Part shown: piece after piece, positions 1-64,000 of the stretch
How the letters are laid out: each line of letters opens with the position of its first letter
Numbering within the stretch: the stretch's first letter is position 1
DNA from: an uncultured SAR86 cluster bacterium
GTDB lineage: Bacteria > Pseudomonadota > Gammaproteobacteria > Magnimaribacterales > D2472
Assembly (NCBI GenBank): GCA_902623685.1
Contig: CACNUQ010000003.1
Location: 60,357 to 124,356 of the forward strand
Direction of reading: 5' to 3'
DNA length: 64,000 bases
Program-made: the position numbers and the translations under genes
Notes under the pieces: model-generated
Told to the model about the DNA's origin: nothing
Database searches by the model: none
The model's input: only the letters and a program-made list of their open reading frames with translations

Positions 1-58
1 AGAGGAAAATTTTAAAAATTTCCTTCATAGTCATGCGATCTTTCATGAGTGAACTATT

Positions 59-850
59 TTGATGAAATTAAAAATGTATCAGGTCGATGCTTTTACAGAT
101 AAATTATTTACTGGCAACCCAGCTGCAGTTGTAATTTTAGAATCTTCTTTAAAAGATAATGAGATGCAATCAATAGCATTTGAAAACAATCTTTCTGAAA
201 CAGCTTTTGTAAGTATCCATGAAAGTCCAATTTATATTAGATGGTTTACCCCTTCAATTGAGGTTGATCTTTGTGGCCATGCTACATTAGCTAGCGCGAG
301 GATACTGTTTGAACATTATCCTGAGCTTGCTGGTAAAGAAATTAATTTTAATTCGAAAAGTGGTATTTTAAAGATTACAAAAAATGAGGATGATTTATGC
401 CTAAATTTTCCAGAAGACAAACCAGTTTCATTAGAATTAGATCCATTATTTAAAGAAATATTAGGTATTGAGCCTTTGCAATTGTTAAGAGGCAAAGACG
501 ATTATCTAGCGATCTTTGAGAATCAAAAACAGATTGAGCAAATAAAACCAAATTTTTTGCTACTTTCAAGGTTAGATTCTAGAGGTCTAGTTGTATCTGC
601 TCCTGGAGATGAAGTAGATTTTGTTTCCAGATGTTTTTATCCAGAAGCAGGGATTGAAGAAGATCCTGTGACAGGATCAGCTCATACTATGTTAACTCCA
701 TATTGGGCAAAGAAATTTAACAAGGATAAGCTTGAGGCAAATCAGCTCTCTAAGAGGGGAGGGAAACTTAATTGCACTTTGGCTAACAAAAGAGTTTTTA
801 TATCAGGTAAAAGCGTCATTTATTTTGATGGAATCATTTCTATTGTTTAA
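59..850 (+). CDS. PhzF family phenazine biosynthesis-like isomerase
   Basis: MYQVDAFTDKLFTGNPAAVV start and DLCGHATLA and EEDPVTGSAH motifs typical of PhzF family. Confidence 0.93.
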   Translation: MMKLKMYQVDAFTDKLFTGNPAAVVILESSLKDNEMQSIAFENNLSETAFVSIHESPIYIRWFTPSIEVDLCGHATLASARILFEHYPELAGKEINFNSKSGILKITKNEDDLCLNFPEDKPVSLELDPLFKEILGIEPLQLLRGKDDYLAIFENQKQIEQIKPNFLLLSRLDSRGLVVSAPGDEVDFVSRCFYPEAGIEEDPVTGSAHTMLTPYWAKKFNKDKLEANQLSKRGGKLNCTLANKRVFISGKSVIYFDGIISIV

Positions 851-881
851 AATCTAGTTTTATTAATTTTGGAGAAAATTT

Positions 882-1250
882 ATGGCTACATATATTGTCT
901 ACGCATTATTGCTTGCAATTATCCAAATCTGGGTAGTTCCAGCTGCGTTTAATTTGAAAAATTTTTCATGGTATACAACCAATAGAGATGAACCAATGCC
1001 TGAGACATCTGTCATGGCAGGCAGAGCTATTAGGGCTGCTACGAATCTACAAGAAAGTCTTCCTGCTTTTTTAGCGCTAGCTTTACTATCTATGCATTTA
1101 TCAGTTGATTTGACCGGCTTGGCTTTTTGGTGGTTATTATTGAGGATTGCTCATCTAATTACATATATTGCCGGCATAGCTTTACTAAGAACACTTTCAT
1201 GGCTTGGGTCTTTGGTTACTTTGATTATGATGGCACTAGCATTGATTTAG
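882..1250 (+). CDS. MAPEG family membrane protein
   Basis: Short polytopic protein with the MAPEG-like NLQESLPAFLAL segment. Confidence 0.8.
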   Translation: MATYIVYALLLAIIQIWVVPAAFNLKNFSWYTTNRDEPMPETSVMAGRAIRAATNLQESLPAFLALALLSMHLSVDLTGLAFWWLLLRIAHLITYIAGIALLRTLSWLGSLVTLIMMALALI

Positions 1251-1277
1251 TAAAAGTCGACTAGATTTTGAAGAAAG

Positions 1278-1300
1278 AAGGGAGTAAAGCTCCCTTTTTT
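1278..1300. terminator. Hairpin terminator between convergent genes
   Basis: aagggag-taaag-ctccctt stem followed by a T-run. Confidence 0.7.
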
Positions 1301-2412
1301 TATCCGTTAGGATTTATTAAAAATTTTTCCCCAGTCGCTTGTTTTGCATAGACCATCAATGACTCTATGGTTAGTGCTTCCTCAAGGGTAACTTCTTGAG
1401 TATATGTACTAGCAAAAGTAGTTTGTATCTCATTAGCTACACGAGCCTGCATTTTACCCATTTTCTCAAAACCTACTTTTCCTAGAAATGGTGTTAATAG
1501 AAATCCACCTATACCCCAATACATTCCAAAGCTTCTATTATTAGGCAGTGTAATAGCTGATTGATTAAGTGCTCCATAGATATAAACTTGCTTATGATCT
1601 GTAGATCCATAGGGACTATACTCAGTTGCATTTTTTCTTGCAGCACTTTCCATGCAAGTAAGAATTTTGCCAGCAAGTTCTCCTCCACCTGTTGCATCAA
1701 ATGCAAGAGTTGCTTTGGTTTCTGTGATATCTGATGTTAATTGATCCATAAAATTATCATCCGATGAATTGCAAACAAACTTTGCACCTATCGATTTCAA
1801 TAAATCAACATGCTCTTGCTTGCGAACAATATTTATAAGTTGCACGCCATCATCAATACAGATTTTTACAAGCATTTGACCCAAATTAGAAGCTGCTGCT
1901 GTATGAATAAGCGCCGTGTGTCCCTCCATTTTCATTGTCTCAACCATCGCAAGTGCAGTGAGTGGATTTACAAAACTTGACGCACAATCTCTAGGCTCGG
2001 TTCCTTCATTCATCACTAAGCAACTTGCTGCAGGCATGCATCGGTATTGAGAATACATGCCACCACCAACAACACTTACGACTTTCCCAAGAAGATTCTG
2101 AGCATTAGCTCCAGCTTCAATCACAACTCCTGAGCCTTCATTACCAACTGGCATGGGGATATTAAGTCTTGGCCTCATTGCACCCATAATTGCCTCTGGG
2201 ACATCCATTGTAATTTTTGAATCTTCAGCCTGAAGGGTGTTAATATCGCCTGGCCCCAGCAAAAGACCTAGATCAGAGGGATTGATTGGAGTTGCTTCTA
2301 CTTGGATTAGCACCTCATCATCGCTTGGAACAGGACGCTCCGATTCAGTAATAGCTATTTCTAACTTTCCTTGATCAGTGACAGTAGATGTAATTTGTTT
2401 ATTTGAACTCAT
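1300..2412 (-). CDS. Zinc-binding dehydrogenase-like (MDR superfamily) oxidoreductase
   Basis: INPSDLGLLLG, GNEGSGVVIEAG and HTAAASNLGQM motifs of the MDR family. Confidence 0.88.
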   Translation of the reverse strand: MSSNKQITSTVTDQGKLEIAITESERPVPSDDEVLIQVEATPINPSDLGLLLGPGDINTLQAEDSKITMDVPEAIMGAMRPRLNIPMPVGNEGSGVVIEAGANAQNLLGKVVSVVGGGMYSQYRCMPAASCLVMNEGTEPRDCASSFVNPLTALAMVETMKMEGHTALIHTAAASNLGQMLVKICIDDGVQLINIVRKQEHVDLLKSIGAKFVCNSSDDNFMDQLTSDITETKATLAFDATGGGELAGKILTCMESAARKNATEYSPYGSTDHKQVYIYGALNQSAITLPNNRSFGMYWGIGGFLLTPFLGKVGFEKMGKMQARVANEIQTTFASTYTQEVTLEEALTIESLMVYAKQATGEKFLINPNG

Positions 2413-2507
2413 TTTATCTCCTTATAAAGCATTAAATAGTAATATATACAAAGAACCATACAGTTTAGAGTAAGGCTCAAGTTTCACAATAGAAATAAAA
2501 AATTTTC

Positions 2508-3650
2508 ATGGATAATTATTCAAAACATATTGCAATTCTTGGAGGAGGAATAGCAGGTCTCTCACTTGGCTGTGCATTATTAAAAGAGGGTATTCCAGCA
2601 GTCATTTTTGAAAAAATGTCAGAAGATACTTCTCATGGAGCCGCAATAAGTCTTTCTTCAAATGCACTTCGTCTTTTAGATAGGTTGGATATTTATAATG
2701 ATCTTAAAAATAAATCATTTGTTCATTCTAAAGCAACTATTCAAGGAACTAAGAAGAGCATATGCAGCTTTAATACACCTGAAGTTTTGACGACACGTCG
2801 TCAAACATTGATGACACTTCTGCATTCAAGATTTAAAAGTCTTGGTGGGGATATTAATTTTGATCATACTTTAATAAATTTTGATGCTAAAAAATGTGAA
2901 GTAACATTTTCAAATAATAAAAAATATTACTTCAAGCACTTAGCAGCATGTGATGGAGTAAGATCATCAATACGTGACAGTTTTTTTCAAGCAAATCAAA
3001 ATCCAAAATATAGTGGCTACAGTGCATGGAGAGGTATTGGTAAATCGGTACTTAAAAATATTCATTTTGCTCTTGGTCCTGGGAGTCATGTGGTTAGTTA
3101 TCCAATTAATAGTGATGGAGATGTTAGTTTTGTTGCTGTGAGAAAGGAAGATTTTCAATTTAAAGAATCATGGAAAGAGCTGGGATCTCTTTCTAATTTA
3201 TTGCAAGACTTTTCAACTTACGATTCAAGTATTTTTCCTGAGCTAAAAGCTGAAGAGCCTCTTTATAAATGGGGCATTTATGTTCGACCACCCCTGCAAT
3301 CAATGACTGCAAAAAATATAACTCTAGTTGGTGATGCAGCTCACCCAATGGTTCCATTTTTAGGACAAGGAGCATGTATGGCCATAGAGGACGCATATTC
3401 ATTTGCAATGTTGTGTAAATACAAAAATGGAAATTTTATTGATGCACAGAAAATATATGATTTGATTAGAAGTAAGCGCACTAAAAAGATTCAACAGGCA
3501 TCATTGTTGCAAGGAAAAATTTATCATATGAAAAATCCTATGATGGTACTTGCAAGAAATTCAATCATGAAATACACCAATATTCCTGGTAATGATCTGA
3601 AGAAAATACATGATTATGATGCACACCAAGAAGTATTAAATTTCTCTTAA
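2508..3650 (+). CDS. FAD-dependent monooxygenase
   Basis: N-terminal GGGIAGLSLGCAL dinucleotide fold; LVGDAAHPMVPFLGQGACMAIEDA motif. Confidence 0.92.
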   Translation: MDNYSKHIAILGGGIAGLSLGCALLKEGIPAVIFEKMSEDTSHGAAISLSSNALRLLDRLDIYNDLKNKSFVHSKATIQGTKKSICSFNTPEVLTTRRQTLMTLLHSRFKSLGGDINFDHTLINFDAKKCEVTFSNNKKYYFKHLAACDGVRSSIRDSFFQANQNPKYSGYSAWRGIGKSVLKNIHFALGPGSHVVSYPINSDGDVSFVAVRKEDFQFKESWKELGSLSNLLQDFSTYDSSIFPELKAEEPLYKWGIYVRPPLQSMTAKNITLVGDAAHPMVPFLGQGACMAIEDAYSFAMLCKYKNGNFIDAQKIYDLIRSKRTKKIQQASLLQGKIYHMKNPMMVLARNSIMKYTNIPGNDLKKIHDYDAHQEVLNFS

Positions 3651-3652
3651 TC

Positions 3653-3681
3653 TAATTAAGTAAACTTTATTTGCTTAATTA
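3653..3681. terminator. AT-rich hairpin between convergent genes, possible bidirectional terminator
   Basis: taattaagtaaa / tttgcttaatta inverted repeat with a short loop. Confidence 0.4.
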
Positions 3682-3727
3682 ATGTTTGTTGTTTTAAAGC
3701 TCTCAAATGCAAAAGATATCTTAGTAC

Positions 3728-4687
3728 TTATCTATTAACTCCACCGAATTTATCTGTGGCTAGGATAAGTTCATGAGTAATTTCTTTTTCAAATGCACTA
3801 TGACCTGAGAAAGGGGTGATAACAAACTTTGCTTCTGGCCAATTTTTATGGAGTTCCCATGCTGTTGCTAAAGGAGTGCAAACATCATATCTGCCTTGAA
3901 TAATAGTAGCTGGTATATTTCTTATGATATCTATACCGTCAATAAGTTGCTGCTCATGTGATAAAAAACCCTTATTGACGAAATAATGATTTTCAATAAG
4001 TGCGAATGCAAGAGCAAATTTAGGTTCAGAAAAACTATCTACCATTTCAGGACTATAGCTTAAATTTACTGTTGATCCCTCCCACCTAGACCATGCAATT
4101 GCTGCTTCAATTTTTTTATCTTCATCATCACCGTTAAATATTTCGTAATATGCTGATATCAAGTTATCTCTTTTAGATATATCAATTGGTTCAATAAATT
4201 TTTCCCAAGCATCAGGGAATATATTGCTGGTGCCTTCTTGGTAAAACCAATCTAATTCTTTCTTTCTAAGCATGAAAATTCCTCGTAGGATTATCTCACT
4301 AACTGAGTCTGGATGAGTTTGTGCATAAGCTAAAGCTAGAGTACTACCCCATGAGCCGCCAAAAACAAGCCATTGATCTATGTTTAATTTTTGTTTTAAG
4401 GAGTCTATGTCTGCTACCAGGTCCCAAGTTGTGTTGTTTGTTAAACAAGCATGCGGCTTGCTTCTACCACAACCTCTTTGATCAAATACTATAATTCTAT
4501 AAGCTTCAGGATTAAAGAATCGCCTGACTGCTTCACTTCCACCTCCACCGGGACCACCATGTAAAAAAACAGCTGGTTTACCATTGGGGTTTCCGCATTG
4601 TTCATAATAAATTTCATGCTCACCCGAGTTCATAAAGCCAGTATCGTAAGGCTTGATTGGTGGATAAAGATTTAGCTGCTCATTCAT
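3728..4687 (-). CDS. pip: Prolyl aminopeptidase
   Basis: LHGGPGGGG, DQRGCGRSKPH and GGSWGSTLALAYAQ motifs; full length. Confidence 0.95.
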   Translation of the reverse strand: MNEQLNLYPPIKPYDTGFMNSGEHEIYYEQCGNPNGKPAVFLHGGPGGGGSEAVRRFFNPEAYRIIVFDQRGCGRSKPHACLTNNTTWDLVADIDSLKQKLNIDQWLVFGGSWGSTLALAYAQTHPDSVSEIILRGIFMLRKKELDWFYQEGTSNIFPDAWEKFIEPIDISKRDNLISAYYEIFNGDDEDKKIEAAIAWSRWEGSTVNLSYSPEMVDSFSEPKFALAFALIENHYFVNKGFLSHEQQLIDGIDIIRNIPATIIQGRYDVCTPLATAWELHKNWPEAKFVITPFSGHSAFEKEITHELILATDKFGGVNR

Positions 4688-4717
4688 ATAGAAGTATCTG
4701 AATTATGAATAACCCAA

Positions 4718-5605
4718 TTAATTTTTTTTGTTTGAACTATTTACAAGCTCTTCAGATGAGACGATTTTAAAAGGATCAATGTCCTTGCCGAATAATTTTT
4801 TTGGAGATACTGTTTCAAGCTTCCCTTCAGTATCAGTTGGATCAGTAAAAAATCCAAGTACATAGCCTCCTTGAGAATAACCTATTAAGTCTCTTAATTC
4901 AGGAGACAAATCTTTTGCAATTGATGGAGGGCATGATAGGTATTGATTCTCTTCTTGCCTTAACCAATTTGGCGCATAGTGCAGAAAAACACCTAGTCTA
5001 TTTTCTGAGGTTTGATTCGCGCCTCCTCCATGCATAACAGAACCAGTATAGATAAATACTGATCCAGCAGTCATTTCAGCATTTTCAATTTCTTCTTCTA
5101 AAGGTGTTCTATTTTTATCCCATTTATGAGATCCAGGTACAACTTGGGTTGCTCCATTTTCTTTTGTGAAATCTGTAATGGCCCAAACAGTAGATAACTG
5201 TGTTTCAATTTTTCTGGGTACATAGCCGCCCCAAACACCCCTGTCTCTATGTAGGATTTGAGCAGTTTCGTTTGGACCAATCTGAATTGCAGATGTGAAA
5301 TGAAGCTGATAACCATCACAGTGAGGTTCTAGAAATTTTTTTGACAAAGAATTTATTGTTGGATCAAGGGCAAGCTCGCGACATTTTGGCGATCTAGCTA
5401 TTAATGCGCCAACTCTTTTAGTTTGAAATCCAGTGAATTCATTATCACCCTCAATGTCATTATTGAGGTAGGGCTGGAGTTCATTTTTAATTTGAATTAG
5501 GTCATCCTCAGATAAGACATTATCAATCACGACTGCCGCATCTCGGTCAATAATTTCTAAAATAGTATCTAAGTCCGCATCTGCATTTACATGTTGAATA
5601 CTCAT
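4718..5605 (-). CDS. Phytanoyl-CoA dioxygenase family protein
   Basis: LHRDRGVWGG and GATQVVPGSHKWD motifs and a late His-containing segment, typical of PhyH. Confidence 0.9.
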   Translation of the reverse strand: MSIQHVNADADLDTILEIIDRDAAVVIDNVLSEDDLIQIKNELQPYLNNDIEGDNEFTGFQTKRVGALIARSPKCRELALDPTINSLSKKFLEPHCDGYQLHFTSAIQIGPNETAQILHRDRGVWGGYVPRKIETQLSTVWAITDFTKENGATQVVPGSHKWDKNRTPLEEEIENAEMTAGSVFIYTGSVMHGGGANQTSENRLGVFLHYAPNWLRQEENQYLSCPPSIAKDLSPELRDLIGYSQGGYVLGFFTDPTDTEGKLETVSPKKLFGKDIDPFKIVSSEELVNSSNKKN

Positions 5606-5700
5606 ACTTTCAGTTTAGGTTAAATTTAAAAATCTGTAAAAATTTTTTTTAGTAAGAATTTATATTCTGGGTAACTATTTTCCACCAAGCGCAGTTCAGT

Positions 5701-5706
5701 TATAAT
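5701..5706 (+). promoter_or_regulatory. Putative -10 box of the tRNA-Phe gene
   Basis: Perfect TATAAT 15 bp upstream of the tRNA 5' end; the -35 is weak. Confidence 0.4.
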
Positions 5707-5721
5707 TCTTCATCCTATATC

Positions 5722-5797
5722 GCCCAGATAGCTCAGTCGGTAGAGCAAAGGACTGAAAATCCTTGTGTCGGTGGTTCGATTCCACCTCTGGGCACCA
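5722..5797 (+). tRNA. tRNA-Phe (anticodon GAA), CCA encoded
   Basis: Cloverleaf gcccaga...tctgggcacca, anticodon loop ctGAAaa, T-loop ggttcgattcc. Confidence 0.97.
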
Positions 5798-5798
5798 T
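5752..5798 (+). repeat. att-like direct repeat, copy 1 (3' part of tRNA-Phe)
   Basis: 47-bp sequence actgaaaatccttgtgtcggtggttcgattccacctctgggcaccat, identical at 6450-6496. Confidence 0.93.
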
Positions 5799-5827
5799 TC
5801 TTACAGGGTTTCTCAAAATTTAAGTTC

Positions 5828-5895
5828 TAACACACATTAACACACTGCTTTCTTTGAGATTTAGTGTGTTAGATTTAACACACTTTTTAACACAT
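5828..5895. repeat. Cluster of TTAACACAC(T) direct and inverted iterons beside the att site
   Basis: taacacac / attaacacact / agtgtgtta (inverted) / ttaacacact / ttaacacat within ~70 bp of the tRNA end. Confidence 0.65.
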
Positions 5896-5922
5896 AATGA
5901 AAAAATACCGCATAATAAATAC

Positions 5923-6441
5923 ATGCTAAAAAAACTTTCATTAATATTTTTTGTTTTCTTATCAACATCAACTTTGTCTGAGGAAAGGATTGATGATCAT
6001 ATAGAATGTTCTGCTTTATATACTTTCCTTAGTCTCGTAGGACCAATTTCTTCTACAAAAACACAACTTTTATATAATGCCGCAGATTTCTGGATTGAAG
6101 CAGAAATGCTTAATGCTCAAAAACATAATTTTGAGACGTCTAAAGAAAATTTAAATGCTATTGCAAAAAACAAAAGAAAACTTTTAAAAGATTTTGAAAC
6201 TATCTTTGACAATGGTTCACTTTTTAAAATTCAAAATGATGTCTCTTATGAATGTGGGATGCCTCTGCCTGGAGAATATACTCCAGAGGATATTAAATGT
6301 TTTGAGCAATCAATGAAAAAAGTTTCAACATATCTAGAAGAGAGTGGCATTAACAAACGAGTAGGAATGTGTGATGCTCTGTCAAAAACTTTTTTGTATT
6401 CTGAAGTTAGAGATGAGATTGTTAAAAAATTCAGAAAATAA
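5923..6441 (+). CDS. Hypothetical secreted protein, cargo of the tRNA-Phe element
   Basis: ORF with N-terminal signal peptide MLKKLSLIFFVFLSTSTLSE (track ORF begins at a less likely TTG at 5854); Cys residues in the predicted mature protein; no family recognised. Confidence 0.6.
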   Translation: MLKKLSLIFFVFLSTSTLSEERIDDHIECSALYTFLSLVGPISSTKTQLLYNAADFWIEAEMLNAQKHNFETSKENLNAIAKNKRKLLKDFETIFDNGSLFKIQNDVSYECGMPLPGEYTPEDIKCFEQSMKKVSTYLEESGINKRVGMCDALSKTFLYSEVRDEIVKKFRK

Positions 6442-6449
6442 TTAAAAGC

Positions 6450-6496
6450 ACTGAAAATCCTTGTGTCGGTGGTTCGATTCCACCTCTGGGCACCAT
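6450..6496 (+). repeat. att-like direct repeat, copy 2 (displaced tRNA-Phe 3' fragment)
   Basis: 47-bp perfect match to 5752-5798 with no tRNA 5' half. Confidence 0.93.
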
Positions 6497-6515
6497 GTTA
6501 TAAGATAATCATAAC

Positions 6516-8867
6516 TTGGATAAATTTAAAAAAATTTCGTTTTTCCTTTCACTTATCTTATTTATCAGCTGTAGCTCAGAAGATAAAAATTGGTATCCTT
6601 TTCCTAACTCATTCTTTGGTCAAACCTATACAGCAGGCCCAATTGCTTTAACAAGTAATTTAAATCAAAAAAACATTTGGCAAAATATAAACAAGTTAAA
6701 TACAAGCCTAGCAAGGATGTCATACATTATGCAGCTAGGATCGCCTGAAGTTAATATCGCATGGTTTTTTCAAGATGGAGCTTGGCCAGATAAACCAAAT
6801 TTTCAATTTCAAAAATTAAATCCAAATTATCAAGAGTCTGAAACTAGCAGGCAAATAAATTTAAATGGTTATACCTATGATCGGATAAGTAAGAAAAATC
6901 TTTTGTCATCAAAAGTCTTTGAAAATAAATTAAATATAGGAAATGCTTCTTATCAAATATTGCTTATAACTGATTTAGAACATACATCTCCAAGCATTTT
7001 GAAGAAAATTCTTGCCCTTGAAAATGCAGGGTTAAAAGTGATTTTTATTGGTGATTTTCCTAAACGCGCAACAGGATTATCTAATTTTGAAAATAGAGAC
7101 ATAGAAGTCATCAGATATATAGAAAAGATTTCTAAGGTTGTATACCAAATAAATGATTCAAATAATCTGACTAGTATTTTAAAGGATCTAAATATATATC
7201 CATTAATAAATTTATTGGATAGGGATGCAAATTACTTTAGATCTGCTATTAGATCGTGTGGGGAACATAAAATTATTTACTTTTTTAATGACTCATATCA
7301 ATCAAGTGAAAGAAATTTTCGTTTAGATGATTATTTTAAAGGCATAAAGATTCTTGATCCATATGACGGAGTCATAAAGGAATTTTCTAATAAAAAATTA
7401 GATCAAAAAATAACAATTTCTTTAGAGGGCGGTAAATCAAAAATTTTAATTCTGAGTCAAGAAATAAATTTAAATAGCGAACATTGTTTTCAAATTAATG
7501 AATGGATCAATCCAGACAAAAAGTTCTTTCCAATTCTAAGATGGTGGTGGCCAGGAAATGCAGTGGAAAAACCACAGATTCAAAAAGAACTAAAAAAATT
7601 TAAACAAGCTAAGTTTTCTTCAATTGAGTTACAAACATTGACAATTGGAATGCCAAAAAAATATTTAATTCAAAGTGAAAATAAAATCTATCAGGTTGGA
7701 GAAAAGCCCTTTTTTGAGAATCTAAAATATCTATTTTCAGAAGCGAGTACCTTAAAATTAAGTTTAGATCTCACTCTTGGAAGTGGTTGGTCGAGCGGAG
7801 GACCATTCATTAAAGATTTTCCGGCGCAGCAACTAGTAAAATCAGAGTTAGAAATTAGCGGCCCATATAATGGGAAAATAAAACCACCGGAAATTCAAGA
7901 ACCTTTCTACATAAATAAAACTAACTTCATTGTAAATAAAACTATAGGAAAGTTTGATGAAGAAACCGAATTAATGAGAGTCATTTTGGCAAAAGTTGAA
8001 CAATCAACAAAAAAAGATATGTTGAGTGAGTTTAGAGATGTCACTGATTTTTTTGATGGTTTTGAGCTTAATGTAGATATCCCAAAAGGCAAATATAAAT
8101 TGTTTTTTATTTATCAGAATAATGTCTCTCATAATACTCTGGGTTCTGCTTATAAAGGATCCTTGGATGAATCTTTAGTATTAGATCATTTAAATAAAGG
8201 AGGCGTACAGGAATATATTGAGAAGCTTGGAAATCATTGGATAGAGCAAATAAAGCCCTATAAGCCTAGAAACTTTTTTATTGACAGTTTTGAGTTGATT
8301 GGCGAGCTGCCATGGTCACACAAGTTTTTTAAAACCTTTGAGGAGATGCATGGCTATAGCATTGCTCCATATCTGCCTTTAATTTTTAAAAAGAACGGAG
8401 AATCGAAATACTTATATGCAATATTTGGCGAAGAATTTGTATACAAGTCAGAACATATGTTAAGCGAAAGAGTATACGAGGACTATCTGAATACAAGAGA
8501 GCAGCTTTTTATGACTGAGTTTCTTTTACCAATTAAAAACTGGACAAGCTCCTTAAATATTAGATTACGGCTTCAAGCACATGGTGGATATGGAAATTAT
8601 CTTGATGCATATGCCATTGCAGATATTCCTGAGAGCGAGGGTCTTTTTGCCGGAGGAAGTTTTGATTTCTTAAAATTGGCATCTTCAGCAGGCAATATTG
8701 CTAATAGAAAAATTGTAAGCTCCGAGTCATTCATAAAAATAGATTTTAATTACAATAGATTAAAACTTGATGATTATGAAAGGTTGGCTGGCAATGCATT
8801 TGCGGCAGGAATCAATCAGATAGTTTTTCACGGATATCCATATGATTTCAGCTTCTTAGAGAATTAA
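6516..8867 (+). CDS. GH106-like (alpha-L-rhamnosidase family) lipoprotein with apparently permuted domain order
   Basis: TTG start, lipoprotein-like signal (ISFFLSLILFISC); RWWWPGNAV, GSGWSSGGPF, FFIDSFEL, QAHGGYGNYLDAYAIADIPESEG and AFAAGINQIVFHGYPY motifs of GH106. Confidence 0.75.
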   Translation: MDKFKKISFFLSLILFISCSSEDKNWYPFPNSFFGQTYTAGPIALTSNLNQKNIWQNINKLNTSLARMSYIMQLGSPEVNIAWFFQDGAWPDKPNFQFQKLNPNYQESETSRQINLNGYTYDRISKKNLLSSKVFENKLNIGNASYQILLITDLEHTSPSILKKILALENAGLKVIFIGDFPKRATGLSNFENRDIEVIRYIEKISKVVYQINDSNNLTSILKDLNIYPLINLLDRDANYFRSAIRSCGEHKIIYFFNDSYQSSERNFRLDDYFKGIKILDPYDGVIKEFSNKKLDQKITISLEGGKSKILILSQEINLNSEHCFQINEWINPDKKFFPILRWWWPGNAVEKPQIQKELKKFKQAKFSSIELQTLTIGMPKKYLIQSENKIYQVGEKPFFENLKYLFSEASTLKLSLDLTLGSGWSSGGPFIKDFPAQQLVKSELEISGPYNGKIKPPEIQEPFYINKTNFIVNKTIGKFDEETELMRVILAKVEQSTKKDMLSEFRDVTDFFDGFELNVDIPKGKYKLFFIYQNNVSHNTLGSAYKGSLDESLVLDHLNKGGVQEYIEKLGNHWIEQIKPYKPRNFFIDSFELIGELPWSHKFFKTFEEMHGYSIAPYLPLIFKKNGESKYLYAIFGEEFVYKSEHMLSERVYEDYLNTREQLFMTEFLLPIKNWTSSLNIRLRLQAHGGYGNYLDAYAIADIPESEGLFAGGSFDFLKLASSAGNIANRKIVSSESFIKIDFNYNRLKLDDYERLAGNAFAAGINQIVFHGYPYDFSFLEN

Positions 8868-8957
8868 TCTTTCAAATATCCCATCAATTCATAGTCTTTA
8901 CTTTGATTCTTTAAAATAAAAAGTTAAATTAAGAGTTATGAAAAACAATAAATTTCT

Positions 8958-9722
8958 ATGAAACCAGTTTGTTTAGTTTTGGGAGCTGGCGCAGGCATTG
9001 GAGGAACTGTTGCAAAAAAGTTTGCCAAAGAAGGCTTTCATTCATGTTTGTGCAGAAGGTCTGATCAAAAAGGTTTAGATAAGATTGTTTCTGATATAGA
9101 GCAGGAAGGCGGATCAGCAACGGGATATTTAATCAACGCAATTGAAGATAATGTCTTGGAAGAATTAATTCTTGAGATTGAAAAAGACATTGGTCCCATA
9201 GAAGTGCTTGTATACAATCTTGGCGCGCAAACAGGAATGAAGCTACTCAATGAAACATCTTTAAAAGAGTTTGAATGGGGCTGGAGAATGGCAGATCTTG
9301 GGCTTTTTAGAGTAGCAAAAGTTTTAATGCCAATTATGGAAGATAGAAGTTCAGGGACATTTCTTGTAACTTCGGCAACAGCAGCAATGAGAGGAAATAA
9401 AAATCAGCACTCTCATGCTGCAGCCATGGGTGGAAGAAGGCTGTTGTGTCAAACTCTAAATGCAGAGTTTGCACCTAAGGGGATTCATGTAGTACATATT
9501 GTCGTTGATGGCATGGTTGATGCTCCTGATACCTTGGGAAAAATGCTTGGAGAGGAGTTATTCCAACAATTACGTGAAACAAAAGGAATGGAGCATGATG
9601 GCTTGATTTTGCCAACAAGTGTTGCAGATACATATTACTATTTATCTCAGCAACACCGGTCTGCCTGGACACATGAAATTGATATCAGAGCATTCTCAGA
9701 CACAGCTTGGTGGAATTCTTAA
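8958..9722 (+). CDS. SDR family oxidoreductase
   Basis: N-terminal LGAGAGIGGTVAKKFA nucleotide-binding motif, SDR fold. Confidence 0.88.
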   Translation: MKPVCLVLGAGAGIGGTVAKKFAKEGFHSCLCRRSDQKGLDKIVSDIEQEGGSATGYLINAIEDNVLEELILEIEKDIGPIEVLVYNLGAQTGMKLLNETSLKEFEWGWRMADLGLFRVAKVLMPIMEDRSSGTFLVTSATAAMRGNKNQHSHAAAMGGRRLLCQTLNAEFAPKGIHVVHIVVDGMVDAPDTLGKMLGEELFQQLRETKGMEHDGLILPTSVADTYYYLSQQHRSAWTHEIDIRAFSDTAWWNS

Positions 9723-9743
9723 TTTATTTCTTAAATATAAGTT

Positions 9744-10013
9744 TTAGTCTAAAGCTTTAAATCCAGATGCCTGCTCTACTTCTTCGTTATTAAAGTATTT
9801 TTCCATTTGTTCTAATAACCATTGACGATCTTCATCCTTTGAGAGATCTAGATGTTTTTCATTAATAAGCGTGGTCTGATGAGATTTCCAGGCCTCCCAT
9901 GCCTCTAATGATACAGTTTCCATTAACTCTATCCCTTTTTTACCTGGCATTGGAGGTATTGTCATGGCAGTTAACTCTTTTTGAAGTTTCTTACAAAAAA
10001 CTGTCTTACTCAT
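9744..10013 (-). CDS. yggX: Fe(2+)-trafficking protein (YggX family)
   Basis: Start [42 protein letters not shown]. Confidence 0.95.
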   Translation of the reverse strand: MSKTVFCKKLQKELTAMTIPPMPGKKGIELMETVSLEAWEAWKSHQTTLINEKHLDLSKDEDRQWLLEQMEKYFNNEEVEQASGFKALD

Positions 10014-11050
10014 AGTTCATTAATTACTTTGCTAATCGGTTTAGGAAGGCCATATTCATTTATTCTATCCTTTTTTATCCATTTATATTTTTTATTTGTT
10101 TTTATTTTAGATTCATTTTTAGATATGTAGGTATTTAATTTTATATTTAGCCTTCTGTGTGTAAGCTCATGCTGAATTTTTTGACTTGATGTGAGCTTAA
10201 AGTTATTTGTATAACTTTCTAATGATCTTGATTCAAAAGGAATCCAAAGATTTTTCCAGATAGAACTTACTTCATTTTTGACAAGCAATAATGAATCTTC
10301 AGTTTGAATTAAAGATAAATTCATTGGAATAACTTTTTTTAGCTGAGCAACCTTCCTCTTTTTATTTATAGCCACATTAAATGCAGACCTGCATTCATTT
10401 TGTACTGGGCAATCTTTACATGTCGGATTGGCTGGGGTGCAGACAGTAGCTCCTAAGTCCATGATGCCTTGAGTATAGGCAAAGCAATTCTCTGCATTTA
10501 CAAATTCGCTTGAAAGGTTCCATAATTGATTTTCTTTAAGTAAATTTATGTTTTGATTGACTAGTCGAGTTATTACTCTTTTAACATTTCCATCTAGTAT
10601 TGGATAAGGATTTTGGTAAGCCAAAGACATAATTGCTCCGGCAGTAGATTTACCAATTCCAGGTAGCTCTATCAACTGATGAAATTTTTTTGGGAATCTG
10701 TTGTTATATTCTTCTTTTATAATTTCTTTAGTTTTGAATATATTTCTAGCTCTTCTGTAAAAGCCAAGTCCAGACCATAACGCCAAGATTTGATCTTCAG
10801 TTGCCTCAGATAACTTCTTTTGAGTTGGGTATTTTTTAATAAAATTTTTAAAGTACGGAATGGCTGTTTTTACCTGAGTTTGTTGAAGCATAATTTCAGA
10901 AATCCAAATTCTATATGGGCTAATTTTTTGTCTCCATGGTAAATCATGTCTTCCGTGATTCAGGTACCACTTAACAATTTTTTGTGAGATAAGCTGTCTT
11001 TGATTATTCAAAAAGATTTTCTTTAAAAGTTGGTTTTTCATTTCCTTCAA
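10010..11050 (-). CDS. mutY: A/G-specific adenine glycosylase
   Basis: [26 protein letters not shown] and C-X6-C-X2-C-X5-C iron-sulfur motif ([17 protein letters not shown]). Confidence 0.95.
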
Positions 11051-11630
11051 AGGAATAAATTATTGGAGCACCAGTTGGAATTTCCAAAGCTATCACTTCC
11101 TCCTTTGACAAATTATCAAGCTGCATTACTAGAGATCTTAGCGAATTTCCATGTGCAGCCACTAAGATATTTTTACCTTGCATAATTTTTGGTAAAATAA
11201 AGTTATTGAAATATGGCAAAACTCTCTCCGCTGTATCTTTCAAACTTTCACCCCCAGGCGGTGGTACGTCATAAGATCTTCTCCAAATATGTACTTGTTC
11301 TTCTCCCCATTTTTTTCGGGCATCATCCTTATTGAGGCCAGAAAGATCTCCGTAATCTCTTTCATTTAAAGCTTGATTTTTTTCAATCTTAATATCAGTT
11401 TGTTTTATATTATTTAAAATAATTTGACCGGTAATCTGGGCTCTTTTTAGAGCTGAGGTGAACATCATTGAAAACTGAATATCTTTTTGTTTGATTAATG
11501 AGCCTGCATTTATTGCTTCTTTCGTTCCATCACTTGTTAAATCAGGATCTTTCCATCCAGTGAATAAGTTTTTGGCATTCCATTCACTTTGCCCATGACG
11601 AACCAGCACTAAAAAATTTTTATTTTTCAT
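11004..11630 (-). CDS. gpmA: 2,3-bisphosphoglycerate-dependent phosphoglycerate mutase
   Basis: [42 protein letters not shown]. Confidence 0.95.
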
Positions 11631-11675
11631 AATATAAATCTCACCAATAAATATATTTTAAGCGATAATAGGCTC

Positions 11676-12095
11676 ATGCTGGAATTCAATTTATTTTTAA
11701 TAGACTATTGGTACTTTTCTGTACCTTTGTTTCTTTCTATTGTTCTATGGTTTCGCTCTGAGACAAGAAGGGGGGGGAATCGAGTGGATTGTACTCAACT
11801 GACTAATTTGGTGAATAAACAATCTGCCCGTTTATTAGATGTTAGACCAAAGAGCGAATTTGAAACTGGTGCAATTGCAGGATCTGTGAATATTCCCTTT
11901 GAAGAATTAGAAAACAGAAACGAAGAATTATTAAAAGATCAAGATAACCCTATCGTGTTAATTTGCAAAATGGGAAGAAATGCAGCTCTAGCTGGTGAAA
12001 AGATGCAGAAATATGGCTTTAAAGAAACTCACGTATTACAGGGTGGGATTTCAACCTGGCAACAAGAAGGGCTTCCATTAGTTAAAGTAAAGTAG
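11676..12095 (+). CDS. Membrane-anchored rhodanese-like domain protein
   Basis: Single TM segment then rhodanese LLDVRPKSEFETGAIAGSVNIPF and active-site loop CKMGRNA. Confidence 0.9.
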   Translation: MLEFNLFLIDYWYFSVPLFLSIVLWFRSETRRGGNRVDCTQLTNLVNKQSARLLDVRPKSEFETGAIAGSVNIPFEELENRNEELLKDQDNPIVLICKMGRNAALAGEKMQKYGFKETHVLQGGISTWQQEGLPLVKVK

Positions 12096-12098
12096 CCT

Positions 12099-12536
12099 AT
12101 GAATTTCAAGATTAAGTTTTTAACCCTTATTCAATTTATCATCATTAATATTTCTGCAGATCAATTGACTATAAAAATATCGGGACAAACAAAGGCAGGC
12201 ATTTTGAATTTAGGTATCTACAATAATGCAGAAGCATATGACCAATCTGTACAAGGGGAAGAGAGGTCAGAAAGAGGTCTTTTTTCGGGAATTGATTCTT
12301 ACATTGAACTTAAAGAAAGTCATGAATTTGTTATCAATCTGCCTGAAGGAACTTATGCCATTGCGCTTTTTGTTGATGCAAATGAAAATTTGAAAATTGA
12401 TAAAAACTTTCTTGGTATTCCAAAAGAACAATACGGCTTCTCTAATAATGCTATGGGTACCCTATCTGGGCCTTCTTTTGAGCAAGCAAAGTTTCAGGTT
12501 AAGGGTAGTGCTGTTCAGAATATTAAATTGAAATAA
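12099..12536 (+). CDS. DUF2141 family secreted protein
   Basis: YAIALFVDANENLKIDKNFLGIPKEQYGFSNNA motif. Confidence 0.85.
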   Translation: MNFKIKFLTLIQFIIINISADQLTIKISGQTKAGILNLGIYNNAEAYDQSVQGEERSERGLFSGIDSYIELKESHEFVINLPEGTYAIALFVDANENLKIDKNFLGIPKEQYGFSNNAMGTLSGPSFEQAKFQVKGSAVQNIKLK

Positions 12537-12551
12537 TCTATAATCCTATTA

Positions 12552-12803
12552 ATGAAAAAAGTAATAATCTACACAACTAAAACTTGTCCTTACTGCTTTA
12601 AAGCTAAAAGGCTATTAAAAAAGTTAAATATAGCCTATAAAGAAATTTCTGTAGATTTTAATCCTAAGCTAAGAGCAGAAATGGCTGAAAAAGCTGGTAA
12701 AACATCCGTGCCTCAAATTTGGTTTGATGATAATCACATAGGTGGATGTGATGATTTACATCATCTTCACGAAACTGGCGATTTAATAGAGTCTTTGCAT
12801 TAA
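12552..12803 (+). CDS. grxC: Glutaredoxin 3
   Basis: TTKTCPYCFKAKRLL CPYC active site, TSVPQIW, GGCDDLHHLH. Confidence 0.95.
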   Translation: MKKVIIYTTKTCPYCFKAKRLLKKLNIAYKEISVDFNPKLRAEMAEKAGKTSVPQIWFDDNHIGGCDDLHHLHETGDLIESLH

Positions 12804-14188
12804 GCTTTTTGAGCTTTTATTTTTTTTGAGAGTGTATTTCTTCCAATGCCTAAGACTTTAGCTGCATCTTGTTTTTTCCCGCCAGCTTTTTCTAAGGCAA
12901 AATTAATGATAACTTTATCTAATTCTGGTTCAATAATTTCGAGCATATTTTCTGAGTTGCTTTGATAAATTTCACTCAGCCAATTTGATAATCCAGATTG
13001 CCAATTTTCATTATCAACTTTATCAGGCTCATCAGTATTAATAATTTCAACAGGAAGATCTTCTAAATTTACATTTTGAGTAGGTGCCATTAGTGCAATC
13101 CAATAACAGGTATTTTCTAACTGCCTCACATTTCCTGGCCAATCATAATGCGTTAGAGCAAGCAGGGCTTCTGGAGAAAGTACTTTTGGTTCATCCATTA
13201 ATGAGTCCGCATGCCTTTTCAAAAAAGCAGATGATAAGTCTCCAATATCCTCTTTTCTCTGTCTTAGTGGGGGCACATCAATTCTGATGACATTTAACCT
13301 ATAGTAAAGATCTTCTCTGAATGAACCAGAAGCAACAAGTGATTCTAAGCTTTGATGCGTAGCAGCTAAAATTCGAACATCTACTTTGATAGGTTTGTCT
13401 CCACCGACCCTAAAAAATTCCTTATTAGATAAGACTCTTAGTAAACGTGTCTGAGTTTCAAGAGGCATATCTCCAATTTCATCAAGGAAAAGAGTGCCTC
13501 CATTTGCTTGCTCAAATCTACCTATTCTTTGTTCCACAGCACCAGTAAAGGCTCCTTTTTCATGACCAAATAACTCAGATTCAATAAGTTCTTTTGGAAT
13601 ATCAGCCATATTTAAAGCAATGAATGGCATGTCATGCCTAGGACTATTTTTATGTAGTGACTTAGAGACTAATTCCTTCCCTGTTCCAGACTCTCCTTGT
13701 ATAAGAACAGTAGCATTAGTATTGGCAAGCTTGCCAATTGATCTAAACACAATCTGCATAGATGGCGCAGAGCCAATGATTTCTGATTTAGGAATCTTTT
13801 TTGGCTTAGCTTGATTATGCTCTTCAAGTGCCTTCTGTACCGTAGTGATTGCTTCCTCTAGATCAAAAGGCTTAGGAATATATTCAAAAGCACCACCTCC
13901 ATAGGAATCAATAGCAGCTTGCATGTCTGTAAAAGCAGTCATGATTATTACCGGTAATTTCTCATAATTATTCTTTATATGCTTTAGAAGATCATAGCCA
14001 TGCATACCAGGCATTTTAATGTCAGAAATAATTAGATCCGGTTTATCTTTGCTTAAAGCATCTATCAATGATTCTCCATCGGAAAATGTATTAACATCAA
14101 GTCCAGCACTTTTGAGACCTTCCTCTAAGACCAAACGAATTGCCTCATCATCATCAGCAATCCAAATTTTAGGCACTTTGAGCTCCAT
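12800..14188 (-). CDS. ntrC: Nitrogen regulation response regulator NtrC (sigma54 activator)
   Basis: Receiver domain, AAA+ GESGTGKELV and GAFTGA loop, Fis-type C-terminal HTH. Confidence 0.95.
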   Translation of the reverse strand: MELKVPKIWIADDDEAIRLVLEEGLKSAGLDVNTFSDGESLIDALSKDKPDLIISDIKMPGMHGYDLLKHIKNNYEKLPVIIMTAFTDMQAAIDSYGGGAFEYIPKPFDLEEAITTVQKALEEHNQAKPKKIPKSEIIGSAPSMQIVFRSIGKLANTNATVLIQGESGTGKELVSKSLHKNSPRHDMPFIALNMADIPKELIESELFGHEKGAFTGAVEQRIGRFEQANGGTLFLDEIGDMPLETQTRLLRVLSNKEFFRVGGDKPIKVDVRILAATHQSLESLVASGSFREDLYYRLNVIRIDVPPLRQRKEDIGDLSSAFLKRHADSLMDEPKVLSPEALLALTHYDWPGNVRQLENTCYWIALMAPTQNVNLEDLPVEIINTDEPDKVDNENWQSGLSNWLSEIYQSNSENMLEIIEPELDKVIINFALEKAGGKKQDAAKVLGIGRNTLSKKIKAQKA

Positions 14189-15257
14189 TAATATTATTGC
14201 TAGAAATAGGTATTAAAATAGAAAATATTGTCTGTTTATCCTTACGGTGAAATGATATTGCTCCACCATGAATTCGCACAATGTCCTGAGAGATAGATAG
14301 TCCAATTCCTGATCCATTTTCTTTGCCTGATATCATTGGGAAGAAAATCTGATCTTCAATTTCAGAACTTACTCCCGGCCCATTATCTTTTACAATAATT
14401 TCAGCTAGGGTGCTATGAACTGTTCCATTGATTGGCTGCCGATATGAGATTTTTGTCTGAATGCTAAGGCAAGGTTTTTCAGCAAAGTTTGTGCAGGCAT
14501 AGATTGCATTTTGAGTGATATTTATTAACGCCTGAATAAATAAATTTTTGTCCCCATAAATTTCAGGAATGCTTGGATCATAGTCTCTTTCGATAATTAA
14601 GTTTTCATTTGACTCAGCATTACTTAAAGCCAGTACTCTTTGCAAAGCCTCATGAAGATTAAAATATTCAAAAGTTGGTTTTTTTGCTGGCGTTAGTATT
14701 CTAGTGACGATCTCATTCAACCTATCTGTTTCTTCTTCAATAATTTTTAAGAACTTTTTTGAAAAATCATCTTCATATTTGGATTTTAAGATTTGAGCGC
14801 TTCCTTTAATGCCTGACAAGGGATTCTTAACTTCATGTGCAAGTGTCCTAGCCAGACCAGCTGCTATTTTTTGAGTTGAAAAATTTCTAGTCGAATCAAT
14901 AATTTTATTTAAATTATCAATACTCACAGCTTCAATAAAGACAAAATTATTTTTTTCAGAAAAAGTAATTGTTAAATCAACCGTTCTAGAATTTCCATCT
15001 TTATGAACAATTTCAAAATCTCTTCTAGTTAATGAGCTAGTGTTTTTTTTAGTTTTTTGAAGAATTTCATTTATTTGATGTTCAGATTCTTCATCAAGCA
15101 AAGATGAAATTTTTTTCCCATCTAACTTTGTAGAATCTTCAGTCCAATGTGCAGCTTTTGCAGCTTCGTTCATCCATACTAAATTGAAACTATCTCCATC
15201 TAAAATAATAATTTCAGTATTTAAGTTATCAAATGCTTGAAAATCTGAAAAATCCAT
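14169..15257 (-). CDS. ntrB: Nitrogen regulation sensor histidine kinase NtrB
   Basis: PAS domain, H-box LAHEVKNPLSGIKGSAQIL, GSGIGLSIS; start of ntrC overlaps its end. Confidence 0.95.
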   Translation of the reverse strand: MDFSDFQAFDNLNTEIIILDGDSFNLVWMNEAAKAAHWTEDSTKLDGKKISSLLDEESEHQINEILQKTKKNTSSLTRRDFEIVHKDGNSRTVDLTITFSEKNNFVFIEAVSIDNLNKIIDSTRNFSTQKIAAGLARTLAHEVKNPLSGIKGSAQILKSKYEDDFSKKFLKIIEEETDRLNEIVTRILTPAKKPTFEYFNLHEALQRVLALSNAESNENLIIERDYDPSIPEIYGDKNLFIQALINITQNAIYACTNFAEKPCLSIQTKISYRQPINGTVHSTLAEIIVKDNGPGVSSEIEDQIFFPMISGKENGSGIGLSISQDIVRIHGGAISFHRKDKQTIFSILIPISSNNINGAQSA

Positions 15258-15272
15258 ATTTTTAACAAAATA

Positions 15273-15300
15273 AAGCCCTCCTTCATTGGAGGGCTTATTT
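15273..15300 (-). terminator. Intercistronic hairpin between glutamine synthetase and ntrB
   Basis: aagccctcc-(ttcatt)-ggagggctt stem flanked by A/T tracts. Confidence 0.75.
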
Positions 15301-15334
15301 TATATCTACGTATAAGAGCTTCCCAACTTAAAGT

Positions 15335-16315
15335 CTATTTTGTAAGAGTGCCAACAATGTGAGCAAGAATCTTATATGGATCTGCATTTGAAGCTGGCCT
15401 TCTATCTTCTAAATAACCATTCCAATTATGCTCAACTGTATATACTGGTATTCTAATACTGGCTCCTCGATCACTAACTCCATATGAGAATGTGTCAATG
15501 CTCTGTGTCTCATGGAGACCTGTTAAACGCATATCATTGTCAGAACCGTATGCTGCAATACCTTCTTCATGCACTTCACCAAGTTTGTCACACATTGAAG
15601 AGAATAATTCTTCTGATCCCTTAGATCTCATTTCGTCATTGGAGAAGTTTGTATGCATTCCGGAGCCATTCCAATCACCAGTTTTTGGTTTTGGATGAAT
15701 ATTTACACCAACGCCATAGTCTTCAGCAATTTTATAAAGTAAGTATCTGCTTACCCAAAGATCGTCAGCAGCTTTAATACCAGTTCCGAAACATTGATAT
15801 TCCCATTGACCAAGAGCAACTTCTGCATTTGTACCAGTTAATTTAATTCCTAAATCCAAACAAGCCTGGAGATGATGATCAGAAATTTCTCTGCCAACAA
15901 CATTTCCAGCGCCAACACCGCAATAAAACTCTCCTTGAGCTCGAGGCTCTCCATTTTCCCATCCTAATGGCTCACCAGTTTCAGGATCTGTAAAGAAAAA
16001 CTCTTGCTCGAATCCAAACCACCATTCATCAGTTACTACTTCAGCCGCAGCAGCCCTAAAATTAGAAGGGTGAGTAGTATGATCGGCTGATTGAACTTGA
16101 GTCATAACTAAGTCGTGACCATTTGGGTTTTCATATGTTTGAACTGGAAGAAGAAGACAATCTGAGCTTCCACCTTCAGCTTGTTGCGTTGATGAGCCAT
16201 CAAAGGACCAATCTGGCGGAGTATCAGCATCAGTTGCTTTAACTTTGCTTCTCATAAATGGCTCTGGTTCGTAACCATCGAGCCATATGTATTCGTATGT
16301 TTTATATTTTGACAT
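15335..16315 (-). CDS. glnII: Glutamine synthetase, GSII (eukaryotic-like, glnII) type
   Basis: 326 aa; EYIWLDGYEP, DWSFDGSSTQQAEGGSSDCLL, GFEQEFFF, QWEYQCFGTGI, GSGMHTNFSN are GSII motifs; too short for GSI. Confidence 0.93.
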   Translation of the reverse strand: MSKYKTYEYIWLDGYEPEPFMRSKVKATDADTPPDWSFDGSSTQQAEGGSSDCLLLPVQTYENPNGHDLVMTQVQSADHTTHPSNFRAAAAEVVTDEWWFGFEQEFFFTDPETGEPLGWENGEPRAQGEFYCGVGAGNVVGREISDHHLQACLDLGIKLTGTNAEVALGQWEYQCFGTGIKAADDLWVSRYLLYKIAEDYGVGVNIHPKPKTGDWNGSGMHTNFSNDEMRSKGSEELFSSMCDKLGEVHEEGIAAYGSDNDMRLTGLHETQSIDTFSYGVSDRGASIRIPVYTVEHNWNGYLEDRRPASNADPYKILAHIVGTLTK

Positions 16316-16362
16316 TTCTTTCTCCTATAAAAGTTATTGAATTCTTATACAATAATTTTTGA

Positions 16363-16378
16363 TGCAATCTTAATGCCA
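16363..16378 (-). promoter_or_regulatory. Sigma54 (-24/-12) promoter of glutamine synthetase
   Basis: Minus strand TGGCAT-TAAGA-TTGCA against consensus TGGCAC-N5-TTGCW. Confidence 0.82.
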
Positions 16379-16385
16379 ATATATA

Positions 16386-16402
16386 TGCACTAATATTGTG
16401 CA
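16386..16402. promoter_or_regulatory. NtrC binding site 1
   Basis: TGCACTAATATTGTGCA, 17-bp dyad matching the NtrC consensus TGCAC-N7-GTGCA. Confidence 0.82.
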
Positions 16403-16437
16403 TAATGTGGATAATTATAGAACAAAATATTAATTAT

Positions 16438-16454
16438 TGCACTTTATAAGTGCA
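16438..16454. promoter_or_regulatory. NtrC binding site 2
   Basis: TGCACTTTATAAGTGCA dyad, centre 52 bp from site 1. Confidence 0.75.
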
Positions 16455-16462
16455 TTATTGGA

Positions 16463-16602
16463 GATATTTTTTTATTTTTGAGGAATTATCTTTAAATCCT
16501 TCAAATAAATGATTTCCTTTAAATTAAATTTCAATTTGACTGGCAGCAAAATATTTTATTGCCTACATATAATCCAATATTCCATAACTTAATCGAATTA
16601 GT
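16463..16602 (-). pseudogene. Decayed tandem duplicate of the 3' end of the adjacent yqiA-like gene
   Basis: Aligns with 16612-16754 at 149-bp offset, including the identical block caatttgactggcagcaaaatattttattgcct; reading frame interrupted by TAA. Confidence 0.85.
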
Positions 16603-17170
16603 GTATATCTAAAAATATTTTTATTTTAGAGAAGTAATCTTCAAATCCTTCAAATGAATGATTTCCACCAAATCTAATCTCAATTTGACTGGCAGCAAAA
16701 TATTTTATTGCCTGCTTATAATCCAATACCTCATCACCAGATTGAATTAAGGTCATAAAATTTTTTGGTCTTTTTAAGACTTTGATTTTTTTACTCATTT
16801 TTCCTAACAGTTTTAGATGATCTTTATTAATAATAAATTTTTCACCAGTTGAGTAGTTTTGATTCTCTCCAAGATATTCTGACATATCTATTGGAGGCAC
16901 AGCTGGATTTATATTAACGCAGAGAAGTTCATATTTTTCTGAAAAATACGTAGCATAAAATCCGCCTAAAGAACTTCCAATGATGGATGAGGGAGATTCT
17001 AATTTTATTATTTCATCAATTTGATGATATGCATTTTCAATATCGTTATCTAAATTAGGAATCAAGATCTTCGTCGACCTTGAATTTTTTTTTATGTATG
17101 AATCAATTAAGTTAGCTTTTGTTGAATCAGCGGCAGAAGCAAATCCATGAAGATATAAAATTTGAGTCAT
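16598..17170 (-). CDS. yqiA: YqiA-like esterase (alpha/beta hydrolase)
   Basis: LYLHGFASAADSTKA, GSSLGGFYATYFSEKY, NPAVPP, NHSFEGFEDY. Confidence 0.92.
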   Translation of the reverse strand: MTQILYLHGFASAADSTKANLIDSYIKKNSRSTKILIPNLDNDIENAYHQIDEIIKLESPSSIIGSSLGGFYATYFSEKYELLCVNINPAVPPIDMSEYLGENQNYSTGEKFIINKDHLKLLGKMSKKIKVLKRPKNFMTLIQSGDEVLDYKQAIKYFAASQIEIRFGGNHSFEGFEDYFSKIKIFLDIH

Positions 17171-17595
17171 TCAAAAAAAATGATTTTTTTTGCTTCGACT
17201 GCCCCATTTGAAGAAATATTTTCTAGCCATTCAGTTAGAATTCTATTTTGTTGATATTTTTCATCTTGAGATTGGCTAAATTGAGGCGGAGAAAAAAATG
17301 GAACTGGCTTCTCCTGTTGATACGAAATTACTTCTGCTAATTTTGCATCGATGTAAATATTTATCCTTAATATAAAGTTTGCTAATGTCAGATCATTATT
17401 TTTACACTTAGCTTCAATTAAAATAGTATGAGGCGTTCTTGAAATCACTAAAAATTCAGCTTGGCTTTTTTGGGCATGATGCAGAATTTCAAAATTATAA
17501 ATGTCATGCTTGAAGCCATTAAGTATTTTTCTAAGTCTAGAATAATTTGCACTGCAGGTTGTGAGATGATCCTTTGTTCTTAGAGTTTTGTTCAT
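17167..17595 (-). CDS. DUF1249 (YqiB-like) protein
   Basis: Pattern CSANYSRLRKIL...ILIEAKCK...EVISYQQE; position next to yqiA. Confidence 0.85.
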   Translation of the reverse strand: MNKTLRTKDHLTTCSANYSRLRKILNGFKHDIYNFEILHHAQKSQAEFLVISRTPHTILIEAKCKNNDLTLANFILRINIYIDAKLAEVISYQQEKPVPFFSPPQFSQSQDEKYQQNRILTEWLENISSNGAVEAKKIIFFE

Positions 17596-18720
17596 TTAAA
17601 CGATTTTATAATCTTTGTTAAAAGGTGTATAGGATTTGCATGCCTCAATGTAATTTTCTATTTGTATTTTTTCTGATTTACAAAAATCACTTACTGCTTT
17701 GCCAAAATCATCTTTTAAAAAATAATGAAATGATGAAGTTGCTTGTGGCTGAAATCCTCTTCTAATTTTATGTTCACCTTGAACTCCTGGATCAAAATAC
17801 TTGAGATTATTATCAATGCAGTATTCTATCCCTTGGTAGTAACAGCATTCAAAGTGTAGGTTTTTTATTTTCTTTGTTGCTCCCCAATGTCTTCCATATA
17901 AGGTATTTTCTCCTTCAAAACATAGAGATGCTCCAATTATCTCTCCTGCTAGCTCTGCAAAAAAAATAACGGGTTTAACATACTGATTTCCGGTATTTAT
18001 TATTTTAAAAAAGTCTTTGTTTAAATATGGATTTTGAGCTCTCTCATAGTATGTTTTTTGATAAAATATATAAAATAAATCCCAATCTTCAGTTGTAATT
18101 TCTTCATATCTTTTACAATTAATCTTAATGCCTAGTTTATTAATACTATTTCTTTCCTTGCGAATGGTAGCTCTTTGACGAGATGTAAAAATTGATAAGA
18201 AATTATCGAAATCATAAAAATCATCATTGATCCAAGTAAATCTATAATTAAATCTTTCTATAAAATTTTTATCTCGCAAAACATTCTTGCAGTCTTCATT
18301 TGGAAAAAGAATATGCCAAGATTCTATTTGTTCGATTTCCATTTTTTTTATTCCTGCATCAATAAGATTAAATTTATTTCTTTTATTTTTGGCGAGAATT
18401 CTATCCCCCTCACATGGAGTGAAAGGAATAGCGGTTAATAATTTTGGGTAATAATTTCTTCCCGCCCTTTGTAATGCATTTGCCCATTGATGATCAAAAA
18501 TGAATTCTCCATAACTATTGAATTTTTTATACAACGGCATAAAACTTATCAGTTTTTTGTTTTCAATTTCTCCAAGGTGATCTGGAATCCATCCAGATGT
18601 TTCTGAAGCAGACTCACTTTCTTCCATAGCTCTTAAATACGCAAAATCTTCAAAAGGATTATTTGCCTTAATTGAATAAGATTTTTCTTTTAAATCAATT
18701 TTTTGAATTTCAGATTTCAT
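17596..18720 (-). CDS. FemAB-like / GNAT-fold family protein (peptidogalycan biosynthesis-like)
   Basis: NPFEDFAYLRAMEESESASETSGWIPDHL, GRHWGATK, FDPGVQGEHKIRRGFQP motifs. Confidence 0.88.
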   Translation of the reverse strand: MKSEIQKIDLKEKSYSIKANNPFEDFAYLRAMEESESASETSGWIPDHLGEIENKKLISFMPLYKKFNSYGEFIFDHQWANALQRAGRNYYPKLLTAIPFTPCEGDRILAKNKRNKFNLIDAGIKKMEIEQIESWHILFPNEDCKNVLRDKNFIERFNYRFTWINDDFYDFDNFLSIFTSRQRATIRKERNSINKLGIKINCKRYEEITTEDWDLFYIFYQKTYYERAQNPYLNKDFFKIINTGNQYVKPVIFFAELAGEIIGASLCFEGENTLYGRHWGATKKIKNLHFECCYYQGIEYCIDNNLKYFDPGVQGEHKIRRGFQPQATSSFHYFLKDDFGKAVSDFCKSEKIQIENYIEACKSYTPFNKDYKIV

Positions 18721-18724
18721 AAAA

Positions 18725-19567
18725 TTAGATCATATGAAAACAAAATACCGAAAGCATTAATAAATAAAGGGATGCAAAATGATTATTTTTAAATGCGAGT
18801 AAATATTTTTTTTGTTTAGCAAGTTGATGTTGATAAAAATAAAATCCACTTAAAAATATTGTTCCTATGAGCCAAATAAATTCTAGTTCTGCTTGCCATC
18901 CGACCATTAGTAAAAAACAAATAGAGAGTGATTGAAAGATTGCAACAATTACTAAAGTATTTGATCCCCACCATAATGGCGTCGAGTTAATACCTAATTT
19001 TTTATCATCATCTTTGTCGCACATCCCATAAAGCGTATCAAAAGCAATGGTCATTGCTGAAATTGCAAGGTAAAGAAATATCATAGTTGAGTTATTTAAT
19101 TCGTTTGTCATTGCGTAGACTATTATTGTTGGATTAAAAGTGAGACCTAGAAAAATTTGGGGCCCGATAAAAAATCTCTTTGTGAGAGGGTATACAACTA
19201 TCATTAAGCCAAAGCAAAGACTGATCAAAATAGTGTTGGTATTAGTAAGGCTTAGTAAAATTAAGCTAAAAACTCCAAGCATTATAAAAAGAGCCCAACT
19301 TTCCTGTATAGATACTTTTTTACTGGGAATTGGTCTTAACTTTGTTCTTTCGACATTGCCATCTAGGTCTTTGTCCCAGATATCATTAATAACACAACCA
19401 GCTGATCTAACAATGATGCTCCCTATAATAACTATAATTAAATCAGAATATTGAAAATTTCCCTTAGTGCTTATTACAAGAGCTATTAATGCTGGCCAAA
19501 GTAAAAGATATATACCAATTGGCTTGTCTAGTCTCATTAATTCAAAGAGGGCATATGCTTTATTCAT
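18725..19567 (-). CDS. ubiA: 4-hydroxybenzoate octaprenyltransferase
   Basis: LMRLDKPIGIYLLLWPALIAL, NDIWDKDLDGNVERTKLRPI, DTLYGMCDKDDD; likely start is the internal Met of MNKAYALFEL. Confidence 0.94.
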   Translation of the reverse strand: MNKAYALFELMRLDKPIGIYLLLWPALIALVISTKGNFQYSDLIIVIIGSIIVRSAGCVINDIWDKDLDGNVERTKLRPIPSKKVSIQESWALFIMLGVFSLILLSLTNTNTILISLCFGLMIVVYPLTKRFFIGPQIFLGLTFNPTIIVYAMTNELNNSTMIFLYLAISAMTIAFDTLYGMCDKDDDKKLGINSTPLWWGSNTLVIVAIFQSLSICFLLMVGWQAELEFIWLIGTIFLSGFYFYQHQLAKQKKYLLAFKNNHFASLYLLMLSVFCFHMI

Positions 19568-20055
19568 GGAGAAAGGAATACCTCCATAACGCTCAATGGA
19601 TAGTCCCGAACTAAGTAATTTGTTCTTCTGCCCCAAACAATCTTGCCATCAAGCATCTTAAATTGAGCAAATTCACGCCTAGTTTTTACAAATAACTTAC
19701 TTTGGAAAAGTAAATCTCCAAGTGGCTTAGTCCCAATAGATCCTAATCCAGGATAACCCTTAGAAGAAGTGAGATTGGGAATAATGCTTCTTGCATAAAC
19801 TAAGGGTGATGAATTACCAAACAACATGACTTCTCGAATACGAACATCTTCAGGAGTTATTTTCAGAGCTGTATATTCTTCTTCCTCTGCCATGCCAATG
19901 TCATCATGTAAAATTTCAAGTTTGAATTCAGCTTTTGAAGAAATCTTTTTTGTAATCGAGCCCTCTTCATTCAACCATTCAAGAGTTTTTTCATCTTTCA
20001 AAAAGATTTTAAGCTCAGCGGCATTCAGCCATTTATTGTTTCTTGTCAATTGCAT
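19564..20055 (-). CDS. ubiC: Chorismate lyase
   Basis: REVMLFGNSSPLVYARSIIP, GTKPLGDLLF; overlaps ubiA. Confidence 0.92.
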   Translation of the reverse strand: MQLTRNNKWLNAAELKIFLKDEKTLEWLNEEGSITKKISSKAEFKLEILHDDIGMAEEEEYTALKITPEDVRIREVMLFGNSSPLVYARSIIPNLTSSKGYPGLGSIGTKPLGDLLFQSKLFVKTRREFAQFKMLDGKIVWGRRTNYLVRDYPLSVMEVFLSP

Positions 20056-20142
20056 TAATTAGATCTTTAAAATCTGATATTATAGCCTGCTTAATTTTCA
20101 TTAAATTAGACTTTTTAATATTGATTTACTAAGAGAGAAAAA

Positions 20143-20316
20143 ATGAAATATAAAAAATGGGAATGCATTGTATGTGGACTAATATATGATGAAGAACTAG
20201 GCTGGCCTGATGACGGCATTGAGCCTGGAACGGCATGGGATGATGTTCCGGATGATTGGCTATGCCCAGACTGTGGTGTGGGTAAAGAAGATTTTGAAAT
20301 GATAGAAATCGAATGA
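20143..20316 (+). CDS. Rubredoxin
   Basis: Translated by hand (57 aa, below the ORF-track cutoff): [57 protein letters not shown] with two CXXC knuckles. Confidence 0.96.
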
Positions 20317-21575
20317 TTGATACTCCAGTTAACTTAACTAGAAACATCCTTGTTGGTTTAGCTCTCGGTTTCGTTGCTGGCTCCTTTCTTTTTTACACAG
20401 ATTTTTTACCGAGTCAGGTAGATTCTTTCATAGAAAAATATATCTTTAATCTTGGTGGAGATATTTTTATGAATCTCCTTAAATTGTTAGTAGTACCCCT
20501 AGTCTTTTTTTCTCTAGTGTCTGGCATTTCTTCTTTAGGAAGCTCTCAGTCTTTGGGGAAGCTAACATTTAAGACCGTAGGATTTTATTTATTAACAACA
20601 GGCATAGCTGTTACTTTAGCCTTGATGGCAGGATCTTTTTTTCAACCTGGTTCAAATTATTCCTCTGATGTCGCAATGGTCGCGCCGAGTTCTTTGCCTC
20701 AAGGTCAGGGTATTTATTCTACAATTGTAGGAATTTTTCCTTCAAATATTATTCAGGCCATGGCAGAAAATCAGATGCTAGCTATAGTTTTTTTTAGTAT
20801 TTTATTTGGCCTGGCATTGAATAAAACTAATCATTTAACTGGTAATTTAAGTGATTCATTTTCAAAATTAAATACAGTATTTTTACAACTTATTGTAATG
20901 GTAATGAGTTTCGCCCCCTTGGGTGTCTTCTGCTTAATTGGAAAATTCGTTATTGTCGATGGCCTTGATATATTTCAAGATGTTGTTGCATATGTTGTTT
21001 TGTTAATTGCTCTTTTATTGTTTCATGCAGCTTTTACATACTCATTATTTTTAAAGATTGTAGGTGGGCTAAATCCATTAACTTTTTTTAGAAAGATGAA
21101 AGATGTTGCTTTATTTGCATTCTCAACATCATCAAGTGCCGCAACCATCCCGGTTACTCTTAAAACTACCAATCAAGACTTAGGTGTCAATCAAAATGTT
21201 GCTTCATTTGTGGTGCCTGTTGGAGCCACCATAAACATGGATGGAACTGCGATCATGCAAGGCTTAGCAACCGTCTTTATTGCTCAAATGTCAGGCATTG
21301 ATCTTACGCTATTTCAATATATTCAAGTTATATTACTTGCTGTCGCAACTTCAATTGGTACAGCAGCTGTCCCTTCTGCGGGAACTATTACTTTGATAAT
21401 AATTTTGCAACAATTCAATTTACCACTTGAGGCAATAGGTATCATACTGGCTGTTGATAGAGTGTTAGATATGATTAGAACATCGGTTAATGTTACCGGT
21501 GATGCCGCAATTGCGTGCATAGTTGCTAAAACAGAGAATCAATTGGATGAAAATATTTTCAATTCAAAGGCTTAA
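20313..21575 (+). CDS. Dicarboxylate/amino acid:cation symporter (DAACS family)
   Basis: [44 protein letters not shown] motifs. Confidence 0.95.
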
Positions 21576-21632
21576 TTAGTAATTAAATTTAGTTTTATTT
21601 GATAAAATCTAACGCTTGTTAATAGGAGAGAA

Positions 21633-23624
21633 ATGATGAATGTATTAATTGCCCCTGCATTGGGCGTTCTTGGTTTGATTGCTGCTTTTGTGGTTTTTAG
21701 TTTGGTCATGCGTTATTCAGATGGAACTGATCAAGTGAAAAAGATTGGTGATGAAATTCATAAGGGCGCAATGAAATTCATGAAAACAGAATATACATAT
21801 TTATTAATTTTTGTAGCCGTATTGGTTGTGCTGGTTGCAACATTTCTAACTATCCAATCAGCTATTGCGGTTGTAGTTGGAGCTGCTTGTTCATCGTTAG
21901 CTGGATTCATTGGAATGTATGCGGCAACAAAAGCAAATGTAAGAACTGCAACAGCAGCTCAGCAAGATGGAGCTGCAGCAGCATTGAGCGTTTCTTTTTA
22001 TGGCGGTTCCGTAATGGGTTTATGTGTTGCGTCGCTAGGTTTAATTGGTTTGGGCGGCTTATTCTATTTCTTTAGTGAATCTCATGTTCATGCGCTTGAA
22101 GGATTTGGAATGGGCGCTTCAGTTGTTGCTCTATTCTCTCGAGTAGGAGGCGGAATCTTTACTAAAAGTGCTGATGTCGGGGCTGACTTAGTTGGAAAGA
22201 TTGAAGCAGGAATTCCCGAGGATGATCCAAGGAACCCAGGAGTAATTGCTGACAATGTTGGTGATAATGTGGGAGATGTTGCTGGAATGGGATCGGATAT
22301 ATTTGAGTCCTATTGCGGATCAATGATTGCCTCTATTGCTATAGCATATACTTTAGGCTCCAAAGAAATGATGATGTTTCCTTTAGCCTTAACATCAATT
22401 GGACTAATAGCTTCTATCATTGGAATAGTAATCGTTAAATTACAATCAGCAAAAGCTCCAGCAAGCGCTTTGCGATCTGGAACACTTTTAGCTCCTGTAA
22501 TCTTTATAGCCATGGCATATTTCTTAACAAACAGTATGGCTGGAGTATCAATGAATGTCTGGTGGGCTGTAGTATGTGGAGCTGTTGGAGGAGTCCTAAT
22601 TGGATTGATTACTGAATACTATACTGGCGGAGCGCCAGTTCAAAAAATTGCTGAGTCTGGAGAAACCGGGTCAGCAACTGTTATGATTTCGGGTCTTTCT
22701 GTTGGAATGCAATCCGTTGTAATCCCAATTTCAGTTTTAGCAACAATTATTCTTATTTCAACTACTTTATCTGGTGTTTATGGTGTTGGTGTTGCAGCGG
22801 TAGGCATGCTTTCAACCGTTGGAATTACTATGGCTATCGATGCATATGGTCCTGTAGCAGACAATGCAGGTGGAATTGCAGAGATGGCAGGAATGGGCGA
22901 GGATGTCAGAGAGATTACTGATTCATTAGATGAACTCGGTAACACAACAGCAGCTATTGGAAAAGGGTTTGCTATTGGTGCTGCTGCTCTTGCAGCACTA
23001 GCAATTATTTCTGCATTTTCAGCTGTTGTAAGTCTAAACTTTGGCGAAGCATTTACTTTGTCTCTTGGCCAACCAATTGTATTGGTTGGTATGTTTATTG
23101 GAATATGTATTCCATTTTTAATTTCTTCAATCACTATGACAGCTGTTGGTGATGCTGCTTTTGAAATGATTAATGAGATAAGAAGACAATTTAGAGAAAT
23201 TGCTGGTTTGATGGAAGGTAATGCTGATCCTGACTCAGAAAAATGTGTTGAGATAGCAACCAAAGCTGCTTTAAAGAAAATGATGTTACCCGGAGTTATT
23301 GCTGTTGCAATGCCAGCAGTAGTTGGATTCGGTCTTGGTGCTATGGCTTTAGGTGGAATGCTTGCAGGTGGCCTTTTAGGCTGCGTTGCGCTTGCCTTAT
23401 TTATGGCAAATGCTGGTGGTGCTTGGGATAATGCTAAGAAATATGTTGAGAAGGGCAACTTTGGTGGCAAGGGTTCAGACACTCATGCAGCAGTTGTTGT
23501 TGGAGATACTGTTGGGGATCCATTTAAAGATACATCTGGGCCTTCAATGAACATTTTAATTAATGTGATGGCAATCGTGAGTCTAGTTATCGCTCCACTA
23601 TTAACATTGAATGGCATGTTATAA
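21633..23624 (+). CDS. hppA: Membrane-bound pyrophosphatase (ion-translocating), K+-dependent type
   Basis: [50 protein letters not shown]. Confidence 0.96.
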
Positions 23625-23645
23625 AAAGCATAAAACTCAAAAAAT

Positions 23646-23672
23646 AAAAAACCCGCAATAGCGGGTTTTTTA
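23646..23672 (+). terminator. Rho-independent terminator after hppA
   Basis: aaaaacccgc-aata-gcgggttttt followed by T-rich sequence. Confidence 0.9.
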
Positions 23673-23728
23673 TTTCTCATTTAATATAGATTCTGATAAT
23701 GAAATTTTAAATAAGAGAGGTAAATAAT

Positions 23729-24133
23729 ATGAATCAAGTAGCGCTTTTAACACCAGTTCTAGTTTTAATGCTTTGGACTTTTATAATTTTTTTAATAATG
23801 GCCTTCGGAAGAGTTACGTCCATGAAAAATCCTCAGGATGCAGCACACACAAAAGACATTCAAGGAACCATGCCAGCATGGGTTGAAAGGACTTCGGATA
23901 ATTATAATCACCTTTTTGAACAACCCGTTGCATTTTATGCTGTTACCTTATCAATTGCCTTAATTAATAATTTTGACTCTTTTATGGTACAACTGGCATG
24001 GGCATTTGTAATATTAAGAATTATTCATTCACTAGTTCAATTAACAATCAATATAGTCCTAGTAAGATTCTTATTATTTGCTTCAGGATGGCTGATTATT
24101 GCTTATATGGCATATTCTCAGCTCTTTGGTTAG
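23729..24133 (+). CDS. MAPEG family membrane protein
   Basis: RTSDNYNHLFEQPVAFYAV and RIIHSLVQLTIN motifs. Confidence 0.88.
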   Translation: MNQVALLTPVLVLMLWTFIIFLIMAFGRVTSMKNPQDAAHTKDIQGTMPAWVERTSDNYNHLFEQPVAFYAVTLSIALINNFDSFMVQLAWAFVILRIIHSLVQLTINIVLVRFLLFASGWLIIAYMAYSQLFG

Positions 24134-24175
24134 GATTATTTAGTATATTATTACTAAATACATTGGAGACTTTAA

Positions 24176-24502
24176 ATGAAAAAATATTTTGTTCTAGGAG
24201 CCGCATTACTGTTTTGTAATTTCTCACAAGCAGCTGTATACATGATTGATTTCAAATGCGATCAAGAGGCGTATAAAATTTTTGCTACCATGACCTTAGA
24301 GGAGCTTGATAGTCAATTTCTTGAAGGCTCGTCAAAGCTTGCACGGTATCATGATCTTACAACTGGAAGCGGTATAGTTATCGTAGAGGCTGATGATCCT
24401 AGCCTTGTAATAGAATTCGCCAATGGATGGAGTGAAGTTTGCGAATCTGAGATAGTTCCTGTAGTGGACGACAAGAAAGCAATGGAAATTTTGACCAGAT
24501 AA
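24176..24502 (+). CDS. Small secreted hypothetical protein (possibly DUF3303-like)
   Basis: Signal peptide MKKYFVLGAALLFCNFSQAA; SGIVIVEADDPSLVIEFANGW resembles DUF3303-type fold, weak. Confidence 0.6.
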   Translation: MKKYFVLGAALLFCNFSQAAVYMIDFKCDQEAYKIFATMTLEELDSQFLEGSSKLARYHDLTTGSGIVIVEADDPSLVIEFANGWSEVCESEIVPVVDDKKAMEILTR

Positions 24503-26566
24503 TTAAGCATCAGCAAAAGCTATAGAGCCTGAGATCCATCTTTCTATCAACTGATGAGCAAGCTCTGGCTCCTTATTACATATTGATTCAGCAACTTTTT
24601 TGGTTTCCATGAGATACTGACTGTCTCTAACCAAATTGGTGTATTTCATAGGTACAATTCCTGTTTGTTGCGCACCCATGATTTCTCCAGGACCTCTTAT
24701 GACAAGGTCTTCTTCTGCGATTTTAAAGCCATCTTGAGAATCTACTAATACCTGTAGTCTTTGGGAGGAAACATCTTGAATCTTATCTTTATGAAGAAGA
24801 ATACAAAAGCTTTCCTTAATACCTCTGCCTATTCTTCCTCTTAATTGATGCAATTGTGCTAAACCAAACCTTTCAGCATTTTCGATTACCATGATATCTG
24901 CATCAGGAATATCAACTCCAACCTCAACAACAGTCGTTGATACTAAGATTGAAGTTTTAGAATCTTTGAAAGCTTGAACTTGCTCTTGTTTTTTAATTGC
25001 TGATAACTTGCCATGCAGGCAACCAACTTTATCTTGACCAAAGTGCTCAGATAAATCTTCGTGGGTTTCCATGACAGCATTTAAATCCAAGTTCTCAGAT
25101 TCTTCAATTAAGGGACATATCCAATATACTTTGCTACCTTTTTTTATAGCAGCTGCAATTCTTTCAATGAGTTTTTCTTTTCCACTTAGGGGCAAGCATG
25201 ATGTTTGAATTGGTTTTCTGCCAGGCGGCAATTCATCTATCACTGAAACATCCATGTTTGCATATACGCTCATCGAAAGTGTTCTTGGAATTGGGGTGGC
25301 TGTTAATGTAAGCTGATGAGGTGCAGATTTTTCAGAATCATTTTTCTTCCTTAGAGCCAGCCTTTGATTTACACCAAACCTATGCTGCTCATCGATGATA
25401 ATGAGAGCAAGATTAGAAAACTCGACACTCTTTTGGAACAAAGCATGAGTTCCAACTAATAATTTAATCTTACTATCCTTAAGATCCTCTAAGACTTTTT
25501 TTCTTTGGCTTACAGAGGTACTACCAGTAAGAAGAGATACCTTTTCTTTTTGTTTTTTAAAAAAAGACTTAAAACTGATAAAATGTTGCTCTGCTAGGAG
25601 TGTAGTTGGAGCCATAAAAGCAACCTGAAACGATGAATCAAGAGCCAATGCTGCAGCTAATGCGCCCACCACTGTTTTTCCTGACCCAACATCTCCTTGG
25701 ACCAATCGCATCATAGGAACTTCTTGTGCTAGATCCTCTTTAATTTCACTTACAACCCTAGCTTGGGCCCCAGTTAATTCAAATGGAAAATTTAATTTAA
25801 CTTCTGCTGTCCATTCACTTTCTTTAAACAATGAATAGGCATGGTGCCGTTTTTGTTTGCGTTTTAAAAAAGCCATACCAGCTTGAAAGGCAATCATCTC
25901 TTCTTTCAAAAGTCTTACTCTTGCTGGATGGGAGCCACCAGGTAGCATTTCATTAATATCAATATCTGCTTCAGGATTGTGGATTATTTGTAGGGCATCA
26001 ATAATTTTCATGTTTAAAGATGCGTCATATTTTTCAACATTAAGAAAGTCTTCTTCAAAATCTAATTTTGAAATTGCAGCCTGAATAAATCCTCTAATTT
26101 TTTTTTGTCCTATGCCCTTGGGAACTCTATACACAGGCGTTAATTTTTTTTCTTTTAATTCATGATCATTTGATATTACTTCGTACTCCGGATGAATCAT
26201 TTCTAATCCATATCTACTCAAGCTCACTTTTCCGTAGCATAAGAGATCTGTTCCAGCCTTCAACTGTTTCGTTTGAGCGGGATGGAAATAAAAAAAACGA
26301 ATATTAATATTTGAATACAAATCAGCAGATTTAAGTACCATCATTTTTCTGGGTCTATAGATGGTTTGAGCAGATAAAATCTGCACCTTAATTAATTTTT
26401 CATCTCCTGGTTGAAGGTCACTTATTTTTGAAATCTTTGTTCTATCTTGATATCCATAAGGAAGATGAAAGCACAAATCTCTTAAGTTAAAAATTCCAAT
26501 AAGGTTCAATTTGTTAACGATAGAAGGCCCGATACCTTTTAATTGTGATAGTTCAATATTAGCCAC
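24503..26566 (-). CDS. recG: ATP-dependent DNA helicase RecG
   Basis: RLVQGDVGSGKTVVGALAAA, DEQHRFGV, TATPIPRTL, QLRGRIGRG. Confidence 0.97.
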   Translation of the reverse strand: MANIELSQLKGIGPSIVNKLNLIGIFNLRDLCFHLPYGYQDRTKISKISDLQPGDEKLIKVQILSAQTIYRPRKMMVLKSADLYSNINIRFFYFHPAQTKQLKAGTDLLCYGKVSLSRYGLEMIHPEYEVISNDHELKEKKLTPVYRVPKGIGQKKIRGFIQAAISKLDFEEDFLNVEKYDASLNMKIIDALQIIHNPEADIDINEMLPGGSHPARVRLLKEEMIAFQAGMAFLKRKQKRHHAYSLFKESEWTAEVKLNFPFELTGAQARVVSEIKEDLAQEVPMMRLVQGDVGSGKTVVGALAAALALDSSFQVAFMAPTTLLAEQHFISFKSFFKKQKEKVSLLTGSTSVSQRKKVLEDLKDSKIKLLVGTHALFQKSVEFSNLALIIIDEQHRFGVNQRLALRKKNDSEKSAPHQLTLTATPIPRTLSMSVYANMDVSVIDELPPGRKPIQTSCLPLSGKEKLIERIAAAIKKGSKVYWICPLIEESENLDLNAVMETHEDLSEHFGQDKVGCLHGKLSAIKKQEQVQAFKDSKTSILVSTTVVEVGVDIPDADIMVIENAERFGLAQLHQLRGRIGRGIKESFCILLHKDKIQDVSSQRLQVLVDSQDGFKIAEEDLVIRGPGEIMGAQQTGIVPMKYTNLVRDSQYLMETKKVAESICNKEPELAHQLIERWISGSIAFADA

Positions 26567-26609
26567 TTACCGATAATACTTTTAATATATGAACATTAGA
26601 AACAAAAAT

Positions 26610-27389
26610 ATGAAAAAAATTTTAATTATAGGTTATGGAGATATTGGAAGGCGCTTAGCTAAGATGTGCCCTAAGTATCAATTTATAGGAGTTTCCAGAA
26701 GAAGGCCTAAGCATCTGAATAATGTTGAATTTATTGAGCTAGACTGGATAAAGGACTCAACACTTAATCTCCCTAAAGATAATATCTCATCGGTGGTTTT
26801 AATATTAAAACCCACGTCCTCAGATGTGGCCGGTTATCAAAGAGGTTTTCTTGAGGCATCACGCAAAATCATTGATTTCTTAAACCAAAACGTTAATTTT
26901 AAAAAATTAATTATTGTGAGCTCAACTAGGGTTTATGGTTTGCAGAATGGAAGAAATATTACTGAATCAGTGATTCCTATTCCTGATGACGACCAAGGAA
27001 GAATAATCTTAGATTTTGAAAATCTCGTATTAAGTGAATCTAAAGTTGAGCCTTTGATACTCAGACCTTCAGGACTATATGATAAACGCAAACATTGGAT
27101 GAAAAGTCATGTAGAGTCTTTTGATGGAAATAAATATCCTCTACGTTTTAGTGAAGCAAATTTTTTCAGCAGAGATGATCTTGCATTAGTTATGACAAAC
27201 TATCTCTGTAATCAAGAACCAACTCAAATATCTGGAGCATTAATTTGCAGTGAGAAAGCCCAAAGTTATAGTGAAATTTTCTCTCTTATATGTCCCCAAT
27301 TTTCTTTTAAGGATTTTTTTATTGCTTCAGATATTATTGGTAAGTCATTCGATCCACAAAAGTTATCTGACAGTGGTTTAATGAGATAA
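26610..27389 (+). CDS. NAD(P)-dependent epimerase/YeeZ-like protein
   Basis: Start KKILIIGYGDIGRRLAK, SSTRVYG motif; in-frame start MKKILIIG preferred. Confidence 0.8.
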   Translation: MKKILIIGYGDIGRRLAKMCPKYQFIGVSRRRPKHLNNVEFIELDWIKDSTLNLPKDNISSVVLILKPTSSDVAGYQRGFLEASRKIIDFLNQNVNFKKLIIVSSTRVYGLQNGRNITESVIPIPDDDQGRIILDFENLVLSESKVEPLILRPSGLYDKRKHWMKSHVESFDGNKYPLRFSEANFFSRDDLALVMTNYLCNQEPTQISGALICSEKAQSYSEIFSLICPQFSFKDFFIASDIIGKSFDPQKLSDSGLMR

Positions 27390-27413
27390 TAATTGTAACT
27401 ATTTAGAAGATAT

Positions 27414-28265
27414 ATGTTTTACAGCATGACAGGTTACGGCTCCGGACAAGCCACATCAAAAAAGATGGAGGTTTTGTGTGAAATTAAGTCTGTTAATAAT
27501 AGATTTATAGATATTTCATTCAAAGGTTACAGTCTGCCTAATGATTTAGAGGAGTACATTAAAAATCAAATAAAGAAAAAATTCTTAAGAGGTTCTTTTG
27601 AGATAAAAATTTTTGATAATTTTCAATCAGATCATTCCTATGAGCTCAATGAAGAGAGCATTAGAAATCTAAAGAAAACTTTGAAATCCAGTAAGGATTT
27701 TAAACATTTAAATCTCCAATTAAGTGATTTGAAGGATATACCTGGCTTATTAACTGTGAAGACTTCAAAAAAAGATATTGTTATGTTGGGAAAGAAGGCA
27801 TTAAACATTGCAATAAAGAATTTGGTTGAATCAAGAGCAAAGGAGGGTCAAAAGATAGAAAAAATCATTTTAACAAAGACACTTTTTTTAAAAAATGCAC
27901 ATCATAAATTATTTAAATCAGCGCCTTCATTGTTAAGACATAGAGAAAAAGCTATCAAGAATAAGTTTATTCAAAAAAAGATTGACATTAATAGGGATGA
28001 AATAGCTAATGAAGTTTCAAATTTAGCCATTAAGCATGATATAGCTGAAGAACTTGAAAGAATAAGCTTTCATATTGAATCTTTGAACAAATTATTTAAG
28101 CTTAAAAATGCTCATGGAAAAAAAATGGACTTCATCCTGCAGGAGCTTTTTAGGGAAGTAAATACTCTATCGGTAAAGATTGAAAAATCAGATTTAAAGG
28201 ACTTAGCCCTTACTATGAAATTGAAAGTAGAAGAATTGCGTGAACAAGCCTTAAATTTAGAATAA
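27414..28265 (+). CDS. yicC: YicC/YloC family endoribonuclease
   Basis: MTGYGSG start, EIKSVNNRFIDIS, GKKMDFILQELFREVNTL. Confidence 0.95.
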   Translation: MFYSMTGYGSGQATSKKMEVLCEIKSVNNRFIDISFKGYSLPNDLEEYIKNQIKKKFLRGSFEIKIFDNFQSDHSYELNEESIRNLKKTLKSSKDFKHLNLQLSDLKDIPGLLTVKTSKKDIVMLGKKALNIAIKNLVESRAKEGQKIEKIILTKTLFLKNAHHKLFKSAPSLLRHREKAIKNKFIQKKIDINRDEIANEVSNLAIKHDIAEELERISFHIESLNKLFKLKNAHGKKMDFILQELFREVNTLSVKIEKSDLKDLALTMKLKVEELREQALNLE

Positions 28266-28894
28266 TGAAAGATGCTAAGCTTTTTTTAGTTTCTGCTCCA
28301 TCTGGTGCTGGCAAGTCATCATTGATAGATGCTGTTCTAGCCAGAGCAAATAAGTCTGATTTACCCTTAGAACTATCTGTATCTTATACAACAAGATTAC
28401 CTAGAAAAGGAGAGTCTAATGCCAATGAGTATTTTTTTGTTTCTAAAAAAGACTTTCTAGATAAAAAAAATTCGAATTTTTTTCTTGAGTTTGCCGAAGT
28501 CCATGGCAATTTGTATGGTACCTCTGTTGATTTTGTAGAATCAAAACTGTCTTTGGGAGTAAATTTAATTCTTGAAATCGATGTACAAGGATTTCGACAA
28601 ATTAATGATTTATCAATGAATTATGAGTCTATTTTTATTCTCCCTCCTTCGATTCATTCTTTAGAAGAGCGCATAAGAAACAGGGGAGACGATGATCTAA
28701 ATGCAATTGATTTAAGATTAAAAAATGCAAAAGATGAGTTGACGCATGCAAGTGAATACAAGCACCTTATAGTCAATGATTCTTTTAATAAAGCGGCTGA
28801 TGAATTATTTAATATCATTGCCCAAAATGAGTCCTCAAATCAGATAAATAATGAAGAAGTGCAACAGTTTTTAGCTCAGCTATTGTCTTATTAG
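28265..28894 (+). CDS. gmk: Guanylate kinase
   Basis: SAPSGAGKSSLIDAV, SYTTRLPRKGESN, LEIDVQG. Confidence 0.96.
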   Translation: MKDAKLFLVSAPSGAGKSSLIDAVLARANKSDLPLELSVSYTTRLPRKGESNANEYFFVSKKDFLDKKNSNFFLEFAEVHGNLYGTSVDFVESKLSLGVNLILEIDVQGFRQINDLSMNYESIFILPPSIHSLEERIRNRGDDDLNAIDLRLKNAKDELTHASEYKHLIVNDSFNKAADELFNIIAQNESSNQINNEEVQQFLAQLLSY

Positions 28895-28932
28895 GTAAAT
28901 AAACACTAAAATACGCGCTCGAGGATAAAATT

Positions 28933-29205
28933 ATGGCAAGAATTACAGTAGAGGGTTGCTTAGATAAGGTTCATAGTAGATTTGAATTAATCTTGTTAGC
29001 CTCTGGTCGAGCAAGACAACTTTCAACAACAAGCAGAGAACCCTTGGTTGAATGGGAGGATGACAAACCAACTATCGTTGCATTGAGGGAGATTGAAGAG
29101 GGTTTAATCACGAGAGAAATTCTTGACAAGACTCTTGAAGAGGATCTTTTATTGGATGAATTTTCAATAGATAGAGAAAAATCAAAAGACGAAATTATAG
29201 GCTAA
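28933..29205 (+). CDS. rpoZ: RNA polymerase omega subunit
   Basis: [30 protein letters not shown]. Confidence 0.97.
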
Positions 29206-29226
29206 TGAAAATCTTGGAGTTGCTAA

Positions 29227-31449
29227 TTGAGTGAACGGGCCTTTCCCAGTCAAGTCCTCTTAGATTTCTCTAACAGAAAACTTCTTTCACCGGTTCCAAA
29301 AAAGCTATATAAATCAGCAAAAATATATTTTTCTAAGAGGGAGTTAGACTTATTAGAAACTGCATATAATGTTGCTTTTCAAGCTCATAAAGAGCAATCC
29401 AGAAAAGATGGCTCAGCATACATAACTCACCCTATTGCAGTTGCATCAATTTTAATAGAACTCAATTTAGATATTGAGACTGTATGCGCAGGCCTTATGC
29501 ATGACGTCCTTGAGGATAGCTTTATTCAGAAATCCTATTTAGAAAAACTTTTTGGCAAAGATATCGTTGCAATTGTTGATGGCGTGAGCAATTTAAACAA
29601 ACTAGATTTTCAAAGTATAGAAGATCGCAATGCGAATAATTTACAAAAAATGGCTTTAGCTATGTCAAAAGATATAAGAGTTATTATTGTAAAGTTGTGT
29701 GATCGACTTCATAACATGCGAACCATAGAATTTTTGCCTAGAGAAAAGCAAATTAGCAAATCAAAAGAGACCTTGGATTTATATGGACCGATTGCAATCA
29801 GAATAGGGATGCAAAGCATCCGCGTGGAGCTAGAAGATTTAGCATTTCAATGTTTACATCCAATGCGTGCAAGAATGCTTAATTCTGCTATCAAACAAGC
29901 AGTTGGAGGCAGACAAAAAATTATATCTAAGCTAAGAAAGCAGTTTAAGTATTACCTTAAAAATAATGAAATCTCAGCAATTGTTCAGGGTAGGCAGAAA
30001 TCACTTTATAGTATTTATAAAAAGATTAAAGATAAAAAAAAGCCATTCTCTCAAATATTAGATGTTTATGCCTTTAGAGTTATAGTTGATTCAGTAGACG
30101 ATGCATATAGGGCATTAGGGGTTATCCATAATTTGCATAAGCCAATAGGTAAAAAATTTAAAGATTATATTGCCATTCCAAAATCAAATGGTTATCAGGC
30201 CATTCATACCTCACTTATTGCCTTAGATGGAGTACCAATTGAAGTGCAAATACAAACTAAAAGTATGGAAATAATTGCTGAAAATGGCATTTCTGCTCAT
30301 TGGTCATATAAGACAAAAGATAGCTTTAAGTCTGAGGCTATCGGCGCAAGAAAATGGATAGAAAGTTTTACTGATTTAGATAAAGCAACAATCAATTCCC
30401 ACGAATTTGTTGAAGCAATAAAAACTGATTTAATCTATGACGAGGTTTATGTTTTTACTCCTAAAGGAAAAATTGTGAATCTAAAATCAGGCTCTACTCC
30501 AATTGATTTCGCCTATGAACTTCATACAGAGCTTGGTAATAAGGCAATTGCATGCAGAGTTAACAGAAAGTTTGCGCCTCTCAATATACGCCTTGAAAAT
30601 GGGCAATCAATTGAAATTATTACTTCCGATAAGCAAGAGGCAAGTCCAGACTGGTTAAATTTTGTAGTAACAAGCAAGGCTAGATCGTCCATTAGACTTG
30701 CCCTGAGAAATCAAAAAATTTCGCAGTCAAGAAAAGCTGGCAAACTGATGCTGGAGAATGAGTTAAGAAGAGGTGGAGTGACATTGGATCATTACCGTGG
30801 CAGCAAGATGTCTAGAATCTTAGAGATGCTAGGGGTTAAATCTTTAAATGAACTTTTAACTGATCTGGGCTCTGGAAAAAAGACAGGAGCTTTGGTCGCT
30901 GAGAGGTTCTTTGCAGGACTGCGATTTAAGAAAAATAAAAAACCAAAATTTAAATCAATGATTTTATCTGATCATCAAATTGAAGGAGTGTCTGTTATAT
31001 ATGCAAAATGTTGTATGCCAGTTCACGGAGACCCAATCACAGCTCATTCAGATACTGACAGGGGAATTGTTATTCACCACTCACGATGTAGACAAGTTTC
31101 TATTCCCAGAAGCAATACTTTATCAGCCAGATACTTTCCAGCGATGTGGGGGAGTGATACCAAGGAACTTCATTACAAAGGTCATGTAAAAATTCATGCA
31201 GAAGACAGGCCAGGAATTTTAGCAGATATTGCGTCAGTTTTTACTAAATCCAATCTTAACATAGTTAATATTCATAGCAGAGATATTGATTCAATGATTA
31301 TTGAATTTATAGTGGAAGTGGAAGTTCTTAATACTGATTCAATAAATAAATTAATGATAAAATTGCGTTCATTAAGATATGTAACAAGTTGCTCAAGAAT
31401 AGTAAACGATAACAAATCAAAAAATGAAAAAACAAATTTTTACAGATAA
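29227..31449 (+). CDS. spoT: Bifunctional (p)ppGpp synthetase/hydrolase
   Basis: HD domain GLMHDVLEDS, synthetase NGYQAIHTSL, TGS and ACT domains; TTG start. Confidence 0.95.
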   Translation: MSERAFPSQVLLDFSNRKLLSPVPKKLYKSAKIYFSKRELDLLETAYNVAFQAHKEQSRKDGSAYITHPIAVASILIELNLDIETVCAGLMHDVLEDSFIQKSYLEKLFGKDIVAIVDGVSNLNKLDFQSIEDRNANNLQKMALAMSKDIRVIIVKLCDRLHNMRTIEFLPREKQISKSKETLDLYGPIAIRIGMQSIRVELEDLAFQCLHPMRARMLNSAIKQAVGGRQKIISKLRKQFKYYLKNNEISAIVQGRQKSLYSIYKKIKDKKKPFSQILDVYAFRVIVDSVDDAYRALGVIHNLHKPIGKKFKDYIAIPKSNGYQAIHTSLIALDGVPIEVQIQTKSMEIIAENGISAHWSYKTKDSFKSEAIGARKWIESFTDLDKATINSHEFVEAIKTDLIYDEVYVFTPKGKIVNLKSGSTPIDFAYELHTELGNKAIACRVNRKFAPLNIRLENGQSIEIITSDKQEASPDWLNFVVTSKARSSIRLALRNQKISQSRKAGKLMLENELRRGGVTLDHYRGSKMSRILEMLGVKSLNELLTDLGSGKKTGALVAERFFAGLRFKKNKKPKFKSMILSDHQIEGVSVIYAKCCMPVHGDPITAHSDTDRGIVIHHSRCRQVSIPRSNTLSARYFPAMWGSDTKELHYKGHVKIHAEDRPGILADIASVFTKSNLNIVNIHSRDIDSMIIEFIVEVEVLNTDSINKLMIKLRSLRYVTSCSRIVNDNKSKNEKTNFYR

Positions 31450-31807
31450 AGCACCCGCTGCTATTGGTCCATATTCACAGGCCATTCAATGGGGGGATGT
31501 GGTTTTTGTTTCAGGGCAAATACCTCTTATACCAAGTTCAGGAGAACTTAATAATGAAACATTTTATGATCAAACTTCTCAGGTGATAGATAATCTTGAG
31601 GCAATTTGCAGAGAAATAGGTGGCGGACTTGATAATATTCTTAAACTAACAATTTTCTTAACTGATCTTGAAAAATTTGACGAAGTGAATCAGATCATGA
31701 GTAAAAGATTCTCCGAGCCTTTCCCAGCCAGAGCAACGATAGAAATTTCTAAACTTCCAAAAGGAGTTGATATTGAGATGGATGCTATCTTATCCATAGA
31801 AGTTTAA
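31424..31807 (+). CDS. ridA: RidA family reactive intermediate/imine deaminase
   Basis: APAAIGPYSQA, VFVSGQIPL, PARATIEISKLPKG. Confidence 0.96.
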   Translation: MKKQIFTDKAPAAIGPYSQAIQWGDVVFVSGQIPLIPSSGELNNETFYDQTSQVIDNLEAICREIGGGLDNILKLTIFLTDLEKFDEVNQIMSKRFSEPFPARATIEISKLPKGVDIEMDAILSIEV

Positions 31808-32721
31808 TGTCTAAAAATTTAATCAACTTTTCTGATATAACAAAGAAAGACATTTTCGATTTGATTGAGCTTGCAAATAATTTTAAGTCCGAGGATTCAT
31901 TAGACTATCGAAGTGAAAATCTGTTTCCTGATAAAAAGATTATTTCGATTTTCTGCGAGCCAAGTACCAGAACAAAATTATCTTTCGAAATAGCAGCTCA
32001 TAACCTAGGAGCAAAATTTATTGATTTTAATTTATCTAATTCTTCTATTAATAAAGGAGAGACCCTTGAAGATACCATGAATGCTGTCGAGATGATGGGA
32101 GTTGATTTATGCATTCTGCGCCACACTGAGTCAGTCATCCAAGATTTTGTAAAAGATTTTTCAAATATGCAATTTATTAATGCCGGAGAAGGCTCCATTT
32201 CTCATCCCACACAAACATTGATTGATCTGATGACGATTAATGAATCAAAAGAAAGATTTGAAGATCTTAAAATTACCATTGTAGGTGATCTTGACCACTC
32301 CAGAGTGGTAAATTCTTTTATGGAAGCTATTCAAATTGTGGGATATAAAAGTTTAACATTTTGTGGTCATCCTGATCTTTGTAAGAATTTTATTGAGACT
32401 CCAATTGGAAATTTTGAACCTGAGTTAGATACTGCATTACAAGATGCGGATGTTGTTATGGCGCTCAGGATTCAAAATGAGAGATTGTCTGAAAAGCTAA
32501 CTATCGGATCCACCGATTATATTGAAAGGTATCAAATTAGTGTTGAGTCACTACAAGTAGCAGATCCAGAAATGATTTTATTACATCCAGGACCAGTAAA
32601 CTTTGGGATTGAATTGAGTAAAGAAGTAGGCGAGTTGGATAATTGTAAAATTAGCAACCAAATTTTTAATGGCGTGGGGATGAGAATGGCTGTCTTAACT
32701 AAGCTTTTTTCTCAAGCATAA
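31807..32721 (+). CDS. pyrB: Aspartate carbamoyltransferase catalytic subunit
   Basis: FCEPSTRTKLSFE, SHPTQTLIDLMTI, LHPGPVNFGIEL. Confidence 0.95.
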   Translation: MSKNLINFSDITKKDIFDLIELANNFKSEDSLDYRSENLFPDKKIISIFCEPSTRTKLSFEIAAHNLGAKFIDFNLSNSSINKGETLEDTMNAVEMMGVDLCILRHTESVIQDFVKDFSNMQFINAGEGSISHPTQTLIDLMTINESKERFEDLKITIVGDLDHSRVVNSFMEAIQIVGYKSLTFCGHPDLCKNFIETPIGNFEPELDTALQDADVVMALRIQNERLSEKLTIGSTDYIERYQISVESLQVADPEMILLHPGPVNFGIELSKEVGELDNCKISNQIFNGVGMRMAVLTKLFSQA

Positions 32722-33322
32722 CTCTTTTTACAGTCTCAACAGTATTTATGGTTGCTTGTTCAACTTCAATGTTAACGAGGTCTCCCTTTTTGATCTCCTT
32801 AAATGTCGTGATTGAGACAGTTTCAGGAATGAGATGAATATAAAATGACGATTTGAGTACTTTTCCTATAGTCAGACTGCATCCATTTAAAGCCACATAA
32901 CCCTTGTAAAAAAAATATTCTCTCAAGTCCGATGGAATTTTTATAAGTAAATCTTTTGTCTCTTTTCTATTTATTACTTTTAAGACTTCTCCAGTTCCAT
33001 GAATGTGACCAGAGACTAGATGCCCGCCAATTTCAGTTTTAGCAGTCATGGAACGCTCTAAATTAACTTTGGATGATTTACCTATATTCTTTAGATTTGT
33101 TCTTATTAAAGTTTCTTCAATGACATCAAATTCTAAAAGATCTGTCTTACCTTTTTTTACTGTCAGACAGACTCCATTTACAGAAACGCTTGCTCCTCTG
33201 GATAAATTTTTGGCAAAGCCTTTAGGCGCCTTGATGACCAAGGAGACATAATCTTCACATTTGATGATTTTTTGAAGATTACCCTTGCCGCTGACAATTC
33301 CAGTAAACATTATGCACCCCAA
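32699..33322 (-). CDS. ribE: Riboflavin synthase
   Basis: [38 protein letters not shown] tandem lumazine-binding repeats. Confidence 0.95.
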   Translation of the reverse strand: MGCIMFTGIVSGKGNLQKIIKCEDYVSLVIKAPKGFAKNLSRGASVSVNGVCLTVKKGKTDLLEFDVIEETLIRTNLKNIGKSSKVNLERSMTAKTEIGGHLVSGHIHGTGEVLKVINRKETKDLLIKIPSDLREYFFYKGYVALNGCSLTIGKVLKSSFYIHLIPETVSITTFKEIKKGDLVNIEVEQATINTVETVKRVMLEKKA

Positions 33323-33957
33323 TTCATTCTATATTTTTCAAGCTCTGATATGTAAGTATTAAAATCCTGATTATTTTGAGAGTACTCTATGAGAGCATCT
33401 AAATTTATTATGGATAAGACTTGAATATCAAAATCTTTCTCAAGTTCTGATTTTGCTGATAGGTCAGCTTTTCCTTTCTCTTGTCTATCCAGACCAATAA
33501 GAAAAATCTTTGGTGTCGCATTGAAATTTTCTAAAATTTTAATAGATTCTCTTGCGGCAGTTCCAGCAGACAAAACGTCATCAATAATCAAAACATTTCC
33601 AGCTGGATCCGGACCAATAATATCTCCACCCTCACCATGATCTTTGACCTCTTTTCTATTAAAAGAAAGAGGGCACGGAGTACCTCTTTGGCTTAAAACT
33701 GTTGCAATAATTGAGCCCAAAAAGATTCCTTTGTAGGCAGGGCCATAAAGGCAGTCAAATTCTACATTTAAATTCTTTATTGCATCAATATAACAATTAG
33801 CAAGCTTATGTAAATCGCAGCCATTAAGCATTTTTGCAGCATTGAAAAAATATGGACTGATTCTTCCAGATTTAAGTGTAAATTTTCCAAACTCTAATGC
33901 ATTTGTTTGAAGTGCGAGTTCAATAAAAGTTTTCTGAAAATCTTTTAAGCCAGACAT
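33310..33957 (-). CDS. pyrE: Orotate phosphoribosyltransferase
   Basis: [45 protein letters not shown]. Confidence 0.96.
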
Positions 33958-34649
33958 GATTTTTGGAGAGCTATTATATCTGAAATACCTTCTGAGGCGG
34001 ATTCAAGCATTTCATCAAGCTGGTTTTTTGTAAAAGAATTTTTTTCAGCTGTGCCTTGGATTTCTATGATGCCCCCATTTTCGGTCATAACCACATTTAA
34101 ATCTGTATCGGCAGAGCTATCTTCCTCATAATCTAAATCCAAAAGTGGAAAGCCATCTTTTAATCCAATAGAAATTGCCGCGACGTGTTCTTTGATTGCT
34201 CTTTGATCATCATGTGAGTTTTTAATAGCAGCAAATAATGCAACGCAAGCACCTGATATGGATGCAGTTCTTGTTCCACCGTCTGCCTGTATTACATCGC
34301 AATCAATATTAATTGTTTTATCTTTTAAATATTTTAAATCAACAGCTTGCCTTAGTGACCTGCCTATCAATCTTTGAATTTCCATCGTCCTTCCGCTTTG
34401 TTTGCCTCTTGCAGCTTCTCTATTCATTCTTTCATGAGTTGAGCGAGGCAGCATTCCATATTCAGCAGTAATCCACCCCTCATTTGAACCACGCATCCAT
34501 CTGGGAACATGATTTTCGATACTTGCAGTGCAAATAACATGCGTATCTCCAAATTTTATAAGAGCTGAACCTTCAGCATGTTTATTGACCCCAACTTCAA
34601 TCTTTAGAGGCCTCATTTCATTATTTGACCTATTATTTTTTCTTGTCAT
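33945..34649 (-). CDS. rph: Ribonuclease PH
   Basis: [49 protein letters not shown]. Confidence 0.97.
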
Positions 34650-34707
34650 ATAAATATTATATCTCTTTAAATGGTCCTATAATCTTTTATGAAGAGGAAA
34701 ATCTACG

Positions 34708-36111
34708 ATGACAAATAAATTTTTTTTACCTTCTCTACTTTTTATCTTAGTAAGTTGCTCTGAAAGTTTTGATATTGATGTTTCATTTGGATCATCAGAT
34801 TCTGTCTATCAAGGAATTGATAATGCATTCGAGTCAACATATATCCCAATGTATTCGCAACCAGTTCTTTTTAGGTCAGCTAACATTTACGATGGTCTTG
34901 GTGGTGAATTCTTAGACTATGATCTGCTTCTTTCAGATGGAGTGATTAAGGAAATTAGTAAATCTATTTCAGCTCCAGGAGTCTTTGTTATAGATGCAAC
35001 TGATAAGTGGATCACTCCAGGCATCATTGATATTCACTCGCACATGGGAGTTTATTCTGCCCCGGGAGTATCTACAAGTTCTGATGGGAATGAAGCAACC
35101 TCTCCAGTAACTGCCGAGGTTTGGGCAGAGCATTCACTGTGGACTCAAGATCCTCAATTTGCTTTAGCACTCAAGGGAGGGGTGACTACTTTTCACGTTT
35201 TACCTGGATCTGCGAATTTATTTGGGGGCAGAGGCGCAACTTTTAAAAATATTTCCCGGAATACCATTCAGGCCATGAAATTTCCTGGCGCACCACATTC
35301 GTTAAAGATGGCTTGTGGCGAGAATCCAAAAAGGGTTTATGGTAATCGCAGACAATCTCCCTCAACAAGAATGGGAAATATGGCAGGTTATAGAAGTGCA
35401 TGGATAGATGCAGTTGAATACGCTGACAGAATGAATGAAACTAATGAAGATCGTCGGCCAAAAAGAGATTTAGCTTTAGACACTTTGATGGGCGTCTTAA
35501 ACGGTGAAATTTTAGTTCAAAATCATTGTTATAGAGCTGATGAGATGGCTATGATGATTGAACTATCAAAAGAATTTGATTATAAAATTACTGCTTTTCA
35601 TCATGCTGTTGAAGCTTATAAAATAGCAGATCTTTTAGCAGATGAAGGAATTTGTGCAGCATTGTGGGCTGACTGGTGGGGCTTCAAGCATGAAGCATAT
35701 GATATGGTGCAGGCGAATGTTGCGATTGTTGATCAAGCCCGTAATGGAACCGGTTGTGCAATTGTGCACTCTGATGACCCAGTTGGAATTCAGCATCTCA
35801 ATGAAGAAGCAGCCAAGGCTATGGCTGCAGGCAATAGGGCTGGCTTCAATATTTCGAAAGCTCACGCAATGCGCTGGATAACAAGTAATCCTGCTAAAGC
35901 CGCTGGCATAATTGACCAAACAGGAAGCATTGAAATTGGTAAAGATGCTGACATAGTCCTCTGGTCTGGTGATCCTTTTAGCGTTTATTCAAAAGCTGAA
36001 AAAGTTTTAATTGACGGAGCTATGGCATTCGATATTAACGATCCTAAAATTCAACCAATTACTGATTTTGATTTAGGAATTATTCAACCACAAAAAAATA
36101 GGATTCAGTAA
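34708..36111 (+). CDS. Metal-dependent amidohydrolase, lipoprotein
   Basis: Lipobox-like FILVSC; HSH, QNHCYRADE, FHHAVEA and VHSDDP metal/catalytic motifs intact. Confidence 0.9.
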   Translation: MTNKFFLPSLLFILVSCSESFDIDVSFGSSDSVYQGIDNAFESTYIPMYSQPVLFRSANIYDGLGGEFLDYDLLLSDGVIKEISKSISAPGVFVIDATDKWITPGIIDIHSHMGVYSAPGVSTSSDGNEATSPVTAEVWAEHSLWTQDPQFALALKGGVTTFHVLPGSANLFGGRGATFKNISRNTIQAMKFPGAPHSLKMACGENPKRVYGNRRQSPSTRMGNMAGYRSAWIDAVEYADRMNETNEDRRPKRDLALDTLMGVLNGEILVQNHCYRADEMAMMIELSKEFDYKITAFHHAVEAYKIADLLADEGICAALWADWWGFKHEAYDMVQANVAIVDQARNGTGCAIVHSDDPVGIQHLNEEAAKAMAAGNRAGFNISKAHAMRWITSNPAKAAGIIDQTGSIEIGKDADIVLWSGDPFSVYSKAEKVLIDGAMAFDINDPKIQPITDFDLGIIQPQKNRIQ

Positions 36112-36112
36112 C

Positions 36113-37357
36113 ATGAAAGGATTCTCAAAAAACATATTGTTACTTTTTCTTACAGTTCATGTTTCATCAGAAACCATTTTGCTTAAGGGTGGTTTGGTTC
36201 ATTTAGGTAATGGAGAGCCTGCAACACCCAAAGATATTTTAATTTCCGATAATAGAATTGCTAGCGTTGGTAAGAACTTAATAATTGATGGCAACACAAG
36301 AGTTATTGAGGTGAATGGATTGCCTGTTACTCCTGGATTGATTTCCCCAATGAGTAATTTAGGGATAGTTGAAATTAACTCCTTAGATGTAACTCGTGAT
36401 GATGAATCAAACATTTTAAGCGCAGGTTTTAGTATTTTTAATGCGTTTAATCCAAATTCTACCGGTATTCCCTGGAATAGAAGCAATGGAGTTACCAGTG
36501 CGATTAGTACTCCAAGCACATCATTTTTTCCAATTTTTGGTCTTGGGTCTTATTTTGTTCTTGATGGGAGTCTTAAAGTCAAAGGTTCTAAAGATATAGC
36601 TATGTTTGGGAGATTAGGTAGCTCTAATGAGTCACGTGCAGAAACTTTAGCAATTCTCGAATCATTACTAGAAATAGGAAGATTATTAGAAAATTCAACC
36701 GTCGATGAAATTTTAAATATGACTTTGGCTGAAAAATTAGAACTTCAGTCAGCAGATATTATTGCTCTAGGCAAAGTTGTCAATGGCGGTATGCCATTTG
36801 TTTTAGAAACAAATAGAGCAGTGGACATCTTGCAAGCATTATCCATAAAGCAAAAGTATTCTTTGAATCTTGTCCTGGCAAGCGTAGAGGAAGCCCCGAT
36901 GGTCTTAGATGAACTCAAAGAAAGTAATACTCCGGTAATAATAGATCCTATGGATAACATTCCTAACTCATTTGATGAGCTTGGATCCAGCTTGAATCTT
37001 GGAAAGATCCTTGATGAGGCGGGCATTTCAATTATGTTCAGCACTCAAAGAAGTCATAACTATCACCTTATGAGACAAGGGTCAGGAAATGCAGTTGCTC
37101 ATGGAATGTCTTATGAAACTGCAATACAAGGTATGACAGATACAGTTGCGAAAACCTTCCAGCTTAATGACAGAGGATCAATTGAATCTGGGAAATTTGC
37201 AGATATTATTGTTTGGGATGGAGACCCACTAGAGCCTTCATCTTTTCCTAAAATTGTAATGATTGAGGGAGAACTGCAAGATTTAACTTCACGATCTTCT
37301 AAATTAACTGAAAGGTATACCAATAGTGAAGATAAGCCTTCTTCTTACAAGCATTAG
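36113..37357 (+). CDS. Amidohydrolase-fold protein, apparently lacking metal ligands
   Basis: Amidohydrolase fold motifs (NGLPVTPGLI, GKFADIIVWDGDPLEPSS) but SPMSN in place of HxH. Confidence 0.85.
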   Translation: MKGFSKNILLLFLTVHVSSETILLKGGLVHLGNGEPATPKDILISDNRIASVGKNLIIDGNTRVIEVNGLPVTPGLISPMSNLGIVEINSLDVTRDDESNILSAGFSIFNAFNPNSTGIPWNRSNGVTSAISTPSTSFFPIFGLGSYFVLDGSLKVKGSKDIAMFGRLGSSNESRAETLAILESLLEIGRLLENSTVDEILNMTLAEKLELQSADIIALGKVVNGGMPFVLETNRAVDILQALSIKQKYSLNLVLASVEEAPMVLDELKESNTPVIIDPMDNIPNSFDELGSSLNLGKILDEAGISIMFSTQRSHNYHLMRQGSGNAVAHGMSYETAIQGMTDTVAKTFQLNDRGSIESGKFADIIVWDGDPLEPSSFPKIVMIEGELQDLTSRSSKLTERYTNSEDKPSSYKH

Positions 37358-37364
37358 CTTGATA

Positions 37365-37808
37365 TTAACTAAGAAATTCTTTAATCAGCTTGCTGACAAT
37401 CGACATATCGGCTTTCCCTTCAAAAATAGGCTTGAGGTGCCCCATAAGCTTGCCCATATCTTTCATGCTTTCAGCAGACACAGCTGCAATTCCATCTTGA
37501 ACTAGTTTACTTATTTCTTCTTCTGATAATTGCTCTGGTAAGTATTTTAATATTACATTCAGTTGCTCTTCCTCAGTAGCAACTAAGTCTTCTCTTCCGC
37601 CACTTTTAAATTGTTCTATTGAGTCCCTACGTTGTTTAACGTTTTTATTTATTAAATTAGATATTTTTGCATCATCAGCCTCAACTTTTTCATCGATTTC
37701 AAACTTTTTAATGTCTGATATCAACATTCTCAAAGTATCACGCGTAACAACGTCCTTACTGAGCATTGCAGCTTTTAAATCTTGATTAATTGTGTCTAGA
37801 AGGGACAA
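37365..37808 (-). CDS. yqeY: GatB/YqeY domain protein
   Basis: MSLLDTINQDLKAAMLSKD, TLRMLISDIK, LPEQLSEEEI, MGKLMGHLKP. Confidence 0.95.
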   Translation of the reverse strand: MSLLDTINQDLKAAMLSKDVVTRDTLRMLISDIKKFEIDEKVEADDAKISNLINKNVKQRRDSIEQFKSGGREDLVATEEEQLNVILKYLPEQLSEEEISKLVQDGIAAVSAESMKDMGKLMGHLKPIFEGKADMSIVSKLIKEFLS

Positions 37809-37809
37809 A

Positions 37810-38028
37810 TTAGCGATACGATCGTTGCCTAGAGAAACTAAATTTTCTATTGGTTTTATGAGCGCGCTTTATAGCAGCTGCCATTTTTCTCTTTCTAACA
37901 GCTGTTGGCTTTTCATAAAATTCTCTTGCACGAATTTCAGGAACTATTGCAGCTTTTTCACAAGCACGTTTGAATTTTCTAAGACCAACGTCGAAGTATT
38001 CTGTATCTTTTATTATTATAGAAGGCAT
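37810..38028 (-). CDS. rpsU: 30S ribosomal protein S21
   Basis: [12 protein letters not shown]-like core ([34 protein letters not shown]). Confidence 0.95.
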
Positions 38029-38078
38029 AATTGCGTTGTAGTTTATTCTTTTTATGGAGGGAATGCAAAAAACTTTTT

Positions 38079-39077
38079 ATGATTACGTTAGGTATTGAAA
38101 CTTCATGCGATGAGACTGCGATAGCCTTGTTTGACTCAGATAAAGGTTTAGTTGGCGAGGCAGTTTTTTCTCAAATAGATATTCATGCTGAATATGGTGG
38201 AGTCATACCTGAGTTAGCTTCCAGGGATCATTGTCAAAAAATAATATATATTTTCAGACAAGCATTAGGAGATATTGCGCCTAACTCAATAGATCAAATT
38301 GCTTACACAGCAGGACCAGGTTTGCTTGGTACCCTGCTTATCGGAGAAAATTTCGCCCAAGGCCTCGCTCTTTCTTTAAATAAACCATTAATACCTGTTA
38401 ATCATCTTGAGGGTCATTTGGTTGCACCATTTTTGAGTGGCGATAAATTGGATTTTCCCTTTTTAACACTTTTAGTTTCTGGTGGTCATTCATTGATTGT
38501 TGATGTGAGAAATCTAGATGATTACAAAATTCTTGGCCAATCTAGAGATGATGCAGTTGGCGAAGCATTTGATAAAGTTGCTAAACTTCTCGGTTTGGGT
38601 TATCCCGGCGGTCCTGAAATAGAAAAGATGGCACAGAAAGGTGATCCAAAAAAATTTACTTTTCCCCAGCCAATGTTAAATAGTAACGATTACGATTTTA
38701 GTTTTAGTGGTTTGAAAACTGCTGTCCTATATGCCGTTCAAGATTTAGACAACATTACCGATGAAATAAAAGCAGATATCTGTGCATCATTCCAGCATGC
38801 AGCTACTGAGGTATTAGTAAAAAAAATATCGAAAGCTATAGAAGACACTGGAAGAGAGGGAATTATCTTGGCAGGAGGTGTTGCAGCTAATAAAATTCTT
38901 AGAAAAAAGATGACAGATTTGCAAGGATCATTAAATATAAAGGTTTTATATCCACCACTAGCTCATTGTACGGATAATGCTGCAATGATTGCATACTTAG
39001 GCAGTCTTAAAACCAATGGAGCAACTCGAAAATTTAATTCTTATGCTAGACCTCGCTGGCCTTTAGAAACAAACTAA
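38079..39077 (+). CDS. tsaD: tRNA N6-adenosine threonylcarbamoyltransferase
   Basis: LGIETSCDETA, NHLEGHL, VSGGHS; internal Met MITLGIETS preferred over track start 38031. Confidence 0.97.
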   Translation: MITLGIETSCDETAIALFDSDKGLVGEAVFSQIDIHAEYGGVIPELASRDHCQKIIYIFRQALGDIAPNSIDQIAYTAGPGLLGTLLIGENFAQGLALSLNKPLIPVNHLEGHLVAPFLSGDKLDFPFLTLLVSGGHSLIVDVRNLDDYKILGQSRDDAVGEAFDKVAKLLGLGYPGGPEIEKMAQKGDPKKFTFPQPMLNSNDYDFSFSGLKTAVLYAVQDLDNITDEIKADICASFQHAATEVLVKKISKAIEDTGREGIILAGGVAANKILRKKMTDLQGSLNIKVLYPPLAHCTDNAAMIAYLGSLKTNGATRKFNSYARPRWPLETN

Positions 39078-39078
39078 C

Positions 39079-39426
39079 ATGAAAGACATTATTTATATAA
39101 AAGATTTAAGAGTTCAAACGATTATTGGAATCTTTGGATGGGAAAGGGAGGTAAGACAAGAAGTTAGTATTGATTTAGAAATTTCTTTTGATTGCAAAAA
39201 AGCTGCAAAAACTGACTCTATAGAAGACACCATTGACTATAAAAAGATTACAAAAAGTATTATCAAGTTTGTTGAAGAGTCCTCATTTCAGCTTCAAGAA
39301 TCTCTAGCAGAGGGAATTGCCAAACTCGTTAAGGATCAATATAAAAGCTCATCTATCAAGTTGAGGATCTCCAAACCGGGTGCGTTACGACATGCTGAAG
39401 ATGTTGGGGTCATCATTCATAGGTAA
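39079..39426 (+). CDS. folB: Dihydroneopterin aldolase
   Basis: IYIKDLRVQTIIGIFGWERE, DTIDYKKI, KPGALRHAEDVGV. Confidence 0.94.
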   Translation: MKDIIYIKDLRVQTIIGIFGWEREVRQEVSIDLEISFDCKKAAKTDSIEDTIDYKKITKSIIKFVEESSFQLQESLAEGIAKLVKDQYKSSSIKLRISKPGALRHAEDVGVIIHR

Positions 39427-39803
39427 TGAAATACTTTCTTTCCCTTGGAAGCAATATTGAGCCTAAGAAAAATTTAGATTTAGCTATTGGCGCTCTTGGT
39501 AAAATTCTTGATGAAATGAATTGCTCTGCAATATATCAGACAAAAGCAGAAGGTTTTGAGGGCGAAGATTTCTTGAATCTTGTTATTTCTGGAAATTCCT
39601 CTTTATCTTTTAAATCTCTTAATAAAAAGCTGAAGTCAATTGAAGATATAACTGGTCGAGATAGAGAAGCTCCCAAATTTTCTGCTAGAACTCTCGACAT
39701 TGATATAGTTCTACAATTAAACGATAAAGAGGAGATACTCTTTGAAAGTGATGAAATTTCTAAATATAGTTTTGTTTCCGAGCCATTAAAGGAACTGTTA
39801 TAG
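39426..39803 (+). CDS. folK: 2-amino-4-hydroxy-6-hydroxymethyldihydropteridine diphosphokinase (short form)
   Basis: LSLGSNIEPKKNLDLAI, FLNLVISG, SARTLDIDIVL. Confidence 0.9.
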   Translation: MKYFLSLGSNIEPKKNLDLAIGALGKILDEMNCSAIYQTKAEGFEGEDFLNLVISGNSSLSFKSLNKKLKSIEDITGRDREAPKFSARTLDIDIVLQLNDKEEILFESDEISKYSFVSEPLKELL

Positions 39804-39805
39804 AT

Positions 39806-40879
39806 TTATTTGTAGTTCTTTTCCACTAAATCCCATGCAGCTTCCGCTAATGGAGCTACCTGATTACCTCTTTCTTCTGCATGTTTGCTTGCTGCTGTTC
39901 CGTCTCTTACCCTGCCCATAATGCCTTGAAGGATTCCTGCAAGCTTAAAAATATTAAATATCGTATAGAACTCCCAGTGCTCATCTAGCTTTTTACCCGT
40001 ATGTTTAGAATACATATTTATGTATTCCTCTTCAGTAGGTATTCCATTTTCACTGCAAAATTTTTGATCAGCTAATTGCGGTATGTTTCTCCAGCTAATG
40101 CAATGATAATTAAAATCAGCAATAGGATGTCCTAGCGTTGAAAGCTCCCAGTCAAGGACGCCCATAACATTATTGCTAGCATTAAAGACCATGTTATCAA
40201 GCCTGTAATCTCCATGAACGATTGATGTTTCATCTTCGTCAGGAATGTTTAGTGGCAGCCAATCGATTAAATTATTCATAGCCGAAATGTTCTCTGTTTC
40301 TGAGGCCAGATATTGCTTTGTCCATCTTGAAACCTGTCTTGCAATGTAATTTCCAGGTTTACCATAATTAGATAGCCCAACATTGTCATAATTAACTTTA
40401 TGCAATTCAGCAATCACCTTATTCTTGCTTGCATAAATCTCTGTTCTTTCTTTCGGAGATTTATCTGCTAACAATAGATCCCAATAGATACTTCCATCTA
40501 GGAAATCCATTACAAAAAAAGAAGTCCCGATAACATCTTCATCTTCACAAAGACCATAGGTTTTGGGAACAGGTACCTCGGTATTTTGAAGAGCTGTTAT
40601 AACTTTATATTCTCTATCAACCGCATGAGCAGATGGGAGCAAAATTCCTGGAGGTTTTCTTCGCAAAACAAATTCCTGACCCTCTGAGGTGATCTTATAG
40701 GTTGGATTTGATTGTCCACCTTTAAACTGAGCTATTTTCTCTATCTTGCCAGCAGAAGGAACATTGTCTCCAAACCACTCTTGAAGTCTTTTTTCATCAA
40801 ACTTTAGGTTTTCAGCCACCTCTTTAGTGCCTGAAAAAATTTCCGTATTTTCCGCATTATTTGAACTAATATCACTCAT
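39806..40879 (-). CDS. Phosphotransferase family protein (ACAD11 N-terminal-like kinase fold)
   Basis: FKGGQSNPTYKI, FVLRRKPPGILLPSAHAVDREY, HGDYRLDNMVF, VLDWELSTLGHPIADF. Confidence 0.92.
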   Translation of the reverse strand: MSDISSNNAENTEIFSGTKEVAENLKFDEKRLQEWFGDNVPSAGKIEKIAQFKGGQSNPTYKITSEGQEFVLRRKPPGILLPSAHAVDREYKVITALQNTEVPVPKTYGLCEDEDVIGTSFFVMDFLDGSIYWDLLLADKSPKERTEIYASKNKVIAELHKVNYDNVGLSNYGKPGNYIARQVSRWTKQYLASETENISAMNNLIDWLPLNIPDEDETSIVHGDYRLDNMVFNASNNVMGVLDWELSTLGHPIADFNYHCISWRNIPQLADQKFCSENGIPTEEEYINMYSKHTGKKLDEHWEFYTIFNIFKLAGILQGIMGRVRDGTAASKHAEERGNQVAPLAEAAWDLVEKNYK

Positions 40880-41604
40880 TATAGAGATTTGCCTCCATCT
40901 ACATTTAGTACTTGTCCAGTTACATATTCAGCTTCAGATAAATATATTGCAGCATCTGCAATATCTTTTTCATTTCCCATCCTAGACATGGGTATTAATT
41001 TAATAATGTTATCCTTTTGTTCTTTTGTCCAAGTAACATTAGGCGGCTCAAGAATAGCTCCAGGAGCGATTGCATTGACTCTAATATCAGGAGCTAACTC
41101 TTTGGCTAATGATTGTGTGATTGTTTGAAGGCCTGACTTTGCTGCAAGATAAATGGAATGATTCGTTAAAGCTTTATTAACATTAATATCAGTAATATTA
41201 ATAATAAATCCTTTATTTTTTCTTAGTGTCTCACATAAGAACTGAGTCAAGAAGAGAGGAGCCTTTAAATTACTTCCCATCAAAGCTTCCCAGTGCTCTT
41301 CAGAAAAAGATCCCATTGGTGTTGGATAAAATGTTGACGCATTATTTATCAATCCATCAATCCTTCCGCTTAATGAAAGTGCGGTTTCTGCAAGCTTTAG
41401 AACATCTTCTGCATTATCAAGATTTGCTTGAATTATAAAAGCACTATTTTTTCTTTGTGCATTCATCTCATCAGCCAAAGACTGAGCATCTTCGATTGAG
41501 TTATTGTAATGAATGATAATATTCCAGCCTTTTTTAAAGAATGATAGGGCCATTTCTTTCCCAACCCTTTTTGCAGCACCAGTAATTAGAATAGTCTGAT
41601 TCAT
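40879..41604 (-). CDS. SDR family oxidoreductase, pteridine reductase (FolM)-like
   Basis: LITGAAKRVGKEMAL, NNAS, YLAAKSGL, VNAIAPGAIL, VTGQVLNVDGGKSL. Confidence 0.87.
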   Translation of the reverse strand: MNQTILITGAAKRVGKEMALSFFKKGWNIIIHYNNSIEDAQSLADEMNAQRKNSAFIIQANLDNAEDVLKLAETALSLSGRIDGLINNASTFYPTPMGSFSEEHWEALMGSNLKAPLFLTQFLCETLRKNKGFIINITDINVNKALTNHSIYLAAKSGLQTITQSLAKELAPDIRVNAIAPGAILEPPNVTWTKEQKDNIIKLIPMSRMGNEKDIADAAIYLSEAEYVTGQVLNVDGGKSL

Positions 41605-42617
41605 AAGATTCCTTTCAAAGTTTCATGATAAAGGAATTGTTTTTTATGGGAAACTTCAGAGGCAGGAATATTAGCAAGACAAGAAAAGTCAATTTCCAAT
41701 ACAGACTTAAATATTTTTTCTAAATAACTTTTATGATCTCGCAAACAGTTATATTTTTTAATTTCTTCTAAAGTCTCAAAGTTTCTATTAATGCTCATTT
41801 TTTCAATGAGTTTCAACTTACCTTGTGTATCATTACATTGAAAAAAATCTAATACTTGCCTTAATAGATCTTGAGTCTTTTGGAATGAATTGGGAATTGG
41901 AAGCAAATCAGATAGTTGAAAATTATTAACTCTTTGAATATCTGCCCATCTTAATTCCGGCGAACTACCATCACATGAAACCGTATTTAATTTTTTAAAC
42001 CATGGATCAGTTAATTTATGTTTAATTATTACCTCAAAGAACTTTTCTGGATGTTTGTTTTCAAGAGCTTTTTTAGTTTCCATCCAAACCCTCTCAGGAG
42101 AGAGCTCTTTTAGCTCCCTAGCATTTATAATTTTTTCAAAACAATCAACAGTTTCGCTGCAAACCTCAAAGTCAAAGAGATGATTGTATGATTTGAATCT
42201 AGCAAATCTAAGCACTCTCAGAGGATCCTCAACAAAAGCTGAGGAAGTATGCCTAAAAATCTTTTTTTCTACATCTAATTTCCCATTGAATGGATCAATA
42301 ATATTTCCATTCTTATCTTTGGCAATTGAATTAATTGTAAAGTCCCTTCGCTTAAGATCTTCCTCAAGAGTAACACTTGAGTCAAAGTAAAATTCAAAGC
42401 CTTTGTATCCAACACCAGATTTTTTTTCTGTTCTTGCAAGAGCATATTCTTCGTTTGTTTCAGGATGCAAAAATACCGGGAAATCTTTTCCAATTGGTTT
42501 AAATCCATCTTTTTCCATTTCTTCCGGACTAGAATTAACTACAACCCAATCCCTATCTTTTGGTTGAACTCCCATTAACTCATCCCTTACTGATCCACCT
42601 ACTTGAAATATTTCCAT
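41601..42617 (-). CDS. cca: CCA tRNA nucleotidyltransferase
   Basis: VGGSVRDELMGVQPKDRDWVV, RRDFTINSIA, DPLRVLRFARF. Confidence 0.94.
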   Translation of the reverse strand: MEIFQVGGSVRDELMGVQPKDRDWVVVNSSPEEMEKDGFKPIGKDFPVFLHPETNEEYALARTEKKSGVGYKGFEFYFDSSVTLEEDLKRRDFTINSIAKDKNGNIIDPFNGKLDVEKKIFRHTSSAFVEDPLRVLRFARFKSYNHLFDFEVCSETVDCFEKIINARELKELSPERVWMETKKALENKHPEKFFEVIIKHKLTDPWFKKLNTVSCDGSSPELRWADIQRVNNFQLSDLLPIPNSFQKTQDLLRQVLDFFQCNDTQGKLKLIEKMSINRNFETLEEIKKYNCLRDHKSYLEKIFKSVLEIDFSCLANIPASEVSHKKQFLYHETLKGIL

Positions 42618-42618
42618 A

Positions 42619-43422
42619 TTAAAAGTCCACTGAAATTCTTTCTAAGTCATTTAATCTTAAAGCAGAAAGTTTTCCTTTCCAGACACAGCCGGTATCAAGC
42701 CCAATGAAATGAGGATCGTCTGTTTGACCCTTTAAAGCTGCCCAATGACCAAATACATAGTATTGTTTCTTTTTTTCATGAGTTTTAGAGCAATATTTGA
42801 ACCATGGTTTGTAGCCAGCAGCAGCTGTTACAGTATTATTTCTTAAATCCAACGCACAATTTTTGTCCACAAATCTCATTCTTGTTAAATAATTAATAAT
42901 AATTCTATACCTTTCATCATCGATTAATTCATCATGCCATTTATTGGGATTATCACCCCACATAGATTGAAGAACTTTTAAGGGGTTCTTTTGAAGCAAT
43001 GAAGTCACTTCAGAGGCAAGTTCTTTAGTTTTTTTTGGCGACCATATTTCAGGAATGCCGGCATGCGAGATGAGGAAGGAATTTCCACTTAATTCGTCAT
43101 CAATTTCCATCATAAGAGGCATTTTAAGGAGCCATTTAAAAATTTGTTTTTTATTGTCAGCCTCGACCACTTCTTTCAAGCTTCCTCTTGCCTTATCAAT
43201 GCTCAAAAGATACAGCAAATATAGATCATGATTTCCCAAGACTGTGATAATGTTGGAATCAGCCATGCAATAGTTTAAGACCGATAGAGAGTCAGGGCCT
43301 CTATTTACTAAGTCGCCCACTAGGATGATTTTATCTTCATTTTTTTTGTAATTTATCTTATTTAACAAATCTACAAATTGATCAAAACAACCATGTATAT
43401 CCCCAATAACGTATGTACTCAT
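42619..43422 (-). CDS. apaH: Symmetrical bis(5'-nucleosyl)-tetraphosphatase
   Basis: VIGDIHGCFDQF, VGDLVNRGPDSL, GNHD, LDTGCVWKG. Confidence 0.95.
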   Translation of the reverse strand: MSTYVIGDIHGCFDQFVDLLNKINYKKNEDKIILVGDLVNRGPDSLSVLNYCMADSNIITVLGNHDLYLLYLLSIDKARGSLKEVVEADNKKQIFKWLLKMPLMMEIDDELSGNSFLISHAGIPEIWSPKKTKELASEVTSLLQKNPLKVLQSMWGDNPNKWHDELIDDERYRIIINYLTRMRFVDKNCALDLRNNTVTAAAGYKPWFKYCSKTHEKKKQYYVFGHWAALKGQTDDPHFIGLDTGCVWKGKLSALRLNDLERISVDF

Positions 43423-44190
43423 TTAAATACTTATTGCTCTAAAAATTGAAATGAATTCCTCCATCGATAGTTCCTCTGCTCTTGCAAGTGGATTGATATT
43501 AAGCAGTTCAAAGTCAATATTAAATTTTTTGAGGTTATTCTTTATACCTTTTCTTTTATTTGCAAAAGATTGATCTATTAAATTAGAAAAATTTATATTT
43601 TCGTTTATTGCAATGAGTGGTGTTGATCGAGGTATTAATCTTATGAAAGAGGACTGAACTTTTGGTTTTATATCAAATGATTCTGGTGGAACATCGAAGA
43701 GTATTTCACTTTGAAAAAAGGCAGAAATTTTGACTCCAAGCCTGCCCCAGTCTCCTGAACCGTTTGACGCGCAAATCCTATGGGCAACTTCTTTTTGTAC
43801 CAAAAAATGCATATCCTCAATTGCATTAAAATATTTAACTAACTTTAAAATTATCTGAGTGGAAATATTGTATGGAAGATTTCCTACAATTCTATGCTTT
43901 TTTGAACTTAAAAAATTTAAAGATTCTTTTAATATGTTCCCATGAATAAATTGATGCTTAGAAGAATCATATTTTTGTCCTAGTAAATCTATATTTTTTT
44001 TATCAATATCCATTGCAATAATATGTATATTTTGACTCATTAATTTCTCAGTAAGGGCGCCTGTACCTGGACCAATTTCAAAAAATAAATTATTTTTTTG
44101 GGGATTTATAGCTTGCTCAATCTCAAACAAAATTACAGGATCGATTAGGTAGTTTTGACCTAATTTTCGTCTATGGGATCTATCACTCAT
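43423..44190 (-). CDS. rsmA: 16S rRNA dimethyladenosine transferase
   Basis: RKLGQNYLID, EIGPGTGALTEKL, GNLPYNIS. Confidence 0.96.
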   Translation of the reverse strand: MSDRSHRRKLGQNYLIDPVILFEIEQAINPQKNNLFFEIGPGTGALTEKLMSQNIHIIAMDIDKKNIDLLGQKYDSSKHQFIHGNILKESLNFLSSKKHRIVGNLPYNISTQIILKLVKYFNAIEDMHFLVQKEVAHRICASNGSGDWGRLGVKISAFFQSEILFDVPPESFDIKPKVQSSFIRLIPRSTPLIAINENINFSNLIDQSFANKRKGIKNNLKKFNIDFELLNINPLARAEELSMEEFISIFRAISI

Positions 44191-45173
44191 TGAAGCTGAA
44201 TCTCAGCCAGCTTTATAGCTTCTTTAATTGATCCTAGGTTTGGTTTAATTTTGCCAGCAATCTCTAGGGCTGTTCCATGATCAACAGAAGTTCTTACTAA
44301 AGGGGTACCAAGTGTAATATTGACAGCTTTTCCAAAGCTTAAAGCTTTCAGCACTGGCAAAGCTTGATCATGATACATAGCAAGATATGCATCAGTTTCT
44401 TTTAATTGATCACTATTGAAGGCTGTATCTGCAGACCTTGCATACGAAACATTAATCCCAGTTTCTCTACATATTTTTACTGCTGGATTAATTTTTAATA
44501 ATTCTTCTTTACCAATTTTGCCATTTTCTCCAGCATGGGGATTTAAACCAAGCACTTTTATAGAGGGGTTTTTGATTTTGAAATTACTTTTAAGGCCAGA
44601 ATTTATTATTTTAATTATTTCCACAAGTTTTAACTTTTGAATATTTTTCGATACTTCTGCAAGAGGAATGTGAGTTGTTGCAAGGGCTACTTTTATATTT
44701 TTTGCTGCAAGCAGCATGACTACCTCTTTTGATTTAGTATGCTTTTTAATCCATTCAGTGTGACCTTGAAAAGATTTAAATCCACCTTCAATAATATTGC
44801 TTTTTTGTATTGGGCCAGTAACCAAGCCTATATTTTTGTTTTTTAAGGCTTGATCAATACCAAAGTTAAGATTTTGAATAATATATTGCGCGTTTTCGGG
44901 ATTTAATCTACCCGGAGTACAATCTATACATTTAGCTATCTGAAAGAATTGAATAGTGCCTTTTTTATTCTGCTCAGCCTTATTCAATGATTTAATTTCT
45001 TTAAATCTAAGTTTTAAATTTAGTACTTTTGCTCTTGATCTCAGCAATTCTAAGTCAGCAATGCAAACCAAACTTGCATTCATTTCTTTCCAGAATTTCA
45101 GTTTTGATAAGCGCAAGATTGAATCCACACCAATACCTGCAGGTTCACCGGGAGAGTAAAGTAGTTGTTTCAA
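44187..45173 (-). CDS. pdxA: 4-hydroxythreonine-4-phosphate dehydrogenase
   Basis: YSPGEPAGIGVD, VTGPIQKSNI, GHTEW, LNPHAGE, MYHDQALPVLK. Confidence 0.95.
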   Translation of the reverse strand: MKQLLYSPGEPAGIGVDSILRLSKLKFWKEMNASLVCIADLELLRSRAKVLNLKLRFKEIKSLNKAEQNKKGTIQFFQIAKCIDCTPGRLNPENAQYIIQNLNFGIDQALKNKNIGLVTGPIQKSNIIEGGFKSFQGHTEWIKKHTKSKEVVMLLAAKNIKVALATTHIPLAEVSKNIQKLKLVEIIKIINSGLKSNFKIKNPSIKVLGLNPHAGENGKIGKEELLKINPAVKICRETGINVSYARSADTAFNSDQLKETDAYLAMYHDQALPVLKALSFGKAVNITLGTPLVRTSVDHGTALEIAGKIKPNLGSIKEAIKLAEIQLQ

Positions 45174-46417
45174 TCTAGTTCTTTGAATTCTACAAATGCT
45201 TCAGAGCGAATAGTTCTGAGCGTATTTTCAAGCTCTTCATCAAATTTTCTAGAAAATAAAATTCCATAGGCTCTGTCTTTGATAACTTCTTCTGTAAGAT
45301 CCTCTATTCGAGTATCAAGAACTTGAAGAAAATGAAAACCGAATTCTGATTCAAAAACAGGAGAAATTTCGTTAATAGGAGATGCCAGCATCATTTTCTC
45401 AAATGCGGGCGCTGTTGTGCCAAGACTTAGCCAGTCTAAATCACCGCCTCGCGATGCTGAGCCAGGATCTTCTGAGAATTCTTTTGCAAGCAAACTAAAA
45501 TCTTCTCCTGCAAGGACTCTATCCCTTACAACTTCCAATTCTTTTTTAGTAAACATCTTATCTCTAAGCTTGGTTTCCATCATTAATATATGTCGTACAT
45601 TCCATTGCTCTTCAAATTTAACTAAATCACCTCTTTTATCTTCAAGTTTTAAAATATAAAAACCAGACCCAGCTTCTAATGGATCAGAAATAAAACCTTT
45701 CTTTTTATTTTTCAGCGCATCAACAAATAATGAAGGCATGTCAGCTAAATTTCTCCAGCCCATTTCACCGCCATTAGCAGCATTATTACTCTTAGAATTT
45801 AATCTAGCTAGCTCAGCAAAGTCTGAGCCATCATTAATTTCTTGAATTAATTTCAAAGCTTGAGTTTCATTAGAAACAAGTATTTGCCTTACAAATAATT
45901 CAGGGGATAATTGATTTATAACTCCCTCAGTCGCTAGAAAGCCATCAAGTTCTTGTTCGGTTATATCAATTTCTCTTCCAACCCTTCCTCTCTGAACTCT
46001 TTGAATAATCATTTCTTCTCTAACTTGCTCTCTTAGATCTTGATAAGATTCTCCTTCAGACTCTATAGTCTCAATGAACTGTTCCAAGCTTAATTGATTA
46101 TTTTGTGCAATATTTTGGAATGAAGCATTTAGTTCGGTATCACTCACTCTGATACCTGCTCTGTCAGCCATTTGAAGCTGTAACTCTTGAATAATTAAAC
46201 GTTCATGCACTTGCTCTAAGAGTACTTCATCTGGAGGCAGGGCAGCGCTTTGATCTGAATATCTTTTTTTAATATTTTGCATCATGCTATTAACTTGAGA
46301 CTCAAGAACAACACCTTCATCAACAATAATTGCCACTCTATCAAGGATTTCAATTTTTGCTGTTGCTAAAGGCGCCATCATAAAAAATGGCAGGAAGATA
46401 AATATTTTTAATTTCAT
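45170..46417 (-). CDS. surA: Periplasmic peptidyl-prolyl isomerase/chaperone SurA
   Basis: Signal peptide; two parvulin domains (GGEMGWRNL..., RGGDLDWLS...FGFHFLQV). Confidence 0.95.
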   Translation of the reverse strand: MKLKIFIFLPFFMMAPLATAKIEILDRVAIIVDEGVVLESQVNSMMQNIKKRYSDQSAALPPDEVLLEQVHERLIIQELQLQMADRAGIRVSDTELNASFQNIAQNNQLSLEQFIETIESEGESYQDLREQVREEMIIQRVQRGRVGREIDITEQELDGFLATEGVINQLSPELFVRQILVSNETQALKLIQEINDGSDFAELARLNSKSNNAANGGEMGWRNLADMPSLFVDALKNKKKGFISDPLEAGSGFYILKLEDKRGDLVKFEEQWNVRHILMMETKLRDKMFTKKELEVVRDRVLAGEDFSLLAKEFSEDPGSASRGGDLDWLSLGTTAPAFEKMMLASPINEISPVFESEFGFHFLQVLDTRIEDLTEEVIKDRAYGILFSRKFDEELENTLRTIRSEAFVEFKELD

Positions 46418-46444
46418 TATTTTTATTTTTTTCGCTTTTATTCA

Positions 46445-48763
46445 CTAAAGATCTAAAAGAGCATTAGAGAAGAACCTATTAATTTTCTTGTTTGCCCCAG
46501 TTAAACCCTTAAGTTCAAATTCAAAGTTAATTCTACTTTTGTTTTCAATTGAAATCATTTTTTCCCAATACATTTGATTAAATTCTTGAGGTTGAATGTT
46601 CAAAAAATTATATTTAGAAAGTCTTTTATCAGAGGCATATATTTTAAAAGCAAGACAACAGTTTTCAAAACCAAAGCCAAAATAAGTTTCTAAATTTTTT
46701 TTTGATACCAAATCTTTACTTATCCCACCAATAATTTTGTAACCCCGAGGCATAAGATGCTCCAAAGAAAACTCTGCATAATCTAATTCGTTTTTAAAAT
46801 TTAAAAGGGGAATATTTCTTTGAAAATTCCTTGATATCTTCATGCTCATATCTGAGCGATTAATTTTTAAACCCATTTCTCCATAATTGAGAGAATTTCT
46901 TTTTTGAGAATAATTCGCAGCAATATATGTTTTTAGACCACTGTTATCAAAAGATAACTTAGTACCAATTTGACTATCTTTTCCTAATGGGCTGCTCAAC
47001 ATAGCATTAATAACTTTGCTTGTTTCTAGCTCATTCTTTTTTACTAATTGAAGAGCAAATTTTTTATTATAATGTATTCTCTTATGCCAGCTCAATTTGG
47101 CAGCTAAAAATTCTGTATCAGGAACTCTATCTTTCCCATAAAAGTAATCATTAGAGAGCGCATTTAGATTGCCCGAATTACGTTGATGAAGATCAAAAAT
47201 AGGATCTACGCTTTGATCTTTGTAATCAGTTTTTTCATATACAAATTCAGGCATTATCAGTGAGATCCCTGAGGCCGATGATTTTTTCAACAATGATGAA
47301 ATATTTATTTTCACTGAGGGTATTGAAGATGACATAGACTGCGAGTTTCTTTTATTGAGATTATATTTTTTATGCAATGTTGATCCATTGATTGCAATAT
47401 CAAAATAATTAAAATCGTAAAGAATTTCAGCTCCGATTTCAGCTATCGATCTTTTTCCAGTTTCAGAAATAGAATTATTAATAAAAAATCCATTTGAACT
47501 TTTATTAACACGAAATGTTGCATAATCTAACTTAGTAAAATATGAAATTTTTGAGCTGTTCTTTAAGTATTCAATATGAATGCTGGGGCTTTTAATATAT
47601 CCATTATTAATAAATGGATTTAAGCTTTGATATCCTTCTCGACTGAAGCTTAAGGAAAGATTCTTTGATAGAAAATTCGCAGAAAATGTTTGATTTAGAT
47701 AATGATCTCTTTGATTAGCAATATTTGTGATGCTCGATGGCAAATCAAGCAATACCATAGAATCTGACGATTTTGACCAATCAATGTATGTTTTAAAGTT
47801 TAAGAATTGTCTATTTTCTTTGAATCGAAATGCCCATCTTTGATCTTTGTTATTAGCAAAGTCTTTCCTATATTCTTTATCCTTTGGAAAAAATATTAGA
47901 TCCACAAAATTTTCAGATTTAGTGTTTGTAAGATAGCGATAATTTGCTTCAATACCGCTACCTCTGTCATTAAGAATTCTTGGTGCAATGGTTATGTCTG
48001 ATTGATTAGATAATACCCAAAAGTAAGGTAAAAAAAGATCTAAGCCATCTGATGTGAGGTTAAGCTCCGGTTCCAAAAAACCGCTTAATCTTTTAGTTGT
48101 TGCAGGAAATGGTAGGTATGGAAGTGAAAGAATTTCTTTATTAAGAATTTTTAGCTTCACATCTTTAATGAGTCCACGACTTGTATTTTCATTAATATTT
48201 ATGCTCTCAGCTTCAATTTCCCAGCCCTGTGAATTATTATTGCAAGAAGTCAGAGTTGCATTCTTAAAGTTTAAATATTCTCCTAAATTTCCATCTAACG
48301 ACTCATAATTAATTAACAAGTTTCTTTCACTAAGGAAAGTTGTTCCATTATCAAGCTGAAGACGACCAGATTGCTTCTCTAAAGCACCAGATAAAAAATT
48401 AAAATAATTATTTGAGTGATAGATACTCCCATTTTTTATATCTTTAATTGAATTATGTTTTTGTAAAAAAGTCGCACTGTCTGCGTTTATTTTGCCATCA
48501 TTCAGACCAATCAAAACATTTCCGTCTAAATACATCTCTCCATTTGATTTAATATCCATCTTGCCGGCATTCAGCACATCAGATTCATCCTCATAAATTA
48601 ATAATGGATATTGAGGATAACTACAATTCTGAACACCGTTTTTATAATTTAAAGAGTTTGCTTCATCAAAAGCAAAAATATTTCCTGATACAGTGAAAAG
48701 AACTAAAAAAAGATATTTATATTTTCGCTTTATTAGTTTTAATTGTCTTTTATAAAATTTCAA
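46445..48763 (-). CDS. lptD: LPS assembly outer membrane protein LptD
   Basis: OstA-like N-terminal domain, LPYLPFP, long beta-barrel; synteny with surA. Confidence 0.92.
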   Translation of the reverse strand: MKFYKRQLKLIKRKYKYLFLVLFTVSGNIFAFDEANSLNYKNGVQNCSYPQYPLLIYEDESDVLNAGKMDIKSNGEMYLDGNVLIGLNDGKINADSATFLQKHNSIKDIKNGSIYHSNNYFNFLSGALEKQSGRLQLDNGTTFLSERNLLINYESLDGNLGEYLNFKNATLTSCNNNSQGWEIEAESININENTSRGLIKDVKLKILNKEILSLPYLPFPATTKRLSGFLEPELNLTSDGLDLFLPYFWVLSNQSDITIAPRILNDRGSGIEANYRYLTNTKSENFVDLIFFPKDKEYRKDFANNKDQRWAFRFKENRQFLNFKTYIDWSKSSDSMVLLDLPSSITNIANQRDHYLNQTFSANFLSKNLSLSFSREGYQSLNPFINNGYIKSPSIHIEYLKNSSKISYFTKLDYATFRVNKSSNGFFINNSISETGKRSIAEIGAEILYDFNYFDIAINGSTLHKKYNLNKRNSQSMSSSIPSVKINISSLLKKSSASGISLIMPEFVYEKTDYKDQSVDPIFDLHQRNSGNLNALSNDYFYGKDRVPDTEFLAAKLSWHKRIHYNKKFALQLVKKNELETSKVINAMLSSPLGKDSQIGTKLSFDNSGLKTYIAANYSQKRNSLNYGEMGLKINRSDMSMKISRNFQRNIPLLNFKNELDYAEFSLEHLMPRGYKIIGGISKDLVSKKNLETYFGFGFENCCLAFKIYASDKRLSKYNFLNIQPQEFNQMYWEKMISIENKSRINFEFELKGLTGANKKINRFFSNALLDL

Positions 48764-48768
48764 AAATT

Positions 48769-49383
48769 TTAGGATGAAGATGCCATTTCTTTCAGCTCTC
48801 TCAAAGTATCTTTGCCATAAAACATTTCTTCTCCAACAAAAAATGTTGGAATCCCAAAGGCGCCTTTTTGAGCAGCTTCACTGGTATTTTTGATTAATTC
48901 TTGCTTAGTTTCATCTTTAGCAATTTCTTCTATGACAAGATCAGCATGACAGTCATGCTTTTTTAAGAGCTCATGCAGAGCTTCTGGAGTATCTAACTTT
49001 AGTGATTGTTCCCATAGCCCGCTTAAAACTATTTCAAGATAGCTTTCATAAAATTCATGTTTTTGGGCCACTATTAATCCTCTTATAAGAGAAATAGTAT
49101 TAACAGGAAAATGCTCATTCATTTTAAATTTTGTAATGTTATGTTCTTTCATGAATCGATTAAAAGCGGTTTCAAATTCATATTTCATCTTATTGGGAAT
49201 TTCAGCCAAGGTAACCATTGGAGGCTGATTATTCGACAACTTCATAATGCCGCCAAGGAGGCAAGGTATGTAATGAAATTTTATGTCATGGGTTTTTTCA
49301 ATATTTTGAATTGCCTTATGACACAAATACGCATTTGGACTGGCAAAGTCAAAAATAAAATCTACATTCATAGTCGTCCTCAC
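48769..49383 (-). CDS. DsbA-family 2-hydroxychromene-2-carboxylate isomerase-like protein
   Basis: VDFIFDFASPNAYL, AAQKGAFGIPTFFVGEEMFYGKDTL. Confidence 0.93.
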   Translation of the reverse strand: MRTTMNVDFIFDFASPNAYLCHKAIQNIEKTHDIKFHYIPCLLGGIMKLSNNQPPMVTLAEIPNKMKYEFETAFNRFMKEHNITKFKMNEHFPVNTISLIRGLIVAQKHEFYESYLEIVLSGLWEQSLKLDTPEALHELLKKHDCHADLVIEEIAKDETKQELIKNTSEAAQKGAFGIPTFFVGEEMFYGKDTLRELKEMASSS

Positions 49384-49474
49384 TTCTAAAGCTTATAATA
49401 ACTCTTTAACTTGCATCAACTAGCTAAAAAATGCAACATCAAGCAATAACTATCACAAATGCGGGAGACAGAAA

Positions 49475-50332
49475 ATGAGTTTAAAAGGAAGAGTATTATT
49501 TATTACTGGAGGTAGTAGGGGAATTGGTCTTGAAATAGGTAAAAGAGCTGCAAAAGACGGAGCTAAAGTAGTTTTAGCCGCTAAAACTGCTGAACCTCAT
49601 CCTAAACTTCCGGGCACTATTTATACTGCTGCAGATGAAATTGTTCAAGCTGGCGGAGAAGCGTTACCCATAGTTTTAGATGTTCGTGATGAAAAGAATG
49701 TTATTGATGCTGTGGAACAAACAATTAGTCATTTCGGAGGTATTGATATTTGTGTTAATAATGCTTCAGCTATTTCATTGACGACTACACCTGATACGGA
49801 CATGAAAAGGTACGATTTGATGCATCAAATAAATGGAAGAGGCACATATTTAGTTAGTAAATATTGCATTCCTCACCTCAAGCAATCTAATGGTGCTCAT
49901 ATATTAAACTTAGCACCGCCTCTTGATATGAAGCCTAAATGGTTCGGCCCTCATCTTGCATATACCATGGCAAAATACACTATGAGTATGTGTGTACTGG
50001 GGATGGCGGAAGAGCTTAAGTCTGATCGCATAGCTGTGAATGGATTATGGCCGAGAACTGCTATTGCAACTGCTGCAGTAAAAAATGTATTAGGCGGGGA
50101 GGAGCTAATGAATATTTCTAGAACTCCAGAGATAATGGCCGATGCAGCATATGAAATTTTCACTAAAGATCCAGCAACTTTTACAGGTAATTTTTGCATT
50201 GATGATTTAGTTCTGTATGAAGCGGGTGTTAGAGACTTTAAAAAATATGCTGATTTACCTTTTGCTCAATTAGCTCTTGATTTCTTTGTACCAGAAGACA
50301 CCCCTTTGCCATCGGAGATTGAAAATAGCTGA
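49475..50332 (+). CDS. SDR oxidoreductase (HSDL2-like)
   Basis: FITGGSRGIGLEIGKRAAKDGA, AAKTAEPHPKLPGTIYTAADEI, NLAPPLDMKPKWF. Confidence 0.94.
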   Translation: MSLKGRVLFITGGSRGIGLEIGKRAAKDGAKVVLAAKTAEPHPKLPGTIYTAADEIVQAGGEALPIVLDVRDEKNVIDAVEQTISHFGGIDICVNNASAISLTTTPDTDMKRYDLMHQINGRGTYLVSKYCIPHLKQSNGAHILNLAPPLDMKPKWFGPHLAYTMAKYTMSMCVLGMAEELKSDRIAVNGLWPRTAIATAAVKNVLGGEELMNISRTPEIMADAAYEIFTKDPATFTGNFCIDDLVLYEAGVRDFKKYADLPFAQLALDFFVPEDTPLPSEIENS

Positions 50333-51293
50333 AGCATTAAAAAATAAGATTCTTAAATATGCTCAAGAATTCAATAAAGAATTAGGTCATATAGAGCCTT
50401 TAAAAATTGAGGCAAGCGGGAGACAATACTTTAGAGTAACCTCTAAAAAAAATTCCTATGTTATTTCCTTTGATGACAGACCAATCAATGGCCAGAATGT
50501 TTTTATTAATAGGGCAAACGAACTTGCTGCTTCGAATGTTAGAGTTCCAAAAATTTTTGAATACGATAAAGCCAACTTTTTTACTATTTTAGAAGATTTA
50601 GGAGACCATTCATTAATTGATGAAAAGGATTTTTATCAAAATGAAAAATTTGTTGTTTCTTCTTTAAAGTTACTCAACCAAATGCACCAATCGACTCATG
50701 TTGATTTACATTCAACTTTTTGGATGGGGTTAGAATCTCATACAAAAAAATTTTCTAAAATTTTTTGCAAAGAATTTTTAAAAATTAAGATGTTTAAAGA
50801 ATACGAAGATATTTTTCCTGATCTTCGTGCTGAAATTATGGATCAGCAATGGACAAATTGTCACTTTGATTTTGAAAGAAGAAATATTCAGATTATAAAT
50901 AATTCTGAACTTGTACTTTTAGATTTTCAAGATTTGTGTCATGGCCCAATTGGAATTGATTTAGCCGGGATTCTCATAGATCATTACATTCCATTAGATC
51001 TAGACACATTAAAAAAATATTGCAATTCCTTTGCAGAGATTTCTATTTACGATATTTCAACAGAAGAAGTCTTTAGATCTACTTTATGGGGTGGTCTCCA
51101 GAGAAATCTGAGGATCATGGGAACTCTTACTGAGCTTTATTTAAATTTTAATCGCTCGTTCAGGATGAATGATTTACCTCAAATCGTTTCCAATACTGTT
51201 TTATTATCTATGGAATTAAACCAAGTGAAACTTGCTAATTTTCTTCTTGAAGATGTATCAGAAAATTTAGAAAAGGAATTATTAAAAATATGA
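50320..51293 (+). CDS. Phosphotransferase (AmgK-like anomeric sugar kinase)
   Basis: EASGRQYFRV, CHFDFERRNIQI, LLDFQDLCHGPIGIDLAGIL; adjacent to murU-like gene; exact start uncertain (track 50277). Confidence 0.85.
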
Positions 51294-51961
51294 GAGCTAT
51301 GATTTTAGCTGCTGGTCTCGGTTCAAGAATGCAACCCTTAACAAGAGATCTACCAAAACCTCTGCTTGACGTTAATGGAATTTCTTTAATTGAGTACACA
51401 ATAAATAATCTAAGAAATTACGGTATAAAAGAATTCATCATTAATGTTTCATATCTTGGAGAGAAAATTAAACTAGCTTTAGAGTCTATTGAGGGTGCAT
51501 CCAATATAATTTTTTTAGATGAGCCTTATCCTTTTGGAACCGGAGGCGCTTTATTGAATGCTAAGGACTCTCTTGGATCCGCTCCATTCATTTTAAGCAC
51601 TTCTGATATTTTGTTTAATCCAGACTTAACAAAAATTCCAGATAATGTAGAGACAGCGCATTTAATAGCTACCAAAAATCCTGATCATAATAAAGGAGGG
51701 GATTTTTCATTAAATGAGGAATCAGTTTTCATAAATGAAGGATTTAATGATTACACCTATTCAGGATTGTCTGTTATTAATCCAAGAGTTTTAGAGAATC
51801 ATGTTTCTAGAGATTATCCATTTGATCTTTGGGGAACTATATTGACACCATTAATTAAAAGCTCAAAAGTCACCGGTCATTTCGATGATTCATTTTGGAT
51901 GGATGTTGGCACCCCTGACAGATTAAAGCTTGCAAGGACAGTTCTAAAAGATCAAAATTAA
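51290..51961 (+). CDS. murU: N-acetylmuramate alpha-1-phosphate uridylyltransferase-like nucleotidyltransferase
   Basis: MILAAGLGSRMQPLTRDLPKPLL, GTGGALLNA, WMDVGTPDRL. Confidence 0.88.
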   Translation: MRAMILAAGLGSRMQPLTRDLPKPLLDVNGISLIEYTINNLRNYGIKEFIINVSYLGEKIKLALESIEGASNIIFLDEPYPFGTGGALLNAKDSLGSAPFILSTSDILFNPDLTKIPDNVETAHLIATKNPDHNKGGDFSLNEESVFINEGFNDYTYSGLSVINPRVLENHVSRDYPFDLWGTILTPLIKSSKVTGHFDDSFWMDVGTPDRLKLARTVLKDQN

Positions 51962-51966
51962 TAATC

Positions 51967-52632
51967 ATGCGCTCTAAATCTTTAATCGCTCCATCAATTT
52001 TATCTGCAAATTTTGCCAGGTTAGGTGAAGAGATAAATTCAGTAATGTCTGCAGGTGCAGACTGGATACATTTTGATGTTATGGACAATCATTATGTACC
52101 AAACCTTACATTTGGCCCTATGGTTTGTAAGTCATTAAGAGATGACGGAATTAAGGATTTTATTGACGTACATTTAATGATTGAGCCTGTTAACGACCTA
52201 GCAAAAAGTTTTGCAAGTGCAGGAGCAGATTTAATCAGCTTTCATCCCGAAGCAGTAGAAAGTACAAAGGAAACAATAGATATAATCAAAGCATGTTCAT
52301 GCAAGGTTGGTATTGCAATAAATCCTGATACATCTTTGTCTGTTTTGGACGATATTATTAATGAAATCGATTTAATTTTATTGATGAGTGTTTATCCAGG
52401 ATTTGGTGGACAAGAGTTTATTGAAGATACAATTGAAAAAATTCAGGCTGCAAGAAATCTAATCGATAAACAAGACCATAAAATTTACTTAGAAGTTGAT
52501 GGCGGCATTAACAATGAAACTATTTCAAGAGTTTCTAAGGCAGGAGCAGATGTTTTTGTTGCGGGGTCTGCAATTTTTGGATCATCAGATTATGAGCAAA
52601 CTATTGAAAGTTTTCGTCAAAAAATTTCCTAG
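51967..52632 (+). CDS. rpe: Ribulose-phosphate 3-epimerase
   Basis: IAPSILSANFARLGEE, DWIHFDVMDNHYVPNLTFGP, VYPGFGGQEF, EVDGGIN. Confidence 0.97.
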   Translation: MRSKSLIAPSILSANFARLGEEINSVMSAGADWIHFDVMDNHYVPNLTFGPMVCKSLRDDGIKDFIDVHLMIEPVNDLAKSFASAGADLISFHPEAVESTKETIDIIKACSCKVGIAINPDTSLSVLDDIINEIDLILLMSVYPGFGGQEFIEDTIEKIQAARNLIDKQDHKIYLEVDGGINNETISRVSKAGADVFVAGSAIFGSSDYEQTIESFRQKIS

Positions 52633-53020
52633 CCTCTTTTTAGTAACATTTTCAATTTATTCGTTTGCTCAGATTGATGCAACCTTTGCGAATAAAAATG
52701 TTTCTCTAACCTTGATAGTATCCAATACAGATGAAACAAGGCGGAGAGGCTTGATGCATCAAAAAGTATTAGAAAAAAATAGTGGGATGATCTTTATTTG
52801 GCCATCAAGTAAAAGACAATGTATGTGGATGAAAAATACTTCACTTCCTCTTAGTGTTGCCTTCATTTCTAGCAATGGGAGAATTTTAGAAATTTATGAT
52901 ATGGTCCCATTTTCTGAAGAATCTATCTGCTCCAATCAAAGAGCTCGAATGGCAGTTGAGGTTAATCAGGGATGGTTTGCAAAGAATAATATTATTGTTG
53001 GAGATAAAATAAATTTCTAG
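52592..53020 (+). CDS. DUF192 family secreted protein
   Basis: TRRRGLMHQKVLEKNSGMIFIWP, CMWMKNTSLPLSVAFI; signal peptide; in-frame start inside the rpe end. Confidence 0.9.
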   Translation: MSKLLKVFVKKFPSLFLVTFSIYSFAQIDATFANKNVSLTLIVSNTDETRRRGLMHQKVLEKNSGMIFIWPSSKRQCMWMKNTSLPLSVAFISSNGRILEIYDMVPFSEESICSNQRARMAVEVNQGWFAKNNIIVGDKINF

Positions 53021-53030
53021 CAAAAACAGA

Positions 53031-54497
53031 ATGATTACAAAAAAAGAATTTGAAGATTATAAAAATAATGATTTCTCTATCTTGCCTATGGCTAGAGAAA
53101 TTGTTTCACCAGCAGACAATCCTTTATCTCTGTTCTCAAAGATCGCTGATAAAAAAAATAATTTCTTGTTTGAATCTGTTGAAGGGGGAGATAAGTGGGC
53201 TCAATACTCAATTATTGGTTTTGGATGCTTGGATACTATCAAGGCATATGGAAATGTAATTGAAACATCAATCGACGGGATGAATGAAAGATTTGTTTCT
53301 GATCAGCCCCTTAAAGATATTGAAAAAATAACTTCTAAAGATAAATCGCCAAGTTTAGCTAACTTGCCACGTTTTTATGGAGGATATGTAGGTTTTTTTG
53401 CATATGAAAGTGCCCAATATGCTGAAAAAAAAATATCTAGCTTGCCTACAAAAGACTCAAAATTCTCAGATCATATGCCAGATATACTTTTAGTCAAAGC
53501 TGAACAATTAATTATTTTTGACAACTTAACAAATTCAATAAAGATAATTTTCAATGCAAATTTGAGGAACATGTCATATTCATTTGTACAGTCTAGATTA
53601 GATGAAATTGAAAGCATTATTTTAAATACATCTGTTGATGAGAATGAAAATTTTAATGAGATAACAAACACATCCGAATTTGATTCAAATTTTTCAAAGG
53701 AGGAATATCTCCAGGCTGTTAAAAAGGTTAAGTGTTATATTGAAGAGGGCGACGTAATGCAGGTTGTATTAGCACAGGATTTTTCAACAAATTTTAATAA
53801 AGATCCATTTGAATTGTATAAAGCAATTAGAAAACTAAATCCTTCGCCATACATGTATTTTTTAAATCTTGGAGAGTGTCAAATAGTTGGTGCTTCACCA
53901 GAAATCTTAGTGAGATTAGAAAATGAGGAGGTAATTTTAAGACCAATAGCGGGTACAAGAAAACGTGGAAATAGTCCTGAAGAAGATAAAGCAAATGAAG
54001 ATGATCTTCTAAATGATCCCAAAGAAATAGCAGAACACTTAATGTTAATTGATCTTGGTAGAAATGATGTTGGAAGGGTTTCAGAGATTGGAACAGTCAA
54101 CGTGACTGAAAAAATGATCATTGAAAAATATTCACATGTGATGCATATAGTTTCTAATGTGGTTGGAAGACTAAAAGCAGGACTTACTTCTTTTGATGTT
54201 CTTAAGGCAGCATTGCCTGCAGGCACATTATCTGGTGCCCCAAAGATAAGAGCTATGGAAGTGATTAATGAATTAGAACCTAGCTCGAGAGGGATATATG
54301 GTGGTGCAATAGGATATGTTGGATGGAATGGCAACATGGACACAGCAATTGCCATTAGAACTGCTGTTATAAAAGACAAAAAAATACATGTTGGTGCAGG
54401 GGCTGGCATTGTGGCAGATTCAATTCCAGAGAATGAATGGGAAGAGTGCAAACAAAAATCTAAGGTATTTATTGATGCTATGGAGATGATTTCATGA
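53031..54497 (+). CDS. trpE: Anthranilate synthase component I
   Basis: SPEILVRLE, RPIAGTRKRG, LIDLGRNDVGRVS, LPAGTLSGAPKIRAM. Confidence 0.96.
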   Translation: MITKKEFEDYKNNDFSILPMAREIVSPADNPLSLFSKIADKKNNFLFESVEGGDKWAQYSIIGFGCLDTIKAYGNVIETSIDGMNERFVSDQPLKDIEKITSKDKSPSLANLPRFYGGYVGFFAYESAQYAEKKISSLPTKDSKFSDHMPDILLVKAEQLIIFDNLTNSIKIIFNANLRNMSYSFVQSRLDEIESIILNTSVDENENFNEITNTSEFDSNFSKEEYLQAVKKVKCYIEEGDVMQVVLAQDFSTNFNKDPFELYKAIRKLNPSPYMYFLNLGECQIVGASPEILVRLENEEVILRPIAGTRKRGNSPEEDKANEDDLLNDPKEIAEHLMLIDLGRNDVGRVSEIGTVNVTEKMIIEKYSHVMHIVSNVVGRLKAGLTSFDVLKAALPAGTLSGAPKIRAMEVINELEPSSRGIYGGAIGYVGWNGNMDTAIAIRTAVIKDKKIHVGAGAGIVADSIPENEWEECKQKSKVFIDAMEMIS

Positions 54498-55060
54498 TTT
54501 TGGTTATTGATAACTATGATTCGTTTACTTATAACTTGGTTCATTATATTGGAGAATTTGATTACGAAGTTTTGGTAAAAAGAAATGATGAAGTTACACT
54601 TAAAGATATCAGGAACATGAATCCACAAAAAATTGTAATTTCTCCTGGTCCATGCACTCCAAAAGAAGCTGGAATTTCAGTGGAGCTTATTAAAGATTCT
54701 CAAGTACCATTATTGGGGGTATGTTTAGGTCATCAGTCTATTGGTGCGGCTTTTGGAGCTAGGATTGTCAAGGCTCCAAATGTTTTTCATGGAAAAAAAT
54801 CGGAAATTAGGCATTCAAATTCAAGCTTGTTATACAAAGGTATTCCAGATCCATATTCTGTTGTGAGATATCATAGTCTAATAATAGATAATGCAACTCT
54901 ACCAAAGGATTTAAGAGTTACCAGTTCGCTGATTGATTATCCTAATATCATCATGGGAGTAGAACACATCTCAAGACCAATTCATGGCGTTCAATTTCAT
55001 CCCGAATCCATAGATACTCAACATGGCATGAAATTAATATCAAACTTTTTAAATTTATGA
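54494..55060 (+). CDS. trpG: Anthranilate synthase component II (glutamine amidotransferase)
   Basis: IDNYDSFTYNLVHYI, SPGPCTPKEAG, GVCLGHQSIG, GVQFHPES. Confidence 0.97.
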   Translation: MILVIDNYDSFTYNLVHYIGEFDYEVLVKRNDEVTLKDIRNMNPQKIVISPGPCTPKEAGISVELIKDSQVPLLGVCLGHQSIGAAFGARIVKAPNVFHGKKSEIRHSNSSLLYKGIPDPYSVVRYHSLIIDNATLPKDLRVTSSLIDYPNIIMGVEHISRPIHGVQFHPESIDTQHGMKLISNFLNL

Positions 55061-56067
55061 TTCAAGAATTTATTGAACAATTAGAAAACAAAGAAGATCT
55101 TGATTTTCATTCAATGCAATCTGCAATTGAATTGATAATGACAGGTGAGGTTGATGATTCATTTATTGAAAGATTTTTATTAGCTTTAAATGAAAAAGGT
55201 ATCAGTGAAAAGGAGATAACTGCAGCTGCTAATGTGATGAAAGATAAGTCTTTAACTTTTGATATTGGCAATGGGGATCATATAGATACTTGTGGCACTG
55301 GTGGTTCTGGACTGCATACTTTTAATTGTTCTACAGCATCAGCATTTGTAGCTGCTGCAGGCGGCGCTTCAGTTACGAAACATGGCAATAAGGCCGTCTC
55401 CAGTAAATCAGGAAGCGCAGACTTATTGATAGCAGCTGGAGCTGACATTGTGCATGAAAGGGAAAAACTCGAAACTATATTTAATCGGGTTGGATTTGTT
55501 TTTTTATTTGCCCCGTTACATCACCAATCTATGAAATATGTAATGCCTGCAAGACAGAAGATAGGTAAAAAAACTTTATTTAACCTGCTTGGACCTCACA
55601 CTAATCCATGTGGAGCAAAAAGACAAATTTTAGGCGTCTATGAAAAAAATTTAGTTAAATCTTTTGCTTCAGTTGCAAAAAATTTATCCATGGATCACGT
55701 CCTTATTGTTCATGGTTTCGATGGATTGGATGAGATTACAATTACCGATTCAACCTATGTTGCAGAATTAAAAGATCATTCAATTACAGAGTATCAAATT
55801 TCACCAAAGGACTTTGGTTTAAATCTGGGAAAGCTCTCTGAAATATCAGCGCAATCACCTGATGACAGTTTGCAATTAATTAGAGAAGCATTCTCAGGAG
55901 ATCAATCTTCTGTTCAAGATATGATTGCTCTTAATGCGGGCGCTGCTTTATATTTAGCAAAGGTTGTAAATTCTATTGCTGATGGTATCGAGCTATCTTT
56001 CGAGCTTATGAATAACGGTATGGCCGCCGACAAATTAGCCTCATATGTAAGAGTATCGAATAGCTGA
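55057..56067 (+). CDS. trpD: Anthranilate phosphoribosyltransferase
   Basis: DTCGTGGSGLHTFNCSTASAFV, KHGNKAVSSKSGSADLL, LLGPHTNP. Confidence 0.97.
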   Translation: MIQEFIEQLENKEDLDFHSMQSAIELIMTGEVDDSFIERFLLALNEKGISEKEITAAANVMKDKSLTFDIGNGDHIDTCGTGGSGLHTFNCSTASAFVAAAGGASVTKHGNKAVSSKSGSADLLIAAGADIVHEREKLETIFNRVGFVFLFAPLHHQSMKYVMPARQKIGKKTLFNLLGPHTNPCGAKRQILGVYEKNLVKSFASVAKNLSMDHVLIVHGFDGLDEITITDSTYVAELKDHSITEYQISPKDFGLNLGKLSEISAQSPDDSLQLIREAFSGDQSSVQDMIALNAGAALYLAKVVNSIADGIELSFELMNNGMAADKLASYVRVSNS

Positions 56068-56813
56068 TGAACATTCTTCAAAAAATAGTCGAGAACACAA
56101 GAGACAATCTCAAAGTTCAAAAGACTAACTTATCTCTAGAAGAAATAAAGTCTTCCCTAGCAGAGCTAAGTCTGCCTAAAAGTAACTTTAAAAGTAGTAT
56201 TTCTAATAAAAATGAAGCAATCATAGCAGAAATAAAAAAAGCCTCACCAAGCGCTGGAGTTATTGCAGAAGATTTTAATCCAGCAAGCAAAGCAAAAGAT
56301 TATGAGGCTTTTGGGGCATCAGCACTTTCAATTTTAACTGAAGAAGATTTTTTCCTGGGCAGTAATGAATATTTAAAAGCAGTAAAGAAAATAACTTCAC
56401 TCCCCATATTAAGAAAAGATTTCATTATTGATGAATATCAAATATATGAATCAAAGCTAATTGGAGCAGACTGTATTTTATTAATTGCATCAATTCTTTC
56501 AGATCAACAATTAGAAGAATTTGTAGCAATTGCAAATACATTAGAACTTGATTATTTAATTGAGGTTCATGATGAAAATGAATTAAAGAGGGCTGAGCTC
56601 TTCGAAGACGCTTTAATTGGTGTAAACAACAGAAATTTAAAGACCTTTGAAGTTGATCTAGATAATTCTGTCCGTTTAAGAAACTTATTTATAAAAAATA
56701 ATGTATTTATTGCTGAGTCAGGCATTAAATCAAGAAAAGATGTAGATTATTTGAAATCAAATAATATTAAGGTTTTTCTTATTGGCGAGAGCTTAATGAA
56801 GGGAAATTTTTAA
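56067..56813 (+). CDS. trpC: Indole-3-glycerol phosphate synthase
   Basis: IAEIKKASPSAGVI, LRKDFIIDEYQIYESKLIGADCILLI, GVNNRNLKTFEVD, LIGESLM. Confidence 0.96.
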   Translation: MNILQKIVENTRDNLKVQKTNLSLEEIKSSLAELSLPKSNFKSSISNKNEAIIAEIKKASPSAGVIAEDFNPASKAKDYEAFGASALSILTEEDFFLGSNEYLKAVKKITSLPILRKDFIIDEYQIYESKLIGADCILLIASILSDQQLEEFVAIANTLELDYLIEVHDENELKRAELFEDALIGVNNRNLKTFEVDLDNSVRLRNLFIKNNVFIAESGIKSRKDVDYLKSNNIKVFLIGESLMKGNF

Positions 56814-57436
56814 ATATAAGCGCTAGACGATGTCATCAGCTTGGCGGTTAGGCTCATAAATTTTTTTGTTGGGTCAGACAAAGATTCACTTCCATTTTCT
56901 GCTGCCTCTTGGGCGTGCTCATCTTCATCAGCCCTCATTGTTTTAAGAATATTAATCGTCTCATAGTCATTAGGAGATATTCTTTCAAGATGTCTTTCAA
57001 GGTGTTTAACAACTTGCTTTTCAGTTTCTTCAACAAAACCTAAACTTGTTTTTTCTCCCATGCTTCCAAAAAATGCTCCAATTGCAAATGATCCTGCATA
57101 CCATATTGGATTTAGAATAGATGGTTTACCATCCAAATCTTCCAAACGTTTTTTACACCATATCAGATGATCTGTTTCTTCATCTCCGGCCTGAATAAGA
57201 TGAGCTTTCACATCTTTATCCTTACAAACCATCGCCTGACCCCTATAAAGAGCTTGGGCTGCTACCTCACCAGCTAGATTTACCCGCATTAGTTTTGCTG
57301 ATAAGCTCTTTTCATTTTTTGTTAAGTTTAAAGTTTTTGTATCGCTTGGATAGGGTCTATCCGTCCCGCTTTTTTTGAAAGACAAGGTCTTTAATGCAAT
57401 ATCGCACTCATTTATTAAACCATCAATAAAACTCAT
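56810..57436 (-). CDS. coq7: 2-polyprenyl-3-methyl-6-methoxy-1,4-benzoquinone monooxygenase
   Basis: MRVNLAGEVAAQALYRGQ, EETDHLIWCKKRL, RADEDEHAQEA diiron motifs. Confidence 0.95.
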   Translation of the reverse strand: MSFIDGLINECDIALKTLSFKKSGTDRPYPSDTKTLNLTKNEKSLSAKLMRVNLAGEVAAQALYRGQAMVCKDKDVKAHLIQAGDEETDHLIWCKKRLEDLDGKPSILNPIWYAGSFAIGAFFGSMGEKTSLGFVEETEKQVVKHLERHLERISPNDYETINILKTMRADEDEHAQEAAENGSESLSDPTKKFMSLTAKLMTSSSAYI

Positions 57437-58701
57437 TTAAATCCTTTATTTCCAATATCTTTTCTGAAGAAAGCACCCTCGAAATCGACTGATTCTACCA
57501 AATTATATGCTTTTTGTTGAGCCTCTTTAAGATCATCACCCAGAGCAGTAGCACAAAACACTCTGCCACCAGATGTATAAATTTTATCTTGATCAAGCTT
57601 TGTACCTGCATGAAAAAGTTTTGTTCCATCTATATCTGTCGCTTGAATAGAAACCTCATTATTTTTTGTATAATTTTCAGGATAACCTGCACTTGCAATT
57701 ACAACACCACAGGCATGTTGTTTGGTCCATTCAATTTTATGATTGTCTAATTCATCATCAATTGCAGCTTTACATAATTCAACTAGGCTTGATTTTAATC
57801 TTAATAAAATTGGTTGAGTTTCAGGATCACCGAATCTGCAATTAAATTCAAGTACCTTTAATTCTCCATCGTTTATCATCAGCCCCGCATATAAAAATCC
57901 TAGATATGGCGAACCTTCATTAATTAACCCTTGCATAGTAGGCTGCATTACTTCATCAATAATTTTTTTATGTAGTCTTTTATCTACTATAGGTGCCGGT
58001 GAATAGGCACCCATTCCACCGGTATTTAGTCCCACATCGCCATCACCAACGGCTTTATGATCTTGACTTGTTGCCAATGGAATAATTTTATCTTTGCTAA
58101 CAACAGCAATAAAGCTTGCCTCCTCACCAATTAGAAATTCTTCAATGACAACACTTGCTCCAGCAACTCCAAACGCATTATCTTTAAAAATACTTATTAA
58201 AGCTTGTAAGGCTTCTTTTTGAGTTTGACAAATAATAACTCCCTTTCCAGCAGCCAATCCGTCTGCTTTTACTACAGTGGGGTAAGGAATTTTTTCTAAG
58301 TGATCTTTTGCACTCTCAAAATTGTTAAATGTTGCATAATTAGCTGTTGGAATTCCATACTTTACAAAAAAGTCTTTTGAAAATGTTTTTGACCCTTCTA
58401 ATTGTGCTGCAGCACTTGAAGGCCCAAAGGTCTGTATATTACTATTTTGTAAATAGTCTACGAGCCCATCAACGAGAGGTTGTTCTGGACCAACAATAAC
58501 TAAGACTACCTTTTTTTCAATACAAAAATCTTTTATGGCCTCAAAATCACTAATATTGATAGAAATATTGGATAACTTATTTTCTAATGCTGTGCCTGCA
58601 TTTCCTGGGCAAACAAATACCTCAGAAACTGCATGATCTTGTGCAGCTTTCCATGCCAAAGCATGCTCCCTTCCACCAGATCCAATCACTAAAATATTCA
58701 T
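57433..58701 (-). CDS. purD: Phosphoribosylamine--glycine ligase
   Basis: MNILVIGSGGREHALAWK, VGPEQPLVDGLVD, FNCRFGDPETQ. Confidence 0.97.
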   Translation of the reverse strand: MNILVIGSGGREHALAWKAAQDHAVSEVFVCPGNAGTALENKLSNISINISDFEAIKDFCIEKKVVLVIVGPEQPLVDGLVDYLQNSNIQTFGPSSAAAQLEGSKTFSKDFFVKYGIPTANYATFNNFESAKDHLEKIPYPTVVKADGLAAGKGVIICQTQKEALQALISIFKDNAFGVAGASVVIEEFLIGEEASFIAVVSKDKIIPLATSQDHKAVGDGDVGLNTGGMGAYSPAPIVDKRLHKKIIDEVMQPTMQGLINEGSPYLGFLYAGLMINDGELKVLEFNCRFGDPETQPILLRLKSSLVELCKAAIDDELDNHKIEWTKQHACGVVIASAGYPENYTKNNEVSIQATDIDGTKLFHAGTKLDQDKIYTSGGRVFCATALGDDLKEAQQKAYNLVESVDFEGAFFRKDIGNKGFK

Positions 58702-58702
58702 C

Positions 58703-60241
58703 TTAGTGTCTGAAGTGACGATTTGAAGTAAACATCATAGTTATATTATTTTCATCAGCAGCTGAAATGACCTCTTCATCTCTGATTGATCCACCCGGTT
58801 GGATGATGGCTGCGATTCCACTAGATGCTGCTTTATCTATGCCGTCTCTGAATGGAAAAAAAGCATCTGATGCCATTACAGCTCCTTTTACCTCCAAACC
58901 CTCTTCTTTTGCTTTAAGATTTGCAATTTCAGCACTTATTACTCTGCTCATTTGTCCAGCACCAATTCCAATGGTTTGTTTGTTTTTTGCATAAATAATT
59001 GCATTAGATTTAACAAATTTTGCTACCTTCCAAGCAAACATTAGATCACTGATTTCCTCTTGAGTTGGTTGTCTTTTTGTTACGCATTTAAGATTTGATT
59101 CAGGAACAATTAAAGTGTCATCACTTTGGATTAATATTCCACCAGAAACTTTTTTAATTACCCCTGGATATGGATTATCTTGCTCAAGGTCAACACATAG
59201 AACTCTAATATTCTTTTTTTTTGCAAGCTCTCTCAACGCAGCATCCTCAAAACTAGTTGCTAAGACAACTTCGACAAATTGGCGAGAATTAATTTCCTTA
59301 GCAGTTGCTTTATCTAACCCTCTGTTAAAGGCAATAATTCCTCCAAATGCTGAAGTTGGATCAGTTTTGAAGGCTAAGTCATATGCATCATAAATACTAT
59401 TAGCTTGAGCTACTCCACATGGATTAGCATGTTTAACAATTACGCATGCTGGCTCATTAAATGCCCTAACGCACTCCCATGCAGCATCAGCGTCAACTAT
59501 ATTATTATAAGAAAGTTCTTTGCCCTGAAGTACATCTGCATTGGCAATATTTTTATGTTTTAGATCAGAAAATGTTAATAAATCAGCAGTTTGATGAGGG
59601 TTTTCTCCGTATCTCAATGACTGACTCTTCTCAAAGTTGTAATGATGAGAGTTTGAAGAAATATCTTTTAAGTAATTTGCAATAGAGGCATTATATTCAG
59701 TCATAAGTTGGAATACTTTTTGTGAAAGCTCTTTTCTAAATTCATACGAAATACCACCTTTACTATTCCATTCATCCATCAATCGACTGTAATCATTTGG
59801 ATCAGATATTACTGCAACGTCTTTGAAGTTTTTTGCTGCGGCTCTTATCATGGTGGGTCCACCTATATCAATTTTTTCAATAGCCTCTTCAAATGAACAA
59901 CCTGAAGCAATAGTTTCTTTGAATGGATATAGGTTAACAACAACCATATCAATAACCTCAAAGCCTCTATCGGTCAAAACCTCTAAATCAGTTTCTCTTC
60001 TTGCTAGAATCCCTGCATGAATTTTTGGATGCAAAGTTTTAACTCGACCATCCATCATTTCTTCAAACCCGGTAAATTCAGAAACTTCTAATACCTTATC
60101 TGTAATTTTTTTAATAGCATTGAAAGTTCCTCCAGTTGAAATAATTTTTACTTCTTTATTTAGAAGGAATTCTATTAGTTGATCTAAATTAGATTTATCC
60201 GAGAGACTTACCAGCGCAGTTTTTGGAGAAATTAGACTCAT
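58703..60241 (-). CDS. purH: Bifunctional AICAR transformylase/IMP cyclohydrolase
   Basis: ALVSLSDKSNL, MDGRVKTLHPKIHAGIL, LRYGENPHQ, SDAFFPFRDGID. Confidence 0.97.
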   Translation of the reverse strand: MSLISPKTALVSLSDKSNLDQLIEFLLNKEVKIISTGGTFNAIKKITDKVLEVSEFTGFEEMMDGRVKTLHPKIHAGILARRETDLEVLTDRGFEVIDMVVVNLYPFKETIASGCSFEEAIEKIDIGGPTMIRAAAKNFKDVAVISDPNDYSRLMDEWNSKGGISYEFRKELSQKVFQLMTEYNASIANYLKDISSNSHHYNFEKSQSLRYGENPHQTADLLTFSDLKHKNIANADVLQGKELSYNNIVDADAAWECVRAFNEPACVIVKHANPCGVAQANSIYDAYDLAFKTDPTSAFGGIIAFNRGLDKATAKEINSRQFVEVVLATSFEDAALRELAKKKNIRVLCVDLEQDNPYPGVIKKVSGGILIQSDDTLIVPESNLKCVTKRQPTQEEISDLMFAWKVAKFVKSNAIIYAKNKQTIGIGAGQMSRVISAEIANLKAKEEGLEVKGAVMASDAFFPFRDGIDKAASSGIAAIIQPGGSIRDEEVISAADENNITMMFTSNRHFRH

Positions 60242-60504
60242 GATTTTTCTGTAATATTGTATTTATGTAATTTTTTCCTGAGTGTAGCTCTGTTTAGTCC
60301 TAAAACATTTGCAGCCTTTGACTGATTATTATTTGTATACCTCATCACTGCTTTTAATAGTTCAGGTTCAACCTCAGCCATTACCAATTCATAGACATTT
60401 GCAGGATTGATATCACCAAGAGTAGCAAAATACTTTTTCATGGCTTTTTTGACTTGCTCACTAAGAGGCTTGCTTCTTATTTTTTTTGAAACTGATTTGA
60501 CCAT
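60238..60504 (-). CDS. fis: Fis family DNA-binding regulator
   Basis: VEPELLKAVMRYTNNNQSKAANVLGLNRATLRKKLHKYNI. Confidence 0.94.
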   Translation of the reverse strand: MVKSVSKKIRSKPLSEQVKKAMKKYFATLGDINPANVYELVMAEVEPELLKAVMRYTNNNQSKAANVLGLNRATLRKKLHKYNITEKS

Positions 60505-60566
60505 TAATTAGAAATTTTTTTGCAAAATATAAATTCTACAGTTGATTAAAAATTGCTCAACTGATT

Positions 60567-61133
60567 TTAGAGATTTATGACTGTTTTTTTGTCATCTCCT
60601 AAAATTATTTGCTCCAAATTTCCATTTTTTAAAAATATTTCTGTTCGCGAAGCATAATCAGGATGAAAATATAAAATTACATTATTATTTATGATGGATG
60701 AGATCAAAACATTGATCACCATAAAGTGCGTAGTAATAATAAAATTACCCTCCGCATTTTGCAGCCAGTGTATTAAATTATTTCGCCATTCAGTTACTGT
60801 AACTGGCAGTTCTTCTATTGGGCTAGTAAAGATACTCATTAACCATTCATTCTTCTTTTCTTCATGAATATTTGCTGAGGGTATTTCAATAAAATTAGAA
60901 TCAATTTTTACAGGATATCTATTTTTATTATTTAAAATTTCCATGGTTTCAAGAGCTCTTTTTTTAGGGCTAGAGCAAAGTTGGTAGTGAGAAATTAAAT
61001 CAATTAAACCTTTTCCAGTATTTTTAGCTTGTAGGCGGCCTTTTTTACTTAAACCAGGATCAGGATGTGAAGCCCAACCAACAGATGCCTCTCCATGCCT
61101 GATAAGAATGATGTGACTTTGACTCATTTTCAA
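60567..61133 (-). CDS. Histidine phosphatase family protein
   Basis: ILIRHGEASVGWASHPDPGLSKKGRLQA. Confidence 0.9.
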   Translation of the reverse strand: MKMSQSHIILIRHGEASVGWASHPDPGLSKKGRLQAKNTGKGLIDLISHYQLCSSPKKRALETMEILNNKNRYPVKIDSNFIEIPSANIHEEKKNEWLMSIFTSPIEELPVTVTEWRNNLIHWLQNAEGNFIITTHFMVINVLISSIINNNVILYFHPDYASRTEIFLKNGNLEQIILGDDKKTVINL

Positions 61134-61152
61134 AAATATTAACTATAATTAA

Positions 61153-61896
61153 TTGATGAGAAAGCCAAGAATTTTTTGCCCTGAATTGTCTTCACCACAA
61201 TATAAGTGCACCAACATAAAACAAATCCATCATCTTGCCAAGGTTCTCAGGCTAAAACTAAATGATCATGTAGAACTATTCGATGGTAAAGGTGCTTTAA
61301 CCAGGGGAGCCGTTCAAGAAATTGCAAAGGATCATATAAAATTCGAGGTTGATAGCCTGTCATTTTTGAAAAACCCTTACTTAAAATTTTATCAAGTAAT
61401 AATTCCTTACATTAAAAAAGAGAATTTAATTTTTTCATTGCAAAAGCTTGTTGAGCTTGGAGTCAATTCAATTTTGATCTATAAACCCGAACTTCTAGAT
61501 CAATCATTAACAAAGAAAGATTTGAATAAATTAAATGATCGCGTTGAGGAAGCTGTAATTCATGCCTGCGAGCAATCTGGCTGCAATCATCTCCCCAAGA
61601 CAAAATTTTTTAATGACCTTGCGCAATGTCTTCAAAGCATAAAGGGGAATACAAATTTCGATGGAGTATTTGTTCTTGATACAATTGCTAATCAATTTTT
61701 TAACAATAATGAAAGTTTGAGTTTAGATGAAATCAGTATTATCACAGGACCTGAATCGGGTTTTTCAGAAAGAGAACGTGAAACTATGGATGCATTTGGA
61801 TTAAAGTCTCTTAAAATAGGGCATTATGTTTTGCGTGCTGAAACTGCTCCTGTAATTGGAATCTCTAAATTTCATACCTTGCTTGGAGAAAACTAA
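61153..61896 (+). CDS. rsmE: 16S rRNA (uracil1498-N3)-methyltransferase
   Basis: KVLRLKLNDHVELFDGKG, HACEQSGC, ITGPESGFSERE, LRAETAPV. Confidence 0.95.
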   Translation: MMRKPRIFCPELSSPQYKCTNIKQIHHLAKVLRLKLNDHVELFDGKGALTRGAVQEIAKDHIKFEVDSLSFLKNPYLKFYQVIIPYIKKENLIFSLQKLVELGVNSILIYKPELLDQSLTKKDLNKLNDRVEEAVIHACEQSGCNHLPKTKFFNDLAQCLQSIKGNTNFDGVFVLDTIANQFFNNNESLSLDEISIITGPESGFSERERETMDAFGLKSLKIGHYVLRAETAPVIGISKFHTLLGEN

Positions 61897-62828
61897 TGCA
61901 AGGCACTTCCTCACTATTTATCACTGATCCTTTAGAAAGCTTAAACCCAAAAAAAGATACAACTATTTTATGGATGCAAGAGGCATCTAACTTGGGAGGG
62001 CAGATTCTCCAATGTGAACCGAAAGACCTAATTTATGAGGAGCAACAAACTTTTACAAAATTTTTAGAAATTAAAGATCCTAGAAAGCATCCACAGGTTG
62101 GTAAAATGGTCGACGAAATTAGACCCCTCAAAGATTTTGATTATATATTTATGAGAAAAGATCCACCGGTTAATGTGGACTATATGAATACTTTACATAT
62201 TTTATCCCAGGCAGAATTTGAAGGTGCCAATATTTTAAATCGACCCTCGGCTTTAATGAAATTTAATGAAAAAATTTTCGCTCTTCAATTTTCTGATTGG
62301 ATGCCAGATACTAGCGTCATTTGTAAAGAAGATGACTTTAAATTATTTAAGGAAAAATACTCTGACGTTATTCTAAAACCCCTCAATGGCATGGGTGGAG
62401 ATTCAATCCATAAGTTCGATAAAACTTCTGAAGATCACTTAAAAATTTTTAAAGAACTCACCAATAATTATAAAACAATGGTAATGGTTCAAAATTTCTT
62501 ACCTGAAATTTATGATGGAGATTATCGAATACTTATAATTAATGGTGAACCTTTCCCTATTGGATTAGCAAGAATTCCGCAAAAAGGAAGTTTTAAAGGT
62601 AATCTTGCTGCTGGTGGCAGAGGTGAAGCTAGAGAATTATCTGCTGAACAAATTCAAGCAAGCAAAGAAATCGGCAAGATATTAATTCAAGAGGGTATTT
62701 TGTTTGCAGGAATTGATATGATCGGCAGTTCTTTGACTGAAATTAATATAACTAGCCCAACTGGCGCAAGAGAGATTCTTACCCAGACTGGTCAAAATCC
62801 CATCAAAGCTTTGCTTCAATCCATTTAA
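61896..62828 (+). CDS. gshB: Glutathione synthetase
   Basis: IFMRKDPPVNVDYM, LKPLNGMGGDSI, GGRGEARELS, EINITSPTGAREI. Confidence 0.96.
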   Translation: MQGTSSLFITDPLESLNPKKDTTILWMQEASNLGGQILQCEPKDLIYEEQQTFTKFLEIKDPRKHPQVGKMVDEIRPLKDFDYIFMRKDPPVNVDYMNTLHILSQAEFEGANILNRPSALMKFNEKIFALQFSDWMPDTSVICKEDDFKLFKEKYSDVILKPLNGMGGDSIHKFDKTSEDHLKIFKELTNNYKTMVMVQNFLPEIYDGDYRILIINGEPFPIGLARIPQKGSFKGNLAAGGRGEARELSAEQIQASKEIGKILIQEGILFAGIDMIGSSLTEINITSPTGAREILTQTGQNPIKALLQSI

Positions 62829-62829
62829 A

Positions 62830-63447
62830 ATGCAACCGCTTATTTATAAAGAAAGAGTTCAAAGATGGGGATTTAAACAATCAATGCTCACATCTTTAAT
62901 ATTTCATGGAATAGTTATATTTGGAATTAGTTTTGTTGTAATTCAGCAACCTTGGAAATTCAATGAGGAAGCAATTGTCAATATCAGATTTGCTAATGAA
63001 GAATTTGACATGCAAGGAAGATCTAATAGTGGTTTTGATTCAATTCAAAGGAATAATCAACAAGCTGCAATGGTCACCAGAGATTCAAATCCTCAAGATC
63101 AATCTCAGCTTAGAGTTAGACGTTTAGAATCTAACTCAACTTTGGAAAGTTATGAAACTATTTATTTAAATGCATGGCAGAGACAAGTAGAAACGACTGG
63201 CTTTTTCCAAATTTCTCAAAAAGACATATTACAAGGCAATTTTAAAGTACAAATCAGATCGATAATTGACTCCATGGGAAATTTAATAGGAGCTGATATT
63301 TTAAAATCTTCAGGTAATTCATCAATGGATGCTTTAGCATTAAAAATTTTACAACAAGCAGCTCCATTTGAACCATTTCCTGTGGATATGGCGTCCAATT
63401 ATCAGCAGCTTGAGATTATTAGAGATTGGAATTTTACAAATTCTTAG
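62830..63447 (+). CDS. TonB-like energy transducer
   Basis: Single N-terminal TM; C-terminal FKVQIRSIIDSMGNLIGADILKSSGNSSMDALALKILQQAAPFEPFP. Confidence 0.88.
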   Translation: MQPLIYKERVQRWGFKQSMLTSLIFHGIVIFGISFVVIQQPWKFNEEAIVNIRFANEEFDMQGRSNSGFDSIQRNNQQAAMVTRDSNPQDQSQLRVRRLESNSTLESYETIYLNAWQRQVETTGFFQISQKDILQGNFKVQIRSIIDSMGNLIGADILKSSGNSSMDALALKILQQAAPFEPFPVDMASNYQQLEIIRDWNFTNS

Positions 63448-63449
63448 CA

Positions 63450-63857
63450 ATGCAGATATTAGCTTTTGATTTCGGTACCCAATATATTGGCGTTGCGGTT
63501 GGACAAACAGTAACAAACACATCTTCGCCGTTAGTTGTATTGAAGGTTGATCGTGAGGAAAAAGAAATATGGGACTCAATTTCTGATCTCATTGAAGAGT
63601 GGAAACCTGATCAAATATTAGTTGGAAAACCATTGAATATGGACGGAACCCCCAGTGAAATGATGAAGAAAATTGACCCATTTTTTAAGAAAATTAAAAA
63701 GATTACTAATATACCTTGTGAATTAGTTGATGAAAGATTAACCTCTTTTGAGGCGAAAGAGTTGGCGAAAATTGATTCTAAGTTAGATCGAATAGATCAT
63801 TTGTCAGCCAAATTATTTTTAGATAACTGGATAGATCACCATGTCGATTCCGACTAG
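63450..63857 (+). CDS. yqgF: Holliday junction resolvase-like RuvX/YqgF
   Basis: LAFDFGTQYIGVAVG, VGKPLNMDG, VDERLTS; start MQILAFDFG preferred over track 63426. Confidence 0.95.
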   Translation: MQILAFDFGTQYIGVAVGQTVTNTSSPLVVLKVDREEKEIWDSISDLIEEWKPDQILVGKPLNMDGTPSEMMKKIDPFFKKIKKITNIPCELVDERLTSFEAKELAKIDSKLDRIDHLSAKLFLDNWIDHHVDSD

Positions 63858-64000
63858 TTTCATTGATCAATTACTAGATCAAACCGATATCGTCGATGTT
63901 GTTAGTCGTCGCATACCTCTTAATAAAAAAGGGTCAAACTTTTGGTGCCAATGTCCATTTCATGATGATTCAAATCCCTCTATGGCTGTCAATCAAGAGA
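63841..64000 (+). CDS. dnaG: DNA primase, N-terminal fragment (runs off window)
   Basis: Translated by hand: MSIPTSFIDQLLDQTDIVDVVSRRIPLNKKGSNFWCQCPFHDDSNPSMAVNQE, the zinc-binding domain start. Confidence 0.93.
   Translation, partial: MSIPTSFIDQLLDQTDIVDVVSRRIPLNKKGSNFWCQCPFHDDSNPSMAVNQE

Follow-up and report, generated by a model that had tools for sequence, protein, structure and literature searches.

The question raised by this locus is whether one open reading frame (ORF) carries the two halves of a GH106 glycosidase in exchanged order and, if so, how this order arose. The ORF was located at positions 6516 to 8867 of the 64,000-nucleotide stretch of SAR86 DNA that was analysed (hereafter, the window). 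According to the ORF listing it starts with TTG and encodes 783 amino acids; family matches cover it as a permuted GH106 lipoprotein, and it and all its features described below lie on the plus strand. The preliminary description had quoted GH106 motifs and a lipoprotein-type start for this ORF, and all of them were present in the translation. The signal comprises residues 1 to 19 (6516–6572), as read from the sequence, and has a lipobox ending in FISC19. In the orthologue alignment Cys19 was invariant in all seven permuted proteins and was preceded by a hydrophobic stretch. The N-terminal signal and the invariant lipobox cysteine predict export of the protein as a lipoprotein.

The whole protein matched Pfam PF17132 (Glyco_hydro_106) with 97.8 bits against a cut-off of 29, and this was the only Pfam family that it matched convincingly. 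On the 743 positions of PF17132, residues 505–773 corresponded to positions 219–483 and residues 48–289 to positions 504–738. On the NCBIfam GH106 profile NF049897 (897 positions), residues 328–776 corresponded to positions 3–415 and residues 52–324 to positions 437–726. The N-terminal 335 and the C-terminal 455 residues were then scanned separately. The N-terminal piece alone matched PF17132 at 504–738 with an E value of 1.3e-9, and the C-terminal piece matched it at 218–483. On NF049897 the N-terminal piece matched 437–726 (E 1.2e-15) and the C-terminal piece 5–415 (E 3.9e-46). The two pieces lay in inverted order on the GH106 profiles with zero overlap, as the earlier proposal of swapped halves had anticipated. 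The same arrangement was seen in BLASTP with normal-order sphingomonad GH106 proteins (query 332–779 to subject 37–508; query 25–313 to subject 514–792) and in a profile-profile alignment (hhalign) of seven permuted against nine normal-order GH106 proteins, in which residues 329–779 aligned with columns 59–516 (E 7.6e-59) and residues 24–340 with columns 521–833 (E 2.3e-23). A HMMER search with a doubled profile added nothing further, and its match was spread across both profile copies.

A collinear alignment over the whole ORF is ruled out by the NF049897 match and the hhalign coordinates. An origin of the halves from different families is likewise ruled out, as both match GH106 profiles and both adjoin the same GH106 subgroup in trees. 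The N-terminal part of the protein thus matches a later region, and the C-terminal part an earlier region, of the same parent chain, which confirms at the level of sequence that the ORF encodes a GH106 member with a natural circular permutation. The usual GH106 domain order of barrel, GATase-like domain and C-terminal sandwich was not found: the order was inverted and the C-terminal sandwich was absent. The protein was classed as a permuted GH106 because CAZy families rest on sequence relatedness and not on domain order. With NF049897 it scored 202 bits, below the equivalog cut-off of 1300 bits, and it is therefore not an equivalog of BT_4145.

The first half, residues ~24–320, holds helix alpha8, the GATase-like domain and the first beta-sandwich, and the second half, residues ~329–779, holds the (beta/alpha)8 barrel. 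In the profile-profile alignment ~4 canonical columns were missing where the C- and N-termini of the permuted protein meet, and the column coordinates indicate that, apart from these columns, the two termini adjoin in the normal chain. A typical normal-order gene reads NQLVGHGWPY and then TPPGVREPGWAFYAASALNDHNPWY at this junction. The permuted chain begins after its signal with NWYPFPNSFFG and ends with HGYPYDFSFLEN, the new C-terminus (8829–8867, including the stop codon), which by comparison with the junction in normal-order relatives would be the cut loop after strand beta8. By these junction sequences the cut falls within the loop that connects strand beta8 of the barrel (HGYPY) to helix alpha8. 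The preliminary description had put the join exactly at HGYPY|WYPF; the loop after HGYPY was correct, and the alignments did not narrow the join to one exact residue.

Full-length normal-order GH106 proteins extend into a C-terminal GH2-like sandwich, with profile matches reaching to ~970 of 974. In the permuted proteins this sandwich was absent; the first one, behind the GATase-like domain, was retained, here at residues ~241–314. When the window and six 20-kb loci from relatives were scanned sensitively in all six frames, no remnant of either the C-terminal sandwich or a second barrel was detected. Judged from these sequences, the change is more than a pure permutation, since the C-terminal GH2-like sandwich was lost, a loss on which the earlier description was silent.

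Structure prediction was carried out with AlphaFold2. With only the seven permuted sequences as input the model was poor (pLDDT 53, pTM 0.43). Addition of normal-order fragments gave a model with pLDDT 79.8 and pTM 0.86. The added rows were 14 barrel and 14 GATase-side fragments, separate and unpaired; they had been cut at the junction by the analyst, so that they help each half and carry no contact information between the halves. In this model a putative barrel helix, residues 55–72 (6678–6731), takes the position of alpha8 in chain order; in the alignment of normal-order GH106 proteins it stands after strand beta8. It is followed by the GATase-like domain (residues ~76–232, 6741–7211), which also has profile matches, by the first beta-sandwich (residues ~236–314, 7221–7457), seen in the model and in hhalign, and by a linker from the former C-terminal side to strand beta1 (residues 315–339, 7458–7532), assigned from the model and the profile gap. 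Strands beta1 to beta8 of the catalytic barrel span residues 340–771 (7533–8828) by profile matches and model, with a beta insert at ~438–536. The confident global fold is thus predicted to be an ordinary GH106 core whose helix alpha8 comes from the N-terminal end of the chain. In a Foldseek search the top three matches, by a wide margin, were the three GH106 crystal entries, with sequential TM-scores of 0.38–0.40, values that are expected because a sequential alignment can cover no more than one half. GH42 beta-galactosidases and GH167 were among the next best fold matches. In GH42 enzymes a GATase-like domain comes after the barrel; unlike the protein described here, GH42 and GH167 are not permuted, and they have no family match to it at the sequence level.

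The permuted gene was found in seven of the 204 genomes of the order. Six of these, including the source genome, belong to one genus; the seventh, a single-contig genome, belongs to another genus, and its permuted protein has 50% identity. Five of the carriers were also recovered as separately named SAR86 isolate records in an independent scan. In the source genome the permuted gene is the sole GH106 locus. The source genome is a draft in 41 contigs, so a tandem gene pair might have been collapsed or shuffled during assembly. However, the same full-length order in one open frame occurs in the six other genomes, including the single-contig genome of the other genus, and the flanks are conserved within the genus. 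A collapsed tandem pair is excluded by the identical arrangement in six other assemblies, and an assembly artefact is extremely improbable.

The outer flanking genes were conserved within the genus, and the spacing around the permuted gene varied strongly. About 20 of the 27 genomes of this genus show no copy of the gene, and window positions 5605–8958, compared with the loci of relatives, form a variable spot between conserved outer flanks. Directly upstream of the permuted gene, on the same strand, lies an ORF of 195 amino acids (5854–6441, plus strand) with no Pfam match and no match in the 20-kb loci of relatives at E 1e-8, an orphan in this variable spot.

The search for other permuted members that had been proposed yielded these six further SAR86 genomes and none outside SAR86 in the taxa sampled, namely samples of the class, of the phylum, of one sphingomonad-type alphaproteobacterial family and of the family of genome G843, together with other phyla represented by plasmid records only. 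About 25 other GH106 proteins were inspected, and all were in normal order. The proposed dN/dS analysis was also run (Nei-Gojobori). Within the genus the ratio was 0.15–0.21 for the whole gene, ~0.20–0.31 for the N half and 0.09–0.15 for the C half; values against the distant genus were near saturation. The permuted gene is under purifying selection.

Trees were built separately for the two halves. In both, the permuted proteins formed one clade with support of 100, and this clade adjoined the same sphingomonad enzymes with moderate support (91 and 84). In the barrel tree the neighbouring group also included Hymenobacter and one further enzyme. A long stem, with 1.5–2.0 changes per site, leads to the permuted clade, which indicates that intermediates are unsampled or extinct. 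The matching placement of both half-trees speaks for a single event that involved one gene. A fusion between different GH106 paralogues, one giving its C-terminal part and the other its N-terminal part, would be compatible with the tandem glycosidase genes that stand side by side at some GH106 loci, with the two GH106 genes of a relative in the SAR86 order (G042) and with the faster evolution of the N half of the permuted gene. It is nevertheless improbable, as the separately built trees put both halves beside one and the same group of sphingomonad GH106 enzymes and the join in hhalign is nearly seamless and without overlap.

Permutation by duplication has been proposed for GH70 (PMC4919382). 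By analogy, the present order would have arisen most simply by duplication, in-frame fusion and trimming of the ends. The preliminary description had offered either a circular permutation or a fusion derived from tandem copies. The inverted coordinates and the half-trees support the permutation; the two origins are not fully separable, because permutation by duplication itself passes through a fusion of near-identical tandem copies. In a probable single origin in a SAR86 lineage, one GH106 gene would have been duplicated and fused in frame, and both ends trimmed. The (beta/alpha)8 barrel would thereby have been opened in its beta8-alpha8 loop. What had been the C-terminal side, with alpha8, the GATase-like domain and the first beta-sandwich, would have been placed first with a short linker to beta1, and the original C-terminal GH2-like sandwich would have been lost.

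In the GH106 enzyme BT_0986, E461 is the catalytic acid, E593 the base, and D458, S459, E538, E561 and E593 are metal ligands (PMC6828813). Alignment with BT_0986 gave as counterparts E593 for the acid, E737 for the base, and D590 and S591. Residues D590 to E593 form the DSFE motif (8283–8294), in which, by equivalence with BT_0986, E593 is the predicted general acid and D590 and S591 are predicted metal ligands. E737 (8724–8726) is the predicted general base from its equivalence to E593 of BT_0986 and from an alignment of 21 proteins, across which acid, base, D590 and S591 were invariant. E708 (8637–8639) is probably, though tentatively, the counterpart of E561, to judge from its alignment column. 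The position of E538 is occupied by Gln687, and most of the GH106 proteins aligned have Gln there.

The neighbouring genes encode a PhyH dioxygenase, an alpha/beta hydrolase, a FAD-binding protein, a short-chain dehydrogenase and housekeeping functions, and no sugar-utilisation cluster was seen among them. No L-rhamnose mutarotase (PF05336) was found in the genomes with the permuted gene, an absence that is weak evidence as several of these genomes are incomplete. It is conceivable that the protein is an inactive GH106 scaffold that has been retained as a lipoprotein with a binding or structural role, and the lost C-terminal sandwich, the lack of a sugar-utilisation cluster and the undetected mutarotase would fit this. 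We consider it unlikely, since the catalytic acid, the base and the metal ligands do not vary and selection constrains the barrel half more strongly than the other. On its conserved residues the permuted protein is predicted to be a functional glycosidase in lipoprotein form, with alpha-L-rhamnosidase as its probable activity. That it releases rhamnose is uncertain because neither a sugar-utilisation cluster nor an L-rhamnose mutarotase was found; a different deoxysugar may be its target, or it may trim glycans without the rhamnose serving as a nutrient.

One member of the order from another family, G042, has two normal-order GH106 genes, and PF05336 was found in this genome. The two genes and the L-rhamnose mutarotase lie within ~20 kb and probably form a genuine locus for rhamnose utilisation, a setting unlike that of the permuted gene. 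In the distant genus (G033, locus L034:8770–11887) the permuted gene abuts a PhzF-like gene; a PhzF-like gene lies ~5.7 kb upstream of the permuted gene in the window. Elsewhere in the window, an ORF of 772 amino acids between ordinary genes (46445–48763, minus strand) had no Pfam match at E 0.001, and two amidohydrolase-family genes are adjacent at 34708–37357 (plus strand).

Taken together, we regard it as highly likely that the protein is a natural GH106 circular permutant with a one-time duplication origin in SAR86 and a working exo-glycosidase. It would be exported as a lipoprotein and fold into the ordinary GH106 catalytic core with alpha8 from the N-terminus. It would act as a metal-assisted exo-glycosidase in which E593 serves as the acid and E737 as the base, most likely on alpha-L-rhamnosides or a similar deoxysugar, and its substrates would be oligosaccharides at the cell envelope.

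The GH106 alpha-L-rhamnosidases BT_0986 (PDB 5MQM) and RHA-P (PDB 6Q2F) and the sphingomonad GH106 enzymes of ~950 amino acids share with the permuted protein the barrel, the GATase-like domain, the first beta-sandwich and the catalytic acid and base. They differ in the opposite order of the halves and in the presence of the C-terminal GH2-like sandwich, and the permuted barrel has only ~20–30% identity to normal-order GH106 barrels. GH70 glucansucrases are permuted relatives of GH13, in which the barrel was opened between a strand and the following helix at beta3/alpha3 (PMC4919382). As in GH70, a glycosidase (beta/alpha)8 barrel is cut between strand and helix in the permuted GH106, here at beta8/alpha8. 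GH70, however, is unrelated in family and reaction and carries further domains that the permuted GH106 lacks. Both orders are now known within GH106, as they are in GH70 through GtfC-type members.

No published permuted GH106 was found in a literature search of open-licence papers, which does not prove that none exists. Papers mentioning rhamnosidase together with circular permutation (a Salmonella phage, a GH11 xylanase) were taken to be unrelated on the strength of their titles. In nature a protein chain is rarely rewired in this way. GH70 is the one classic natural permutation through a glycosidase catalytic barrel, and GH106 is an independent case in another family. Under standard annotation the permuted protein appears as two separate partial GH106 hits, so that similar enzymes may go unnoticed in ocean genomes. 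Since relatives in normal order and several diverged orthologues with the permutation are available, both the tolerance and the purpose of the cut are directly testable. As to purpose, only ~7 residues separate Cys19 from the opened beta8-alpha8 loop, which lies on the catalytic face, so that the active site would be turned towards the membrane or towards a transporter in it. In a normal-order lipoprotein GH106, by contrast, the anchor leads into beta1 at the bottom of the barrel and the active site points away. The lipid anchor is moved by the permutation, and this may be why the new order was retained, a suggestion we hold to be rather doubtful; if true, a circular permutation would here have served in nature to re-orient an enzyme at the surface.
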